Assembly: GCA_012034765.1 (NCBI GenBank)
Contig: JAAUOU010000010.1
Coordinates: forward strand, 1 to 64,000
DNA from: Pleurocapsaceae cyanobacterium CSU_1_1
GTDB lineage: Bacteria > Cyanobacteriota > Cyanobacteriia > Cyanobacteriales > Xenococcaceae
Length of the DNA stretch: 64,000 nucleotides
Direction of reading: 5' to 3'
The notes beneath the pieces are model-generated. The model saw nothing but the letters and a program-made list of their open reading frames with translations. It made no database searches and was not told where the DNA came from. Of this stretch, positions 1-64,000 are shown in pieces. A program made the position numbers and the translations under genes. Every line of letters starts with the position of its first letter. Within the stretch, counting starts at the first letter, position 1.

Positions 1-71
1 AAGGGCTTGCCCGCATGTAGCTTCTTACCTAAAACGTGACCTTGTGTAAACCGCAAAACCCTGTCCAAAAT

Positions 72-311
72 TCATCCCGCCGACAGAGTCGGGGGTCTTC
101 TTTTGGAAGAAAGATAAAAACGATCGCGTCCCTGTTGTTTAGCTTGATACAGAGCAGCATCAGCAGCAGCGATCGCCGACTTTTGCTGTAATTCTTGACT
201 AGGGATTTGACAACTGATGCCCAAACTGATGGTAACGTATTGGCTGACTAATGATTGAGGGTGAGGAATTTGAAGTTTTTTTACTTCGGCGATCGCAGAT
301 TCGGCAAGCTA
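72..311 (-). pseudogene. GGDEF-domain C-terminal remnant
   Basis: Translating the minus strand gives about 79 codons with the typical end of a diguanylate cyclase GGDEF domain: a 'VTISLGIS' strand followed by 'AADAALYQAKQQGRDR', the helix that closes the fold. No start codon and no GGDEF signature loop or N-terminal half is present. The homology stops near 311, where the sequence becomes repeat-like DNA. Past the domain the frame runs into a GC-rich inverted repeat (CCCCCGACTCTGTCGGCGGG near 76-95) and stops at 72-74. I read this as a decayed fragment of a c-di-GMP synthase left by a rearrangement. It cannot be catalytic as it stands. Confidence 0.75.
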
Positions 312-869
312 AGAGCTAAAAGCTATATGCGAAGCGGTATCCTTTAGGACGAACTAACTAATTAACAACGGAGTCTATTCAACTGAAAACGGCTGTAAAT
401 GCGTAGCAGCTTATTTAGATAAGAACAGCTTTATTATAAAATTTTGATGAACGATCAATATTTTTTTGGCTATTTACTTAGACGAAGCATTTATTATTTT
501 TGTTCTAGCGAGTAAGATTAGCAATTATATTCAGCTTTTTAACCTAAATATGATAATAAAAATAGAATTGCAGTATTCTGTCGTAAACTAACCACAAGCT
601 ATTTAAACTCAAGTTAAATTATTCTAATATCTAAAGCCAAACAATATATATTGCTCGCAAAACCTATACTTTCTCTCAGTCAACTGAGATATATTTTTCC
701 TTGCCTTCCACCTCAAAACAATTCACTTTGTACCTGAATGATTTAAAAAGTAATAGATTAACTGTCAAAAAGCAACCTAGCCAAGGCATTATGACGTTGA
801 TTTAATTAAGACGGACAAAGGGTGAGCTTGCAGCCAAAGAGCAGCATTTAAACACAATTAACAACTAGT
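312..869. other. AT-rich non-coding region
   Basis: About 560 bases without a supportable gene. The left edge (around 322-352) has a 'GCGAAGCGGTATCCTTTAGG'-like stretch that resembles short dispersed repeats elsewhere in the window (around 33990). The rest is AT-rich and probably carries the promoter of the downstream motor operon. No clear promoter could be assigned. Confidence 0.5.
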
Positions 870-2309
870 ATGAATAAACTTAACCTTAAACCTAAAAAAT
901 CCCGCATCTCTCATCTCCAACGCCAGGAATTAGAAATTAATCCCTTGATCATGTTGCTAGCAGCAGCAGTTATTTTTCTGGTTAGTTATTTAATAGTTGG
1001 TCTGATCCCGCCTTTGAGAGCATCCTATATTGGTGTTTTATTATTTGAGAGAGGATTTGTTCAGTACCTTTCGATGGCGTTAGCTGCCATAGTGATTGCT
1101 ACTGCCGTCATGAAATTTGTGCTGTTGAGAAAAGAACATGAAGCCCTAAGAAAAATCTGGATCGCTGATCATATACCTTTAGATCGCCCTGATGCTCACG
1201 AAGTAGAATACTTTCAGGAACGACTGCTTAAAGACGGATGTTTAGTCGCTCTACGCTGTGGAAGAGTGCTTAGGGCTTATATTCAGAGTGGCGATCGCAC
1301 TGCTGCTAGCGAATTCGCTCTAGATGATTCTGCCTTTTATGCTACCAACTCAGAATCTTCCTATTCCTTTCCTCGTATTTTGGTTTGGGCAATTCCTTTA
1401 CTCGGATTTATTGGGACAGTAATTGGTATTAGTGGTGCGGTTAGTGGGTTTTCAGGATTTCTCGAAAATTCAGGAGACATAGAAGTAATCAAAAAAGGTA
1501 TCGGTACAGTTACCAATAGTCTAGGGGTAGCTTTTGACACTACTCTTCTAGCTTTATTTCTCAGTGTTTTAGTGATGATTCCTTTAGTGTTAGTAGAACG
1601 TTATGAGGCTAATCTTCTGTTGGGTATCGATGTCTTTATCAACGATAAATTGCTCCCCAGACTCACCAAGAAAAATGACCAACTAGACTCGATAGGCATC
1701 AATCAAGCAGTAGCAGGAGCAATTAAAGAATATTTTCCCAATCCTGAAGATCTTATCGATCCAGCTCATAGTTATGCTGAAAAAGCTTCAGAAAAGCTGT
1801 CTACAGGGTTTTTGAGTGAAGTTAGCAAAGTATATGGAATTAGTTCTCAGGTAGTTACTCAAATAGGAGATATTACAGAACAGGTAAATCGCGATCGCCA
1901 AGAATTTCTGACTTTCTTTGCTCAACAGCAAAAAACTAATCAACAATTAGTCCAGCAAATCAGATCGATTGCCACAGAAATCCGCAGTAAAAACCTGGCT
2001 GCTGCCGAAGATCTTAATGCTCAAACTCAAAATATTAGCCAACAGCTAGAAAAAGCAGCCCAAATTTTAGAAACGCGGATCGGCTCTTTAGAAGCTACCA
2101 CCCAAAAAATGTTAGATTTTCAAAGTATACAGCAGGGTTTAGAACGGAGTTTTGCTTCTTTGGAAAAAACGGCTCAACTAGAACATGTCTTATCAGGAGT
2201 CAAAGACAACCTTTCCCTAATGCAACCTCTGCTGCAACAGCTAAATAAACCTCGCCGCATCACCCTAGTCGAGCATGACCATGATCACAACTCTAGACGA
2301 CCAGAATAG
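870..2309 (+). CDS. MotA/TolQ/ExbB-like proton channel subunit with long coiled-coil tail
   Basis: The 479-residue membrane protein has four predicted membrane segments (about 25-48, 63-86, 168-192, 215-242). The last two carry the family signatures: 'IPLLGFIGTVIGI' in segment 3 and 'AFDTTLLALFLSVLVMIPL' in segment 4, the helices that line the ion path in ExbB, TolQ and MotA. The C-terminal half (about 290-470) is Gln/Glu/Lys/Ala-rich with heptad-like spacing, so a long cytoplasmic coiled coil is likely, as in the ZorA subunit of Zorya defence systems. Two ExbD-like genes follow at 26 and 45 base spacing, which indicates an operon encoding an inner-membrane proton-driven motor. The cargo or task is unknown. 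No ZorC, ZorD or ZorE, TonB, Pal or flagellar gene lies nearby, so I do not call it Zorya, Tol or Mot. The family is secure, the function is not. Confidence 0.85.
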   Translation: MNKLNLKPKKSRISHLQRQELEINPLIMLLAAAVIFLVSYLIVGLIPPLRASYIGVLLFERGFVQYLSMALAAIVIATAVMKFVLLRKEHEALRKIWIADHIPLDRPDAHEVEYFQERLLKDGCLVALRCGRVLRAYIQSGDRTAASEFALDDSAFYATNSESSYSFPRILVWAIPLLGFIGTVIGISGAVSGFSGFLENSGDIEVIKKGIGTVTNSLGVAFDTTLLALFLSVLVMIPLVLVERYEANLLLGIDVFINDKLLPRLTKKNDQLDSIGINQAVAGAIKEYFPNPEDLIDPAHSYAEKASEKLSTGFLSEVSKVYGISSQVVTQIGDITEQVNRDRQEFLTFFAQQQKTNQQLVQQIRSIATEIRSKNLAAAEDLNAQTQNISQQLEKAAQILETRIGSLEATTQKMLDFQSIQQGLERSFASLEKTAQLEHVLSGVKDNLSLMQPLLQQLNKPRRITLVEHDHDHNSRRPE

Positions 2310-2335
2310 AATTTTTTACCTAGCCTGACTTAACC

Positions 2336-2812
2336 ATGTCCAGACGTTTTATATCTCGCAAACAGAAAACAGAGGTCGAACTGTTTCCTTTTCTTTCTGT
2401 CCTCGCCTGTACTATTGGGACGCTAGTTCTACTGATTGTTGTCTTAACTACCCAAGCTCTCAAACCCCAAGAAGCCGTGGTCGTTGCCAAAACTGAGGCT
2501 AAAACTGATAAAAATAGCAAAGGAGCTAACCAGAATAAAACTCCTGTCTATATCGAGGCTCGTGAAGATGGTTTTATTTTGCACCCTAGTAAAAAGTTTG
2601 CCCCAAGAACAGATTTGTATGATGAAAAATCGGCTTTGAGAAAGACTATTGCTAATCTCAAGACGAATAAAAACCAGCAATATCTAATTTTAATTCTTCG
2701 TCCCGACGGTTTAGAAATGTTTGACAAAGCTCGCCAGTTGGTGCAAGGAGAGGGAATAGATATAGGCTATGAACCTCTAGAGTATGGTTTAGAGCTTAAG
2801 ATTGAAAGTTAA
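2336..2812 (+). CDS. ExbD/TolR-like subunit lacking the membrane Asp
   Basis: The 158-residue protein has a short basic N-terminus, one membrane helix (about 16-40) and a C-terminal domain. The helix begins 'ELFPFLSVLACTIGTLVLL', which matches the ExbD/TolR pattern P-F-I-D-V-L, but the proton-carrying Asp is Ser at residue 21. The C-terminal domain ends with 'LRPDGLEMFDKAR' and 'GIDIGYEPLEYG'. The next gene's product has the same motifs, so the two are paralogues with different roles. It lies 26 bases after the ExbB-like gene and 45 before the second ExbD-like gene. In known ExbD and TolR the Asp is essential for proton use, so I infer this is a structural partner in a heterodimer. Confidence 0.8.
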   Translation: MSRRFISRKQKTEVELFPFLSVLACTIGTLVLLIVVLTTQALKPQEAVVVAKTEAKTDKNSKGANQNKTPVYIEAREDGFILHPSKKFAPRTDLYDEKSALRKTIANLKTNKNQQYLILILRPDGLEMFDKARQLVQGEGIDIGYEPLEYGLELKIES

Positions 2813-2857
2813 ACATAAGCAAATTTTAAAATATATTTAATTAGATATATGTAACTC

Positions 2858-3568
2858 ATGAGAACCAGAACCAGACGCAGAATGCCTCATAATGGTCAAA
2901 ATTTAGACTCTTTTTTAGATGTTTTGACTAACACCGTAGGCGTATTAATATTTGTCAGTATATTTGCTAGTTTAATTGCGACAGGAGGAGGTAGGCCTAA
3001 AAGCCGTGTCACCATTCAAACTCCGCTTTCTTCCCCGACAAACAAAGAAGCATTGTGGTTTGAAATCCGCAATAAGAAAGTAAGTAACCTAGATTTACGT
3101 CAAGTGAGAGCTAAAGAGCTAGATTTATCAGGTAGTTTACCTAACTGTAACAAGCCGACTAGTAGCGACTCTCTTGGTCTGGGCAATTATCAATCTTGCT
3201 TATTGAGTATTCTGGGTCGTCAAAGTAACTTTAGAGTCGATACCGCTAACTATCGAGTAAGAACAGTAGACCAGGGAGTCTCATTACTGTTTGAACCCCT
3301 ATCCGCAAATATTGGCGAGACTACTACTCAATTAGGGGGAGCAAACTCTGCTTATCAGCAGGTCTTATCAAAGTTTAATCCCCAAAAAGACTATTTAGTA
3401 TTTATTGTCAGACCAGATAGTTTTGAGGCGTTTCGTAACGCTAGAAAAAAAGCTTGGGAAGCAGGGTATGAAGTTGGTTGGGAGCCTATTGACCAAGATA
3501 CGCCAATTAAAATCAGGACGATTATTGGTTCAGAGCTTCCAGGCGGGAGGTCAATTGGCGTACAGTAG
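2858..3568 (+). CDS. ExbD/TolR-like subunit with conserved membrane Asp
   Basis: The 236-residue protein has a basic N-terminus (RTRTRRR) and one membrane helix with 'SFLDVLTNTVGVLIFV'. Asp21 sits where ExbD and TolR carry the proton-accepting Asp. It aligns column for column with the preceding protein (F19, L20, D/S21, V22, L23, T26, G28, L30). A longer periplasmic region follows, ending in the shared motif 'VRPDSFEAFRNARKKA' and 'GYEVGWEPID'. It is the third gene of the unit, and I infer it supplies the functional proton site to a 5:2-type motor with a mixed stalk. No peptidoglycan-binding OmpA domain is seen, unlike MotB or ZorB. Confidence 0.82.
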   Translation: MRTRTRRRMPHNGQNLDSFLDVLTNTVGVLIFVSIFASLIATGGGRPKSRVTIQTPLSSPTNKEALWFEIRNKKVSNLDLRQVRAKELDLSGSLPNCNKPTSSDSLGLGNYQSCLLSILGRQSNFRVDTANYRVRTVDQGVSLLFEPLSANIGETTTQLGGANSAYQQVLSKFNPQKDYLVFIVRPDSFEAFRNARKKAWEAGYEVGWEPIDQDTPIKIRTIIGSELPGGRSIGVQ

Positions 3569-3643
3569 TATTAAACAAGATGGTAATAAAAAGTAAGTGT
3601 AGTTTGAGCAATTACGATTATTTTATTTTAATTTATTTTAATT

Positions 3644-3871
3644 ATGAAATCTTTTACCAGTTTATTAAGCTCACTAATTCTCGCGATTTTGGTAGTGGCG
3701 ATCGCCATTTTCTCAATCCAAAATATTCAGGATGTGTCCCTTAAGTTTCTTACCTTCGAGTCAATTACTATTCCTGTTGGCGTGTTATTAGCTCTTTGTA
3801 GTGCGATCGGCATTATTTTAGGTGCATTAATCCCGATTCTGTTTTCTCGCCGAAAAACTCGTAGAGGCTAG
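3644..3871 (+). CDS. LapA-domain (DUF1049) small membrane protein
   Basis: The 75-residue protein has two membrane helices (about 7-27 and 42-68) separated by 'NIQDVSLKFLTFESITIPVG', the pattern of the lipopolysaccharide assembly protein A (DUF1049) family. It ends in a basic tail (RRKTRRG). Family members are small inner-membrane proteins. In proteobacteria LapA is linked to LPS assembly, while the cyanobacterial role is not established. The stop codon lies 11 bases from the convergent end of the DinG-like gene. Confidence 0.8.
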   Translation: MKSFTSLLSSLILAILVVAIAIFSIQNIQDVSLKFLTFESITIPVGVLLALCSAIGIILGALIPILFSRRKTRRG

Positions 3872-3882
3872 TAGCGCTTCTC

Positions 3883-5445
3883 TTAAGAATCAGGATAACC
3901 AAACCAGGTGGGGTCGATATAATTAATCCGAGCGCAGGGTTCGAGAGCAGATAAGATAGTTTTGCCGTAGCTGCGGAAATTAACCCGATTATCTAAAAGA
4001 GCAACAATACTTTGGGATTCTCTCAGGGGAACAGTAGTCTGTTCTAGAGTTTTTAAGGCAGCAGGCAACAAATATAGCCTAAACCAGTCTTGACGCTGAT
4101 CTTTGTAATACTTAACTAAATTAGCTACGAGTGGATTCTCTAGAGAGGGAATTGGTAAAGTGGCAATAATCAGTAGCCTGGGAATTGGTAAAAATTCTTG
4201 ATGTTGGTTCCAAAATGACCAACCACAGATCAAAATACTATCATCCAACACCTTAGTTTTTTCTACCTTAACCCTAGAGCCAAATTCCCCAGCCAAGACA
4301 GACCCAACTTGTCCTTGAAGGGGTACATCATCAGCAATGACGACAATCAGACGTTTGATGCTGCTGCTGAGTCCCACTAGCAGTAAACTTTCAGCTAAAA
4401 ATGATTGCTGAAAGTCGCGAGAATTGGGCATAGGAAAGCGATCGGGCAAATAAAGTTGAATATGATTGTTTTGTCGATTAGGAGTAAATTTAAGGGTCAG
4501 AATCTCGAAATTTAAGCCAACTCTTTGGCGATAAGTCGTTGCTTCTGCTTCGGTATCCAAAAAGCTGCCAATGACTACTACAGGCTGCTGTTGCCAAATG
4601 GAGCTAAGTTGCTTACTGACTCTGGCTGGCGCAAGATTAATCGTCAGCGAACCCCGATCGCGATCGCGAGCAATCCAAGATATATTGGACTTATCAGCCT
4701 GCTGTTGCCAGAACTGAGCAAATTTACCATTTAAGATCTGTTGCTGATTCAAGGTTTCGCAGAGGCGGTTAATTAACTCTAATTCTGAGGCGAGCAAGAC
4801 ATAGTTACGATAGGGATTTTCAGGACGAGCAAAAATTGACTTAGTTAGCTTGATTCTGGTATTACGAATTAACTCTTGAGCCTGGGGCGTAGACTGTAGT
4901 AGGGCATTCCAATCTCCTGCGGTAATGCTAATGGTTAACAACTGTCGAGTCCATTCTTCTAGATTATCGGCGCGATCGATAATAGTGGGAATATTCGCGG
5001 GAAACTTATCTTGAGATCCTAAGCGATCGCTCAACCAGCTTTGAGGGGAAGTAAATAACAGTTGATCGCCCACTTGCCAGCGATCGCCACTACGTACTTT
5101 TTTATTATTCCCCAGCCATTGCTGTAGCTTGGGAATTTCCGTCTCTAGCAGATATTGTTGAGTAGCGCTGGGGGCAATGACAATTACTGACCAGTCTCCT
5201 AATAAGATCGGCGTAAGATAGCTCAAACAATATTTACTAACACTGCTGCCTGTCTGCATTAAGGCAGGACGACCCAAGCGTAAAGCGCGGGAAATAAGGC
5301 GCGCCATCGTCAGATGATGAGGAAAATTTCGATTTCCATGCTGGCGCAAAAAATCGCGCAGGGAAGAATGAACATCTGCTTCGATCACGTTAATCTTGTC
5401 TGCTGAAAAAGAACCACGGTGTTTCTGTAAATTAGCTTGTTTCAA
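3883..5445 (-). CDS. DinG/XPD-like helicase-related protein with degenerate ATPase motifs
   Basis: The protein is up to 520 residues. The frame opens with TTG at 5445, but GTG at 5391 gives 'MIEADVHSSLRDFLRQHG', which looks like the natural start. The layout follows superfamily 2 DinG helicases: the Walker A region reads 'MQTGSSVSKYCLSY' (no GKT/GKS), the DEAH position reads 'IIDRADN', and the C-terminal lobe has 'ILICGWSFWNQHQEFLPIPRLLIIATLPIP', which mirrors the DinG 'FWEGVD...KLPF' block. The QxxGRxIR finger is not recognisable. It may therefore bind DNA or protein without normal ATP hydrolysis. It is convergent with the LapA-like gene and lies head to tail after the HtrA gene. Confidence 0.7.
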   Translation of the reverse strand: MKQANLQKHRGSFSADKINVIEADVHSSLRDFLRQHGNRNFPHHLTMARLISRALRLGRPALMQTGSSVSKYCLSYLTPILLGDWSVIVIAPSATQQYLLETEIPKLQQWLGNNKKVRSGDRWQVGDQLLFTSPQSWLSDRLGSQDKFPANIPTIIDRADNLEEWTRQLLTISITAGDWNALLQSTPQAQELIRNTRIKLTKSIFARPENPYRNYVLLASELELINRLCETLNQQQILNGKFAQFWQQQADKSNISWIARDRDRGSLTINLAPARVSKQLSSIWQQQPVVVIGSFLDTEAEATTYRQRVGLNFEILTLKFTPNRQNNHIQLYLPDRFPMPNSRDFQQSFLAESLLLVGLSSSIKRLIVVIADDVPLQGQVGSVLAGEFGSRVKVEKTKVLDDSILICGWSFWNQHQEFLPIPRLLIIATLPIPSLENPLVANLVKYYKDQRQDWFRLYLLPAALKTLEQTTVPLRESQSIVALLDNRVNFRSYGKTILSALEPCARINYIDPTWFGYPDS

Positions 5446-5549
5446 ATAGATGAAATAGGTTTCCTTTGCTAATCATAAACAACCGTCGCACCAGTTCCAA
5501 TTACTTTTTGCTCTTGGCTATATTTTTTAGCTATATTTTGACGCTTAAT

Positions 5550-6758
5550 TTACCCATCTTCTTGAGCTTGATCTTGAGGAAAAGCACCAGGCTTCACTTT
5601 AAGAGTCTTAGCTTGACCATTCCTAATAATTTTTACTGGCAATTCTGCTCCAATTTCACTTGCATCCACCTGTTCCTGTACTTGAAGAGAAGTTGTCACG
5701 CCTAGATTGCCGATCTGACTAATGACATCTCCTGGCTGAAAGCCACTCTTAGCAGCAGGAGAACCAGGAATTACTTTAACCACCAAAACTCCCTCTGACT
5801 GAGCAATTTTAAAGTCAAATTCCTGGGTAGAATTAATTTCCGTTTTAGTTTCTTGGTTGAGATTAATCATCTGCACCCCCAAGTAGGGATGGTCTGCCTG
5901 TCCTTTAGTAAATAGCTGATTGGCAATTCTTTGGACTGTTTCAATGGGGATGGCAAAACCTAACCCCTCCGCATCAGCGCGAATCGCTGTGTTGATGCCA
6001 ATGACCTCTCCTTGAGAGTTAAGCAATGGCCCGCCTGAATTACCAGGATTGATCGCTGCATCCGTTTGAATAAATCTTACCCGCTTGTCAGGAACTCCAA
6101 CTTGAGAACTAGAACGATCTAAGGCGCTAATGATACCTACTGTGACGGTATTGTCTAATCCTAAAGGATTACCGATCGCGATCGCCCATTCTCCAGGAGT
6201 CAAATTTTCAGCATTGCCGAAGTTAACAATGGGAAGATCTTTTGCTTCAATTTTAATCACCGCTACATCGGTAAAAGAATCTGTTCCTAAAACTTTGCCT
6301 TGATAGCTAGTACCATCTTTGAGGGTGACCTGAACTTTTTTGGCACCATTGACTACGTGAGCATTAGTAATTAGACGACCATCTGAGGCAATTATAAAGC
6401 CTGAACCCGTTCCCCGTTCAATTCGGTCTGGCTGATTCTGGGAGTTTTGCCTCTCTTGATTGTCGAAAAAACGTCGCCACGGACTGTTTAATTTTCCAGG
6501 TAAAGTGGCAGAAATCTGGCGAGAAGCATCAATTCTCACCACGGCAGGACTCACTTTTTGTACCGCAGTCGCAATAAAATTAACATGGCGATCGCTACTT
6601 GTAAAAGTACTAGGGGGAAGCGGAATTGCTGCGGTCGATACTTTAGCCTGCTGTACTGGTGTTGAGCGTTGGGCATGATAATTTCCCCAAAAACCTAAAC
6701 CAGTGCCAATACCAAATATACCTATATAAATACCTAGCCTGTGAGAAAAGAATTTCAT
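5550..6758 (-). CDS. htrA: HtrA/HhoA-type serine protease
   Basis: The 402-residue protein begins with an uncleaved signal anchor (residues 8-25), then a trypsin-like domain and one C-terminal PDZ domain (about 290-385). The catalytic triad is visible: His134 in 'ITNAHVV', Asp164 in 'FTDVAVI' and Ser241 in 'NPGNSGGP'. One PDZ domain and a membrane anchor are typical of the cyanobacterial HhoA/HhoB/HtrA group, which degrades or refolds damaged envelope and thylakoid-lumen proteins during heat, light and redox stress. Which of the three cyanobacterial paralogues it is cannot be fixed here. It is followed at about 100 bases by the DinG-like gene on the same strand. Confidence 0.93.
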   Translation of the reverse strand: MKFFSHRLGIYIGIFGIGTGLGFWGNYHAQRSTPVQQAKVSTAAIPLPPSTFTSSDRHVNFIATAVQKVSPAVVRIDASRQISATLPGKLNSPWRRFFDNQERQNSQNQPDRIERGTGSGFIIASDGRLITNAHVVNGAKKVQVTLKDGTSYQGKVLGTDSFTDVAVIKIEAKDLPIVNFGNAENLTPGEWAIAIGNPLGLDNTVTVGIISALDRSSSQVGVPDKRVRFIQTDAAINPGNSGGPLLNSQGEVIGINTAIRADAEGLGFAIPIETVQRIANQLFTKGQADHPYLGVQMINLNQETKTEINSTQEFDFKIAQSEGVLVVKVIPGSPAAKSGFQPGDVISQIGNLGVTTSLQVQEQVDASEIGAELPVKIIRNGQAKTLKVKPGAFPQDQAQEDG

Positions 6759-6883
6759 ATTATTTATTGATGCGGGGTTGATTCCCTAATCACAATTATT
6801 ACAGACAAAAATCAATAAAGTTTTCTTAATCTCAAATCAGGCTCAATAACCCGATTTATTTTCCAGGTTAATCTAGAAGTTGA

Positions 6884-7471
6884 CTATTTATCATCAGAAT
6901 TAGCCGAAATTAAAGTTTTGATTGTTTTTACCTGGGTTGTATATCGATCATCACTCATGACAGGATTAAGGAGATCTGTAGAAATAGGCTCAATTAAGTC
7001 AATCCACGATTTGCATCCACTATAGGCATCGTCATAAGGAATACTTGTGGGTGTCGGCAAACGATAGACTTTTAATAACAGCACCAGTAATGGTCTTTGA
7101 GGTTGCCATTTAAGGCGATCGCCAATCATCTGTTCATGCCAAATATGATATGGTTGCAATGCTGTAATCTGCTCTTTATTGGCGATCGGCACAACATCGG
7201 TAATTTCGGCGCAGCTTTGAATGCTCACTGTCTGAGGATGCCACCCAGACTCTACTGAAGTTACTTTAGCAGCATATTCTGATTTAAGTAGATGAGGTTG
7301 TTGGTGTTCATAAGTTGGATAGAGCCAGACAAAAGGTTGCTGAACTTGAAAACCTGCCTCACGAATACCACCTTTGCGCAACAGCACAATTGTCTCTCCC
7401 TTACTCAAAGCCTCAACGGCGATCGCCCATTCTTTTAATGCGTGTTCGAGCTTCTGGCTGACTAATACCAT
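6884..7471 (-). CDS. DUF1802 family protein
   Basis: The 195-residue protein opens with 'ALKEWAIAVEALSKGETIVLLRKGGI' and contains 'FWLYPTYEHQ'-like text (actual 'FVWLYPTYEHQQPHLLK') and 'LLLKVYRLPTPTSIPYDDAYSGCKSW'. These are features of DUF1802, a family common in cyanobacteria with no known biochemical role. No membrane segment or catalytic motif is evident. It starts 47 bases after the CheW gene at the end of the chemosensory operon and could be cotranscribed with it. That link may only be positional. Confidence 0.8.
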   Translation of the reverse strand: MVLVSQKLEHALKEWAIAVEALSKGETIVLLRKGGIREAGFQVQQPFVWLYPTYEHQQPHLLKSEYAAKVTSVESGWHPQTVSIQSCAEITDVVPIANKEQITALQPYHIWHEQMIGDRLKWQPQRPLLVLLLKVYRLPTPTSIPYDDAYSGCKSWIDLIEPISTDLLNPVMSDDRYTTQVKTIKTLISANSDDK

Positions 7472-7518
7472 AGCTAATTTTTATACATTAATAATCTGTA
7501 TTCTCTATCTATTCTTAA

Positions 7519-8025
7519 CTATACAAGACGAGTCAGATCTAAAATAAAAATTGTTTTGACAGCATCTTTTTGAGAAATTACTGTAACGTGGCTAGCAATT
7601 TCTAAGGTATCCGCACGACGATAAGTATCAGGTATTAAACGAATCTGCTCTAAAGAAACATCCATCAGAGTTGGTGCTTGGGACACAGCAATTCCCAGGG
7701 GTTCATCGATAATATTTTTACTAATAATCAAGTAGCCTGGGGATTCAGACTGAGTTAGGCTAATACCAAACAACTTTTGATGCAAATCGACTATGGCAAT
7801 TTCTTGTTCGGGAAAATGAGCTAGATTAACATGGCTCAAGCCACTACCATAAACCTCCATTTGTTTAACTACTTTCTGTACTTGAAGTATTGGTAAAGCT
7901 AGGGTTAGCTTACCCATCTCAAATACTAAAAGCTTAATTGACCTATTACTTTGAACAGCGGTGTTAAAACTCGAATCAACGATTAAATTACTCATAATTT
8001 GACTACTAAGAAATTTATTTGGCAC
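7519..8025 (-). CDS. CheW-like adaptor (second in operon)
   Basis: This is a 158-168 residue CheW-domain protein. The frame opens with GTG at 8025, while ATG at 7995 gives 'MSNLIVDSSF'; neither has a strong ribosome site, and the ATG is preferred. The core has 'LVFEMGKLTLALPILQVQKVVK' and 'EIAIVDLHQKLFGI', which match the two beta-barrel halves of CheW. CheW proteins bridge chemoreceptors and CheA. It follows the CheA-like gene by 11-41 bases. A second CheW-like gene lies near the operon start, so this one may serve a separate receptor set or tune the array. Confidence 0.8.
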   Translation of the reverse strand: MPNKFLSSQIMSNLIVDSSFNTAVQSNRSIKLLVFEMGKLTLALPILQVQKVVKQMEVYGSGLSHVNLAHFPEQEIAIVDLHQKLFGISLTQSESPGYLIISKNIIDEPLGIAVSQAPTLMDVSLEQIRLIPDTYRRADTLEIASHVTVISQKDAVKTIFILDLTRLV

Positions 8026-8036
8026 GACTACTTAAA

Positions 8037-11000
8037 CTATGAGCGAAGGTATTGTTCGATTTCCGAGATAAACTTGTCCTCAATATAGGGCTTGGTAAAG
8101 AATCCTGATGCCCCTAAACTGGCTGCTAAATTTCGATGTTTTTCAGTTCCGCGCGAAGTGAGCATCACTACAGGTACTTGGCATAACTGGGATTCTTGAC
8201 GGCGTAGAGTAAGAAACTCAAAGCCGTTGACGTTAGGCATTTCAAGATCACAAATCACCAAATCAGTTTGTAAATTACTGCGGAGTTGGTTTAATCCTTC
8301 CGCACCATCTCGACCCTGTAATACTCGGTAACCTTTTTGCTCTAGACTCAAAGCTAGGGTGCTGCGCAAAGCAGAAGAATCATCAACGATCAAGATCGTT
8401 TTAGTTTTAATAGCGATCGCTTGTGTCTTATTCTGTCTATTCTCCGCATGTTTCTTCCCTTCTAAGATTTTTTTTACTTCTTGAATAAAGTCTTGTTCTA
8501 CATAGGGTTTAATAAAGTAACCGTCAGCTCCTAGCTGTTTGGCTAAATTGCGATGTTTTGCTCCACTACGAGAGGTCAACATAAAAGTGGGAACTTGTGC
8601 CAGAGTCGAATCTCGACGACGCATCCCCAAAAACTCAAAGCCATTCATCACAGGCATTTCCACATCACAGATAATTAAATCAATCTCAGGATGCTGTTTG
8701 AAGCCGTTGAGAGCTTCCTTCCCATCTTTTTTCTGCACTACCCGATAGCCTTCTTTTTCTAAAGTCAAAGCCATGGTACGTCTTAAGGCAGTAGAGTCAT
8801 CCACAATCATGATGGTTTTAACAGAGGTAAGCTGATCTGTAGCTGCTGTGCCGATCATACTAGGAGTAACAGGATCGAGGTGAACTGATTTAGCTGCTAT
8901 TACTGCTGGAGTATAGCCTGGAGTGATGATCGGGTGTTGTTCTTCGCCCAAAATCATCCCAATTAAGGCTGAACCGTCAAAGGCGGGAATGAGACTGCCA
9001 TCGCTGAGGATTGTACAGCCATAACTATAGCTGGGAGGAGCGATCGCTTTGCCATATGGTTTAATCACTAATTCTTGTTCACTCAACAGGCTAACAACCT
9101 CTAAGGCAAATAATTGTTGTCCTCGTCGCAGCAACAGTAAGGGTGCGGCCCAATCTTCAGGAGGAGCGATCGTTTTAAACGTTTTACTACTAGAATCGGT
9201 ATCGGGGATGGGACAATTGTAGGATAAAGTTTCTGGCAGAGCATAAATTGGAATCAGCTTACCCTTAAGGAATAAAAACTGCTGTCCGTTAGCTAGCTTG
9301 ATTTGTTCGGCGGTGGGAATAATAATCTCTTCAATACTATCGGCAGGAATAGCAAAGGCTGTCAAGCCAAGGGAGCAGATTAACAGTTTAGCAATAGTTA
9401 AAGTTAAGGGAAGACGGAGAGTAAAAGTAGACCCACTGCCAGGAAGAGAGGTTACGCCAATCTTACCCTTGAGAGTTTCAACTTGCGATCGCACAATATT
9501 CATCCCCACTCCTCGACCAGAAAGTTCACTAACTTGACTCGCAGTTGAAAATCCTGGTTCAAAAATTAGCTCAAATAGTCTTTCTTTGGATGCAGAGGCA
9601 GCTTCTTGAGGTGAAATTAAACCCCGTTCAATTCCTTTTTGGGTAATTTTGGCTAAATCCAAACCCTGACCATCATCCTTCACCTCAATCACGGTTTGAT
9701 TACCCTGATAATATGCCTGTATTTCTATTACCCCAGCGGCGGATTTTCCTTGATGGGTTCTCATCTGGGGATCTTCAATCCCGTGGTCGAAAGCATTGCG
9801 CACCAGATGGAGTAGAGGATCAGACAGCTTTTCCAAAACTGCTTTATCAACTAATACTCCAGTCCCTTTCAACTTCAGGTCAACAGCTTTATGATATTTA
9901 CTGGATAAATCTCGGAGGATACGCGGAAAACGCTGCAAAATTTGTTCTAGGGGTAGCATCCTCACCCACATCAACTCATCCCGCATCTGTCCCAACATTT
10001 GACGTTGACTATTGATCGTCCGATCCGACTGCTGGGCAAAAATTGTAATATCTTCTACGCTTTCCTCAAGCTGCACCATTTCTTCTAAGACTTCTTGTAA
10101 AGCGGAGTTGAGCAGATTATAGCTATCGAGTTCCAAGGCATCAAACTCAGTATCGGCATCGTGATCTAAATTGGGATGATGTTGAGGAGTACCAGGGATA
10201 AGGGAGCGTGCTTCTAACAACATTTGGTCTGATATTGATCGTAGCTGTTTGGTAACTTCCCGAAAACGCCCACACTTTTGCTCTAGTTCAGAGACATTTT
10301 CCTGTAGCTGTTCGTTTTGCAAAGCCAGACTATTACGATTGATGGTTAATTCGCCCACTAAATTATTCATGCGTTCTAAGCGATCGAGATCGACCCGTAC
10401 TGAAAGTTTAGCAGCGGCGTTTTGAGAAGTTTTTTTGCCTCTAGTTGAGTCTTGAGCTTCAAATGTAGGTGCTGATTTTGATGGAATTAACGAATCTGCA
10501 TTGGCACGGGGAAGATGGTCAAAAATATTGGCAATTGATTCGATAGCTGCGCTTATTTCAGATTCGGCTTGATGGTCGGAAATTTGCTGAGGATCGACGG
10601 CTGATTCAGATTTCGCGATCGCCATCCCACTAAAATCATCAGCAGTAGCACCAAAAATTTTAGCTAAAGCTTCATTGGCAGCAAGATCAGATGATAATTC
10701 CTGGTTGGTCAGAACATTATTTGTTTCAGTGGGTATTTGCTCGGTTGCTGGATCAAAAATTTGACTAAAATCATCGACATTGGGTTGCTCGTCAACGCTC
10801 GACCAGATGCTGTGAAAGTCGACAGAATTTTCTTCGGCTTCACCAACATTATTTGTTTCAGTAGCTATTTGATTAGCTGCCAGGTCAAAAATCTGACTTA
10901 AAGCATCACCTGCTTCTTCAGGCGCGGTATCTGTCTCAAGCTGGAACTCATCAGCAATAGTACCAAAAATATCCTCGGCTAAAGCTTCATTAGCTTCATT

Positions 11001-11909
11001 GTCGGCAATATTTGACCAGCGATCAGAGTCTAAAATTTCATCAGTTACAGATAAAGTAGACTCAAAATGGTCTTGAGCCAATGTTTGATCATCCGTAAAG
11101 TCAGCTTCAGCAACTTCGGTAACTTTTTGAGCTAATTCAATCAAAGCCAAAGAAACTGTCCCGCCTCGTTGGCGATCGCCTGCTAATACCTGTTCGGTAG
11201 CAAGGGTACAGTCGGCAAGGGTAACTTTGATAATAGCTAAGGCTGCTTGGGGATTTAGCTGCAAGGCTGCTTGAGCAGTTTGGACAATATCGCTAAAGCC
11301 TGAGAGGTTAAATAACTCGGCAAAACCCGCCAACATTTCGAGGGTACTCTTTAATTCCGCTGCTGGTTCATAATTACTAGGAGCGAGCAGAACTGACTGT
11401 AAACGATCTAAAGCTTGAACTACATCCACTTCAAAAATAGAAGCAACAATATCCACCCCTAAATCATTAGAGCTAGGCATATAGTTATCAGCATTTTTGA
11501 GAGCTTCGGCTAAACGAACTTCTAGAGCAGCAAATACTGGTTCGGCTTTGAGTAGAGCAGCTTCCTCGTCAAAAGAGCCTGCCTTAATTTGTTCGAGTAG
11601 AGGGTGGGATAGGCAGTCGTAACCTTGGAGCAATAAACTTTCTAACTCTGGATCAAAATCAACCCGATCGCTATAAAGAGCCTTGAAAAAATCTTCTAAC
11701 CGATGCGCCAACAATTCAATTGCCCCCAACTCGACGCTAGCAGCACCACCTTTGATGGAGTGAGCAGCCCGCATCAATTCGTGTACCTTGGGTATACTGT
11801 GGTCTTGGCGTAATTCAAGTAAGCCTGTTTCCAAAATCTGTAAAAGTTCTTGGGCTTCTTCGACAAAAAATTGATACGCTCGATCGCGAATATCGGGGTT
11901 GAGTGACAT
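8037..11909 (-). CDS. CheA/PixL-type hybrid histidine kinase with two receiver domains
   Basis: The 1290-residue protein has an N-terminal Hpt domain with His50 in 'AAHSIKGG', a long acidic linker (about 150-490), a dimerisation region, a HATPase domain (N-box 'HLVRNAFDHGIED' near 703, 'SGRGVGMN' near 796), a CheW-like regulatory domain (about 880-1010), and two C-terminal receivers with phospho-Asp in 'CDVEMP' (near 1083) and 'CDLEMP' (near 1220). This is the cyanobacterial PixL/PilL layout, the central kinase controlling type IV pilus twitching and phototaxis. The receivers probably act as phosphate sinks or output. It follows the second MCP gene by 44 bases. The linker contains imperfect internal repeats of the type 'FDPATEQIPTETNNV'. 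Confidence 0.93.
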   Translation of the reverse strand: MSLNPDIRDRAYQFFVEEAQELLQILETGLLELRQDHSIPKVHELMRAAHSIKGGAASVELGAIELLAHRLEDFFKALYSDRVDFDPELESLLLQGYDCLSHPLLEQIKAGSFDEEAALLKAEPVFAALEVRLAEALKNADNYMPSSNDLGVDIVASIFEVDVVQALDRLQSVLLAPSNYEPAAELKSTLEMLAGFAELFNLSGFSDIVQTAQAALQLNPQAALAIIKVTLADCTLATEQVLAGDRQRGGTVSLALIELAQKVTEVAEADFTDDQTLAQDHFESTLSVTDEILDSDRWSNIADNEANEALAEDIFGTIADEFQLETDTAPEEAGDALSQIFDLAANQIATETNNVGEAEENSVDFHSIWSSVDEQPNVDDFSQIFDPATEQIPTETNNVLTNQELSSDLAANEALAKIFGATADDFSGMAIAKSESAVDPQQISDHQAESEISAAIESIANIFDHLPRANADSLIPSKSAPTFEAQDSTRGKKTSQNAAAKLSVRVDLDRLERMNNLVGELTINRNSLALQNEQLQENVSELEQKCGRFREVTKQLRSISDQMLLEARSLIPGTPQHHPNLDHDADTEFDALELDSYNLLNSALQEVLEEMVQLEESVEDITIFAQQSDRTINSQRQMLGQMRDELMWVRMLPLEQILQRFPRILRDLSSKYHKAVDLKLKGTGVLVDKAVLEKLSDPLLHLVRNAFDHGIEDPQMRTHQGKSAAGVIEIQAYYQGNQTVIEVKDDGQGLDLAKITQKGIERGLISPQEAASASKERLFELIFEPGFSTASQVSELSGRGVGMNIVRSQVETLKGKIGVTSLPGSGSTFTLRLPLTLTIAKLLICSLGLTAFAIPADSIEEIIIPTAEQIKLANGQQFLFLKGKLIPIYALPETLSYNCPIPDTDSSSKTFKTIAPPEDWAAPLLLLRRGQQLFALEVVSLLSEQELVIKPYGKAIAPPSYSYGCTILSDGSLIPAFDGSALIGMILGEEQHPIITPGYTPAVIAAKSVHLDPVTPSMIGTAATDQLTSVKTIMIVDDSTALRRTMALTLEKEGYRVVQKKDGKEALNGFKQHPEIDLIICDVEMPVMNGFEFLGMRRRDSTLAQVPTFMLTSRSGAKHRNLAKQLGADGYFIKPYVEQDFIQEVKKILEGKKHAENRQNKTQAIAIKTKTILIVDDSSALRSTLALSLEQKGYRVLQGRDGAEGLNQLRSNLQTDLVICDLEMPNVNGFEFLTLRRQESQLCQVPVVMLTSRGTEKHRNLAASLGASGFFTKPYIEDKFISEIEQYLRS

Positions 11910-11953
11910 GGTTTTGATCTAGATTGACAATATTCAATATTAAGTAGGCAAGA

Positions 11954-14062
11954 CTAGGTTTTAAATTTCGCAATATGAGACTGAAGTTTGGCGGCGATCG
12001 CCGATAGTTCTCGAACTGAATTAAATACTTGAGTTGCCGACTGAGAATTATGTTCGGCGATCGCTGCTACCTCAACAATCGTTTGACTTACCTGGGCAGA
12101 AGTGCTGGACTGTTGTTGGGTAGCCTGGGTAATTGAGCTAACTAACTTGCTAATTTCGCTACTTACTTGATTTACCTGATTTAAGCTCTGACGAGTTTGC
12201 TCTACCAGTTCATTCCCCGAAGCAATTTGTGCTGCTCCCTTATGCATTGCTTTGACTACTTCAGCAGTTTCTAGTTGAATCTTACTGACCAAGGTTTCAA
12301 TTTCGGCGGTTGCTTCTGCCGACTGAGTCGCCAGAGATCTAACCTCATCGGCAATTACGGCAAAACCCTTCCCCTCTTCTCCTGCTCGTGCTGCTTCAAT
12401 AGCAGCTTTAAGTGCCAAAAGATGGGTTTGAGCTGCAAAACGACCAATTAGATTGACCGCCTGGGAAATTTCCTGGGAAGATTCCCCTAGTTTTTCTGCT
12501 TTGGTCGCAGTTTGAGTTACAGTTTGCTGCACCGCTTTGATTTCGGCAACAGTAAGACTCATAGCCTGATCTTCACGAGCAATGGTGATGGCTGCCTGCT
12601 GGGCAAAAGTTTCTGCCCGATCCGCCTGATTTGCCACCAGACCAATTGATGTTTCCATCTCTCTTACCTGCTCTAGCATTTGGGAAATTGCAGTAGCTTG
12701 GGCGATCGTTTCCTGAGCTAAAGATTGAACTGCCAGATCATTAGCGGAAGTATTGAGCTGTACTTCTGTTGCTGCTGATTTAGTTTGATTGACCAGCCTT
12801 TGTAAACTTTCGATGGTCGAATTATAAGAATCGGCGATCGTGCCGATTTCATCTTCTGTTACCCTGGCGCGAATAGTTAAATCACCTTGAGAAACCTCCT
12901 CCACTTCCTGTAACAAACTTAAGGCTCTAGCTTGAATTGCTTCTTTTGCCGACTTCTCGCGGATTTCAGCTAGCTTTTGCTGTTCTAAAAGTTCTAACCG
13001 AGTAATGGCAAAACCTATTTGGGTGGCAACTTGGATGAGAAACTCTATTTCTTCATTCATCCAGGGAATTAGAGTAGCTGATTGATGAACCATTAATAAT
13101 CCATTTAATTGATTCTCAATCATGACAGGGGCAATCAAACAAGATTTGACCCCTAAAGATTCTAGATACTCTTGTTTAGCTGGAGTTAAATTGGCTTGAG
13201 CCAGATCGTTGATTACTTCGATCTGAGGCAAATATGCTGGAGCTAGATATTCCCTTACTAGTTCAGCACTCAAATTACTATTTTGAATTGCTCGACTACC
13301 CTGAGTCGCGCATTCAGCTACAGCGATCGCCGAGCGTGGGCGGAGTCTAATCGCCGATTGGGCATCAAATTGATAGTAAACAACTCGTTCTGCCTTAAAA
13401 GTTTGATAGCTTCCCTGCACCACCGCAGTTAAAATTTCTACCCAATCTTTAGCGCGAGTTAATTGCAGAGTGATATCTTTGATACTTACTGATTGTTGAG
13501 TCAGCCTGCTTTGAAACTGCACAAAATCCGTTAAATGAACCGCCAGACGATTGAGCTGACGACTAAACAGGGCAATTTCATCAGTTCCCGCAATGGCTAG
13601 ACGAGTCGTATACTTGCCCTGAGCCATTTGTTCTACGGCTTGAGTCGCCTGAAGAATTGGACGCAACCATCGATTTGCCAGAGCAGAGGCGATCGCCCCT
13701 ATTCCCACTGCCACCAGTGCTGAACCTAGTGCCAACAGCAACCTAAATTTTCTTTGAGGAGCATAAACATTCGTTGTGTCTGTAGCTAAAATCTCCTGCG
13801 AGTTAAGCTTAGGCAATCCTCCGCTTTTAGCTGGAGCAATTTTTTTTAAGTTAATTGTCTGTTGGGCAACGGAATCGACAGCAAAATAATATGCCACTGA
13901 ACCAACTACAAAAGTAGGTATAGTACTTATGGCGATCGCTAATACCGTCGTTTTCAAGCGCAGACTTCGCCGTTGCCACCACGATCTTGAAATTGAATCA
14001 GCATCATCTTGAATTAGATAGTCAGGAGTTTGTTCTCGGTCACGATTATGAGCAAAATTCAT
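11954..14062 (-). CDS. Methyl-accepting chemotaxis protein with GAF domain (PixJ2/PilJ-like)
   Basis: The 702-residue protein has a membrane helix (about 38-62), a short extracytoplasmic loop, a second helix (about 107-129), HAMP, a GAF domain (about 195-360), a second HAMP-like segment ('VSQGDLTIRARVTEDEIGTI') and the MCP signalling hairpin with 'LLALKAAIEAARAGEEGKGF'. The GAF lacks the Cys-His pair that binds bilins in cyanobacteriochromes; the aligned position reads Ala-Lys (about 295-296). It is therefore probably not a photoreceptor itself. It lies 46 bases after the first MCP gene and 44 before the CheA gene. The periplasmic region is very short, which argues against a classic ligand pocket. 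Confidence 0.88.
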   Translation of the reverse strand: MNFAHNRDREQTPDYLIQDDADSISRSWWQRRSLRLKTTVLAIAISTIPTFVVGSVAYYFAVDSVAQQTINLKKIAPAKSGGLPKLNSQEILATDTTNVYAPQRKFRLLLALGSALVAVGIGAIASALANRWLRPILQATQAVEQMAQGKYTTRLAIAGTDEIALFSRQLNRLAVHLTDFVQFQSRLTQQSVSIKDITLQLTRAKDWVEILTAVVQGSYQTFKAERVVYYQFDAQSAIRLRPRSAIAVAECATQGSRAIQNSNLSAELVREYLAPAYLPQIEVINDLAQANLTPAKQEYLESLGVKSCLIAPVMIENQLNGLLMVHQSATLIPWMNEEIEFLIQVATQIGFAITRLELLEQQKLAEIREKSAKEAIQARALSLLQEVEEVSQGDLTIRARVTEDEIGTIADSYNSTIESLQRLVNQTKSAATEVQLNTSANDLAVQSLAQETIAQATAISQMLEQVREMETSIGLVANQADRAETFAQQAAITIAREDQAMSLTVAEIKAVQQTVTQTATKAEKLGESSQEISQAVNLIGRFAAQTHLLALKAAIEAARAGEEGKGFAVIADEVRSLATQSAEATAEIETLVSKIQLETAEVVKAMHKGAAQIASGNELVEQTRQSLNQVNQVSSEISKLVSSITQATQQQSSTSAQVSQTIVEVAAIAEHNSQSATQVFNSVRELSAIAAKLQSHIAKFKT

Positions 14063-14108
14063 AGCAATCTCAATAAAATTATGAATAAATTAGGTTTCAA
14101 TAATTTAG

Positions 14109-16487
14109 TTAGCTGACTTTGAATTTAGCTACACTATTTTCTAGCTGTTGAGCCACAATCAACAGATCTTGGAACGATGCCGAGACAGCGATCGCTTCTG
14201 TAGCAGTCTGATTAGAAATTTCAGCAACTTCTAACATGGTCTTAGTCACTACTGCCGAATCCTGAGACTGTTCTACGGTAGCTGTGGCAATTTCTGCCAC
14301 TAGCTGATTAATTTCTTGACTCACATCCGCAATTTGAATTAGGGAAACACGAGTTTTATCCACCAGTTTTGTTCCCGCCACTACCTGCTCTGTCCCCGCC
14401 TCCATGGCTGCCACTACTTCCTTAGTTTCTAGCTGAATTTCTGCCACTAAAGCTTCAATTTCTGCCGTTGCCTCCGCCGATTGACGAGCTAGCGATCGCA
14501 CTTCTTCGGCAACTACTGCAAAACCTCTTCCCTCTTCCCCTGCATGAGCAGCCTCAATCGAAGCATTAAGGGCAAGCAGATTTGTTTGATCGGCAAAGTT
14601 ACTAATGACGTTAACTACTTTAGAAATCTTTTGAGATGACTCCCCTAGACGCTTAACTTTCTTCGCCGTGGCGGCTACAGTGTCGCGTATTTCTTGGAAA
14701 CCTGCTACTGTTTGGTTCATCGCTTCATCCCCTGCCTTGACGGTTTGGGTCGCTTTAAGCATGGCTGCTTCCGCTGTCTTGGCATTATGAGCTACTGCCT
14801 GAATTGAGTTGGTGATCCCCTGAATTCGCTTTAAAGCAGCATTAATTTCCGTAGTCTGTGCCGATGCGCCAATAGATAATTCCTGAATCGAACGATCTTT
14901 ATCACTGGTAGTAATAGAAACTTGCAGCGCAGCAGTTTTCACCTGAGACACTAGCTGGCGTAGACTTTCAATCGTCGCGTTGTAGGAATCGCCAATAGTG
15001 CCAATTTCATCGGACTGCACCTTTACCTGTACAGTTAAATCCCCCTGACTGACAGGATCTACCTCCATCAATAACTCCAAGGCTCGTCGCTGGAGATTTT
15101 CCTTAGCAGCTCTTTCCTGCTGCTGTGCCTGCTGCTGCTGTTCGAGAAGTTCTATTTTCTCAACTGTTCTGCCAACCTGTTCCGCAATCCGAGTCAATAA
15201 GCTAATTTCACCTGAGTCCCAAGTTCTGGGACTGCAATGATGGGCAATTAATAAACCCGCTAATCTATTGGCTGTGACTACAGGAGTAATGAGACAAGCC
15301 ACTACTGCTAATGGTTCTAGCATTTTGAGATGGTAATCATCTAATTCTTCCTGGTCAATATTGGCGATCGCCTTCACGTTCCCCTGTTGATATGTTTTGG
15401 CATCTCCTTCAGCAAAAGGATCGTTAATTTCTGTGCCTAAAACTTGAGCAATGCCCTCTTTAACTGCTTCGGCAACAATCTTACCTCGCCTATGTAGATC
15501 AAAACTATGATAAATTACGCGATCGGCTTGCAGCACTTGGCGACTGCTTGCGACTGCCGTTTGCCAGACTTCTGGAGCATTGCTTGCCTGGGTAAGACTA
15601 TAGATAATTCCCTGCAAAAGACGAGAACTTTCGGCATCTTGTTTAAGACGAGCTTCATTGAGTTCAATTGAATCTGCCAAGGCATTAAAAGTGCTGCTCA
15701 ACATACCGACTTCATCTTGAGCATAAATCTTCGCTCTCACCCGCAAATTGCCCCGAGAAAAATCCTGAGCGACTGTTTGCAGACTTTGAATCGGTTTAGC
15801 GATCGCCTGTTTTAATAGCTGACTCAGATAGATGATAAAAATCAACATAATCAAAGATAGCAGGGACTGAGCTAGCAGACTACTTTGGAGAATATGATTA
15901 AGAGACTGCACCGAAGTCCCGTGTACCAAAACTCCGACAGGATTGCCCTTGCTGTCATTGATAATTTGAGCTGCTAGGACGTACTTACGTCCTTCTATAG
16001 TCGTCGTCTGATGAACTTTTCCCTGGCTGTTCATTGCCTGTTCTAGAATCTGCTGATCTGGTAAAGCCAGGTTGGCGCTGGTTGCTCCGCCAATTTGGGC
16101 TGAAGATGATGCCAGAACAAATGTGCCATCAGCTTGAAGTAAGTAAACAGCACTATAATCTTGTTCTTCGGTGACAGCAGTGATAGTTTTTGCTAAAGCT
16201 GATAAATTATTCCCAAGTTGGGTTTGAGATAAAAGAATTATCTTACTCTTGAGATCGAGTCGAGATTCAGTTTGCTCAATTAAGCGATGCTGGAGAGTTC
16301 CTTGCAGAATTAATCCTCCCACCCCTAAAACCAAAGCTAGTCCGCCACAACTCAACCAAGGAATTAAATTGATCTTACGATTGAGCGGAAGATCGTATAT
16401 TCGCCTTTGCCAAGATGATGAGGACAGAGAAGAATCCATAATCTGTGCTGGTTTTTTTGGCTGGGGTAACTGGGGTAGATTATTCAT
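14109..16487 (-). CDS. Methyl-accepting chemotaxis protein with cyanobacteriochrome-like GAF (PixJ1/PilJ-like)
   Basis: The 792-residue protein has a membrane helix (about 41-62), a single-Cache-like sensor region (about 70-200), a second helix (about 202-223), HAMP, a GAF domain (about 290-450), a second HAMP-like segment and the MCP tip '[18 protein letters not shown]'. The GAF has phytochrome/cyanobacteriochrome-type text ('[11 protein letters not shown]', '[18 protein letters not shown]'), but the bilin-attaching Cys before His386 is Tyr385. It may have lost its chromophore or never had one. Gene order matches the pix operon, where this position holds the blue/green photoreceptor PixJ1. 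The start lies 31 bases after the CheW gene. Confidence 0.88.
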
Positions 16488-16518
16488 AGAAACTTAAGAT
16501 AGATAGTAAGTTAATTAG

Positions 16519-17100
16519 TTAATTAGAAGTGGGCATGGCAGAGGCGATCGCCTGTCCATCAAGAGCTAAAACCATTTCGTCTGAAGATTGCAGCCAATAT
16601 CCTTGTAAAAAGCTATGTAATCGCGGATTCATCTGTGGATCGAAGACAGCTTGAATTGAAGCAGGATCACAGGTTTCTAAATCATCTACCCCAGCTACGA
16701 CTAAACCTAAGTGAATCTTCTGGTCGTTATTTTCCCGCTCAGGAGAAAGAACAATGGCTGTAGATAAGACGCGATCTTGTTGCTGCTGATACCAACAACC
16801 TAAGCCCAGTAATTGTCTTAAATCAAGCATCCACAAAATATCTCCTCGCCAGTTATAAACTCCCATCACCCAGGCAGGCATTTGGGGAATTGGCATAATT
16901 TGCGCTAACTGTATTTTGAGAACCTCCGTTACCTGCTGAATCGGCAACATGGCTTTGGTATCAGGATCGAGTTGAAACTTGAGATACTGTAATGTTTTGC
17001 CGCTGATGTTTGGCATATTCGCATTAGATGAGCTGGTTTGGGTGCGTGGATTAGGCACAGTTAAAATACACCTGAAATATTGTTGAATTACTTTAAGCAA
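16519..17100 (-). CDS. CheW-like adaptor (PixI/PilI-like)
   Basis: This is a CheW-domain protein of up to 193 residues. The open frame begins with TTG at 17100, overlapping the end of the receiver gene by 8 bases; GTG at 17058 or ATG at 17016 ('MPNISGKTLQYLKFQL') are alternative starts. The core 'MLPIQQVTEVLKI' and 'WVMGVYNWRGDILWMLDLRQLLGL' is diagnostic of CheW. It couples the MCPs to the CheA-like kinase. The position after the PatA-type regulator and CheY genes, and before the MCPs, is the pixI/pilI slot. Confidence 0.85.
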   Translation of the reverse strand: MLKVIQQYFRCILTVPNPRTQTSSSNANMPNISGKTLQYLKFQLDPDTKAMLPIQQVTEVLKIQLAQIMPIPQMPAWVMGVYNWRGDILWMLDLRQLLGLGCWYQQQQDRVLSTAIVLSPERENNDQKIHLGLVVAGVDDLETCDPASIQAVFDPQMNPRLHSFLQGYWLQSSDEMVLALDGQAIASAMPTSN

Positions 17101-17455
17101 TCAATTCCTTGACTTTCCCGACGAATTCCTGCTGATCGATCGGCTTGAGAATATAGGCATCTGCTCCTTGCTTCATGCCCCAAAATTTATCTATTTCTGT
17201 TGCCTTAGTTGAACAAAGAATAATCGGAATTTTATTAGTATGATCTGAACCCTTTAACTCACGACAGATTTCAAAACCACTGCGTCCTGGCAAAACCACA
17301 TCTAAGATAATTAGATCGGGAAAATCTTGCTGAATTTTTGCTAGTGCTTCTTCTCCACTTACAGCAACAGAGACATTAATGCCAACTCCCTGCAAACAGC
17401 CTGTAATAATCGCTCTTTCGGTAGCAGAATCATCAACAACCAGAGTGTACCCCAT
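17093..17455 (-). CDS. CheY-like single-domain response regulator (PixH/PilH-like)
   Basis: The 120-residue receiver has an acidic pocket at Asp8-Asp9, phospho-acceptor Asp52 in 'IILDVVLPG', and Lys104 in 'ILKPID', all canonical. It has no output domain, so it should act by protein contact, probably on pilus motor proteins or as a phosphate sink for the CheA-like kinase. It overlaps the CheW gene by 8 bases, so translation is probably coupled. It is separated from the upstream PatA-type gene by 244 bases, which may hold a second promoter. Confidence 0.9.
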   Translation of the reverse strand: MGYTLVVDDSATERAIITGCLQGVGINVSVAVSGEEALAKIQQDFPDLIILDVVLPGRSGFEICRELKGSDHTNKIPIILCSTKATEIDKFWGMKQGADAYILKPIDQQEFVGKVKELIA

Positions 17456-17699
17456 AACAAAAGTTACCTCAATTTGTGATTGTTCTTAGCTGTACGTAGA
17501 TCGGCTTTTTGGTACGAAAAATGGGAAGTAATTTTTTTAGCCATGATTTTGGGAAAGTGCTTTTTGATCAGACTGACAAGATTTATAGTTCCCCTCTCAA
17601 ACAATAAAAGAACCATCAGTTTGAAAGTTTGTTTAAAACAGTTAACATAAACTGTAAATTTTTTCTTGATAATTCAAGCAATTGAGAAGTTGATGAAGT

Positions 17700-18905
17700 T
17701 TATTTTGGTTGTACTACGTACTTGTCAATTGTGTTTAACACCTGTTCAGGTTTGGCTGGTTTACCCAAAAAATCAGTTGCGCCAACTATTTTGGCGCGAA
17801 CTCGATCTACAATGCCGTCGTTGCCTGTGAGAATCACAATCGGCGTTTGTTTAAAAAAAGAAAGCCTACGCAATTGAGAACAGATTTCATACCCGTTGGT
17901 ATTAGGCATCACCAAATCTAAAAAGATCAGGTCTGGTTTACGATTGAGTAAAACCGCGATCGCTCTCAAACCGTCAGTTTCACTGACAAAGTTATATCCC
18001 GTAGTCTGAATAATACTTTCCATCGTCTGACAGATAATCGGGCTATCGTCAACACAGGCGATCGTCAACCGACGATAAGCTTTGTTTTGAAACAGTTTTT
18101 GGGCAAAAGGAGTTGACACAGGAGGATCGAGATCGTTTACCGCTACAAGCTGTACCAAACCCATCTGTACATAGGGCAAAAGAGAGCGCGTCACGGTGAC
18201 AACGTCTCGCTTCAGGCGTACGCTCAAATCTCTTAAAGTCTGTTTGCCGTCTAAAAGTTGACTGAGGTTTTGATAAACTTGCGGGGAAGTTTTAGTTTTA
18301 AGGGCTTGAGGGTGATGGATAGTGGGAGCCAAATCGGGAGAGCGATCAGCAACTTTAGCATTTCGCCAAGCAGAATAGAGCTTATTGGACTCAATAATCA
18401 TCTGTTCGGCATCAATTAAGATTAGCCTGGTGGTTAACAAATTATCTGGGACTAATTCACAATACACTTCGATCGCTTGGGTGACATCAAACAGCACCTC
18501 AATTACCGTAGCGCGAATAATTTTAGTAGCCTGTTCACGAGTAATTTTATTTTGATCGATCCAAGTCGACAATAATTGATATTCCCAAGAAATGCGTAAT
18601 TCTTCTTGAGAAATGTTAGCTAAAGATGACTGTAATTCTTCGATTTTATTCAGTCTTTCAGGACAATAAGCAGTAAAATGTCTGCGCCATCGTCTAACAG
18701 GATGAACTCCTCCGCTAGCATAGACAATCCGACCCAAATAAAGATAGATTATCCAAGTATGGTCTTGCTGATCGCAGATAATTAGCTGACCGCTAAATCG
18801 ATTTTCTTTAAGAGATTTAAAAAATTTAATTTGTTGAGTGGCTGTAAAGTGTTGAATATGAGTCCGAGCCTGACTAATTTCGTTTTTGGCAGTCGTCATT
18901 ACCAA
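17700..18905 (-). CDS. PatA/PixG-type response regulator (DUF4388 + receiver)
   Basis: The 401-residue protein has an N-terminal PATAN (DUF4388) domain beginning 'TATQQIKFFKSLKENRFSGQL' (split here by its own length: residues about 19-39) with 'LYLGRIVYASGG', a middle helical region, and a C-terminal receiver with 'CVDDSPIICQTM' and phospho-Asp in 'FLDLVMPNTNGYEI' near residue 330. PatA-type regulators head the pix and pil operons and control pilus-driven phototaxis; PATAN domains contact the pilus machinery in Synechocystis. It is the first gene of the operon, so its upstream region (18906-19183) should contain the main promoter. It is divergent from the XRE/GrpE-like gene. Confidence 0.88.
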   Translation of the reverse strand: MVMTTAKNEISQARTHIQHFTATQQIKFFKSLKENRFSGQLIICDQQDHTWIIYLYLGRIVYASGGVHPVRRWRRHFTAYCPERLNKIEELQSSLANISQEELRISWEYQLLSTWIDQNKITREQATKIIRATVIEVLFDVTQAIEVYCELVPDNLLTTRLILIDAEQMIIESNKLYSAWRNAKVADRSPDLAPTIHHPQALKTKTSPQVYQNLSQLLDGKQTLRDLSVRLKRDVVTVTRSLLPYVQMGLVQLVAVNDLDPPVSTPFAQKLFQNKAYRRLTIACVDDSPIICQTMESIIQTTGYNFVSETDGLRAIAVLLNRKPDLIFLDLVMPNTNGYEICSQLRRLSFFKQTPIVILTGNDGIVDRVRAKIVGATDFLGKPAKPEQVLNTIDKYVVQPK

Positions 18906-19183
18906 CCTCTTTTTAATAAAAGTGAGTGTAATCTGAGAGCGAGCTGTGACCCAAGTAAGAAAGAGTAAACTATAGACATTTTTATAAGTGCTTTAGCTAA
19001 TAAATAATTAAAACTCAGTATTGCGATTTATGATCATTTTGATCGCTATTCCTTTTAATAGTTCCCGAAAATCAGATAATACTATCAGTTCGATCAATAT
19101 TTATTGCTGTATTACAGCTAAATTGTGCGATAAAATCGACAACGATAAAATCATTACTTGCTTTGTCAATGTTTTAAAAGAAA

Positions 19184-19843
19184 ATGAATCAAGATCCATC
19201 TCAAACTAACAAAGAGCAACTACAAAATTTGATGCACCAAGCAGGCATCGCCGATATTAATGAGCTTAGTCAGGTGGCAAAGGTGGCTCGACTACAGTTA
19301 ATGAGAATTCAACAGGGTCTCATTCTTAATATTTCTGTTGGCGCGATCGCTCAAATTGCTCAAGCCTTAAATGTGTCAGTGGATAATTTGCTCAAAATCT
19401 TTGTTGAACAACACCAAGTTATTGTTCAGCCTGCCTCATCCTCTCAAGATCGCGATGCTTTGGCAGCCTGTCGACAAGAATATCAAAAACTACAGCAAGA
19501 AATGAATCAGCTACAGCAAGCCTTACAAGTAGAGTTTCAACAAGATAGTTTAGAAACCATTGAATCTTGGCTATTGCAATGGCCCACCGCTGCTACTGCC
19601 GTACGTCAAAATCCTCAATTGCCAGCCACTAGACTACTTTCTTTAGTAGAACCAATAGAAGAATTAATTAAGCACTGGAACGTATCAACTATTGCCACTG
19701 TCGGTGAAGAATTAGCCTACGATCCGCAAAACCACCAGTTGATGAAGGGTATTGCTCAACCAGGAGAACTGGTCAAAGTACGTTATGTTGGGTACAAACA
19801 AGGAGATAAATTACTCTATAAAGCAAAAGTAAGTCCTGTTTGA
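19184..19843 (+). CDS. HTH (XRE-like) / GrpE-like fusion protein
   Basis: The 219-residue protein begins with a lambda-repressor-type helix-turn-helix (about 17-70: 'NELSQVAKVARLQLMRIQQG' and 'ISVGAIAQIAQALNVSVDNLL'). A Gln/Glu-rich coiled coil follows (about 88-120), then a C-terminal region resembling the GrpE beta domain ('TIATVGEELAYDPQNHQLMKG' with 'VKVRYVGYKQGDKLLYKAKV'). GrpE is the nucleotide exchange factor of DnaK; in this order the fusion could link a DNA- or RNA-binding head to the Hsp70 system. It stands alone between divergent and unrelated genes. The GrpE resemblance is strong at the end but weak in the helix, so activity is uncertain. Confidence 0.7.
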   Translation: MNQDPSQTNKEQLQNLMHQAGIADINELSQVAKVARLQLMRIQQGLILNISVGAIAQIAQALNVSVDNLLKIFVEQHQVIVQPASSSQDRDALAACRQEYQKLQQEMNQLQQALQVEFQQDSLETIESWLLQWPTAATAVRQNPQLPATRLLSLVEPIEELIKHWNVSTIATVGEELAYDPQNHQLMKGIAQPGELVKVRYVGYKQGDKLLYKAKVSPV

Positions 19844-19845
19844 TC

Positions 19846-19886
19846 GTTATCAGCAATTAACTCCAGCTTGTTGATAACTTCATTTT
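19846..19886 (+). terminator. Hairpin downstream of HTH/GrpE-like gene
   Basis: GTTATCAGCAA (19846-19856) pairs with TTGTTGATAAC (19868-19878), 11 pairs with one G-T, across an 11-base loop. A T-rich tail (TTCATTTT) follows. It begins three bases after the gene's stop codon, as expected of an intrinsic terminator. Confidence 0.6.
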
Positions 19887-19997
19887 CAGGCCACAGATTT
19901 TCGTTTTACTACTAATATTTGTATATTAATTGCTACCGTGACGTACCATAATCTGAATTTTAAAAATTATTAGAGCTAATCAATTAGGAGCGTTCTT

Positions 19998-20959
19998 ATG
20001 CATGAGGATACATTAGAACAGTTGCAACATTCCCATGATTTTACAGTCAATCGCGATCGCGCTGAAAAAAACACGACTACAGTAATGTGGCTGACAGTCG
20101 TCACAATGGTGTTGGAAATTGTCGCAGGCAGTTTCTTCGGTTCTATGGCATTACTAGCTGACGGTTGGCATATGGCAACCCATGTAGCAGCATTTGGCAT
20201 TGCCGTGTTTGCTTATCGATATGCTCGTCGTCATGCTCACAACCCCAAATATACCTTCGGGACAGGAAAAGTTACTATTCTCGGTGGTTACACCAGTGCT
20301 GTTGTCTTAGGAGCAACGGCTTTAACTATTGCCATTGAATCCATAACTCGTTTTGTTCAACCTGTCACTATTCAATTTAATCAAGCGATCGTCATAGCTG
20401 TTTTAGGTTTACTGGTAAATTTGGCAAGTGCTTGGTTATTACAAGATCATCATGAGCATCATCACGATCATCACCATACTCACGACCGCAACCTCAAAGC
20501 TGCTTATATTCATGTCGTTACAGATGCTTTGACCTCTATTTTGGCAATTATTGCTTTATTCGCGGGTAAGTATTTAGACTGGATTTGGTTAGATGCAGCC
20601 ATGGGCTTAGTCGGGGCTGGAGTTATCTTTAAATGGGCTTACGATTTGGTTCAAGATACAGGTGCTGTTTTGCTCGATGGAGCAATTGATAAACAGACTA
20701 AATTAGATATTATGAATGCGATCGAAGCTGATGCGGATAATCGAATCAGCGATCTGCACGTTTGGTATGTTGGTGAAAACCGTTGGGCAGCAACTATTTC
20801 CTTAGTCACACATTTTCCGCGATCGCGCAATACTATAAAAATTTGCTTCAGGGTATACCTTCTGTTACCCATATATTGGTTGAAGTTAATCAATGTCATG
20901 GAGAACCTTGTATAACTTACGAATCGAGCAATTACAAAGGGACTTCGCCCCAACTCTAA
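19998..20959 (+). CDS. dmeF: DmeF-type CDF cobalt/nickel efflux transporter (C-terminal frameshift)
   Basis: This is a cation diffusion facilitator. 'HSHDF' lies near the N-terminus, 'GSMALLADGWHMATH' holds the metal-site Asp and His in helix 2, a His-rich cytoplasmic loop 'HHEHHHDHHHTHD' lies between helices 4 and 5, and 'HVVTDALTSILAI' holds the helix 5 His/Asp pair. It exports Co/Ni or related divalent metals in exchange for protons. The conserved end breaks after 'THFPRS': the original frame gives an unrelated 26-residue tail stopping at 20915, while the frame from about 20828 reads 'QYYKNLLQGIPSVTHILVEV' and ends 'NQCHGEPC', stopping at 20957. Restoring one C at about 20826 (GCGATCGCCGC) joins them as a 320-residue protein. 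It may be a sequencing error or a real truncation of the cytoplasmic metal-sensing domain. Confidence 0.85.
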
Positions 20960-21074
20960 GCTATAAGCTTTTTGATAATTTTTAAATTTAAAGTGGGAAT
21001 ACTTAGTCAAAATTCTGACAAAGTTCTTGACAGTTATTATTTACAATAATGTGTCTCATAAAAATTGAATACCT

Positions 21075-21881
21075 ATGAATTCTCATTTAAATGTTTCAGG
21101 CTTGAAGGGAGTATCCGAAACTCTGTTGACCACGCTTTATCTTAGAAGTTTAGAAACTAAAAGGAAAGATGGAATTATTCAAGATGATTATTCAGTTGAG
21201 ATCGTCAAAAGAATTAATTATAATTTTGCCGAAAAAGATTCTCAGTTTACTCAAGCTATTATCGCTATTAGAACAGAAATTATAGATGAATTAGTCAAAA
21301 AGTTTATCAATCAACATCCTCAAGCCACAATTATTAGTCTAGGTACGGGTTTATGTACCAGATTTTTTCGAGTTGATAATGGTTCAATTAACTGGTTTTG
21401 TATCGATTTACCAGAAGTGAAGCTGGTTTGGGATAATTTAATTGATGAATCAGCACGGCTAGATTATTTAGGTTATTCTGCTCTAGACTTTAAATGGATG
21501 CAAAAAATTAAAACAACAGCGCCAGATAAAGTACTAATTATTGCTGAAGGTTTGTTGATGTATTTTTCCGAAATAGAAGTAAAGCAATTATTTAACGCTA
21601 TTAAAAATAATTTTCCTAAATCCGAAATAGTATTTGATTCATTAGGTATATTTTTAGCACAACATAGTCGAATTAATTCTGGCGAACTAAATATAGATGC
21701 GTCCTATAAGTGGGGCATAAAGAATTTAAAGGAAATCGAAACCTGGGATCGGGGAATTAAATTGCTAGAGCAATGGCATTATCTTGACATGCATAAAGAG
21801 CGACTAGGATTAATGGGCTGGCTAAGTTATTTTCCCGCGATTAGAAATCAAGTAAAAATAGGTCACTTTCAATTTAACTAA
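21075..21881 (+). CDS. LCMT/TcmP-type SAM-dependent methyltransferase
   Basis: The 268-residue protein belongs to the leucine carboxyl methyltransferase family. It has the SAM-binding loop 'ISLGTGLCTRFFRVD' (about 95-109), an acidic strand 'WFCIDLPEV', and 'LIIAEGLLMYFSEIEVKQLF' (the family's 'xxEGLLMYL' motif). Bacterial members often methylate small molecules or polyketide-like products (TcmP, O-methyltransferases). The substrate here is not indicated. It stands alone, downstream of the DmeF gene and convergent with nnrU. Confidence 0.8.
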   Translation: MNSHLNVSGLKGVSETLLTTLYLRSLETKRKDGIIQDDYSVEIVKRINYNFAEKDSQFTQAIIAIRTEIIDELVKKFINQHPQATIISLGTGLCTRFFRVDNGSINWFCIDLPEVKLVWDNLIDESARLDYLGYSALDFKWMQKIKTTAPDKVLIIAEGLLMYFSEIEVKQLFNAIKNNFPKSEIVFDSLGIFLAQHSRINSGELNIDASYKWGIKNLKEIETWDRGIKLLEQWHYLDMHKERLGLMGWLSYFPAIRNQVKIGHFQFN

Positions 21882-21917
21882 TCAAAAAGATTCATTTGCG
21901 TCGGCTCAAAAGCTGGC

Positions 21918-22645
21918 TTACCAATATACTTTTGCGGTTGCCTGCATGAGCCAGGGATGTCCCCACCAAAACAACATCACAAAGGCTGCTATCCCTAAAT
22001 AGGCTGGGCGTAAGTATTCCTGCCATTTAATTGTTTGACGACCATCAAGAATTGCTTTAAAAGGAATTACAGAAGTTCGCGCCTTGACCTGGGTAAAGGC
22101 TTCTCCATATCTTGCTTGTAAGCGCGATCGCCATGCCAAACGGCAAACAAGTGATGAGCAATTAATCCCACTGAAGTCACGATGGTAAAAGTTGTTCCTA
22201 ACCAGAGAGTGTGAGCAATACACCAGATAACTTGCCCAACCATTTGAGGATGACGAGTGATGCGAATAATCCCTGTTTCAAAAAGATATACCTGGGGTTT
22301 TTGCACCGCAGCAATTTCTAAGAGGTTGAAGGTTGCTGGATAAAGAAAGACAAAAGAGATCGCCGATAAAGTCCAAACCAAAGTCTTAATCCCTGGGACT
22401 CCCTGCACCTGCCATAACTGCACACCATCATAACGATGATTAAAAAAATAAATGATTAAAATAGTGGCAAAAGGGATGCTGATTAAAGCAAAAATTACTC
22501 GGTATAATCTAGCCCCGATTTTAGTTTCTGCCCAAGGGCGTAGGGCAGCCATCCCACTATGGGCGATCGCAAATCCTAGCAGTAAACCCACCATAATTAG
22601 GTGACTGTTATTGAGCCAGTTAAAGTTAGTTAGAGAAATAGTCAT
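21918..22645 (-). CDS. NnrU family membrane protein (frameshifted)
   Basis: The first frame (22645 down to about 22125) carries several membrane helices and the NnrU/isoprenylcysteine-methyltransferase-like core 'GIIRITRHPQMVGQVIWCIAH' (about 125-145). It then loses homology after 'HHLFAVWHGDR'. The next frame continues 'LQARYGEAFTQVKARTSVIP' and ends with a final hydrophobic helix at 21918. The break is at the HIP1-like GGCGATCGCGC (plus-strand 22122-22132). One extra C (GGCGATCGCCGC) would give an intact protein of about 242 residues. NnrU is linked to nitrite/NO metabolism in proteobacteria, but the cyanobacterial role is unclear (related to zeta-carotene isomerase Z-ISO). The pair is divergent from rbcR. 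Confidence 0.8.
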
Positions 22646-22826
22646 ATATATATATTATTAATCACTTCCCCTATGGGCAATAATTAAAAGTTAATTGCGT
22701 ACCCCAATCGTGATACTGTGCAAATAAAGAACACGAAAATTATTAAATATATAGCAGTATTAATAATACGTTTAAATAACGCTCGATTAACCAAACTTTT
22801 TTTATAAACTTGTTACTGGGATTGGT

Positions 22827-23801
22827 ATGTCTGATATTCCTTTTACTCTAGATCAACTTCGAATACTTAAGGCGATTTCTACAGAAGGAAGCTTCAAGCG
22901 GGCTGCCGATAGCCTTTATGTTTCTCAACCCGCTGTCAGTCTTCAAGTACAAAATTTAGAAAAGCAATTAAATGTTCCTTTGTTTGACCGTGGTGGAAGA
23001 CGAGCCCAGTTAACAGAAGCAGGACATTTACTCTTGAATTATGGCGAAAAAGTGATTTCATTATGCCAGGAAACCTGTCGGGCAATTGAAGACTTGCAAA
23101 ATCTTCAGGGTGGCACGTTAATTGTGGGAGCATCCCAAACTACAGGCACATATTTAATTCCCTGCATGATTGGTTTATTTCGCGAAAAGTATCCCGATGT
23201 TTCAGTGCAGCTTCAGGTTCATTCGACTCGACGAACCTCCTGGGCGGTGGCTAACGGACAGGTTGATTTAGCAATTATTGGGGGCGAAGTACCGACTGAG
23301 TTACAGGATGTACTCAATGTGATTCCTTATGCTGATGATGAACTGGCTTTAGTCTTGCCACCTAATCATGCTTTGGCGCAAGAGGAGGCGATTCAAAAAG
23401 AAGATTTGTATAAGTTGAAGTTTATTGCCTTAGACTCACAATCAACAATCCGTAAGGTAATTGATAAAGTTCTCGCCCGTTATGAAATCGATCCCAAGCG
23501 CTTAAAAATTGAGATGGAGCTAAATTCGATTGAGGCGATTAAAAACGCTGTCCAGTCAGGGTTAGGAGCAGCCTTTGTCTCCACTACAGCGATCGCCAAA
23601 GAATTAGAAATGGGAGTTTTGCATCAAGCCAAGATTAAAGAAGTTGATATCGGCAGAACTTTAGCGGTAATTGTTAATCCCAATCGTTATTGTTCCAAAG
23701 CCGCAGAAGCATTTAGCAAAGAGATTCTACCTCAGTTTACAACTAGAGAAGAGTTTAAAAACCTGGATAGTCTGTACAAAAACATTATTGAAGTAAGCTA
23801 A
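22827..23801 (+). CDS. rbcR: LysR-type regulator RbcR (Ycf30 group)
   Basis: The 324-residue protein has an N-terminal winged helix (about 5-65; '[20 protein letters not shown]', '[16 protein letters not shown]') and a LysR effector domain. The opening '[20 protein letters not shown]' and '[20 protein letters not shown]' strongly match the cyanobacterial and plastid RbcR/Ycf30 group, which activates RuBisCO genes in response to carbon status. The gene is divergent from nnrU, and the 180-base intergenic region is AT-rich and a likely site for autoregulation. I could not point to a specific T-N11-A box with confidence. No rbc genes are in the window. Confidence 0.85.
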
Positions 23802-23922
23802 AATCTTCGGCGATTTCCTAAATCCCTCAGTACAATGAGCAAATAACTATTTAACAGTGAACTAATAACAGTTGTGTTGACTGTAGATTGAATTTCTCAC
23901 TGACAATTGCTCGCTGCTGAAG

Positions 23923-25430
23923 ATGGAAATTATTTGTACTCGCCCTAGTTGTGTAAAACCGCTCAATTCTTTCCCTGATTTGGATACAGAAGCGAAGATT
24001 AGGACAGTCGAGCAAAGATACTGTAGCGCTTGTGGAATGCCTTTATTGCTCGCCGATCGCTATCTCCCTTCAAAGCTATTAGGACAGGGTGGATTTGGTG
24101 CTGCCTTTTTAGCTTGCGATCGCTATAAGCCGAAGTTGCCTTTATGTGTTGTCAAGCAGTTTAAGCCTTCTAATGATCTTGATGCCCATGAACGAGCCAT
24201 TGCTCAAGAGCTATTTGAAAGAGAAGCCGTTGTTTTAGAAGAGCTTGGTCAAAAACATCCCCAAATTCCCAATTTATATGCTTTTTTACGCCCATAGTCC
24301 AAAATACGCAGCGGACAGGAGAAGAACAGTATTTTTACTTGGCACAAGAATTTATTGATGGACAGGATTTAGAACAAGAATTAGCAGAGAAAGGTAAGTT
24401 TTCTGAAGCTGAGGTGATTGAAGTTTTAACCGAGATTCTCAAAATATTAGAGTTGGTTCACGCCAACAATACCATCCATCGAGATATCAAACCCTCCAAC
24501 ATCATGCGTAACAAGCAGGGAGTTTTATATCTGCTAGATTTTGGTGCAGTCAAGCAGATTGCCGCAGGGGGTGGTAATCCTAAAAAATCTACAGGGATTT
24601 ATTCAATGGGTTTTGCTCCTCCTGAACAAATGTCAGGGGGGCAAATATATCCCTCAACCGATATCTATGCTTTGGCGGTTACCTGTATTAATTTATTGAC
24701 GGGGAAAGAAGTAGAAGAACTCTATGACACATTCAACAACGCTTGGCAGTGGGATGATTTTGCACCGAACATTAGCGATCGCTTGAAGCAAATTCTGAAT
24801 AAGATGCTGCTGCCAACTCCTTCTCAGCGGTTTCATTCGGCTCAAGATGCTTTAACAGCTCTGGCGGTGCAACCAAACCAGGTTAATCCTATTGTGCCAC
24901 TTAGGTCTAGTCAAAATATTCCGCCAACCAAACCAATCTTAACTCCTCAACCAAACCAACCATTGATATCTACTGTGTCGAATTTTTCCAATCCCCCCGC
25001 TCCTTTTAATACAGTAATCCCCCCAGTTCCTGTTGTTCCTAATACATCTGCCAAACCTGTTCGTCAGGCAAGAACAAAACATCCTTTTACTCTCACAGAA
25101 ATTCTTGGTAGTGCTGCCTTTGTTGGTTTTGAAGGAGCATTAATCTCCATTGGCTTAATTAGCTGGTTAGCTTTTTCGGGAGAGAGTTTGGGGGTGATCG
25201 GTGCGATTATGGGGGGCATCACCTTTGCGCTTTATCGTCGCATTATTGAAAAACTTGATCTGGTAATTTTTGCCCTAATTACCGCTGGAGTGGTGATGTT
25301 CATTCCTAAATTACAGGGAACTTTCACAATTCTAACTGTCTTGATCATTGCTACCATATCGGCTGCGGGAGCGATCGCCATTACGGCATTTTTCCGTCTC
25401 GTGTATCAACTGCTATCTCGTTTACTTTAA
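23923..25430 (+). CDS. Cyanobacterial serine/threonine protein kinase, zinc-ribbon type (frameshifted)
   Basis: The N-terminal frame (23923-24297) has a zinc ribbon (CTRPSC ... YCSACG), then kinase subdomain I 'LLGQGGFGAAFLACD' and the invariant Lys in 'CVVKQFKP'. The second frame has 'HRDIKPSNIM' (catalytic loop), 'LLDFGAVKQI' (DFG) and 'GFAPPEQMSGG'. After a Pro-rich linker there are several membrane helices (about 385-500 of the joined protein). The two halves join if the T run at 24282-24287 has 7 T rather than 6; this restores 'LYAFFTPIVQNTQRTGEEQY'. The inferred full protein is 502 residues. It is a Hanks-type membrane-anchored kinase (SpkB/SpkF-like layout), and its substrate is unknown. 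Confidence 0.88.
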
Positions 25431-25646
25431 AAAAAGCTTCAATTATCATTTCTCCCATATTATTTGGATGCTGTTTATTATGAAAAAAAATGTAGCTTAA
25501 AATTCTTGATGAGGACACACTTAGAATAGATCGGTGAAAATTTTAAATATGGTGTTGGGCAACCCATAGTTGAAAGGATAAAATCCTTAAAATCTAATTG
25601 TGAGAACACGGTCTAACATAGATTCTGAGTCTGACAGGATCGAGCT

Positions 25647-25652
25647 TATAAT
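25647..25652 (+). promoter_or_regulatory. Probable -10 box for the small-protein/retropepsin pair
   Basis: A perfect TATAAT lies 35 bases before the start codon, and a GGAG ribosome site (25670-25673) lies 8 bases before ATG at 25682. No good -35 hexamer is seen at the usual distance. A short hairpin AAGGAT-AAA-ATCCTT (25574-25588) lies upstream. Confidence 0.45.
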
Positions 25653-25681
25653 AGAGAAGCGCATTTTTTGGAGCAAGCAAT

Positions 25682-25942
25682 ATGTCAATCAACGAACTGT
25701 TGCCCACCGTTAATCAGTTATCTCATCAAGATAAGCTGCGATTAATCCACTTTCTCCTTCTAGCAGTTGCTGAAGAAGAAGGGTACAATCTAGAATCCAT
25801 TAGAGAAGATGATCCAGCGAATGCGCTGATCCAGCAACTTGTATCTACTGAAGCAGTCGTCTGGTCGCCTCAAACCGATAGCGCATCATTGCAAGCATTG
25901 TCAGATCTTTTAGTTGCCGCCAAGGAAGCATCCAATGCTTGA
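25682..25942 (+). CDS. Small antitoxin-like protein
   Basis: The 86-residue protein starts 'MSINELLPTVNQLSHQDKLR', a pattern frequent in small cyanobacterial proteins encoded just upstream of toxins or other small effectors. It has no membrane segment or known enzyme motif. The stop codon overlaps the start of the next gene (ATG at 25935, stop at 25940-25942), so translation is coupled. Whether it is an antitoxin, a chaperone or a targeting partner for the protease-like protein cannot be decided. The ribosome site GGAG is well placed. Confidence 0.65.
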   Translation: MSINELLPTVNQLSHQDKLRLIHFLLLAVAEEEGYNLESIREDDPANALIQQLVSTEAVVWSPQTDSASLQALSDLLVAAKEASNA

Positions 25943-26354
25943 TGGGCAACGCTATTCATTCACTGAACGAACGGATAGCCTTGGGCGATCGGCGATCATG
26001 CCTTACCTACCCTTAATTCTGACATTAGGAAATCGCTCTTTAGAAGCAATGGCATTGCTGGACACGGGCGCAAGTGTCAATGTTCTGCCCTACGAGATCG
26101 GATTACAGCTAGGAGCCGTCTGGGAAAATCAAACTGTTTCCATTCCCTTAAGTGGAAACTTGGCTTTAAGCGATTCACGAGGTTTGGTTGTGTCGAGTAC
26201 TATTGCGCAGTTTCCTCCAGTCCTCTTGGCATTCGCCTGGACTGAGATGAGAGATATGCCTGTAATTCTTGGGCATATGAACTTCTTTGCAGAATTCAAT
26301 GTGTGTTTTTATCGACATGAATTAGCTTTTGAGATTTGTCCAAAAGGCGAGTGA
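25935..26354 (+). CDS. Retropepsin-like aspartic protease domain protein
   Basis: The protein is 139 residues from ATG at 25935, preceded by AAGGAAG; an in-frame TTG at 25914 is less likely. It contains 'MALLDTGASVNVLP', the D-T-G-A active-site loop of retroviral-type aspartic proteases, followed by 'GLQLGA' and a hydrophobic 'PVILGHMNFFAEFNVCF' that resembles the 'iLGrDfl' end of such folds. Retropepsins act as homodimers. It is overlapped by the antitoxin-like gene. Downstream (26360-26505) lie short open stretches that look like broken remnants of another small gene, possibly of a mobile small-gene cassette. Confidence 0.72.
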   Translation: MLDGQRYSFTERTDSLGRSAIMPYLPLILTLGNRSLEAMALLDTGASVNVLPYEIGLQLGAVWENQTVSIPLSGNLALSDSRGLVVSSTIAQFPPVLLAFAWTEMRDMPVILGHMNFFAEFNVCFYRHELAFEICPKGE

Positions 26355-26526
26355 ATTCGTGCCTATATCGGTCAAGTGCGAGTTGATTTAGAGCGGTTTG
26401 AAAGTGAGTCAGGATCGCATTGGTGGCAAGTTTGAGTCGCGGTGTGAGTGATTCAGTGATTGAGGAGGCTTTAAGTGAAATTGCTCATGCTTCATCTGAT
26501 TGATTGCACTTTGTCAGCGGTGGAAT

Positions 26527-27864
26527 TCACACTAAACGTAATAAAGAGAAAATTCCTGCACTTAATATGGCAGCGACAGGCAAAGTCACTATCCAGGCTA
26601 AAGCTACAGATTTAATCGTTTCCCATTTAACATCCTGATTGCGCGAGGTCAAACCAATCCCGATCACGCTACCAACTAAAGCATGGGAAGTGGAAACGGG
26701 TAACCCAATGCTGGAGGCAATTAAGATGGTGCTAGCAGTGGCTATTTCGGCGCAAAAACCCGTACTGGGGACAAGAGTAATAATGTTTTCCCCGACAGTG
26801 GCAATCACTTTTTTACCCTGTACCGCCAAACCCACAACAATACCCACTCCACCTAACACTAAGATCCATAAGGGAATATCTAAACTCTCAATTGGCACAA
26901 CGCCAGTATTTAGAATAAAGACAATGACGGCTAAAGGGGCGATCGCATTACCCACATCGTTAGAACCATGAGCAAAAGCGACAAAACAGGCACTTAGTAC
27001 TTGAAATTTGCCCATTACCCGCTCTAAAATTCGAATTTCTATTTCTTGCTGGCGATAGCTTTTGAATTTGTACCAAGCGTAATTGATAATTCCCCCTGTA
27101 GCGAAGAACCCCATCCCTAAGCTAATGGTTCTCTCAGGCAAAGGAATAGAGCTAAATACTGGTAGTTGCACCACTGTAGGGAAGACAATCACGCCAAACA
27201 CGCCAATCAAAGCTGCACTCAGCCAGGGAATCCATTCTAGTAGCTGCTGTAAAGTATCATCCTGCTCAAATAGCCAGTAGCGCAGCAAACTATAGAGACT
27301 CGCTGCCACGATCGCACTAACTATAGGAGTGACTATCCAACCCAGGCAAATTAAGCCAATATTATCCCAGGCGATCGCTTCTTGACCAATTGCCACCCAG
27401 CTAAATCCAGCGATCGCCCCTACCACTGCATGGGATGAAGCCACGGGCAAACCTTGACTTGTAGCCACCTGTAACCAAATACCACAGGCAAGCAATACCG
27501 CAATCATGCCTAATAAAAATATCTGGGGAGTATCAGCAAACAAACTCGGATTAGCTACCTTTGTCGCCAGAGTGGCAGATACTTGCTTACCAAATACTAC
27601 CGCCCCAGTAAACTCTAAAATACCCGCAACAATAATTGCTTGAGTTAGGGTGATTGCTTTTGAACCCACAGATGTCCCCATCGAATTAGCGACATCGTTT
27701 GCTCCCAGATTCCAGGCAACATAGCCAGCCAAGAGAGAAATGAGTGTTAGATAAATTAAAGTATTAGACAAGTGTTTAGGACAATTAGCTCGATAATTAC
27801 AAAATAGACCAATTTTTCTAATAGTGGCTGTTTTTATTGGCGATTGGACGACCTCCAGGCGCAA
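26527..27864 (-). CDS. PiT-family inorganic phosphate transporter
   Basis: The protein has up to 445 residues and about 10-11 membrane helices. Both PiT signatures are present: 'GANDVANSMGTSVGSKAI' near the N-terminus and 'AFAHGSNDVGNAIAPLAV' in the second half. 'GLPVASSHAVVGA' and 'GLPVSTSHALVGS' repeat, which reflects the family's inverted repeat. It imports phosphate with H+ or Na+. No ATG precedes the first helix: the open frame begins with TTG at 27864 and another TTG lies just before 'SNTLIYL', so the start is uncertain. No PhoU-like partner is adjacent. Confidence 0.9.
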   Translation of the reverse strand: MRLEVVQSPIKTATIRKIGLFCNYRANCPKHLSNTLIYLTLISLLAGYVAWNLGANDVANSMGTSVGSKAITLTQAIIVAGILEFTGAVVFGKQVSATLATKVANPSLFADTPQIFLLGMIAVLLACGIWLQVATSQGLPVASSHAVVGAIAGFSWVAIGQEAIAWDNIGLICLGWIVTPIVSAIVAASLYSLLRYWLFEQDDTLQQLLEWIPWLSAALIGVFGVIVFPTVVQLPVFSSIPLPERTISLGMGFFATGGIINYAWYKFKSYRQQEIEIRILERVMGKFQVLSACFVAFAHGSNDVGNAIAPLAVIVFILNTGVVPIESLDIPLWILVLGGVGIVVGLAVQGKKVIATVGENIITLVPSTGFCAEIATASTILIASSIGLPVSTSHALVGSVIGIGLTSRNQDVKWETIKSVALAWIVTLPVAAILSAGIFSLLRLV

Positions 27865-28024
27865 ATCCTTTATGACTCCGCGATCGCCATTAGAAATTTA
27901 CGTCAGAGACATCAGACTTTTATAAATTAGCTACGATCAAAAAGCAAACAAAATTAATCAATACCCATCTTGAATTACGATACGCTAGATCGAGTGATTA
28001 TTTGATTTTTTTAAAATACTTCCT

Positions 28025-28993
28025 ATGACATCCTCCGTTAAAATTGATCAGCGTACTGTTCGTATTGGTACTCGCAAAAGCCAGCTTGCTTTAGTACAAA
28101 CCTACTGGGTAAAAGCTGAATTAGAAAAGCATTTTCCTGATATCAGTTTTGAAGTTGAGGAAATGAGTACTAAGGGAGATAAAATTCTTGATGTTCCCTT
28201 AGCCAAGATTGGTGATAAAGGTCTATTTACCAAAGAGTTAGAAGTGGGAATGCTCAACCACACCACAGATTTTGCTGTGCATTCCCTCAAAGATCTGCCG
28301 ACTAACCTACCAGAAGGTTTAATGCTAGGCTGTGTCACTAAAAGGGTCGATCCTGCTGATGCGCTAGTAGTCAATCAAAAACATCAAGATAAACAGTTAG
28401 AAACCCTGCCAGCAGGTTCGGTAATCGGCACATCTTCCCTCAGACGTTTAGCCCAACTTCGCCACCATTTTCCCCAGTTAGAATTCAAAGATATTCGAGG
28501 TAACGTTAATACTCGTTTAGCCAAGCTAGATGCAGGAGAGTATGACGCAATTATCTTGGCAGTGGCTGGATTACAGCGATTAGACATGGGCGATCGCATT
28601 CACCAACATATTTCCTCAGACATTTCTCTACACGCAGTGGGACAAGGGGCATTAGGGATCGAATGCCGAGCAGGTGATCGAGAAATTCTGAAGATTTTAA
28701 AAGCCTTAGAAGATGCTGACAGTTGCGATCGCGCACTGGCGGAGAGAGCATTTTTGAGAGAACTAGAAGGTGGGTGTCAAGTACCCATAGGTGTAAATAC
28801 TCAGATTGAAAACGACCGGCTAACTTTAATTGGGATGGTTGCTAGTCTTGATGGTCAACAATTACTTAAAGATTCTGTCAGCGGTAATAAAAGTGAGTCA
28901 GAAAAATTAGGAGCAGAGCTAGCAGGAAAACTAAAGGAACAAGGGGCAGGAGAAATATTAGCAAAAATTTTTGCAGAAGTAGGACGTGGGTAA
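28025..28993 (+). CDS. hemC: Porphobilinogen deaminase (hydroxymethylbilane synthase)
   Basis: The 322-residue enzyme polymerises four porphobilinogens into hydroxymethylbilane in tetrapyrrole (chlorophyll, heme, bilin) synthesis. Visible landmarks are '[14 protein letters not shown]' at the N-terminus, catalytic Asp90 in 'HSLKDLP', '[11 protein letters not shown]', '[14 protein letters not shown]', and Cys251 in '[10 protein letters not shown]', which anchors the dipyrromethane cofactor. The length is usual. It is a single gene, divergent from the phosphate transporter; the promoter should lie in 27865-28024. Confidence 0.97.
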
Positions 28994-29091
28994 ATAAAAC
29001 TAAATCTAATCAAAAATATACAATTGCTTTGACTCTACACAAATTATCGAGTATCAATTAGTAGTCTAATTAAATTTTTTGAATCTTTCAA

Positions 29092-29452
29092 ATGATGAAT
29101 ATGAAAATTAAAACCCTGGCTGTTCCCGCATTTGTTGCTATGTCTTTATTGTTTACTGCTTGTGCAGGCGATCAAGTTGAAACTCCTGATGCTGACGGCG
29201 CTGCTGGTCAAGTACAAGAAGGCGCTTCTGATGCTGGAGATGCTGTACAAGAAGGCGCTTCTGATCACTGGAGATGCTGTACAAGAAGGTGCTTAGCTGA
29301 TGCTGGAGATGCTAATGCAAGAAGGTGCTTCTGATGCTGGAGATGCTATGCAAGAAGGTGCTGATAAAATGCAAGAAGGCGCTGGGGATGCTATGCAAGA
29401 AGGCGCTGACAAAATGCAGGATGGTGCTGACAAGATGCAAGAAGGTCAATAA
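29092..29452 (+). CDS. Repeat-rich lipoprotein (multiply frameshifted)
   Basis: The N-terminus (MKIKTLAVPAFVAMSLLFTAC) is a lipoprotein signal with Cys at the cleavage point. After it come tandem 11-residue units close to QEGASDAGDAV, then shorter QEGADKM units ending 'KMQEGQ' at 29450-29452. The first frame stops at 29334 with nonsense because copy 2 of the 33-base unit has 34 bases and copy 3 has 36. Removing one, two and one bases restores a continuous acidic, Ala/Gly-rich protein of about 118 residues. Function is unknown; it resembles small amphipathic, low-complexity envelope proteins. The indels may be real repeat slippage or sequencing artefact. Confidence 0.65.
29215..29350 (+). repeat. 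Four tandem copies of a 33-base coding repeat
   Basis: The units are 29215-29247 (33), 29248-29281 (34), 29282-29317 (36) and 29318-29350 (33). Each begins CAAGAAGG and ends GATGCT plus three to four bases. The first and fourth are in frame-preserving length; the second and third carry the insertions that break the frame. Confidence 0.85.
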
Positions 29453-29611
29453 ATATTGTAATTTAATTATTTATAGTTTTTGCTGACTTAAGACAACTTA
29501 GACTAGACAGCACAATTAATATTATCCTGAGAACTAGGAGTTGGATAGATAAAACTACCAATTTCTAGTTTTTTTAGTGCAAATTTGCTCAATCATCAGA
29601 GACTGTTTCCC

Positions 29612-30124
29612 ATGATCGATCTTTTTACTTGTGCCAAATGGCTGGGAATTGCTACTGTTATTTCCCTAGTGGTAGCAATTACAGCGTTCGTCCTCGGTTG
29701 GGGCTTTCGTTTTCGCCTAGTGGGTGTAACCAGCTTTATGGGAGTGTTGACTGCTGGTTTTTTCGCTTTAGGTTTAGGTCTATTTCCCCATGCCCAAATT
29801 CCAGGCGCAGCTCGTTATACTTTAATTTACGATAATGGAGCTAATCAAGCCGTAGTAGCCGTATCTCCTGAGATAGAAGAATCCGCCATTGAGCCGACCT
29901 TAATCCAGGCGGCAACTGATCTATACTCATATGGTAGAACAGGCACAGCAGGCAACGACCAGTTTACAATTAAGTTGAGAACTGTACTACATCCTCAACC
30001 AGGAGTATCTAAACCTTTGTTTTTGGGGACAGCCAAACGCTCAATTACAGATCGCAGTAGCAAAGATATTGACATTGAAGTCTTTGCGGAAAATGTAGCG
30101 CAACTGCCTCGACTATCAAGCTAG
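29612..30124 (+). CDS. ycf51: Ycf51 family protein
   Basis: The protein is 170 residues from ATG at 29612; a TTG nine codons earlier is possible. Two membrane helices (about 8-28 and 33-57) frame 'WGFRFRLVGVTSFMGVLTAG', followed by 'IPGAARYTLIYDNGANQAVVA' (given here as adjacent motif pieces) and 'ATDLYSYGR', all characteristic of Ycf51/DUF2518. The family is conserved in cyanobacteria and red-lineage plastids, with no settled function. It is followed at 19 bases by the alcohol dehydrogenase family gene, so the two may share a transcript. Confidence 0.88.
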   Translation: MIDLFTCAKWLGIATVISLVVAITAFVLGWGFRFRLVGVTSFMGVLTAGFFALGLGLFPHAQIPGAARYTLIYDNGANQAVVAVSPEIEESAIEPTLIQAATDLYSYGRTGTAGNDQFTIKLRTVLHPQPGVSKPLFLGTAKRSITDRSSKDIDIEVFAENVAQLPRLSS

Positions 30125-30143
30125 AGTCATTCAATCTAAGAAT

Positions 30144-31235
30144 ATGAGTAAACCAGCCACTAAAGCATCAAGCACCAAAGTAACCGAGTATAGTCCTTTA
30201 GCGATCGCTCCCGCCAGAGTATTACGAGGTAATCATTGTCTGGCTAATTCAGGTCAGGAAATTGCCACCTTGGGTGTTCGACCTTTAGTAATCGGCGGGA
30301 ATCAAACCTTAAAAGTAGCCGAAGCTTTTCTACAGCCTGCGCTTAAAGCAGCCAAGCTGATTAGTAAAACAGCTAGCTATATCCCTGACTGTGCCGAATC
30401 TTCTCTAGTGCGGCTTAAGGAAACAGTTCAACAGCATCAGGCTGATCTAATTATTGGTGTTGGTGGTGGTAAGGCTCTAGACATGGCAAAATTAGTTGCT
30501 TATCAGTGCGGTTTACCAATCGTCACGATTCCCACTTCAGGATCTACCTGTGCAGCTTGGACAGCCTTATCTAACGTTTACTCTGAGACGGGAGCATTTC
30601 AATATGATGTTACCCTCAGTCGCTGTCCCGATTTATTGATTCTCGACTATGAATTAGTCCGTACTGCTCCTCAGCGTACTTTAGTGGCGGGAATTGGAGA
30701 TGCGATCGCCAAATGGTATGAAGCCTCTGTGAGTAGTGGCGATGCCACCGCTACCTTGCTAATTTCAGCGGTACAGCAGGCGCGAATTTTACGGGATATC
30801 TTGTTGCAAAAATCAGCGATCGCTTTAGAAAATACTGAGAGTGATGCTTGGCGTGAAGTAGTTGATGCCACCGTCTTACTGGCGGGAGTCATTGGCGGCA
30901 TTGGTGGGGCAGACTGTCGTACAGTGGCTGCTCACGCGGTGCATAATGGCTTAACTCATCTGCTAGAAGCTCATGACGTACTCCACGGCGAAAAAGTAGC
31001 CTATGGTATCTTAGTTCAGCTACGCCTAGAAGAAATGGTGCAGGGTAATCAGTTAGCAGCATCAGCGCGCCAGCAGCTACTTAAGTTTTATAGTGAAATT
31101 GGCTTACCCAAGTCCTTGGAAGATCTAGGCTTAGGCGAGATCACTCTAGCTCAACTGCGTCAGGTAACGGCGATCGCTACTCAGCCCCAGTCAGACATTC
31201 ACCGACTACCCTTACTGTATCTGACCAACAGCTAG
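30144..31235 (+). CDS. Iron-containing alcohol dehydrogenase / glycerol dehydrogenase-like enzyme
   Basis: The 363-residue protein has the family layout: an N-terminal NAD-binding half with 'LIIGVGGGKALDMAKLVAY' and 'PIVTIPTSGSTCAAWTALS', then a helical metal-binding half with 'GIGDAIAKWYE' (metal Asp), 'AAHAVHNGLTHL' and 'VLHGEKVAYGIL' (metal His residues). It resembles GldA-type polyol dehydrogenases more than long-chain alcohol dehydrogenases. The natural substrate is unknown. It follows ycf51 closely and ends before a palindromic repeat shared with the infC region. Confidence 0.85.
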   Translation: MSKPATKASSTKVTEYSPLAIAPARVLRGNHCLANSGQEIATLGVRPLVIGGNQTLKVAEAFLQPALKAAKLISKTASYIPDCAESSLVRLKETVQQHQADLIIGVGGGKALDMAKLVAYQCGLPIVTIPTSGSTCAAWTALSNVYSETGAFQYDVTLSRCPDLLILDYELVRTAPQRTLVAGIGDAIAKWYEASVSSGDATATLLISAVQQARILRDILLQKSAIALENTESDAWREVVDATVLLAGVIGGIGGADCRTVAAHAVHNGLTHLLEAHDVLHGEKVAYGILVQLRLEEMVQGNQLAASARQQLLKFYSEIGLPKSLEDLGLGEITLAQLRQVTAIATQPQSDIHRLPLLYLTNS

Positions 31236-31268
31236 CGGCAGCAATGGTATCCACCGTAGCGGAAACTA

Positions 31269-31296
31269 GTAGGGGCGATTCGCGAATCGCCCCTAC
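31269..31296. repeat. 28-base perfect palindrome, REP-like, bidirectional terminator candidate
   Basis: GTAGGGGCGATTCG is followed immediately by its exact reverse complement. A near copy lies at 33023-33050, and both are followed by similar sequence (ATAAATTATGCGGTTTT here, AGAAATTATGTGGTTTT there). It sits between two convergent genes (stops at 31235 and 31324), as expected of a shared transcription end. Confidence 0.85.
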
Positions 31297-31323
31297 ATAA
31301 ATTATGCGGTTTTGGTTAAATAA

Positions 31324-32244
31324 TTATTCCAGAAATGGCGTAGATTTTAGCCAATCTAATAATAAAGAATTGAACTGTTCGGGATCTTCATCATGGGGAC
31401 AATGCCCAGCTTTTTCTAATTCAATTAACTGTAAATTAGGATTTAATTCGGCGATCGCTCTTGCTTGACTAGGTGGGATCATTCTATCTTGTAAGCCCCA
31501 GATCAACAGCATAGGAACTGTAATTGGGGGTAATAGATCTCTGATTGACTCGGCAAAGCTAGCCTTGCGGACACAACGTGAGAGACGATATAGAGTTTGC
31601 TCTGCACCATCATCGTAAGCAGGACTAGATAATATTTCTACCAGTTCATCGGTAATCGCTTCTTGATTAGGATAGGCAATCCCTGCCCATTTGCGAATTA
31701 CGTTTGGTCTTCTAACTAGCTTAAGTAGGTTTTTAATTAATAAGGGAGAAGCAAACAGGTTCTCAATCCCCGTCACTATTGGTCTAACTAGCGGAGGCAA
31801 GATATCCTCTCGCACCGAAACATCTGGTAAACTCAACATCACTAAACCTTGAACCATTTCAGGATAAACAGTAGTGGCGTTTAAACAAACTAAAGACCCA
31901 ATCGAGTTGCCGACCAGAATGACAGGAATACCAATAAAAGTCTGCCAAAAATCATGAACTTGTTCTGTCCATAAAGCAGCACTATATTCTGTGTCAGCTT
32001 TTCTCGATGCACCAAAGCCTAGTAAATCTAAAGCATATACGGTATGATTTTGGGCAATTACAGGCAAATTATTACGCCAATGCTCGATACTTGCGCCAAA
32101 GCCATGAATAAAAATTATGGGTGGAGTTGCCGTAATATCTGCTCTTTGCTTTGCTCTGACATAACTATAGCGAGTTTGCCATCCCCGCCAAACCCAGTCT
32201 CTTTGATTGCCGATGCGCTCTTGCCAAGATTGGTTTGTAGTCAA
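31324..32244 (-). CDS. Alpha/beta hydrolase
   Basis: The 306-residue protein has an alpha/beta-hydrolase fold. It shows an oxyanion-side motif 'FIHGFGASIEHW', the nucleophile elbow 'LVGNSIGSLVCL' (Ser in G-N-S-I-G), 'LLIWGLQDRMIPP' with the acid Asp, and catalytic His in 'EKAGHCPHDEDP'. Close relatives in cyanobacteria are plastid-type esterases of unknown substrate. The stop codon lies next to the palindromic repeat. It is divergent from infC. Confidence 0.88.
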   Translation of the reverse strand: MTTNQSWQERIGNQRDWVWRGWQTRYSYVRAKQRADITATPPIIFIHGFGASIEHWRNNLPVIAQNHTVYALDLLGFGASRKADTEYSAALWTEQVHDFWQTFIGIPVILVGNSIGSLVCLNATTVYPEMVQGLVMLSLPDVSVREDILPPLVRPIVTGIENLFASPLLIKNLLKLVRRPNVIRKWAGIAYPNQEAITDELVEILSSPAYDDGAEQTLYRLSRCVRKASFAESIRDLLPPITVPMLLIWGLQDRMIPPSQARAIAELNPNLQLIELEKAGHCPHDEDPEQFNSLLLDWLKSTPFLE

Positions 32245-32456
32245 GTTAATTACTTAAAAAATATTTACAAAATAGCTCATGGTGATGCAAAGCGTATCTG
32301 TTGCTGGTTCGGTCATACACATAAGTTGAAGATAAAACTAACTTAACATTCTATTAATAATAAGATCGGTAAGATAGTAGATGATATCAGTTTTTATCAT
32401 CATAAATTTTTTGGTTCACAATATTACTAACATAGAAGGAAAGAACAAGTACGCCT

Positions 32457-32993
32457 GTGAGAGATAGAAGACGCAGTAACAACAGTCGCGATTTAACCAA
32501 AACCAACGAAAGAATTCGCTTCCCCGAAATTCGCGTTATCGACTCTGAAGGAGAGCAGCTAGGAATCATTACGCCTAAAGAAGCTCTTGCCAGAGCGCAA
32601 GAACAAGGCTTAGATTTAGTCCTAGTCAGCGAAACCGCTAAACCCCCAGTCTGTAAAATTATGGACTATGGGAAATATAAATATGAGCAAGACAAAAAGC
32701 TTAAAGAAGCGAAGAAAAAGCAGCATAATGCCGACGTTAAGGAAGTAAAAATGCGCTACAAAATTGAGGAGCATGATTATAATGTGCGCGTCAAAAATGC
32801 TATACGCTTCCTCAAATCAGGAGACAAGGTTAAAGCGACCATTAGCTTTCGCGGGAGAGAGATCCAGCACTCTAGATTAGCGGAAGATTTACTGCGTCAA
32901 ATGGCAAAGGATTTGGAAGAATATGCCGAAGTCCAGCAGTTTCCTAAACGAGAAGGCCGCAACATGATGATGATGTTATCACCGAAGAAGTAG
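32457..32993 (+). CDS. infC: Translation initiation factor IF-3
   Basis: The 178-residue factor binds the 30S subunit and checks start-codon pairing. The N-domain has '[20 protein letters not shown]' and '[20 protein letters not shown]', and the C-domain has '[17 protein letters not shown]' and '[15 protein letters not shown]'. The annotated GTG at 32457 lies 16 bases from AGAAGGA (32434-32440). The in-frame ACG at 32451 is 10 bases away and would add 'TP' or 'MP' before 'VRDRRRS', which resembles other cyanobacterial IF-3 starts. A rare start would fit the autoregulation known for infC in E. coli (AUU). The start is therefore uncertain by two codons. No rpmI-rplT follows. Confidence 0.93.
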
Positions 32994-33022
32994 ACTGAGC
33001 TAATATCTCAAGCAAGTTACTC

Positions 33023-33050
33023 GTAGGGGCGAATGGCCATTCGCCCTTAC
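33023..33050. repeat. 28-base imperfect palindrome, second copy of REP-like element
   Basis: GTAGGGGCGAATGG pairs with CCATTCGCCCTTAC, with one mismatch. It matches the palindrome at 31269-31296 in its outer arms and in the downstream flank. It lies between infC and the convergent small membrane gene, so it again marks a convergent gene boundary. Confidence 0.8.
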
Positions 33051-33092
33051 AGAAATTATGTGGTTTTTATTTAGAATGACTATAGCTTTAAA

Positions 33093-33299
33093 CTAACTTT
33101 GGTTTGCTTTAGTATCCTGTACTGCTACCCAAAATAAAATTGCCGTTAAGGGAATACTCGCGGCCAGAATTAAGCCTGTTACGGTGCTACCTAATTCAGG
33201 ATTACCAGAAGACAGTTCAAAGACAGAACCCACAGCAGCGATCGCCGTAATACAACACAACAGCAGGCAAATCCCGCTTTTTGGGGTCATGGAAATCAT
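33093..33299 (-). CDS. Small two-helix membrane protein
   Basis: The 68-residue protein has two hydrophobic helices (about 8-28 and 38-62) separated by 'ELSSGNPELGS'. ATG at 33299 is preceded by AAGGAG at a proper distance, which supports expression. Similar short membrane proteins are common in cyanobacteria, but I cannot assign a function. It is followed on the other side by the deformylase gene on the same strand (22 bases upstream). Confidence 0.65.
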   Translation of the reverse strand: MISMTPKSGICLLLCCITAIAAVGSVFELSSGNPELGSTVTGLILAASIPLTAILFWVAVQDTKANQS

Positions 33300-33320
33300 A
33301 ATTATTAACTCCTTGATTGA

Positions 33321-33839
33321 TTATTTTCTGACTGGCTTAACTGCACTGGTAGCAAAACCTCTTTTCTTTAATTCTTCATTAAGGGCAAGATTGTTCTCCA
33401 CTCGATCAACAAACATCACTCCGTTAAGGTGATCCATTTCGTGCTGAATAGCGCGGGCTAGCAAACCATTAGCCTCTAGTTTACAGGGTTTGCCCTGCTC
33501 ATTTTTATATGTCACTTCGATTTGCTCAGGACGAGTGACTTCCAAATAAACTCCAGGAATGCTTAAGCAGCCTTCTTCCGAACTACAAAAGTTAATTCCT
33601 GACTTAGTAATTTTCGGATTAATTAAAACTAGAGGAGGCTCGTCAGGTTGATCGAGGGCAATGTCAATAACAATTATCTGCTTATGGATACCTACTTGGG
33701 GTGCTGCCAGACCAATCCCTTCGGCACTATACATTGTTTGCAGCATTTCTTTGATCGTGTTGCGCAACTGATCGTCAACTTTGGCTACTCGTTTGGCAGG
33801 TTGACGTAAAACGCGATCGCCCAGAAAATGAATATTCAA
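33321..33839 (-). CDS. def: Peptide deformylase (N-terminus out of frame)
   Basis: The enzyme removes formyl groups from new proteins. All three motifs are present: 'GIGLAAPQVG', 'EEGCLSIPGVY' and 'IQHEMDHLNGVMF', whose Cys and two His bind the metal. The open frame can only start at TTG (33839) before 'NIHFLGDRVLRQPAKRV'. The typical cyanobacterial N-terminus is visible just upstream in another frame from ATG at 33888 ('MTTATAVEKKKLNQP'). The switch falls in AACCAACCAACCC (minus strand, around 33842-33854). Removing one base would give a 188-residue protein of normal length. Either a sequencing error or slippage in the four-base repeat is likely. Confidence 0.9.
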   Translation of the reverse strand: MNIHFLGDRVLRQPAKRVAKVDDQLRNTIKEMLQTMYSAEGIGLAAPQVGIHKQIIVIDIALDQPDEPPLVLINPKITKSGINFCSSEEGCLSIPGVYLEVTRPEQIEVTYKNEQGKPCKLEANGLLARAIQHEMDHLNGVMFVDRVENNLALNEELKKRGFATSAVKPVRK

Positions 33840-33949
33840 GGGTTGGTTGGTTAAGCTTTTTCTTTTCTACTGCTGTCGCCGTGGTCATATATCTAATCTA
33901 ATAGCGTCTTTTAAAATTTGATTTTTGATTACTATATTATTTTATCGTT

Positions 33950-34150
33950 TTCTTCGCTATCGGCTATGAAGCGCAGTGTTATGGTAAACCACTAGCTTCG
34001 CGTCGTCCTTTAGGGCATATAGTAGACGCGTCTCTCGAAGTGAAGCAGTCTTGAGGTTTTCCACCCAACTAAGCGGTACAAGCAAGGCGCGTTTCTCGTC
34101 ATTAGTACTCGTGACGAGAAAGCCGTCGCCCTATAAGCGATCGCTATTGA
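33950..34150. repeat. Non-coding stretch with hairpin and dispersed repeat-like DNA
   Basis: The 34092-34121 segment forms a 10-base stem (TTTCTCGTCA / TGACGAGAAA) around a 10-base loop. The flanking text (33987-34050) has 'GCTTCGCGTCGTCCTTTAGG' and 'GCATATAG', similar to the edge of the GGDEF remnant near 320-350. No gene is seen in the 328 bases between the def start and pip. It looks like a patchwork of small dispersed repeats. Confidence 0.55.
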
Positions 34151-34216
34151 TCAAGCAGATTTGAAGCTTAAAGCTATTATGTTGATTGGTATACTTAATT
34201 ACTTGCTGACATTAAA

Positions 34217-35164
34217 ATGAGAGATTTATATCCAGCTATTGAACCCTATAATCAAGGCAAGTTAAAAGTTTCTGCATTACACACCATCCATTATGAAGAG
34301 TCAGGAAATCCTCAAGGAAAGCCAGTAATTTTTCTTCACGGGGGGCCTGGTGGTGGGATATCCTCCATGTATCGTCAGTATTTCGATCCCCAACAGTGGC
34401 GGATTATAATTTTCGACCAGCGAGGCTGTGGGCAGAGTACTCCCTATGCAGAACTGCGGGAAAATACCACTTGGGATTTAGTTCAGGATATCGAGCAGCT
34501 ACGGCAGCAGTTTAAAATTGACAAATGGGTTGTATTTGGTGGCAGTTGGGGTAGCACCCTAGCTTTAGCCTATGCGCAAACTCATCCTGAGCGCTGTAAG
34601 GGGTTGATTCTACGAGGCATTTTTATGCTACGTCCTTCAGAAATTCGTTGGTTTTATCAAGAAGGGGCAAACTATATTTATCCTGATGCTTGGGAAGAAT
34701 ACCTCAAGCCGATTCCCATCGAGGAAAGAGATGATTTACTGGGGGCTTTTTATAAAAGATTAACCAGTGAAGATCGCCAAGTTCGCCTGGAGGCAGCCCG
34801 CGCCTGGTCGGTATGGGAAGCAAGTACAAGCAAGTTAATTCCTGACCAATTTAGCCAACAGAGTTTTGGTAGAGCAGAATTTGCTGAAGCCTTTGCTCGG
34901 ATTGAGTGTCATTACTTTGTCAATCGGGGATTTTTTGAGCGAGAAAATCAGCTATTAGAAAATATCGAGCGGATTCGTCATTTACCAGGAGTGATTGTTC
35001 AGGGTAGATATGATGTAGTGTGTCCCATGATTAGCGCCTGGGAACTACATCAGGCTTGGCAGTCGGCAGAATTTATAGTGATTAACGATGCAGGTCATTC
35101 AGTCTCAGAACCAGGAATTAAAGATGCCCTCATCCGAGCTAGCGATCGCTTTGCTGCGTTATAA
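34217..35164 (+). CDS. pip: Proline iminopeptidase
   Basis: The 315-residue alpha/beta-hydrolase removes N-terminal proline from peptides. It has 'IFLHGGPGGGISSMY' (oxyanion loop), 'FDQRGCGQSTPY', the nucleophile elbow 'GGSWGSTLALAYA', Asp in 'QGRYDVVCP' and His in 'INDAGHSVSEPG'. The Pip-specific 'HGGPG' and 'DQRGCGxS' motifs separate it from generic hydrolases. Length is usual. The AarF-family gene follows after 33 bases and may be cotranscribed. Confidence 0.94.
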   Translation: MRDLYPAIEPYNQGKLKVSALHTIHYEESGNPQGKPVIFLHGGPGGGISSMYRQYFDPQQWRIIIFDQRGCGQSTPYAELRENTTWDLVQDIEQLRQQFKIDKWVVFGGSWGSTLALAYAQTHPERCKGLILRGIFMLRPSEIRWFYQEGANYIYPDAWEEYLKPIPIEERDDLLGAFYKRLTSEDRQVRLEAARAWSVWEASTSKLIPDQFSQQSFGRAEFAEAFARIECHYFVNRGFFERENQLLENIERIRHLPGVIVQGRYDVVCPMISAWELHQAWQSAEFIVINDAGHSVSEPGIKDALIRASDRFAAL

Positions 35165-35197
35165 CTAAGGAAATAGGCTGTCTATTTTTATACCTAA

Positions 35198-36847
35198 ATG
35201 TTTGCTTTAACTAAAAACACTTCTCGCCAGAGAGAAATTGCTGAAGTACTATTTCGTAACGGTTGGGATTATGCGCGGGGATTGTTAACTGGTGATAAGG
35301 GTAATGAACCCCGTCTTCCCTCTCCTGAAGTTCTCCGTAATGTCTTAATTGAGCTTGGACCTGTTTACGTCAAGCTGGGGCAGCTATTATCTACCCGTCC
35401 CGATCTCCTGTCCGCTCGCTATGTAGAAACTCTGACCGACCTTCAAACCAATGTTCCCCCCGTACCTTGGGATCAGGTAGAGCAACTAATTCAACAAGAA
35501 TTAGGTCAACCTATAGAAGCCGTCTTCAGTGAAATTGACCGTAATGCGATCGCTGCTGGTTCTATTGGTCAAGTATATAGTGCTATTTTATTGAGTGGGC
35601 AGCAAGTAGCTTTAAAAGTTCAGCGCCCAGGCATCGATGTGGTGGTAGCGCGAGACATCTCTTTAATTAAAAGTCTGGCTGAGTTAGTTTCTCGCACCGA
35701 ATTTGGCAAGAACTTTGACATTGTCGGTTTGGCAGAAGAATTTAGTAAAGCTCTAGTGGCAGAATTGGACTTTACCAGTGAAGCGGAATACACCGAACAA
35801 CTTAGACAAAATTTGAGTAATACGGACTTATTCGATACTCAGCAGTTGGTTATTCCCCAAATATTTAGTGATTTAACTACGAAAAAGCTGTTAACAATTG
35901 AGTGGCTTGATGGTGTGCCGATTTTACAGGCAAAACTACCCCAAATGAGAGCCAATAAAGATGAGGCTACTCAGCGCAGTGAACTGACTACAGTTTTGTT
36001 TCGGGCATTTTTTAAACAGGTTTATATTGATGGCTTTTTTCATGCCGACCCCCACCCAGGTAATATTTTCTACCTTCAAGATGGTCATATAGCATTGCTA
36101 GACTGCGGGATGGTGGGTCGTCTCGATCCGCGCACTCAACAAATTTTGACCGAGATGTTATTGGCTATTGTCGATCTTGATGCTCGTCGCTGTAGCCAGT
36201 TGACCTTGGAACTAGCTGAGGGTGGACAGCAGGTTAATCTTAGTCGCTTAACTAGTGAATACGACATCATGTTGCGCAAATATTATAATCGCAGCATCTC
36301 TCAAATTAACTTTAGCGAGGTAATTTATGAAGTCTTACAGGTATCTCGCAACAATAAAATTAGACTGCCGAGTAACATGGGGCTATATGCCAAAACTCTA
36401 GCTAATTTAGAAGGAGTTGCTAGAGGTTTCTATCCCCAGGTTAATTTGCTCGACCAGATCCGTCCTCTGATGGCTGATGTATTTCGCCGCCAACTATTAG
36501 GGGAAAGACCCGCAGAAACCTTATTGCGGATTGGTTTGGACTTTAAAAGCCTTTCTTTGCGATCGCCTCGTTTAGTCGAGCTACTTTTAGACCGCGTGAC
36601 TTCGGAAACCCTCAAGTGGAATATTAATATACCCCGTCTAGATATTTTGGCGGTAAGCCTAGAAGACTCAGCCAATCGTCTTTCCTTTAGTATTTTAGTT
36701 GGCTCTCTAATTATGGGTGCAGCAATTATTTCCACTGGCTCGGCTACTGCACAGGTTTCAGTCTTAAGTAATGTTTTATTTGCCGCTGCTAGCCTTTTGG
36801 GTTTATGGCTAATTTTGAGTATTTTGCGCTCGGGAAAACTCAAATAG
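35198..36847 (+). CDS. AarF/ABC1/UbiB-family atypical kinase
   Basis: The 549-residue protein has the family's KxGQ motif in 'YVKLGQLLSTRPDLL', an Ala-rich nucleotide loop 'AAGSIGQVYSA', 'VALKVQRPGI' with the invariant Lys, 'HADPHPGNIFYL' (catalytic loop), 'LLDCGMVGRL' (DFG-like) and two C-terminal membrane helices (about 500-545). UbiB/ABC1 proteins support quinone or prenyl-lipid metabolism; cyanobacteria carry several and the specific lipid is not known. The tail helices suggest membrane anchoring. A hairpin terminator follows. Confidence 0.92.
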   Translation: MFALTKNTSRQREIAEVLFRNGWDYARGLLTGDKGNEPRLPSPEVLRNVLIELGPVYVKLGQLLSTRPDLLSARYVETLTDLQTNVPPVPWDQVEQLIQQELGQPIEAVFSEIDRNAIAAGSIGQVYSAILLSGQQVALKVQRPGIDVVVARDISLIKSLAELVSRTEFGKNFDIVGLAEEFSKALVAELDFTSEAEYTEQLRQNLSNTDLFDTQQLVIPQIFSDLTTKKLLTIEWLDGVPILQAKLPQMRANKDEATQRSELTTVLFRAFFKQVYIDGFFHADPHPGNIFYLQDGHIALLDCGMVGRLDPRTQQILTEMLLAIVDLDARRCSQLTLELAEGGQQVNLSRLTSEYDIMLRKYYNRSISQINFSEVIYEVLQVSRNNKIRLPSNMGLYAKTLANLEGVARGFYPQVNLLDQIRPLMADVFRRQLLGERPAETLLRIGLDFKSLSLRSPRLVELLLDRVTSETLKWNINIPRLDILAVSLEDSANRLSFSILVGSLIMGAAIISTGSATAQVSVLSNVLFAAASLLGLWLILSILRSGKLK

Positions 36848-36878
36848 AAGCTGAAAATTAAGACGAGCAAAACTAATG

Positions 36879-36906
36879 AAGCGAGCATAATTTGCTTGCT
36901 TTTACT
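36879..36906 (+). terminator. Intrinsic terminator after AarF-family gene
   Basis: AAGCGAGCA (36879-36887) pairs with TGCTTGCTT (36893-36901) with one G-T pair and a 5-base loop, followed by a short T-rich tail. It is 32 bases past the stop codon. Confidence 0.65.
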
Positions 36907-37520
36907 TGTTCATCTAAATTTCATAATTCACTCAGTAAGTTTACTAATATTTCATACTCTAGTTTTGATATTAATTTAACCTGTTTATTTAAAATCATTG
37001 AATTGATTTAAATTCTTGAAACATCAAGCCCCAAAAGCTATCCAGACAGTAGTTAAATTAAGCTGGAATTACGTTGATATTTTCAATTGATTAGCAAAAC
37101 TAGCAGTTACACCTATGATTTATCTCCAGGTATCTTATATAAATTGCTAATTGGTATTATGATTATAATTGTCGTAAATTGTAACCATAGGCTATTTTAA
37201 AATTTCAGTATTAACCGAAACATTTTTCAGTAAAATGCTTCATATTAGAGTCCATTGTGACATAAAATAATAACTTGCAAATATAACAAGATTTCTCTTA
37301 ATCTATTTTTTTACTAGCAGCTATAAGTTGACTATTTAAGATCATCGATAGTATCTGCTTATGTTTTATAAGAAATTTTAATCAAAAAAAATTATCAAAA
37401 TTATTGTCTTGCTTTTTGTTTTTGACCTCTGTTTAGCATTGTAAATACTTATATTAATTGAGTTTGAAAATTTAGTTTGTTCACTTTAAAAACGCTGAAA
37501 AGTTTAATTAGGATTTAACA
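36907..37520. other. Long AT-rich leader of the exopolysaccharide locus
   Basis: About 610 bases with no gene that I can support. It is strongly AT-rich, with many A/T runs, and lies directly before the first exopolysaccharide gene. A long regulated promoter region or an untranslated leader is plausible, but no specific operator or riboswitch was recognised. Confidence 0.5.
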
Positions 37521-40422
37521 ATGAGATTGAAAAAGTTGAGTTTGGAACGAGTAACCATTGACAAAAAATTGCTTAATCTCAATAACCGACACTTTTTTAT
37601 CCTAGATGGGTTGGTTTTCTGTCTAACACCTGTACTGGCAATGCTCTTGCGTCTGGATTACTTGAGCGTAATACAAGACTATTATAAAGGTTTATTTATT
37701 GCAACCATTATCTTCTCTATAGTTAAGCTATTCACTTTTGTCATTGGCGGATTTTATAAACGCTACTGGAAATATGCCAGTATTGATGAGTTAATTGAGA
37801 TTGCTGCTTTGACAACCACTGCTGTGGTAATCGAGATTGTCTTGTTGAGTATTTTGCAGTACGTGATTGGCACTGATACTGAACATTATTTAGTACCTCG
37901 TTCTCTACCCTTACTCGATGGCATTCTCTCCTTTATCTTAATTGGCGGAGTTCGCTTTAGTGTTCGAGCCACAGAACGAAAAAAATCAGCAGCAGCTAAA
38001 AACTTTTACAAACGCGATCGCGTTTTAATCGTGGGAGCGGGAGATGCTGGAGTCTCAATTCTCCAAGAAATGCGCCGTAATCTTAAACTAGGACTAAATC
38101 CAGTCGCATTTGTCGATGATGATCCCCAAAAGTTAGGATTAAATATCCAAGGATTACCTGTAGTGGGCAACCGTTACCGTATTCCTGAGATTATTTCCGC
38201 GCACAACATCCGACAGGTGGTTATCGCTATGCCTACTACTGCTGGCAAAACCATTCGCGAGATTGTTGATGTGTGCCAAGCAATTGGAGTGCCAGTTAAC
38301 ACTCTCCCCTCAGCCAATGAAATACTCGACCAGGGAAATCGAATCCCTACCCTTAGAGAAGTCAAAATAGAAGACCTCTTACGGCGAGAGCAAATTCAAA
38401 CCGACGCTCAGGGAGTTGCTCAACTTCTAACAGGAAAGGTTGTGTTGATAACTGGTGCTGGTGGCTCGATTGGGAGTGAACTATGTCGTCAGATCTTTCG
38501 CTGCCGTCCCGCAAAAATGATTTTATTGGGGCATGGTGAAAACTCTGTATTAACATCCAAGAGGAACTGCAACAGGTATTGCATATTCTCCAGCAGGAAA
38601 ACTCAGATCGACAGCTGACTCAGCTTATTCCTTATATTGCTGATTTAAGAATAAAATCAAGATTAGAAGACGCTTTTAGCGTTTATCAACCTGACGTAGT
38701 GTTTCATGCTGCTGCTCATAAGCATGTACCATTAATGGAGTTGAATCCTCCTGAGGCCATCACCAATAATGTCTTAGGAACTAAAAACTTGTTAGACTTA
38801 GCAATTTCCTACAATGTCGGCAATTTTGTCATGATTTCAACTGACAAGGCAGTTAAGCCGACTAACGTGATGGGAGCGAGTAAGCGCACGGCAGAAATGC
38901 TGGTGTTAAAAGCAGCTAGAACTAGTGGAAAACCCTATACAGTAGTCCGTTTTGGCAACGTTTTGGGTAGTCGTGGTAGCGTCGTGCCGACCTTCAAACA
39001 ACAGATTGCTAAAGGTGGACCAGTTACTATTACTCATCCTGATATTACTCGCTACTTTATGACTATTCCTGAAGCTGTTCAGCTAGTTCTTCAAGCTGCT
39101 GTCTTAAGTAGCCAAAACAGCCAGGGTCAAATTTTCATGCTTAATATGGGTCAACCAATTAAGATTGTCGATTTAGCTCGAGATCTAATCAGTTTGTCTG
39201 GCTATGAAGTTGGTCAAGACATTGATATTGTCTTTACTGGATTACGACCAGGAGAAAAGCTATATGAAGAACTCTTGGTGGAAGGAGAAGAATACGAATC
39301 TACTGCCCATGAAAAATATTAGTAGTTAAAAATGCCAGTCGTATCATCCCGCCCAATTTAGATACAACCATCGATATTTTGTGTCAGGCAGCAAAGCGCA
39401 ATGATATCAATCTAATTATCTTTTTACTTGATCGTCTTGTCGTAGGCTATACCAGCAAATATCAACAGATAGATGTCGAACAAGCCCAAGATAGTCTCGA
39501 ACAAATTATTAGCGATACTCATGAGCTGAATGCAGTTACAGTTAGTCTACAGCAAGAATTTATGCCCCGATCTAGCATACCAAGCTTTAACTATGTCACT
39601 CGCCTTACCCCTACTGAGCTACAGCGTGGCATTAAACAAGCCCTCGAAAATGAAGAGTTTACCCTTTATTACCAGCCAGTGATGAGCCTCCATACGGGAG
39701 ATATTCATGAGTTTGAGACTTTGTTGCGCTGGCATCATCCTCATTTAGGGTTAATTTCTCCCCAAAAATTTATGGCGACGGCGGAAGAATCAGGGTTAAT
39801 TGTTCCTTTGCAGAGATGGATCATCGAAACTGTCTGCGCCCAGCTAAAATGTTGGCAAGAAAACCCCAATTTTAATAATGATATTGGAGTTAGTATTAAT
39901 GTCCCCAGTCTTCAACTTTTCCAGGCAAGTTTGGTTAAGCATCTAAAATTCAACTTAGAAGAGTATAAGATTGCGCCTCATTTAATTACTTGGGAAATAT
40001 CTGAGTATTTAATCGGTGAAAATCCTCAAGCAGCAAGCATCATCTTACCTCAATTAAAGCAGTTAGGAATTCAGTTACAGATCGACAATTTTGGCAAAGT
40101 AGCCTCGATTTATGGTCATGTTAAACCTAACTTACTCTATCAAGAGTTCCAAAAGGTCAAAATAGATCGCTACCTAGTTAGCCTAATTGAACGAGACCAG
40201 CAAGCTTGGGATATGTTGAGAAAAATTGTTCTTGAACTCAAAAAACAGAGCTTTAGTGTTACTGTCACTGGTATTGAAAACTTATCTCAGTTAAATAAGG
40301 TTAAAGAACTTGCAGGAGATTATGGTCAAGGTAATCTTTTATCTAAGCCATTAAGCACAGCTGAAGCTAAAAACTTGATGAGTAATAACCAAGCTATGTT
40401 CGATAAAAGTAACTTGAAATAA
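37521..40422 (+). CDS. WbpM/FlaA1-type nucleotide-sugar 4,6-dehydratase fused to degenerate EAL domain (two frameshifts)
   Basis: Three open stretches (37521-38618, 38579-39322, 39379-40422) read as one protein of about 967 residues if one T is added near 38550 (GTATTAAC to GTATTTAAC) and one A in the run 39312-39316. The order is four membrane helices (about 25-150), a CoA_binding_3 domain ('VLIVGAGDAGVSIL'), an NAD-binding dehydratase ('VLITGAGGSIGSELCRQI', 'HAAAHKHVPLME', then 'STDKAV' and 'NVMGASKR', the Ser/Thr-Met-Lys active-site type), then an EAL fold. EAL residues are altered: EAL reads ETL (39711-39725), the DDFG motif reads DNFG, and the late catalytic Glu in EGVE reads TGIE. The dehydratase makes 4-keto-6-deoxy UDP-sugars for polysaccharide; the EAL part may sense c-di-GMP instead of cutting it. 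It opens the exopolysaccharide locus. Confidence 0.82.
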
Positions 40423-40560
40423 TTTTTTGAATTGATATAAGGTAGAAACAAATAATCCATAGCAGCTTTGCCAAAAAATTGTTGAGTTAATAACAATAGT
40501 TCGGACAAAATTTAATTAATTACGAAAAACAAGGGTTATAGCCTTGATAGTAATAAATAC

Positions 40561-41937
40561 ATGGAAATTATACAGAAAATTCTTCATAGCATAACTTTCT
40601 GGCAAAAGTGGACGAAAGGCTCAATGAATCGTCAAATTTTTATAGCAACCATTATTATTGGTTTATTTACTGGGTTAAGCAAATTTGCTTCTGTCGGCAA
40701 AGAATTAGTTGTTGCCTGGAAATTTGGGACGGGAGACGATTTAGATTCTTTTGTAATGGCAATGGTGGTTCCCTCTTTTGCCACTACTGTAATAGCTGGT
40801 TCATTTAGTTCAGCCTTAATTCCCATATATATTAAAGTACGTGAACAAGAGGGTAAAAAAGCTGCACAGCAATTATTCTCGGGAATTATAATTAGAGCAG
40901 TAGGGTTGCTGATCTTCACAGCGATCGCGATCGCCATTGCTGCTCCAATTTATTTACCGCTGCTGGCATCAGGATTTTCGGTAGAAAAACTTGACTTAAC
41001 TACCAGTCTACTGTGGTCAATTTCCCCTTCAATTTTGCTATTTGGAATTATTAATATTTTGGGGGGGGTAATGAACGCAGGAGAAAAGTTTGCCTTGGCG
41101 GCAGTTTCTCCTGTTATTACGCCTCTAGTTACGGCAATTATTTTATTCGCTTGCCCTAGTTGGGGAATTTATGCTTTAGTTGCTGGCTTAATTTGTGGCT
41201 CTTTTATCGAAATGAGTATTTTAGGAATTGGGTTATTCCAACAAGGAGTTAGCATCTGGCCTCATTGGTCAAAATATAGTGCCAATTTAGATCTAGTAAT
41301 CAAACAGTATTTTCCTGTGATGGTTGGCTCTTTTTTAATGTGTAGTACTGTTTTAGTAGATCAGTCTATGGCTGCCATGCTATCTCCTGGAAGCGTCTCC
41401 GCCTTAGGTTATGCAAATCGAGTCATCGCTCTCCCCTTGACTTTAATCACCCTGGCTTTGGGAACGGCAGTAGTTCCTTACTTTTCCCAAACCATTGCTC
41501 AAAAAGATTGGCGCAAAATTAATCATACTTTCAACTATTATTTAAGATTAATTTTTATCACCACGATTCCCTTAAGCATATTTTTTATTTTAGCTTCTAA
41601 GTTAATTATTCAAGTTCTTTTTGAGCGAGGATCTTTTAATGCTGAAGATACTCAACTAGTATCACAAATTCAAACATTTTATGCTTTACAAATTCCTTTT
41701 TATATTGCAGCAATTTTTGTGGTTAAATTAATTAACTCTTTAGGTATAAATAATATCTTAGCTGTGGGTTCGGCAATAAATTTGGTGGCAAACATAATTG
41801 GTAATTATATATTTGCAGAATGGATTGGCGTTGCTGGTATAGCATTGTCAACTAGCTGCGTGTATCTAATTTCCTTTGCTTTTTTGTATATTTTAACTAA
41901 GAAACATCTTCAGAAAATTTTGTTAGAAAATAACTAA
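40561..41937 (+). CDS. MurJ/MviN-like lipid-linked oligosaccharide flippase
   Basis: The 458-residue protein has 12-14 membrane helices of the MurJ/Wzx superfamily. 'GKELVVAWKFGTGDDLDSF' near the start and 'VLFERGSFNAEDT' in helix region 10 are typical of MurJ. In a polysaccharide cluster it most likely flips the undecaprenyl-linked repeat unit (Wzx role) and not lipid II. It starts 138 bases after the dehydratase-EAL gene, with a glycosyltransferase 8 bases downstream. Confidence 0.85.
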   Translation: MEIIQKILHSITFWQKWTKGSMNRQIFIATIIIGLFTGLSKFASVGKELVVAWKFGTGDDLDSFVMAMVVPSFATTVIAGSFSSALIPIYIKVREQEGKKAAQQLFSGIIIRAVGLLIFTAIAIAIAAPIYLPLLASGFSVEKLDLTTSLLWSISPSILLFGIINILGGVMNAGEKFALAAVSPVITPLVTAIILFACPSWGIYALVAGLICGSFIEMSILGIGLFQQGVSIWPHWSKYSANLDLVIKQYFPVMVGSFLMCSTVLVDQSMAAMLSPGSVSALGYANRVIALPLTLITLALGTAVVPYFSQTIAQKDWRKINHTFNYYLRLIFITTIPLSIFFILASKLIIQVLFERGSFNAEDTQLVSQIQTFYALQIPFYIAAIFVVKLINSLGINNILAVGSAINLVANIIGNYIFAEWIGVAGIALSTSCVYLISFAFLYILTKKHLQKILLENN

Positions 41938-41945
41938 ATTCACAA

Positions 41946-43052
41946 ATGAAAATAACTTTAGTAATTTCTGGTCTTAGCTGTGGAGGAGCAGAACGAGTTC
42001 TCGTTTCGATAGCAAAAGGTTTTATCCAGAGTGGTCATAGTGTTGCTGTTATTACCTTGTCTGAGAAAAACAGCGACTTTTATAAATTACCTTTAGGATG
42101 TACTCGTATTGCTCTAGGAGTTATGAGTGAATCTATGGGACTAATGGAAGCGGTCAAAAGTAATATTGAACGTATAAATGTTCTGAGAAAAGCTGTTGAC
42201 AATACTACTCCTGATGTTGTCATTTCTTTCTTACGCATCACAAATATTACTACTATACTTGCTCTTTTAGGGAGAAAATATCCTTTAATCGTAACTGAAC
42301 ACAATGATCTTAAAGTTTTTTCTTATGGAATGCTGTGGGAAACCCTTGGACGTTTGACATATCCTTTATGTTCTTGCGTTGTCAGCGTTAGTCAAGGGGT
42401 TGATTTAAATTTTTCTTCACTTCCAAAAAGCAAAAGAGCCGTAATTTATAATCCGATTCTAGTTGAAGACAATGGGCAGGTTGATGAACTGCCTACAGAA
42501 GTTAATCTGCAAAAAAATTTGCTGGTTAGTATGGGTAGATTAACTAAGCAAAAGAGATTCGACCTTTTGTTACAGGCTTTTGCTGAAATTGCGCCCCAAT
42601 ATCCAGACTGGCAGATGCTCATCTTAGGAAGAGGAGAGTTGCGCAAACAATTATCACAAATGAGAGATGATTTAGGATTATCAGGTCAAGTTATTTTTAC
42701 GGGGGCTTTAAGCAATCCCTTTGCAGTGTTAAAGCAAGCAAAGCTATTTGTTATGGCTTCTGAGAACGAAGGTTTTCCTATGGCTCACGGAGAAGCTTTA
42801 GCCTGTGGATTGCCAGTAGTTTGTACTGATTGTCCGAGTGGTCCCAGCGAGATGGTTCGTCAAGGTATAGATGGTCTTTTAGTTCCTAATCGAGATATAA
42901 CCGCTTTAGCTACGGCAATGGCAGGCTTAATGTCTGATGAACCTCAAAGGCAGAAGCTCTCTACTAAAGCCCCTGAAGTGCTGGAAAGATTTGGTTTGGA
43001 TGCCATAGTGGCAGAATGGGAAGTTTTAATCAATAAGTTATTGAAGGTATAG
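41946..43052 (+). CDS. GT4-family glycosyltransferase
   Basis: The 368-residue GT-B enzyme shows the acceptor-side opening 'LVISGLSCGGAERVLVSIAKG', the donor-side 'LVSMGRLTKQKRFDLLLQAF', and the E-x7-E loop 'ENEGFPMAHGEALACGLPVV'. It adds one sugar to the lipid-linked repeat unit; donor and linkage cannot be told. It lies between the flippase (8 bases) and a second GT4 gene (5 bases), a tight operon. 'TDCPSGPSE' is shared with the next enzyme, so the two are close paralogues. Confidence 0.9.
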   Translation: MKITLVISGLSCGGAERVLVSIAKGFIQSGHSVAVITLSEKNSDFYKLPLGCTRIALGVMSESMGLMEAVKSNIERINVLRKAVDNTTPDVVISFLRITNITTILALLGRKYPLIVTEHNDLKVFSYGMLWETLGRLTYPLCSCVVSVSQGVDLNFSSLPKSKRAVIYNPILVEDNGQVDELPTEVNLQKNLLVSMGRLTKQKRFDLLLQAFAEIAPQYPDWQMLILGRGELRKQLSQMRDDLGLSGQVIFTGALSNPFAVLKQAKLFVMASENEGFPMAHGEALACGLPVVCTDCPSGPSEMVRQGIDGLLVPNRDITALATAMAGLMSDEPQRQKLSTKAPEVLERFGLDAIVAEWEVLINKLLKV

Positions 43053-43057
43053 ATAAA

Positions 43058-44161
43058 ATGACAGACAGGAAACGCATTGCTTTTTTTCTCGATGCTCTAC
43101 ATGGTGGCGGTGCAGAGAAAGCTGTAGTTAATTTGCTTAAAGGTTTGGCTCAACGAGACGAATTTGACCTAGATTTGGTTCTAGCTACTAAAGAAGGTCC
43201 TTATTTAGATTTAGTACCCAAAGAAGTACGAATTGTTGACCTAAATACGGAGCGAGCAATAAAGGCTACCTTACCTTTGATGAATTATCTCAAGCAAAAT
43301 CGTCCTTGGGCTTTAATTGGTAGTATGGGTCATGTCAATGTTGTAGCATCAATAGCTACTGAATTATCTCAAATTAAAACTCGATTGTTATTGGTAGAAC
43401 ACAATCATCTATCCGCGAATCGAAGCAAGCTCAAACGTGCAAAGTTAGTTCCTCTGGCGATGAAGTGGCTATATCCTCGTGCTGATGCAGTTGCAGGGGT
43501 TTCAGCAGGTGTAGCCCGTGACCTTGAGCATCAATTAGGGTTGAAGAAAGAAACAGTTAGGGTACTGAATAATCCAGTAGTCAATGATGACTTAATTGCT
43601 CTAAGCCACGCTAGTTTGGATCACCCTTGGTTTGCTCCTGATCAACCACCAGTATTTTTAGCAGTGGGCAGATTAAACCCGCAAAAAGACTTTCCTAATT
43701 TATTGAATGCTTTTGCTCAGGTAAGAAAACAACAAGCAGCTCACCTGATCATTTTGGGAGAAGGTCAAGAGCGTCAAAAGCTAGAGTCAATTATTGATAA
43801 GTTGAATATCAGTAACGATGTGTTGTTACCTGGATTTGTAACAAATCCCTATCCATATATGAAGCGAGCCAGTTGCTTGGTTTTATCATCCAAAGATGAA
43901 GGATTGCCCACAGTATTAATTGAAGCTATGGCTTGTGGTTGTCCTGTTGTCGCAACAGATTGTCCTAGTGGTCCTGAAGAAATTCTTGCTCGTGGAACTT
44001 ATGGTCTTTTGGTTGCTGTCAAAAATTCTGAAGCTTTAGGGGAAGCAATGCTCGAAACTTTAAAAAATCCTCCAGCACAGGAACTTATTATACAGCGTGC
44101 CAAGGAATATTCTACCGAAAAATCAGTGGAGGCATATTTAGCTTTGCTTCACGAACTTTAA
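43058..44161 (+). CDS. GT4-family glycosyltransferase
   Basis: The 367-residue GT-B enzyme opens 'RIAFFLDALHGGGAEKAVVN' and has 'FLAVGRLNPQKDFPNLLNAF' and 'KDEGLPTVLIEAMACGCPVV' with the donor-site glutamates. It is paralogous to the preceding gene (shared 'ATDCPSGPEE' motif). It probably adds a further sugar to the same repeat unit. About 178 bases of AT-rich DNA separate it from the polymerase-like gene. Confidence 0.9.
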   Translation: MTDRKRIAFFLDALHGGGAEKAVVNLLKGLAQRDEFDLDLVLATKEGPYLDLVPKEVRIVDLNTERAIKATLPLMNYLKQNRPWALIGSMGHVNVVASIATELSQIKTRLLLVEHNHLSANRSKLKRAKLVPLAMKWLYPRADAVAGVSAGVARDLEHQLGLKKETVRVLNNPVVNDDLIALSHASLDHPWFAPDQPPVFLAVGRLNPQKDFPNLLNAFAQVRKQQAAHLIILGEGQERQKLESIIDKLNISNDVLLPGFVTNPYPYMKRASCLVLSSKDEGLPTVLIEAMACGCPVVATDCPSGPEEILARGTYGLLVAVKNSEALGEAMLETLKNPPAQELIIQRAKEYSTEKSVEAYLALLHEL

Positions 44162-44338
44162 CAAAATTTTGATTGAATTCAATCAGAGATGTTAAAGAAA
44201 ATTAGGAAAAACTATTACAATCTTCAATCGTATTTTAAACTAATATCTATTTTTATTTTTAAGTTATTTGATTACTTGAGCAGTGGCAAAAATCAAATAC
44301 AAAAAACTTTTTTATTTTTAATCAACCTCAAAGAATAA

Positions 44339-45649
44339 ATGATTATGTTAATCGAGTCGAAAAATCGGACAAAAGCAACTTTTATCACTTACTACCAAGG
44401 ATTTTTGGCGATCGCAGCTATCTTACTATTCTTTACCAAGCTAGATATTTATTTATTTAGTAATCATGGATTTTTTATCCCCTTATATTGGTTGCTAGGG
44501 TTTTTGCTAGCATCTATTCCCCTCTGGTTATCTTTGCTTCGTCGGCTAGATAGTTTATCAAAACCTCTTGTAATTTGGTCTGGGGTCTATATTGCCGTGT
44601 CTTTTATCTCAATTCTACTGCAACCAGTACTTCCCAAAGAGCAATATTTAGAAGATCAATATCGCACAATTCTTTTTCTACTCTTAGCCCTAGGTATCTT
44701 TGCTTATCATCCTCTATTAACAAAGTGGATTAAACTGACAATTATGTCCGTAACTTTTCTCAACATAAGTCTGTTTATCTATGAGTTTTTTAACCCGCTG
44801 AGTTTTTATGTAAAACAGGTAGCTCCAGGAAGATCTTCTGGATTTTATGGAGATTCAAATACGGCTGGGAACTCTCTTGTTTTGGGGATGATTATGACTA
44901 TCGATCTGATCAAACCCAAATACCGTTTATTTTATAGTTTATTTATATTTATCGGACTTGCACCAACTTTTTCTCGAGGCGCTATTGTTGGATGGGTTAT
45001 AGTAGTGGCGCTATTAATGATCAAAAAGTCGATTCCTCGCTACCAAATTTCTCTGTTATTAGTGTTTTTCCTGGTAATAATTTCTATTTTATCGACTCAA
45101 ATCAATAATCTAAAATATTTGAAAGATTCTGATGGTAAAGAATTATTTCACAAAGATACTTTGGCAAGGGTTGAATTTTTAATCGATCCCTTGGCTCAAA
45201 AAGACGATTCTAAAGCCTCTCGTGAGGAACATGTAGAAATTGCCTGGAGAAAGTTTGCTAGTCACCCTCTCATCGGTAACGGATTGGGTTCTGGTGAAAA
45301 TACTGCTACTATTTCCCTGGTCGGAATCGCACAAAGAAGCCACAACACTTATTTGGATCAAATGACAGAATTTGGCTTTTTAGGCTCTCTATTGTTTCCT
45401 GGTTTGCTCTTAGCTTGCGTTTGGAAAGCAAAGGGAGAATTTAGAAACCAAGGTGCAGCTTTCGTAATTTTTCTCTTGGCTCAAGGATTTTTTAGTCACA
45501 CTCTGATCAGTGAATCTTGCTCATCAATAGTTTATGCCATGATGGCAAACTTATCCAAACACAGTAGCTTACAAAGCGTTTTGAACCCAGATACAGACGA
45601 ATTTTTAGATAAACTTTACTTCCATAATTTCCATGATTTAGAAAGTTAA
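44339..45649 (+). CDS. O-antigen ligase/polymerase family membrane protein (Wzy-like)
   Basis: The 436-residue protein has about 10-12 membrane helices and the Wzy_C/ligase-type region 'NTAGNSLVLGMIM', 'FSRGAIVGWVIVVALLM', then a large extracytoplasmic loop ending 'HPLIGNGLGSGENTATIS' and 'SHNTYLDQMTEFGFLG', whose R/H-rich motifs are typical. It should polymerise flipped repeat units or ligate the polymer. Its position between glycosyltransferases and surface proteins fits a Wzx/Wzy pathway. Wza and Wzc are not in the window. Confidence 0.82.
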   Translation: MIMLIESKNRTKATFITYYQGFLAIAAILLFFTKLDIYLFSNHGFFIPLYWLLGFLLASIPLWLSLLRRLDSLSKPLVIWSGVYIAVSFISILLQPVLPKEQYLEDQYRTILFLLLALGIFAYHPLLTKWIKLTIMSVTFLNISLFIYEFFNPLSFYVKQVAPGRSSGFYGDSNTAGNSLVLGMIMTIDLIKPKYRLFYSLFIFIGLAPTFSRGAIVGWVIVVALLMIKKSIPRYQISLLLVFFLVIISILSTQINNLKYLKDSDGKELFHKDTLARVEFLIDPLAQKDDSKASREEHVEIAWRKFASHPLIGNGLGSGENTATISLVGIAQRSHNTYLDQMTEFGFLGSLLFPGLLLACVWKAKGEFRNQGAAFVIFLLAQGFFSHTLISESCSSIVYAMMANLSKHSSLQSVLNPDTDEFLDKLYFHNFHDLES

Positions 45650-45672
45650 ATCAACCTCAATTTAATTTATTT

Positions 45673-47276
45673 ATGTCTAGTTTTTCGCTCAAAACTGCTA
45701 AAACTACTATTTTGATAATCATAACAATGATTGCCGTGTTTAGTAAATCTGCAATCAGCAATAGTCAACTGGAAACACAACCTTTATTTTGGACAGCTTC
45801 TGCCATGGAAGCGATTGAACTCCATCAGCCTCATCCAGTTCTGACGGATGATGATTTTCAGCGTCTAACCAAAATTGAATTGAAAGCAGCAAAAGGAGAA
45901 TACGAAGCGTTTCAAATTGTAATTCAAGCTCCACCAGGAAATCTCAATAACACCAACGTGACTGTATCTGACTTGAAAGGTCCTAATGGGTCAGTAATTG
46001 GCAATAGTAATATTACCTTATATAGAGAACACTACATCAAACTCGATCGCCCTAGTTATTTGGGATGGGCAGCCAATCCAACTCGGGGTCAGGGATGGTA
46101 TGCAGATGCTCTAATTCCCTTTGTCGATCCAGATACAGGCAAAGATATTCAGCATGCAAAATTAGATGCAGTTCCTTTTAACTTGGCAGGAGGAACAAAT
46201 CAGCCGATCTGGGTAGACATCTTTGTGCCTCAATCTACTGCTCCTGGTAAATATCAAGGTAAATTTACGATTAAAAGCGATCGCGGTGTTTCCGAAGGTC
46301 AGATAGATTTGACGGTCTGGAATTTTACTCTACCTGTACAGCCATCAATGGATTCTTTCTTTGATATTTGGGAAAACAGGGGCATTGAAGCACAGACATT
46401 ACTACTCAAGCATAGATTAATGTCAAGCCAAAGAATTGAGTACCAAGACCAGCAAGAAGTCTTTAAAAGGTTAGGGGTAAAATCGGTGCGATTGCCTTTT
46501 TGGAGTGGAGCTAACTATCAAACTTGTATGATGGACTCCGCTCCTTCAGTAACCGAACTTAAACAAGCTGCTGCTAAATATCCATCGAACCTATTAAGAT
46601 ACGTATTTTCAGTAGATGAAATTGATCGATGTAAAAATCTGGAACAACCTTTAAAACAGTGGGGCAATAATATTCATCAAGCAGGATTAAAACATCTTGC
46701 CGTCATGAAACCTAAACCAACTTTATATGGGGATATAGATATTTGGGTTGTAAATCCGCTAATGTATGAAGAAGCCCAAGCCGAAATTAAAGAAGTAAAG
46801 AGCGAAGGAGATGAGATCTGGTTTTACACGGGATATAGTACCAATTATTCTCCCCTCTGGCATTTAGATTCCCCACCAATTAATTTCCGTATTCCCCAAG
46901 GATGGATTGCCCAAAGTTTAGACTTTAAAGGTGTTCTCATCGCACGGGCCGATACTTGGACAGAAAATCCCTGGCAAGAAGTGCCGATTTATGTGCAGGG
47001 AGATATAGATTATCCTGGCATAGAGATGTTTTTTACCCAGGAGACAAAGTAGGTTTAAATCAAGTTGTTCCTTCCATTAGGCTTAAAAGGCTTAGAGAAG
47101 GAATGGAAGATTATGAATATACAGAGATCTTAAAAAAGCTTGGATATCAAGATTGGGCTATGAAAATTGTTCGAGAGGTAGGAGCAAACTGGAAAGATTG
47201 GACAAAAGATACCAATATTTTAGATTGTGCCAGACAAAAATTAGGAGAAAAAATTCATCAACTTTCCTCCAGTTAA
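45673..47276 (+). CDS. DUF4091 secreted protein, copy 1 (frameshifted)
   Basis: A signal or anchor helix (about 10-28) precedes an N-terminal beta-sandwich ('AAKGEYEAFQIVI', 'ITLYREHYI', 'IWVDIFVPQ') and a barrel-like DUF4091 region ('VRLPFWSGANYQ', 'HQAGLKHLAVM', 'IWVVNP'). The frame breaks at the T run 47029-47034: with 7 T in place of 6 the text continues 'FYPGDKVGLNQVVPSIRLKR' and 'LREGMEDYEYTEIL', as in the paralogue at 48300-49931. The joined product is about 534 residues. DUF4091 proteins are thought to act on carbohydrates, but activity is unproven. It probably processes or binds the exported polysaccharide. Confidence 0.8.
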
Positions 47277-47602
47277 ATTTCTCTTAGCAACAAGCTGACG
47301 TACATTTAAATTAGATTTCTCCAGCCAAGATCGATTGCTGCTATGAATTTCTGGCGCTTAAGATCAATACACAACAAGGACAACAGGCACACAAAACTAG
47401 TGATTAACTATAAATTTTCTATTTTCTAATACAATATTGCTAGTTATAACCAATTTTATAAAGGTTAATAATTAGGTCTATCAATGATTACCCTCCGCAG
47501 TCAACTGATCTACGTAAGTAAGGAGTTAGCATATTTTAGATTATGCTTTGGTTAACATAGTTAAATAGTAAATTTGCTGGTGTTGTCTAATGTGGTGCGA
47601 TT
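47277..47602. other. AT-rich intergenic region within the exopolysaccharide locus
   Basis: About 325 bases between the first DUF4091 gene and the small membrane gene. I see no coding signal, RNA or clear terminator. It may carry a promoter for the next gene. Confidence 0.45.
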
Positions 47603-48100
47603 GTGAATCAATCTAAAATAATTTTTCAAGACTTTCATAAGTGTTTAAAAGTTGCGCCCTTGCCTATAATTTCGATAATAATTTATATGGGGCTGAAGAG
47701 TACAAGCATTCTTGATGGAGGTTTACACCGATTCAATGGGGCTTATCATCCAGCTTATCTCGGCTGGTATGATTTCGTATTAGGATATGCAATTGTATTT
47801 AGCTTTGCAATTGGTTCTTTGAAACTAGAAATAAAAGACTTTTTTTTGGGACTGATTGGCTTATTTTTCATCTCCGCAAGCTGGGTTAATTCGTACCAAA
47901 CAGATAAAATTTTTATCAAAAGAATATGGCAGACTTTTCAGCGCAATTGCTCTCCTGCATTTTTTATCTTCGCCTTTTTCGCTATTTCTCAAGCAATGGA
48001 CTATACTATCTTTCCTCCTAAAGAAATAATTATTTTTGCACTAATGCTTGGATTAGCGGAGGGTCAATTAACTTTTCAAAATAAAATTTTAGAGGATTAA
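47603..48100 (+). CDS. Hypothetical membrane protein between the DUF4091 genes
   Basis: The 165-residue protein starts with GTG and has about three to four hydrophobic segments (near 18-35, 55-72, 80-98, 115-135). No motif is recognised; 'GGLHRFNGAYHPAYLGWYD' is an unusual aromatic loop. It is placed between two DUF4091 paralogues, with 326 bases before it and about 200 after. Base composition and codon use look like the neighbours, so it is probably real. It might anchor or assist the secreted proteins, but that is speculation. Confidence 0.5.
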   Translation: MNQSKIIFQDFHKCLKVAPLPIISIIIYMGLKSTSILDGGLHRFNGAYHPAYLGWYDFVLGYAIVFSFAIGSLKLEIKDFFLGLIGLFFISASWVNSYQTDKIFIKRIWQTFQRNCSPAFFIFAFFAISQAMDYTIFPPKEIIIFALMLGLAEGQLTFQNKILED

Positions 48101-48299
48101 GAATGTTAGTAAACGAAATGTTAATTTTCAATTCTGGTAAGATATAGCAGTTTATTTCCATCAGCTCTTAAAGTTGTAATCTATTAGCGTGTCGCAATAA
48201 AGCTTGTTAAAGATAAGCTTAGATTAAATTTGCGCAAGTATTTGATTAGAGTATGAATTTTGAAACTTATAATAATAAATAAAATTAGCGCATAAGCAA

Positions 48300-49931
48300 G
48301 TGTTCAAATCTGTTTTGAAATATTTTTTTTGGCTATTGATTGCCTTTAGTTTAACTATATTATTGGTTTTTTTAAAAACTGAGTATTCCAACTCATTTTC
48401 CACCTCACCTGAAATATGGGTGAAAAATAGTATGGAGCGAGTTATGCTCCAAGATTCTGCTGAAAATGTCCACGATATTCATTTATATGCAGCTCGTGGA
48501 GAGTATGAATCGTTTCAAATTGCCGTCAGGGCAAACCAATCTGATACGGTGGTTACCGATGTTCAAGTTTCAGACCTCAAGGCAAAGGGGATGAGCGATC
48601 GCCTTTTGTCTCAGAGTAACATTACTTTATACCGAGAACACTATGTTAATGTGACTGAACCTAGTCCTATTTGGAGAGGGACGACAGTTAAACCATTAGG
48701 GAAAGGTTGGTATCCTGACGGATTGATTCCTTTTGTCGATCCACAAACAGGAGTCGATCTGGTAAATGCAGAATTAGATGCAGTTCCTTTCAAGCTGAAC
48801 CAAGGTTCTAATCAGACCATCTGGGTAGATATTTTTGTTCCCAGAGACGCTACCGCAGGAGATTATGGAGGAACATACACTGTCACCAGCAACTTAGGAC
48901 AAGTCTCGGGAAAAATCTTATTAACGGTCTGGAATTTTGAGCTACCGCAAAAACCGTCTTTAAAGTCTGCATTCCTTTCATGGGAACAACATGATAAAAA
49001 TACCTTGATCGAGCTACTAAAGCATCGGGTTATGCCAGTAGCAAACATTAATCCTGAAGATGAACGAGAACTGATCGATCAATGGGGTCTATCTGCCTTG
49101 CGTCTTCCTTTTTGGAGTGGAGCTGATTATCGCACCTGTTCTATGGCATCAGCGCCTACAGCAGCAGTAATTCGCGAGGAAGGACTAAAACACCAGCTAG
49201 ACTTGATGCTCTACGTTTATGCTACCGACGAAATAGACGACTGTAAGGGCTTAAGAGAACCGTTGCGAGAATGGTCAAAAAGCATACATCAAGCAGGAAT
49301 AAAACATTTAGCGGTAATGGCTCCAGTTCCAGAATTTTACGATCTAGTAGATATTTGGGTCGTAAATCCTGAACGATATGATACAGCAGGAGAGAAAATA
49401 ACTGAAGTACTAAGACAGGGAAAAGAAATTTGGTTTTATACTTTCTTTGTCTTGGGCGGAAATGTCCCTAATTGGCAGATTGACTTTCAACCGATTAATC
49501 ATAGAATAGCTCAAGGTTTTATTAATCAGAGCTTGGGTTTAACAGGATTTCTTTATTGGCGAGTCGATACTTGGACAGATGACCCCTGGAACAATGTAGA
49601 CACGAATCCTCATCCCGATAAGTCAGAACATTATCCTGGGGAGGGGATGCTAATTTATCCTGGTACACAGGTTGGGATTAGTGGATCTATTCCTTCAATG
49701 AGGCTTAAATGGATTAGAGAAGGAGTAGAAGACTATGAATACATTGAGATTTTAAAAAGAGGAGGTTATCATGACTGGGCAATGAAAGCTGTGGGCGAAG
49801 TTGCTCAAGATCTACATCATTGGAATCAAGATCCAGCGGTTTTAAATGCTGTTCGCCGAAAATTGGGAGCAAAAAATTCATCAACTATCTCAGTCAAATT
49901 AATTACGAGGAAGTCTTCGGATGGACATTAA
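48300..49931 (+). CDS. DUF4091 secreted protein, copy 2
   Basis: The 543-residue protein starts with GTG and has an anchor helix (about 6-26), the beta-sandwich ('AARGEYESFQIAV', 'ITLYREHYVNV', 'IWVDIFVPRDA') and DUF4091 region ('LRLPFWSGADYRTC', 'HQAGIKHLAVM', 'IWVVNPERYDT', 'LKWIREGVEDYEYIEIL'). It is clearly paralogous to copy 1 and shows what that frameshifted gene should look like. Conserved acidic residues in 'ATDEIDDC' and 'REGVEDYEY' may be functional. I infer a periplasmic or surface role on glycans. The sugar chemistry is unknown. Confidence 0.82.
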   Translation: MFKSVLKYFFWLLIAFSLTILLVFLKTEYSNSFSTSPEIWVKNSMERVMLQDSAENVHDIHLYAARGEYESFQIAVRANQSDTVVTDVQVSDLKAKGMSDRLLSQSNITLYREHYVNVTEPSPIWRGTTVKPLGKGWYPDGLIPFVDPQTGVDLVNAELDAVPFKLNQGSNQTIWVDIFVPRDATAGDYGGTYTVTSNLGQVSGKILLTVWNFELPQKPSLKSAFLSWEQHDKNTLIELLKHRVMPVANINPEDERELIDQWGLSALRLPFWSGADYRTCSMASAPTAAVIREEGLKHQLDLMLYVYATDEIDDCKGLREPLREWSKSIHQAGIKHLAVMAPVPEFYDLVDIWVVNPERYDTAGEKITEVLRQGKEIWFYTFFVLGGNVPNWQIDFQPINHRIAQGFINQSLGLTGFLYWRVDTWTDDPWNNVDTNPHPDKSEHYPGEGMLIYPGTQVGISGSIPSMRLKWIREGVEDYEYIEILKRGGYHDWAMKAVGEVAQDLHHWNQDPAVLNAVRRKLGAKNSSTISVKLITRKSSDGH

Positions 49932-49980
49932 GGTATCAAAATGGGGATAACAAAATAAATACTTTAGAGTGATTAACTAC

Positions 49981-51168
49981 ATGAAATTAGATTCAAATCA
50001 GACTGTGGTTGCTAATAACAGAAAGATTAAGCTGGTATTTATAATTACGGCTTTGGGCACTGGTGGGGCGGAAATGATGCTCTACAAATTTCTGACTCGT
50101 ATTAATCGCGATCGCTATTCGCCTATTGTAATTTCTCTGATTAGTGGGGGAGTATTTGTTGAGCGAATCCGTAATTTAGATATTCCAGTCAAAACTTTAG
50201 GCATGAAGCCAGGAGGGTATAACCCTCTTATTTTACTCAAGCTTCGTCAAATGCTGCTCGAAATTCAGCCAGATCTGATTCAAGGCTGGATGTATCACGC
50301 TAATTTGGCTGCTCAGTTGGCTAATTTTATCTCTAATAGCAAAGTTCCTGTTTTTTGGAGTATTCATCATTCAGTAGATTCTCTCAAGGCAGAAAAGCTT
50401 GCTCTAGCTGCAACTATTAAACTAACCGCATTGCTTTCTTCCAAGGTCGAAAAAGTAATTTTTTCGGCGGAAAAAGGTCAAAAACAACATACGCACCTAG
50501 GCTACGATCCTAATAATGCGACTGCTATTGGAGATAATTTCGATCTTGGTAAATATAAGCCAGTGTCTAATCCTCAGTTTAATTTACGCTCACTATTAAA
50601 TTTACCAGAGGACAGCATTTTAATTGGCTCTGTGGCTCGCTATCATCCGATGAAAGACCACGCAAATTTGATTGATGGAGCAGCAATACTGATTGCTAAT
50701 AACCCTAATGTTCATTTTGTTCTGGTGGGGCCTAACGTAGATGAACAAAACCCAGTTTTAACAGCGCAAATCGCCCAACTAGGTATTGCCAAGCAAGTTC
50801 ATTTATTAGGAGAACGACAAGATATTCCTGATTTGATGACATCATTCGATATTTTCACGACTAGCTCTGCTTATGGAGAATCTTTTCCTAATGTGTTGGG
50901 AGAAGCTATGTCTTGTCAAATTCCCTGCGTCGCCACTGATATAGGCGATTCTCAGACTATTATTGGTGACACTGGGGTTGTAGTTCCCCCAAAAAATCCT
51001 CAAGCATTAGCCGATGCTTGGCACAAATTGATTATTTTGGGTCACGAAGGGCGGCAAGATCTAGGTAAACAAGCTAGGCAGCGTATTCAAACTAATTTCA
51101 ATCTGGATGGTGCAAACTCTTTTGTACGGCAATATGAAAAGATTTATGAAGCATCTTTGGTGAAATAA
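49981..51168 (+). CDS. GT4-family glycosyltransferase
   Basis: The enzyme is 395 residues from ATG at 49981; GTG at 49969 is in frame but less likely. It has 'FIITALGTGGAEMMLYKFL' at the start, 'IGSVARYHPMKDHANLIDGA' and 'AYGESFPNVLGEAMSCQIPC' with the donor-binding Glu pair. It belongs to the GT4 family of retaining transferases. It follows the second DUF4091 gene by about 50 bases and is followed by the sulfotransferase. It probably adds another sugar of the repeat unit. Confidence 0.88.
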   Translation: MKLDSNQTVVANNRKIKLVFIITALGTGGAEMMLYKFLTRINRDRYSPIVISLISGGVFVERIRNLDIPVKTLGMKPGGYNPLILLKLRQMLLEIQPDLIQGWMYHANLAAQLANFISNSKVPVFWSIHHSVDSLKAEKLALAATIKLTALLSSKVEKVIFSAEKGQKQHTHLGYDPNNATAIGDNFDLGKYKPVSNPQFNLRSLLNLPEDSILIGSVARYHPMKDHANLIDGAAILIANNPNVHFVLVGPNVDEQNPVLTAQIAQLGIAKQVHLLGERQDIPDLMTSFDIFTTSSAYGESFPNVLGEAMSCQIPCVATDIGDSQTIIGDTGVVVPPKNPQALADAWHKLIILGHEGRQDLGKQARQRIQTNFNLDGANSFVRQYEKIYEASLVK

Positions 51169-51204
51169 GCATTCTAATTACTTTGGTTTACAATAAGCAG
51201 TTTT

Positions 51205-51228
51205 TTAAATAACTTATTTAAATCTTTT
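51205..51228. repeat. AT-rich near-palindromic repeat, left copy flanking sulfotransferase
   Basis: The 24-base element contains TTAAATAA, a central C and TTATTTAA. It matches the copy at 52147-52170 in 22 of 24 positions and the same orientation. It lies upstream of the sulfotransferase start. Confidence 0.6.
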
Positions 51229-51275
51229 ATGTTTAAATATTAAGTAGTATAAATATTACTCAGTATCTTTAGATA

Positions 51276-52145
51276 ATGCACGTAAATCAAAACAAGTTAG
51301 ATTTTGTGGCAATAGGACCATTCAAAACTGGCACGTCTTGGATATACAATTATTTAGCCAGTTATCAACAGATTGCTCTACCCACAAAAGTCAAAGAAAC
51401 GTTCTTTTTTGATCGGAAATTTGATAAAGGAACAGATTGGTATTACACACACTTTGAACAACTGAAGAATAACCAAAAAGTTAAAGTTGGCGAAGTAGCT
51501 CCCAGTTATTTCAGTTCAATTGAAGCTCCAAAGAGAATTTACCAGCTTAACCCCAATTGCAAAATTATTGTGACTTTTCGTGAACCAGTATCTCGGTTGA
51601 CTTCTTTTTATCTACACATGAAGCAAAGAGGTGAAATTAAATCTCAAACCTCTTTTCTTGAAGCATTATCTGAGGTAGATATTCTCCATAATACAGCACT
51701 TTATTACCATCATTTATCTAGATGGATTAATATTTTTGGTTTAGATAATGTCAAAGTAATTTTCTTTGAGTCTTTAGTAAAGTCGCCTCTAGAGTTTTCT
51801 CAAATACTTTGTAGTAAACTCGACATTAATTTAGAACAAACTACTAACGACTTATCCCAAAAAGTAAATACTTCCCAGTCTCCAGTCAATCATAATCTAG
51901 CTAAACTAATGTATTCGAGCGTAAACTTATTACATAATTTGGGATTACACAAACTAGTAGACTATGGAAAAAATTTAGGTATAAAACAGCTACTTTTGAG
52001 TAAGAAAGCCCAAAAATTTGAGCTAAACAAAGAAGAATTTGCAGCTGCTTTCGAGCTAGTTAAGGATGATGTTTTAATGCTGGAAAGTTCATTAGGCATG
52101 GATTTGTCTGATTGGAGACAGATCTGGCAGGAAAAAGAGATTTAG
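51276..52145 (+). CDS. Sulfotransferase
   Basis: The 289-residue enzyme transfers sulfate from PAPS. The 5'-phosphosulfate loop is 'IGPFKTGTSWIYNYL' (Lys17) and the 3'-phosphate site is 'TFREPVSRLTSFYLH' with conserved Arg and Ser. 'KETFFFDRKFDKGTDWYYTHF' and 'VGEVAPSYF' are typical of bacterial carbohydrate sulfotransferases. In this locus the likely acceptor is the exopolysaccharide, consistent with the sulfated polymers of cyanobacterial sheaths. Direct repeats flank the gene. Confidence 0.9.
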   Translation: MHVNQNKLDFVAIGPFKTGTSWIYNYLASYQQIALPTKVKETFFFDRKFDKGTDWYYTHFEQLKNNQKVKVGEVAPSYFSSIEAPKRIYQLNPNCKIIVTFREPVSRLTSFYLHMKQRGEIKSQTSFLEALSEVDILHNTALYYHHLSRWINIFGLDNVKVIFFESLVKSPLEFSQILCSKLDINLEQTTNDLSQKVNTSQSPVNHNLAKLMYSSVNLLHNLGLHKLVDYGKNLGIKQLLLSKKAQKFELNKEEFAAAFELVKDDVLMLESSLGMDLSDWRQIWQEKEI

Positions 52146-52146
52146 C

Positions 52147-52170
52147 TTAAATAAGTTATTTAAATGTTTT
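52147..52170. repeat. AT-rich near-palindromic repeat, right copy flanking sulfotransferase
   Basis: TTAAATAA, G, TTATTTAA and AATGTTTT (overlapping pieces) almost repeat the element at 51205-51228. It begins two bases after the sulfotransferase stop codon and lies between this gene and convergent galE, so it might also act as a weak terminator. Confidence 0.6.
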
Positions 52171-52202
52171 GACTAGAATTAAAACGCTCGATTAATTTTT
52201 AT

Positions 52203-53186
52203 TTACTGATGTCGCTTTTGATGCCATTGCCAGGCATGGGAGATAATATCATCTAGATTGGAGTAGGCAGGCTGCCAGCCAAGAATTTTTTTTGCTTTAG
52301 CACCACTGCCTACTAGTGAAGGAGGATCTCCTGGACGGCGATCGCTTAATTCAGCTTTGATTTCTTTACCTGTAATTTTACGAGCTGTTTCAATTACTTC
52401 TTTGACGGAAAAACCGCTGCCATTGCCCAGATTAAACACATCTGTTGCGCCATTATTAATTAAATATTCTAAGGCGAGAATATGAGCCTGGGCAATATCG
52501 AGAACATGAATGTAGTCGCGGATACAGCTGCCATCGGGGGTGTCATAGTCTGTACCAAAAATGGAAACTGATTGGCGATGACCTAAAGCAGTCTGAAGTA
52601 CTAGGGGAATCAAATGAGTTTCGGGATTGTGATCTTCACCCAGATTCCCTTCAGGATCTGCCCCAGCAGCATTAAAATAACGCAGACATACTGAACGAAA
52701 ATCATAGGCTTGATTAAAGTCTTGGAGAATTCTTTCCACCATCAACTTAGTCGCACCATAGGGATTAATCGGATGTTGTGATTGATCTTCGGTAATAGGT
52801 ACAGCATCAGGTACACCGTAGGTGGCACAGGTGGAAGAGAAGACAAACTTATTAATATTTGCTTCTAACATGGCTTCTAAAAGAGTTAGTGTACCAACCA
52901 CGTTGTTTTGATAATATTTGGCTGGCTGGGTAACAGATTCTCCTACATAGGCATAAGCAGCAAAATGCATCACAGCATCAATTTGATGGTCAGCAAATAT
53001 TTCTTGCAGTAAAGCGCGATCGCAAGTGCTACCGACAATTAATTTAACTTTTAAAACCTGCTCGACTAAGTCTTGATGACCATAAACAAGGTTATCCAAT
53101 ACAATTACTTCGTACCCAGCTTTTTGTAGGGTTAATACTGAATGAGAACCGATATATCCTGCTCCGCCTGTGACTAGAATAGCCAT
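52203..53186 (-). CDS. galE: UDP-glucose 4-epimerase
   Basis: The 327-residue SDR enzyme interconverts UDP-glucose and UDP-galactose. It has the NAD loop 'VTGGAGYIGSH', 'DNLVYGH', 'FSSTCATYG' and the catalytic Tyr143 and Lys147 in 'NPYGATK', with 'DYIHVLDIAQAH' towards the C-terminus. It is the only minus-strand gene inside the exopolysaccharide locus and is convergent with the sulfotransferase. It supplies UDP-galactose (or a related sugar) for polymer synthesis. Confidence 0.95.
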   Translation of the reverse strand: MAILVTGGAGYIGSHSVLTLQKAGYEVIVLDNLVYGHQDLVEQVLKVKLIVGSTCDRALLQEIFADHQIDAVMHFAAYAYVGESVTQPAKYYQNNVVGTLTLLEAMLEANINKFVFSSTCATYGVPDAVPITEDQSQHPINPYGATKLMVERILQDFNQAYDFRSVCLRYFNAAGADPEGNLGEDHNPETHLIPLVLQTALGHRQSVSIFGTDYDTPDGSCIRDYIHVLDIAQAHILALEYLINNGATDVFNLGNGSGFSVKEVIETARKITGKEIKAELSDRRPGDPPSLVGSGAKAKKILGWQPAYSNLDDIISHAWQWHQKRHQ

Positions 53187-53365
53187 TACTAATTAAGTTT
53201 CTCAAAATTACTATATTACAAAGCTAAATATATCAGTAAATTAAACTTTTAAAGATAACTTAAATAATAGATTGTTTTTTCGGCACTTTGCTAAAAAATA
53301 GAAGTAATTTTGTAACATGTGACATAATTTTATCAACCATAGCTAATCATATATTTTTTAAAACA

Positions 53366-54529
53366 ATGACCTGCAAAATGTTGATCGTCGCAACCATTGC
53401 GGGGGCGATTGAAGATTTCATTTTACCTTTTGTCTATCACTATCGCCGTTTAGGTTGGCAGGTGGATGGAATCGCCGTAGACATTACTGGTAACCCAGCC
53501 TGTGTTGCAGCATTTAACTCTGTCTGGGATGTCCCGTGGTCGCGCAACCCCCTAGATCCGCGCAACTTTATTAATGCCGTCCCCCGCATCCAAGAAATTG
53601 TGATTCAGAGCGATTACGACTTGGTTCATGTTCACACTCCTGTAGCAGCCTTTGTGACTCGTTATGCGATCGCTCAACTAAAAATAAAGCAAAAGCCCCA
53701 GGTTATTTATACGGCTCACGGTTTTCATTTTCATCAGCAAGGAAATCCCCTGACTAATTTGCTCTTTCTAAATCTTGAACGGCTAGCGGGACGATGGACT
53801 GACTATTTGATTACGATTAATCGTGAAGATGAAGCTGCTGCCAGGAAACATCATCTTTTGCCTGATGCCAGGATTTTTTATACTCCTGGCATTGGACTAG
53901 AGCTTGATAAATACGATCCCCGTCAGGTTAATTTAGAGCAAACTGAAGCAATTCGCCAAGAATTAAAGCTCAAGCCAAAAGATGTCTTGCTCTTGACCGT
54001 TGCCGAGTTTACTCCTAATAAGCGTCATCGCGATCAGCTATTGGCTCTGAAGCAGCTTAATCGTTCTGAAGTACATTTAGCTTTGGCGGGAGATGGGGAC
54101 ACCCGACCTGAAATAGAGCAGCTAGCCCAAAAGTTAGATCTACAGCAGCAGGTTCATTTTTTAGGTTTTCGTTATGACATACCCGCTTTAATTTGCTCCA
54201 GTAAAGCTTTGCTGCTGACATCAGGGCGAGAAGGTTTGCCTAGAAGCATTATGGAGGCTTTTTGTGCTGCTACTCCCGTAATTGGCACTAAAATTCGCGG
54301 TATTCAGGATCTATTGACAGACGACTGCGGTTTACTAGTTGAGGTAGGAAATATTGAGGCGTTAAGTCAAGCGATCGCGCAAATAATCGATCATCCCCAG
54401 CAGGCAGCACAAATGGGTGCAAATGGTCGCCAGAAAGTTGTAACTTACGATGTTCATCATATTATTGAGCAATACACTCAAATTTATCATCAAGCATTAG
54501 CAAGACAGACTTCTACAACTAGCAATTAA
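53366..54529 (+). CDS. GT4-family glycosyltransferase
   Basis: The enzyme is 387 residues from ATG at 53366. Another ATG at 53378 and an upstream TTG (53288) are in frame; the family begins close to 'MLIVATIAGAIEDF', so one of the two ATGs is right. 'DLVHVHTPVAAFVTRYA', 'VIYTAHGFHFHQQG' and 'REGLPRSIMEAFCAATPVIG' mark a WbnK/PglA-like GT4. It is followed 14 bases later by the priming transferase. This pairing suggests it adds the second sugar after the priming step. Confidence 0.9.
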   Translation: MTCKMLIVATIAGAIEDFILPFVYHYRRLGWQVDGIAVDITGNPACVAAFNSVWDVPWSRNPLDPRNFINAVPRIQEIVIQSDYDLVHVHTPVAAFVTRYAIAQLKIKQKPQVIYTAHGFHFHQQGNPLTNLLFLNLERLAGRWTDYLITINREDEAAARKHHLLPDARIFYTPGIGLELDKYDPRQVNLEQTEAIRQELKLKPKDVLLLTVAEFTPNKRHRDQLLALKQLNRSEVHLALAGDGDTRPEIEQLAQKLDLQQQVHFLGFRYDIPALICSSKALLLTSGREGLPRSIMEAFCAATPVIGTKIRGIQDLLTDDCGLLVEVGNIEALSQAIAQIIDHPQQAAQMGANGRQKVVTYDVHHIIEQYTQIYHQALARQTSTTSN

Positions 54530-54543
54530 TTTTTATTTTATCT

Positions 54544-55158
54544 ATGGCTAAATTAATCAAAACTATTGCCGATCGCCTAGTGGCAGCGTTGGCTTTATTA
54601 ATTCTTTCTCCCTTAATTTTAGTAGTGGCGATCGCCGTTCGACTGCAAATGGGTACGCCCATTTTATTTACCCAAGACCGCCCAGGTAAAGATGGTCGCG
54701 TGTTTCAATTTTGTAAGTTTCGAACTATGACCGACGCGAAAAATAGTGATGGAAAATTATTACCCGATGAGCAGCGCCTGACCGCGATTGGCAAACTACT
54801 CCGCAAAACTAGTTTAGATGAACTACCACAACTATGGCATGTACTGAAGGGTGAAATGAGCCTAGTGGGGCCTAGACCTCTACTGGTACGATATTTAAAG
54901 CTATATAATGAAGAACAAGCTCGTCGTCACAATGTATTACCTGGAATTACAGGTTGGGCGCAGGTTAATGGTCGGCGTAATTTAGATGGGGACTTTATCA
55001 AGAAGTTCGAACTAGATGTTTGGTATGTAGATAATTGGAGTCTGTGGCTAGATCTCAAAATTATTTGGCTGACAATAGTGGCGGTGGTTGCCCAAAAAGA
55101 CATCGATCAAGAAGGCTATACCACTGGTGGCGGTGAGTTTTTAGGTAACGATCGCTGA
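54544..55158 (+). CDS. Undecaprenyl-phosphate sugar phosphotransferase, PglC/WcaJ type (copy 1)
   Basis: The 204-residue monotopic phosphoglycosyl transferase has an N-terminal re-entrant hydrophobic helix (about 9-30), 'QDRPGKDGRVFQFCKFRTM', the catalytic D-E pair in 'KTSLDELPQLWHVLKGEMSL' and 'VGPRP', then 'PGITGWAQVNGR'. It moves a sugar-1-phosphate from a UDP-sugar onto undecaprenyl phosphate and starts repeat-unit assembly. It lacks the extra N-terminal membrane domain of full WcaJ. A paralogue follows after 93 bases. Confidence 0.92.
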   Translation: MAKLIKTIADRLVAALALLILSPLILVVAIAVRLQMGTPILFTQDRPGKDGRVFQFCKFRTMTDAKNSDGKLLPDEQRLTAIGKLLRKTSLDELPQLWHVLKGEMSLVGPRPLLVRYLKLYNEEQARRHNVLPGITGWAQVNGRRNLDGDFIKKFELDVWYVDNWSLWLDLKIIWLTIVAVVAQKDIDQEGYTTGGGEFLGNDR

Positions 55159-55251
55159 ACTTGCTGAATAACTATTAAGTCACCATACTATTAGATGGAT
55201 TAAAAATATTCATATTCGGCAAAAATTTCTCTTTAAAAATCAAGTTTCCTG

Positions 55252-55869
55252 ATGCTTAGTAGACTGATCAAATCTTTAGTAGACAGATTGTTAGCAGCGA
55301 TCGCTTTAATTTTTTTGTCACCGTTGATTGTTATTTTGGCGATCGCTATTTATTTTAATATGGGTAGTCCAGTTGTTTTTTCTCAACCCAGGGGTGGTAA
55401 AAATAACAGCATCTTTACCTTTTATAAATTTCGTACCATGACTGACCAGCGCGATCGTGATGGTAAACTACTTTCTGATGAGCAGCGTCTAACTCCTTTG
55501 GGAAAATTTCTCCGTCAAAGCAGTTTGGATGAACTACCTCAACTCTGGAATGTGCTGCGGGGAGATATGAGCCTGATCGGCCCACGTCCTTTCGTGGCTG
55601 CTTATCTCGAACGTTATACGCCAGAACAAGCGCGTCGTCACGTAGTTGCTCCTGGTATTACAGGCTGGGCGCAGATTAACGGTCGTAATTCCCTTAGCTG
55701 GGAAGAAAAGTTTCAGCTAGACCTTTGGTATATTGACCATTGGAGTCTTTGGCTGGATTTTAAAATATTAATCCAAACCATACTTAAAGTTATTAATAAC
55801 AATGATATTAATCAACAAGGATATGTTGGTAGTGAAGAATTTTTAGGTTCGCACAAGCCCAAATCGTAA
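55252..55869 (+). CDS. Undecaprenyl-phosphate sugar phosphotransferase, PglC/WcaJ type (copy 2)
   Basis: The 205-residue paralogue of the previous gene has the same layout: membrane helix (about 9-32), 'QPRGGKNNSIFTFYKFRTM', 'QSSLDELPQLWNVLRGDMSL', 'IGPRP' and 'APGITGWAQINGR'. All catalytic landmarks are kept, so it should be active. It differs in the sugar-side loop ('SLSWEEKFQLD' against 'NLDGDFIKKFELD'), which may mean a different sugar or a separate polymer. Confidence 0.92.
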   Translation: MLSRLIKSLVDRLLAAIALIFLSPLIVILAIAIYFNMGSPVVFSQPRGGKNNSIFTFYKFRTMTDQRDRDGKLLSDEQRLTPLGKFLRQSSLDELPQLWNVLRGDMSLIGPRPFVAAYLERYTPEQARRHVVAPGITGWAQINGRNSLSWEEKFQLDLWYIDHWSLWLDFKILIQTILKVINNNDINQQGYVGSEEFLGSHKPKS

Positions 55870-55915
55870 TCATTTTGCTAATCATTTTTTTAATGCATTT
55901 ATATTTTTAATCAAA

Positions 55916-56788
55916 ATGGCAATTTTCAATGGGGAACTCACCTTAGAACAAACAAAACTTTTACCGTCTGAGTCAGACATAGAATTTTATGAACAACATG
56001 GTTGGTATAAATCTCCGTTTATTCTGCCTGAGGAGGTCATCAATCTTGCTCTTGAAGGAGCTGAAAAATTCTACCGTGGAGAGCGCGATGCAATTCTTAA
56101 AACTAAGGATGGCTTTGTCGATTGGACTCCCCACAATAGTCAGGGTCTTAGAAACAATGAATTTGTCTCTTTGCAGAAACATGAATTACGTCAGTTAGCC
56201 TTAAATCCAGTTTTGGGTGCAATTGCAGCAAAATTAACCAGAAGCTCGGAAATTAGATTATTAGATGATCAGCTAATTTCTAAACCACCAAAAACTAATA
56301 CGCCTATTGGATGGCATACAGATCGTGCTTATTGGGCAACCTGTAGCTCTGACAGGCTTTTGACTGCTTGGATTCCTTTGCTTGATTGTGACGAATCTCT
56401 TGGTCCTTTAGTCGTCATAGATGGCAGTCATCATTGGGGAGGACTTGAACATATGCGACTATTTAATGATCCTAATCTCGAAGAATTAGAAGCCGAATTT
56501 GTACAGCAAGGAAAAGAAGTAGTAAAAGTACCGATGGTGCTAAAAAAAGGGCAGGTAAGCTTTCATAACTGCTGGACAGTTCATGGTAGCTATTCCAATA
56601 GCAGCAATCAAACTCGGACGGCGATGTCTGTCCACTATCAAGATCGAGAAAATCACTATCGTCCTTACCAGGACTTACAAGGAAAAGAAGTTCATATGTT
56701 TGATGAGCAACTGTGCCGAAAATTACCTAATGGCGACCCTGATTTTAGCGATCCTGATGTATTTCCAGTTGTTTGGTCTGCATCTTAA
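55916..56788 (+). CDS. Phytanoyl-CoA dioxygenase (PhyH) family protein
   Basis: The 290-residue Fe(II)/2-oxoglutarate enzyme has the iron-binding 'GWHTDRAYW' (H-x-D), the distal His in 'VSFHNCWTVHGSYSNSS', and an Arg in 'NQTRTAMSVHYQ' for 2-oxoglutarate. Family members hydroxylate or otherwise oxidise small molecules and sugars. The substrate is not indicated. It starts 47 bases after the second priming transferase, and a second dioxygenase gene follows, so polymer tailoring is a reasonable guess. Confidence 0.85.
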   Translation: MAIFNGELTLEQTKLLPSESDIEFYEQHGWYKSPFILPEEVINLALEGAEKFYRGERDAILKTKDGFVDWTPHNSQGLRNNEFVSLQKHELRQLALNPVLGAIAAKLTRSSEIRLLDDQLISKPPKTNTPIGWHTDRAYWATCSSDRLLTAWIPLLDCDESLGPLVVIDGSHHWGGLEHMRLFNDPNLEELEAEFVQQGKEVVKVPMVLKKGQVSFHNCWTVHGSYSNSSNQTRTAMSVHYQDRENHYRPYQDLQGKEVHMFDEQLCRKLPNGDPDFSDPDVFPVVWSAS

Positions 56789-56834
56789 AAAGAACAATCT
56801 TTTTTATCAAGCATATAAATATTAAAATTACTCA

Positions 56835-57632
56835 ATGTTCACTGCCAACAAATTTAAAAAACTACACAGCAAAATTGAATTTTTGCCTGGAATGCCTATT
56901 TTCCAGTTTGCTCATCAAATCTGGTCAGAACTACAAACCACCAAAATTGTTCAGACGATTGGCATAGATCGAAATATAGATTTAGATCATTTTTGGGATC
57001 TAGTATCCGATACTATTGGTGATTGTCTGTTGTTATCTGAAGACCCTGTAACAGGGAAAAGAATCGGTAGAAAATGGATTGAAATTAGATATGACAGCAA
57101 GATTCAAAATGCCTATCGCCATAGTAAAAATGCTCAACCACTGCATACTGATGGTTCTTATGTAGGAGAATCTCCCTATATCAGCTTTTTCTACTGTATC
57201 AATCAAGCTGCTGAGGGTGGCGCAACGGTATTCCTAGATTCAGATGAGCTGATTGATTTACTAAAGCAAGAAGATCCCACTTTGTTAGACGATTTATGTA
57301 AAACTACTGTTTGTTTTGCTAAAGATCAAGACTTCAAGTGCCGACCAATTATTGATTTTGATGCTGATGGTGCTAATTTGAACTTTAACTACTATTGCGT
57401 CGATCCCAACGAAACCAACTTTGCCAAAGAATTAGTCGAGCGTTTTCACCAGTTTTTACAAACTAAAGTAGTTGCTCAAGATAAAACCTATCCAATTAAA
57501 CTAAACCCAGGAGAAGCAGTTTTCTTTCATGATGATCGCCTGATTCATGGACGTAAATCTTTTACCGCAACTAAAGATAGCGATCGCTTTTTCTGGAAAT
57601 CGGCACTCAAATTAAAACCGCAAATCAACTAA
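56835..57632 (+). CDS. TauD/TfdA-like dioxygenase
   Basis: The 265-residue protein has a cupin-fold dioxygenase pattern: 'QPLHTDGSYVGESPY' with the iron His and Asp, 'EGGATVFLDSDELIDLL', and the late 'VFFHDDRLIHGRKSF' with the second iron His and the nearby Arg. This order is typical of TauD/TfdA and clavaminate-synthase-like enzymes. Its target is unknown. It is 46 bases after the PhyH-like gene and convergent with the dnaJ gene, so it ends the exopolysaccharide locus. Confidence 0.85.
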   Translation: MFTANKFKKLHSKIEFLPGMPIFQFAHQIWSELQTTKIVQTIGIDRNIDLDHFWDLVSDTIGDCLLLSEDPVTGKRIGRKWIEIRYDSKIQNAYRHSKNAQPLHTDGSYVGESPYISFFYCINQAAEGGATVFLDSDELIDLLKQEDPTLLDDLCKTTVCFAKDQDFKCRPIIDFDADGANLNFNYYCVDPNETNFAKELVERFHQFLQTKVVAQDKTYPIKLNPGEAVFFHDDRLIHGRKSFTATKDSDRFFWKSALKLKPQIN

Positions 57633-57665
57633 TAGCGACATTGGTATTCAAAATGAGTTTGTTAT

Positions 57666-58672
57666 TCAAAGATTAATTCCCTCTAAATTGCTACGCGGAT
57701 TTTTGCGAGGCAAATCGCGAATTTTCTCGTAATATTCTCTTTCTTGAGCATTAATGTTTTGGGGAGTGGCGACTACAATTCTCACTAATTGATCTGTTCT
57801 ATTTCCTGGCGGAGAAGACCAACCCTTGCTCCGCAAACGTAAGACTTGACCTGAGTTTATACCTGCGGGAATTTTCATGCTGATCATACCATCGGGAGTA
57901 GGAATATCAATTGACGACCCTAAGACTGCTTCATCAAAAGTGATAGGAACTTCACAAATTAAATCATCACCTTCAAAACCGAAGAAGGAATGAGGTTCTA
58001 ACTTAACATTGAGGTATAAATCCCTGGGTATGCCAGCTAGACTTGGCTTTCCTTTGCCTGCCAAACGTATCCGAGAATCGGGTTTTACTCCCGCAGGAAT
58101 TCTTATCTCTATTATTTCTTGCTCTAATTTAAGCTGTTTGATTGTACCTCTAAAGGCTTCTGCATAAGTTAAATTGATGCTAGCTTCATCATCAACAGGA
58201 ATAGATGTAGATGTGTTAGTCTGGCTAAAATCTTGAAAATTACTGATACCAGGTTTAGTTGAGATGAGCTTGATGATGAGGTGCTACTACTTGGACTAGG
58301 AAAGCGACCTAAAAGCTCATCGATAAATTCGTCAAAATTACCATATTGACTAAAATCAGTACTATTAAAATCAGCTTTGGGACTAGTAGTAGTCTTAGAA
58401 GTGCTACTTTGAGCAGCAGTATCTTTTGTTTTTGAATTGCTCTGTTGATATTGACCAAAGTAATCGTATTTTTTGCGCTTGTCTACATCAGCCAGCACTT
58501 CATAGGCTTCGCTAATTTCTTTGAATTTGCTCTCCGCAGCTTTATTGCCCTGATTGCGATCGGGATGATATTTTAGAGCTAGTTGACGAAATTTTTGTTT
58601 AATCTCGCTATTATTTGCTGTCTGATTAACTCCCAAAATAGCGTAGTAGTCTTTAAATTCATTAGAAAACAT
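57666..58672 (-). CDS. dnaJ: DnaJ/CbpA-type Hsp40 co-chaperone (frameshifted)
   Basis: The N-terminal frame (58672 down to 58169) has a complete J domain with '[14 protein letters not shown]' (HPD motif) and a Ser-rich linker. The C-terminal substrate-binding domains are in another frame: '[20 protein letters not shown]', '[19 protein letters not shown]', then '[20 protein letters not shown]'. The break is near 58258-58266; restoring one T there ('AGCTCATCTTCAAC') rejoins a 335-residue protein. No zinc-finger CxxCxGxG repeats are seen, so it is CbpA-like. It stimulates DnaK. Confidence 0.88.
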
Positions 58673-58965
58673 GCAAAATTTTCCTAAACAAGTTAGCTGA
58701 TTTTAATCTAATTAATCATACAAGCAAAAATAACCGAATATAGTTCTAGTAATCTTCTCTAAAGTTTATCTAAAGTTTAACTTTAAAATCTGCTTAAATT
58801 AAAATAGCTAATGTTCAACTCTTCAGTCAAATACCGATAATTAGCAAAATAGAGGGGATAGTAAATCTAACTACCCCCCAAAAAATAAAAATATTTAATT
58901 TCAATCCTAGCTTCAGCAATCTTCAACTACTGCTAAACAAATCAATTTGATATCTTCTAGACGCT

Positions 58966-60255
58966 TTAGATCACAACACCGTCTTCAATGGTGGCATTCT
59001 TTAAAACAACTACAATACCACTACGAATATAGAAACCTTCATCTTCTTTTTGAGCCTCTTCCACTCGATCCTTGTTGAGAATTTGGACATTACGACCAAT
59101 ACGAGCGTTTTTATCGACAATGGCGTGACGAATTGTGCTGCCTTCACCAATGCCCACAGGAACACCTTTTTGTTGCTGTCCAGATTGCCTTTCGGCAAAC
59201 GGCTCGTAAAAATCCGCTCCCATAATAAGAGTGTCTTCGATGGTGCAGTTTCCTTCAATCCGCGTCCTTACGCCAATCACTGAATGAGTGATGCGGCAAT
59301 CTTTGAGAATACAGCCCTCTCCAATCATCGATTCACTAACTTGACAATCAAGCAGTTTTGTCGGGGGTAAATAGCGCGATCGCGTATAAATGGGAGCTTT
59401 TTCATCATAAAAGCTGAAATCAGGCTGTGGCTGCTTGGTGAGAGCCAAATTTGCTTCATAAAATGATTCAATGGTACCAATATCTTCCCAGTAACCTTTA
59501 AATAGATAAGCCTGAAGATTATAATCTTTGGCTGCCCCAGGAATAATTTCATTGCCGAAATCAGTTTGCTCGGGGTTCTTTTCTAATAAATTGATTAAAA
59601 TGTCTTTTTTAAACACGTAGATGCCCATAGAAGCTATATAAGGGCTTTGTTGGGCTTGGTCTGAGGTTAGACCTAAAACGGTCGTATCTACCTGCATTTG
59701 CTTTAATTCTTGTCCTTTGGGCTTTTCAGCGAAGTCGATAATTCTACCTCGGTTATCAATTTTCATTAGACCAAAACTAGAAGCTCTCTTATCGTCAATC
59801 GGCACGACGGACAAGGTAATATCTGCCTTACTTTGGCGATGATGCTCAATAAACTTGCTATAGTCCATGCGATAAAGATGATCGCCAGAAAGGATAATAA
59901 CCTCATCAACATCCCAAGCTTTAATGGAGTCAATATATTGACGAACCGCATCAGCCGTTCCCTGAAACCAACCAGAGTTATCTTTAGTTTGCTGGGCTGA
60001 CAGCACCTCTACGAAACCTTCTCTAAATCCAGAAAAAATATAACTGCGATTTAGATGGCGATTGAGAGAAGCAGAATTAAACTGAGTCAAAACGTATATT
60101 TTGAGAATCTCAGAATTTATACAGTTACTAACTGGAATGTCGATTAAACGATATTTACTAGCTAAGGGAACCGCTGGTTTTGCTCTTAACTTAGTGAGGG
60201 GATACAAACGAGTACCTGCACCGCCTCCTAAAATGATACCTAATACTCTTTTCAC
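58966..60255 (-). CDS. glgC: Glucose-1-phosphate adenylyltransferase
   Basis: The 429-residue enzyme makes ADP-glucose for glycogen. It shows '[20 protein letters not shown]', '[11 protein letters not shown]', '[11 protein letters not shown]', '[11 protein letters not shown]', 'DFAEKPKG' and, after the catalytic domain, the left-handed beta-helix with '[19 protein letters not shown]'. Cyanobacterial enzymes are activated by 3-phosphoglycerate and inhibited by phosphate. The length matches the family. It stands alone with about 290 bases of non-coding DNA on each side. Confidence 0.97.
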
Positions 60256-60523
60256 TTCTTAAAAACCTCGTGAATGGCTGTGCCTCTCAAGATAAAGTTT
60301 ATCTGAATGGGGGACAGATTCAGCAAAATCAGCAGGAAAAGAATCAGTTTTGCTAAAGTATTAAGTGAATGTAATATAAGCGATGCTTTACAGCTAGCCT
60401 GGAGATAGCTGAGTTTTTAACCAGATCATGACTGACGGCTGATTAAAACCACAAATTTTTCGTTATGATGCGTAACATCAGAGCTTTATCTTAAAACCAT
60501 TTTTATTACTTCTGTTATTATTA

Positions 60524-60979
60524 ATGTCCTCAACCGAAACATCTCTTCCACCCCAACTTGCAAAGATTGTTGAGCGTTTTCAACGCCGTTCTGACCCTAA
60601 ACAAAAATATAAGCAGTTACTGTGGTATGCACAAAAATTACCACCAATGTCCGAAGCTAGCAAAATTGAAGCAAATAAAGTCAAGGGTTGTGTTTCTCAG
60701 GTATATATCACCGCTACTTTAACAGATGGTAAAGTTCAATATCAGGGAGATTCTGACGCTCAGTTAGTCAAAGGATTAGTTGCTTTTTTGATTGAAGGCT
60801 TAAATGATCTACCGCCAGCAGAAATTGCTCAAGTTGAACCTAATTTTATTGAAGATACTGGTTTAAAGGTTAGTCTCACCCCTTCCCGCGCTAATGGCTT
60901 TTTTAATATCTTTCAAATGATGAAGCAACAAGCTTTAAGCCTGAGTTTGGACTCAACAAAACAACCTACTTCTAACTAA
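60524..60979 (+). CDS. sufE: Cysteine desulfurase-associated SufE
   Basis: The 151-residue protein accepts persulfide sulfur from SufS for iron-sulfur cluster assembly. Cys56 in 'NKVKGCVSQVYI' is the sulfur acceptor, and 'LAKIVERFQRRSDPKQKYKQ' opens the fold. Length is usual. Divergent from glgC, with no suf operon nearby, as is usual for cyanobacterial sufE. Confidence 0.94.
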   Translation: MSSTETSLPPQLAKIVERFQRRSDPKQKYKQLLWYAQKLPPMSEASKIEANKVKGCVSQVYITATLTDGKVQYQGDSDAQLVKGLVAFLIEGLNDLPPAEIAQVEPNFIEDTGLKVSLTPSRANGFFNIFQMMKQQALSLSLDSTKQPTSN

Positions 60980-61056
60980 AAGCAATCCGTTTTTGTAGTG
61001 AAGTAGAAGTAGTTAAATAATTATAGATAACAAAGTCAATTGTAAACTTTATGCTG

Positions 61057-61575
61057 TTATCTTTTCTGCTTCGCAGCTTGTTCTGAGATGATGCGAGTAC
61101 AGCACCAATCAGTGGGCAAGGCAGAGGGCCAACCCATGCGAATTGCTTCAGGACAAATAGTCATTACCGTAAGCTGGCAATCAATTAGCTGAAATCCTTC
61201 TTTTTTGCACTGCTTCAAACTGTGCTTGAGAATTGTATCGTCTCTAAACTCGATGGTATTATTGCACTGAATGCAAACTACGTGATGGTGATGATGAGGA
61301 TAAGGCTGATTTAACTCATAGTGTTTATGTCCTTCTGCTAACTCTAGTTCGCGCAGAATACCCATCCGTGCCATTAGCTTTACACTACGGTAAATAGTAG
61401 ATAGACTAATGGGTTTCTCGCGCTGGTCTAATAAATCATGTAATTCTTCTGCACTTAAATGATCGCCTTTAGGTAAGTTTTGGAAGACGTGCAGAATTTT
61501 CTCTCTTTGGGGTGTCATGCGCCATCCCCTTGAGTTAAGTTCGGCTTTTAAAGAAGATGCCGTGTAGTGAGCCAT
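61057..61575 (-). CDS. fur: Ferric uptake regulator family protein
   Basis: The 172-residue metalloregulator has a winged helix (about 8-85; 'GWRMTPQREKILHVFQNLPK', 'ISLSTIYRSVKLMARMGIL') and the metal-binding 'HHHHHVVCIQC' region. One CxxC pair is present. The C-terminus reads 'CQLTVMTICPEAIRMGWPSA' and not the second CxxC pair seen in some Fur proteins, so its structural zinc may differ. It represses iron uptake genes when Fe(II) is present. It is downstream of the solute-binding gene on the same strand. Confidence 0.9.
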   Translation of the reverse strand: MAHYTASSLKAELNSRGWRMTPQREKILHVFQNLPKGDHLSAEELHDLLDQREKPISLSTIYRSVKLMARMGILRELELAEGHKHYELNQPYPHHHHHVVCIQCNNTIEFRDDTILKHSLKQCKKEGFQLIDCQLTVMTICPEAIRMGWPSALPTDWCCTRIISEQAAKQKR

Positions 61576-61836
61576 ACCAGTCTTTTATCAATTGTTTGGT
61601 GCTTATTGACAATGATAAGATTTTTAAGCAAGCTTTGCAATAAAATTTAGTTACATATATTTTTCTTAATGTAGTCAAGCTAGCTTTTGCCAACCTACTT
61701 ATACGATAAAGCGATCGCTTTGCAAATTCAATTAACTAGGAAGGACTTACCAAGACAAGGCTGGTATTGTATTATTTCTTAATATTTCATAGATTAAACT
61801 AATCGCTAGGATCATTTGGATATAAATCTTATAAAT

Positions 61837-63149
61837 CTATTGATTTTTGAGGCTATTCCATTCCGTAGCAGCATCTTGAACTGCTTGATCGACAGTTTTT
61901 TCCTTTAACATAGCAGCCTGTAAGTTTTCATAGATTGTTTTTGCAGAATATGCACATTCTTGGTAGCGGGAATCAGAATTTCGGCATCTTTTAGCTGACT
62001 GGCACTAACTTTTTTGGCTTGTTCTTTTAAACTGTCTGGTTGTTGTTGAATATTTTTGATATATTGCTCTACTGCTTCAGTGGTGGAAGGAAGCACATTC
62101 GATTCTTGAGCAAAAGCTAGCTGGTTTTTGGTATTAGTCACAAATAGGGCATACTTAAGTGCTTCTGCTGATTTATCGCTATCACGAGGAATGACCAAAT
62201 TCATGACGGCGACACTTTTTTTATTATTGATACCAGTAATTTGGGGTGCAATAGCCGAGACTTCGGCAATTGTGGGAGCATTGTTGCTAATGCTATCCAT
62301 AAACTCAGCACCAGAAGAGAGTAAAGCAATTTCTCCTGCTTGATACAGTTCAACTCCTCGACGATGACCTTGAGTTAAAACATCTGGGGGAAGTAACTGT
62401 TGTTGATATAAATCCACCCAATATTGGAAAGCAGCTTTACCTTCAGGATTATTAAAAGCAGCCTTACCAGACTCATCAACTAGATTAACGCCCATCTTGA
62501 CCAAAGATTCTAAAACATCTCCTGAATCATTGGGAACAAAAGAAATAAAGAAGGCGTATTTACCTGTTTTGGCTTTAATCTCTTGAGCTGCTTGAGCTAA
62601 CTCAGAATATGTTTGCGGTGCTTTAGTCAGGTTGGCGGCAGTTAAAAGTTTTTGGTTATAGATAGTAATTGTAGTGGTGAGATACCAAGGAAGACCAAAG
62701 GTTTGCTGATTACACTTACTTTCTTGGCAAACTTCAATCGTGCTAGCCTGCCAAATTTTAGGTAGGTAGGTGGCTTTGACTTTGGGAGTTACCATCGGCT
62801 CAAGATCTAGCCAAGCGTTGCGCGTCGCTAACTGGGAAGCAAATTTAGGATTGAGATTAACTACATCTGGTGCTGTTTTAGCCGAGATTGAGGTCAAAAT
62901 CTTGTTTTCCATAGCTGACCAAGAAACATCAATCCAGCGTAACTTAACTGTTTTATTTTGCTCTTCAAAAGTTTGATTGATGCCAGCGAAATATTGATCG
63001 AAGTTGGGTTTAAGCTGCATTGTCCAAAATTCTAGCTGGTTAGAGTTAGCTCTTTTTTGAGGATTACAGCCTGATGCGCCTAAAATCATCCCCAGCAAGA
63101 AAAATAAACTTAATCTTTTAATTGAAATATTTGTTTTCATAATTTTCAT
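61837..63149 (-). CDS. Extracellular sugar-binding lipoprotein of an ABC importer (frameshifted near C-terminus)
   Basis: The product is a family 1 solute-binding protein with a lipoprotein signal (Cys in 'LGASGCNPQ'), then 'LEFWTMQLKPNFDQYFAG' and 'TAPDVVNLNP', typical of sugar binders. The frame breaks at the run of five T on the plus strand (61938-61942): with six, the protein continues 'KTIYENLQAAMLKEKTVDQA' and ends 'WNSLKNQ' at 61837, 437 residues in all. No permease or ATPase gene is adjacent, so it is an orphan component that probably uses a remote ABC transporter. The ligand is unknown. Confidence 0.87.
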
Positions 63150-63525
63150 AACTTAGCCAATTAATTACCAATCAAACAAAAGATATTACTAATGAAGGTA
63201 AATGGCAATGTTCATGCGTAATTTTAACTACTCTTTGAAGAATCAATTTGTTTTTTTCAGTACTACTACTTATCAAGATAACTCTTAGTAGCAGCTACAA
63301 TATCCGATGTGACCAAGATCACGGTCAAATTGATTAATAACGATCAATTTATGATTAATAATTTGCTTAACTATCTATCAAAGAATTTTAAGCTATTAAC
63401 CTAATTAAAATTGTCCAATATTTAATCTTCGACATTATAATAAAGCAAAATCTAGTAGCTCTAGAAATTAGATTGTTATAGCTAAAATGGAGTACAAATT
63501 TTGAAATACTACTTGGTGAAGGAGT
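63150..63525. other. Divergent intergenic region before pilM
   Basis: About 375 AT-rich bases between the solute-binding gene (minus) and pilM (plus). Promoters for both should lie here. No specific operator, RNA or small gene was recognised. Confidence 0.5.
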
Positions 63526-64000
63526 ATGCTGAAAAATCTAACTAATATATTTGCCAAAAAAGGCGATCGCGTCGGTATTGAAATTAATGGTCACAAGATA
63601 AATATTGCTCAAATAGCTAAACAAGGACAGCAATATAAGCTAATCAAAAATGTATCGGCAGATATTCCTGAAGGTATCTATGAAGATGGCATAATTGTAG
63701 ACTCATTAGCTCTATCAGAGTTGATTAAAGATACTCTTAAAGCTAATAAAATTAGTGCTAAAAAAGTTGCCAGTGCTGTGCCAATGCGGGAGGCTATTAT
63801 TCGAGTAATTCCTGTTCCCGCAGAATTAGATGAAGCCGAACTACAAGAAATGGTTTTGGTTCATGAAGCAGGAATGTATCTTCCTTATCCTAAAGAAGAA
63901 GTCGATTTAGACTACGCCAAACTAGGATATTTTATGGATGAAGATGGCATTGAAAAAGTCAATGTTTTATTGGTGGCCACGAAAAAAGAAGTTACAGATC
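63526..64000 (+). CDS. pilM: Type IV pilus assembly protein PilM (partial, runs off the window)
   Basis: At least 158 residues are present before the window ends. The start 'MLKNLTNIFAKKGDRVGIEI' and 'ALSELIKDTLKANKISAKKV' with 'VASAVPMREAIIRVIPVP' match the actin-like ATPase PilM. PilM forms a cytoplasmic ring that holds PilN and PilO of the pilus alignment complex. GAAGGAG precedes the ATG very closely. pilN, pilO and pilQ would be expected beyond the right edge. The gene relates to the chemosensory operon at 7.5-18.9 kb, which probably controls the pili. Confidence 0.88.
   Translation, partial: MLKNLTNIFAKKGDRVGIEINGHKINIAQIAKQGQQYKLIKNVSADIPEGIYEDGIIVDSLALSELIKDTLKANKISAKKVASAVPMREAIIRVIPVPAELDEAELQEMVLVHEAGMYLPYPKEEVDLDYAKLGYFMDEDGIEKVNVLLVATKKEVTD

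Follow-up and report, generated by a model that had tools for sequence, protein, structure and literature searches.

An ExbB-type channel gene retained with two divergent ExbD-like paralogues in cyanobacteria, one usually carrying Ser in place of the membrane Asp

What kind of motor is encoded by a locus in which one ExbB-type channel gene is followed by two different ExbD-like genes, only one of which keeps the Asp of the membrane helix? Present models of 5:2 motors assume a pair of identical axle Asp residues, which bind and release ions in turn, with 36 degrees of rotation for each ion (PMC9389320; PMC12905483). The window analysed here, a stretch of 64,000 nucleotides from Pleurocapsaceae cyanobacterium CSU_1_1, contains three such open reading frames on the + strand, encoding an ExbB/MotA/TolQ-type channel protein of 479 amino acids with a coiled-coil tail (ExbB, 870–2309), a small ExbD-like subunit of 158 amino acids with Ser at the Asp position (S, 2336–2812) and a large ExbD-like subunit of 236 amino acids in which Asp21 is kept (D, 2858–3568). 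The first-pass annotation had described a channel with a coiled-coil tail and two paralogous ExbD-like proteins, and this account was borne out by the reading frames, by the Pfam MotA_ExbB match and by the profile alignment of S with D. The residue difference was likewise confirmed (codon 21 is TCT in S and GAT in D), as was the shared C-terminal motif (R122-P-D ... G144-Y-E-P in S and R185-P-D ... G207-W-E-P in D). The host genome has three canonical ExbD genes elsewhere, so the trio comes on top of the normal complement. D is followed in the window by a gene for a small LapA-domain membrane protein (3644–3871); LapA-type genes were also seen at L167, L172, L204 and L209, directly after D in L172 (L172:7419–7670).

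The channel protein was examined by profile search, hydropathy and alignment. It scored 25.3 bits against Pfam MotA_ExbB (PF01618), above the cut-off of 22.9, and hydropathy indicated four hydrophobic helices (window centres at residues ~28–50, 71–79, 175–189 and 225–242) followed by the long coiled-coil tail. The channel core (residues 166–245; 1365–1604, + strand) contains PLLGFIGTV and AFDTT, both nearly invariant in alignment A3 and found in 50 and 54 of 55 homologues, respectively. The tail (approximately residues 290–460; 1737–2249, + strand) is presumably cytoplasmic; the best PDB matches to the ExbB profile were coiled coils, and the tail also gave weak matches to that of ZorA. At the C-terminus, the conserved motif NKPRRITLVE (2244–2273, + strand) has an invariant R462 in A3, with P461 and E468 nearly so. 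An ExbB relative from the actinobacterium Nonomuraea (L107:3641–4558; hhalign 98.4%) ends in RPQRYTLVREQ, which resembles the conserved KPRRITLVE end of the cyanobacterial proteins.

In a profile–profile comparison S and D aligned with each other from end to end (hhalign probability 99.2%, E 8e-20), Ser21 of the former facing Asp21 of the latter; as judged from this alignment, they are true paralogues across their whole length. The family assignment made in the first-pass annotation was upheld in part by profile search, in that ExbB passed its Pfam cut-off, but S reached only 15.5 bits against Pfam ExbD (PF02472), below the cut-off of 25.4, and D matched no family in Pfam, NCBIfam or PADLOC. 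Comparison with a canonical ExbD of the same genome was also weak (hhalign 14.6% for S and 0.3% for D); the S helix is nevertheless in register with the helix of the host's canonical ExbD, PFLS standing against PMID. Searches of PDB sequences with the trio proteins and profiles returned coiled-coil and chance matches only.

AlphaFold models of S and D, built from small alignments of limited depth (sequences of the window and related loci only), had mean pLDDT values of 72–73 and displayed one N-terminal helix followed by a periplasmic domain. The membrane helix is placed at residues 17–41 in S (2384–2458, + strand) and at residues 16–41 in D (2903–2980, + strand), the latter from a low-confidence part of the model together with the invariant columns of alignment A1. 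Foldseek gave no match for either model at E ≤ 0.001. Structural re-ranking of about 1,000 candidates for each model, in which Z values of 5–8 are modest and common for the tool, placed TolR 5by4 (Z 7.6) and ExbD 8pek (Z 6.2) and 8p9r (Z 6.1) highest for the periplasmic domain of S (2531–2809, + strand), all of the top four chains (the fourth with Z 5.7) being TolR or ExbD. The top three chains for D were ExbD 8pek (Z 6.0), TolR 5by4 (Z 5.3) and ExbD 8vgd (Z 5.1); its periplasmic domain (3035–3517, + strand) has an inserted stretch (~residues 80–150) that bears a Cys pair, C97 and C114, present in 47 of 54 D homologues. Two separate models thus rank the same ExbD/TolR family highest, and the predicted folds argue strongly, short of proof, that S and D are divergent ExbD/TolR-type proteins.

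The difference at residue 21 extends well beyond the window. Ser was found in 51 of 58 distinct S proteins, the others having Asp (four), Asn (one) or Ala (one) or, in one truncated copy, lacking the position, and Asp was found in 54 of 55 D proteins, with Ala in the remaining one. The Ser21 codons of S comprise all four of the TCN type (TCT 22, TCA 13, TCG 10 and TCC 6), which argues that the residue has been kept by more than chance. Three positions co-vary, giving paired signatures of P18-S21-C25 in S (Ser21 codon at 2396–2398) and S18-D21-N25 in D (Asp21 codon at 2918–2920), and the S helix has no other charged residue. The idea that S is a decaying gene is ruled out by the retained Ser21, P18 and C25. 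The first-pass annotation had raised the conservation of the Asp/Ser split across cyanobacteria; it holds across cyanobacterial orders, but two lineages are Asp/Asp, one is Asn/Asp and one has neither. Homologues with Asp in both subunits, which had been named as evidence against the idea, do exist, in a minority of four genomes (G312, G313, G319 and G322), and these lineages rule out an invariable split. The asymmetry is strong but not absolute.

In the four Asp/Asp genomes the S body carries a D-type helix, including Asp21. The 5′ end of the G322 S gene is 83% and 78% identical in DNA to the D gene of the same genome, and the identity drops to 38% a few codons beyond residue 21, the mark of partial 5′ gene conversion. 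In a tree of S bodies built without the helix, several forks of which are weakly supported, the four Asp21 proteins fall in two separate places within Ser lineages, the G322 protein beside a Ser21 protein of the same genus. Asp in S is therefore a later change that occurred at least twice, and since the S body was kept when its own helix gave way to one of D type, the two helices are interchangeable in place. Because Asp in both chains is tolerated in four genomes, the asymmetry is not strictly required, and the Ala/Ala pair of G080 also stands against an obligate asymmetry. In that genome (L201 and L202) Ala21 is found in both S and D and the D helix is rebuilt; its trio is possibly a non-conducting derivative.

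S and D are strictly retained together. Profile searches of 120 relatives found each of the two in 40, and the two sets of 40 genomes were identical; in an even sample of 386 genomes from the phylum S was present in 22 and D in those 22 plus one more, with strong ExbB matches in the same 22. The lone extra D match (L220, G048) is a 52-residue remnant interrupted by stops, so that, apart from this broken gene, no intact S or D occurs without the other; the single-gene homologues that would have spoken against a pair did not appear. The survey covered one phylum, the cyanobacteria, and a scan of genome contigs likewise gave cyanobacterial matches only. Of 27 genomes sampled from the family to which the window belongs, 26 have the trio. 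The usual gene order is ExbB-S-D, but it is broken in several genomes, in which the three genes are nevertheless co-retained. D lies away from ExbB and S in G109, G119, G145, G187, G080, Waterburya and a Pleurocapsa MAG, and the genes occupy three separate loci in G089, G179, G247 and G280, where all three are kept. The retention of all three genes after break-up of the operon argues for a shared function. The genomes are related, so these counts are not independent events.

Other copies and more distant relatives were also encountered. ExbB is in pieces in L177 (G371) and mostly lost in L192 (G174), both decaying copies. G306, G315 and G317 have a second copy of the trio (L166, L169 and L171), in which ExbB is shorter (~370 amino acids); the S proteins of these copies form their own clade in the S-body tree. 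Neither viral contigs, searched with the D and S profiles, nor phage records, searched with ExbB, contained relatives. On a plasmid of the alphaproteobacterium Sagittula (L108:3491–5469) an ExbB-type gene is followed by two small helix proteins that both have Asp, with Cys and Asn four residues past it as in S and D. Their hhalign E values against S and D, 0.05 and 0.03, are not significant, and the likeness is too weak for the pair to count as relatives.

No conserved neighbour of the trio was seen; the genes around the loci are mostly housekeeping and not common between genera, and no TonB or TolA gene was seen beside it. At four Nostocales loci (L040, L105, L189 and L219) genes for type III-B Cmr6 and/or a CARF-HEPN protein (Csx1/Csm6-like) lie just upstream of ExbB, and at one of these, L105 on plasmid pANACY.03, viperin and nucleoside kinase genes lie downstream of the trio. 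The trio sequences at the four loci are close to each other, so the linkage may represent one event. A Microcystis plasmid has a PLD-SNF2 helicase gene and a DUF559 gene as neighbours of the trio (L106:632–3913 and 6734–7444), and matches to NsnA (L190:9838–10980) and to Orf5/HEC-06 (L191:10105–12156) are defence-type neighbours of other trio copies.

Among the closest characterized systems is AglRQS of Myxococcus, in which one MotA/TolQ/ExbB protein and two ExbD/TolR paralogues are encoded in one operon, all three proteins are required for sporulation and AglQ D28N abolishes proton conductance (PMC3169522, PMC3858216, PMC9120999). An AglQ/AglS heterodimer has been proposed but is unproven (PMC3169522, PMC3858216, PMC9120999, PMC9389320). 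The cyanobacterial trio resembles AglRQS in that one ExbB-type and two ExbD-type genes are kept together, and differs in that AglR, at 245 amino acids, lacks the long coiled-coil tail of the trio ExbB. Asp is present in both AglQ and AglS. Furthermore, AglQ and AglS are clear Pfam ExbD matches (6.7e-18 and 3.1e-15; PMC3169522), whereas S falls below the cut-off and D has no match. The suggestion of a possible new motor type must accordingly be scaled back, as the combination of a single channel protein and two ExbD/TolR paralogues is already known from AglRQS; the cyanobacterial trio is a new variant beside this known two-ExbD motor.

With ExbBD of the Ton system and TolQR the trio has in common the ExbB channel core motifs, the register of the S helix and, in the models, the ExbD/TolR-type periplasmic fold, but the canonical axle is homodimeric, with an Asp on each chain, and that of the trio would comprise two paralogues, one with Ser. 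The MotAB stator shares a four-helix MotA-like topology and an Asp in the axle helix; the periplasmic domain of the trio is ExbD-type rather than OmpA-like, and a flagellum context is absent. In ZorAB, where the ZorB homodimer has a peptidoglycan-binding domain and defence depends on its critical Asp, the ExbB-type pentamer subunit also bears a long C-terminal coiled-coil tail and the logic is again that of a 5:2 motor (PMC11890865). In contrast to the ZorB homodimer, the trio has ExbD-type domains on two paralogues. ZorA profiles matched the trio ExbB weakly and partially, the best match (18.0 bits, E 2e-4) falling in the coiled coil and NCBIfam ZorA reaching 14.1 of 100 bits, and the ZorB profile gave 15.8 bits with S and nothing with D. 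No ZorC, ZorD or ZorE effector was recognised beside the trio in the window or at the other loci looked at; the ZorD profile matches a helicase-like protein on another contig of the host, but also gives matches in 11 control genomes, S. elongatus among them. Zorya was rejected because the profile matches are weak and partial and no effectors were recognised next to the trio, in agreement with the first-pass remark that the tail recalls ZorA but Zorya effectors are missing. Our searches of the open-access literature turned up no paper that deals with the cyanobacterial trio.

Taken together, the trio most likely encodes an ion-driven motor of the ExbB/ExbD family whose axle is an obligate heterodimer, ExbB5-S1-D1, with one proton-carrying chain (probability of roughly 0.55). 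In such a 5:1:1 assembly ions, presumably protons, would bind to Asp21 of D on their way through the ExbB pentamer; Ser21 of S cannot carry a proton, so that one chain alone, D, would cycle. According to the turnstile model, a 5:2 motor advances by 36 degrees for every proton that binds, its two Asp residues alternating (PMC9389320). A single Asp per axle would, given the proposed 5:1:1 assembly, be expected to halve the number of ions per turn of the rotating axle or to enlarge the step per ion. With unlike ExbD-type domains on S and D, that of D having its insertion, the periplasmic end of the axle would present two different faces, and the coiled-coil tail of ExbB would transmit the movement or a signal to the cytoplasm. 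The fuller picture of a naturally occurring 5:1:1 motor, conserved over a long time, that has a heterodimeric axle, one ion-carrying chain, half the usual ions per turn and a two-faced periplasmic end is more tentative, at slightly below even odds in our estimate.

Other readings place S outside the working axle or make its residue 21 of no consequence. In the main alternative the motor would be an ordinary ExbB5-D2 complex, with S acting as a separate regulator that yields a braked or non-conducting complex, or as a periplasmic partner. An ordinary homodimer could form from D by itself. Asp is present in 54 of 55 D proteins and absent from most S proteins; an acid-less paralogue has the expected look of a dominant-negative brake, and the unlinking of D from ExbB and S in several genomes means that expression could differ. 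However, where the operon is split two ways it is S, and never D, that remains beside ExbB, S and D always co-occur except for the one broken D remnant, and the regaining of Asp by S in four genomes is unexpected for a brake. We regard this account as unlikely, though worth keeping in view. The existence of Asp/Asp, Asn/Asp and Ala/Ala variants, with both Asp lineages nested within Ser lineages, could instead mean that residue 21 of S has simply drifted, one Asp being enough and Ser, Asn, Ala and Asp all acceptable, so that no asymmetry is needed. Neutral change would, however, give a spread of residues, whereas Ser21 is found in 51 of 58 S proteins through all TCN codons, together with P18 and C25, in several orders and at linked and unlinked loci alike, and the Asp cases are whole-helix exchanges rather than point changes. 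Drift thus appears quite improbable.

A further proposal concerns the role of the trio and is compatible with a heterodimer, namely that it is an anti-phage or CRISPR-linked signalling motor acting through its cytoplasmic tail in the manner of ZorAB. The four Nostocales loci with the trio directly downstream of Cmr6 and CARF-HEPN genes, the position of the Microcystis trio between the helicase and DUF559 genes, viperin on pANACY.03, the patchy distribution in the phylum and the likeness of the tail to that of ZorA are all consistent with such a role. Against it, most loci have housekeeping neighbours with no common partner, presence in 26 of the 27 family members sampled is not what a defence island would show, and there is neither a ZorB-type profile match of note nor any effector adjoining the trio. 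We give a defence role a low probability.

With the heterodimeric ExbB5-S1-D1 axle as the preferred reading, a conserved motor in which Asp on one chain is matched by Ser on the other, accompanied by natural relatives that have reverted to two Asp residues, provides a ready-made test of the assumption that two identical Asp residues are used. Such a test bears on the need for both sites, on the number of ions per step and on why the axle is a dimer. The Asp/Ser trio would be informative, too, about the proposed pairing of AglQ with AglS.
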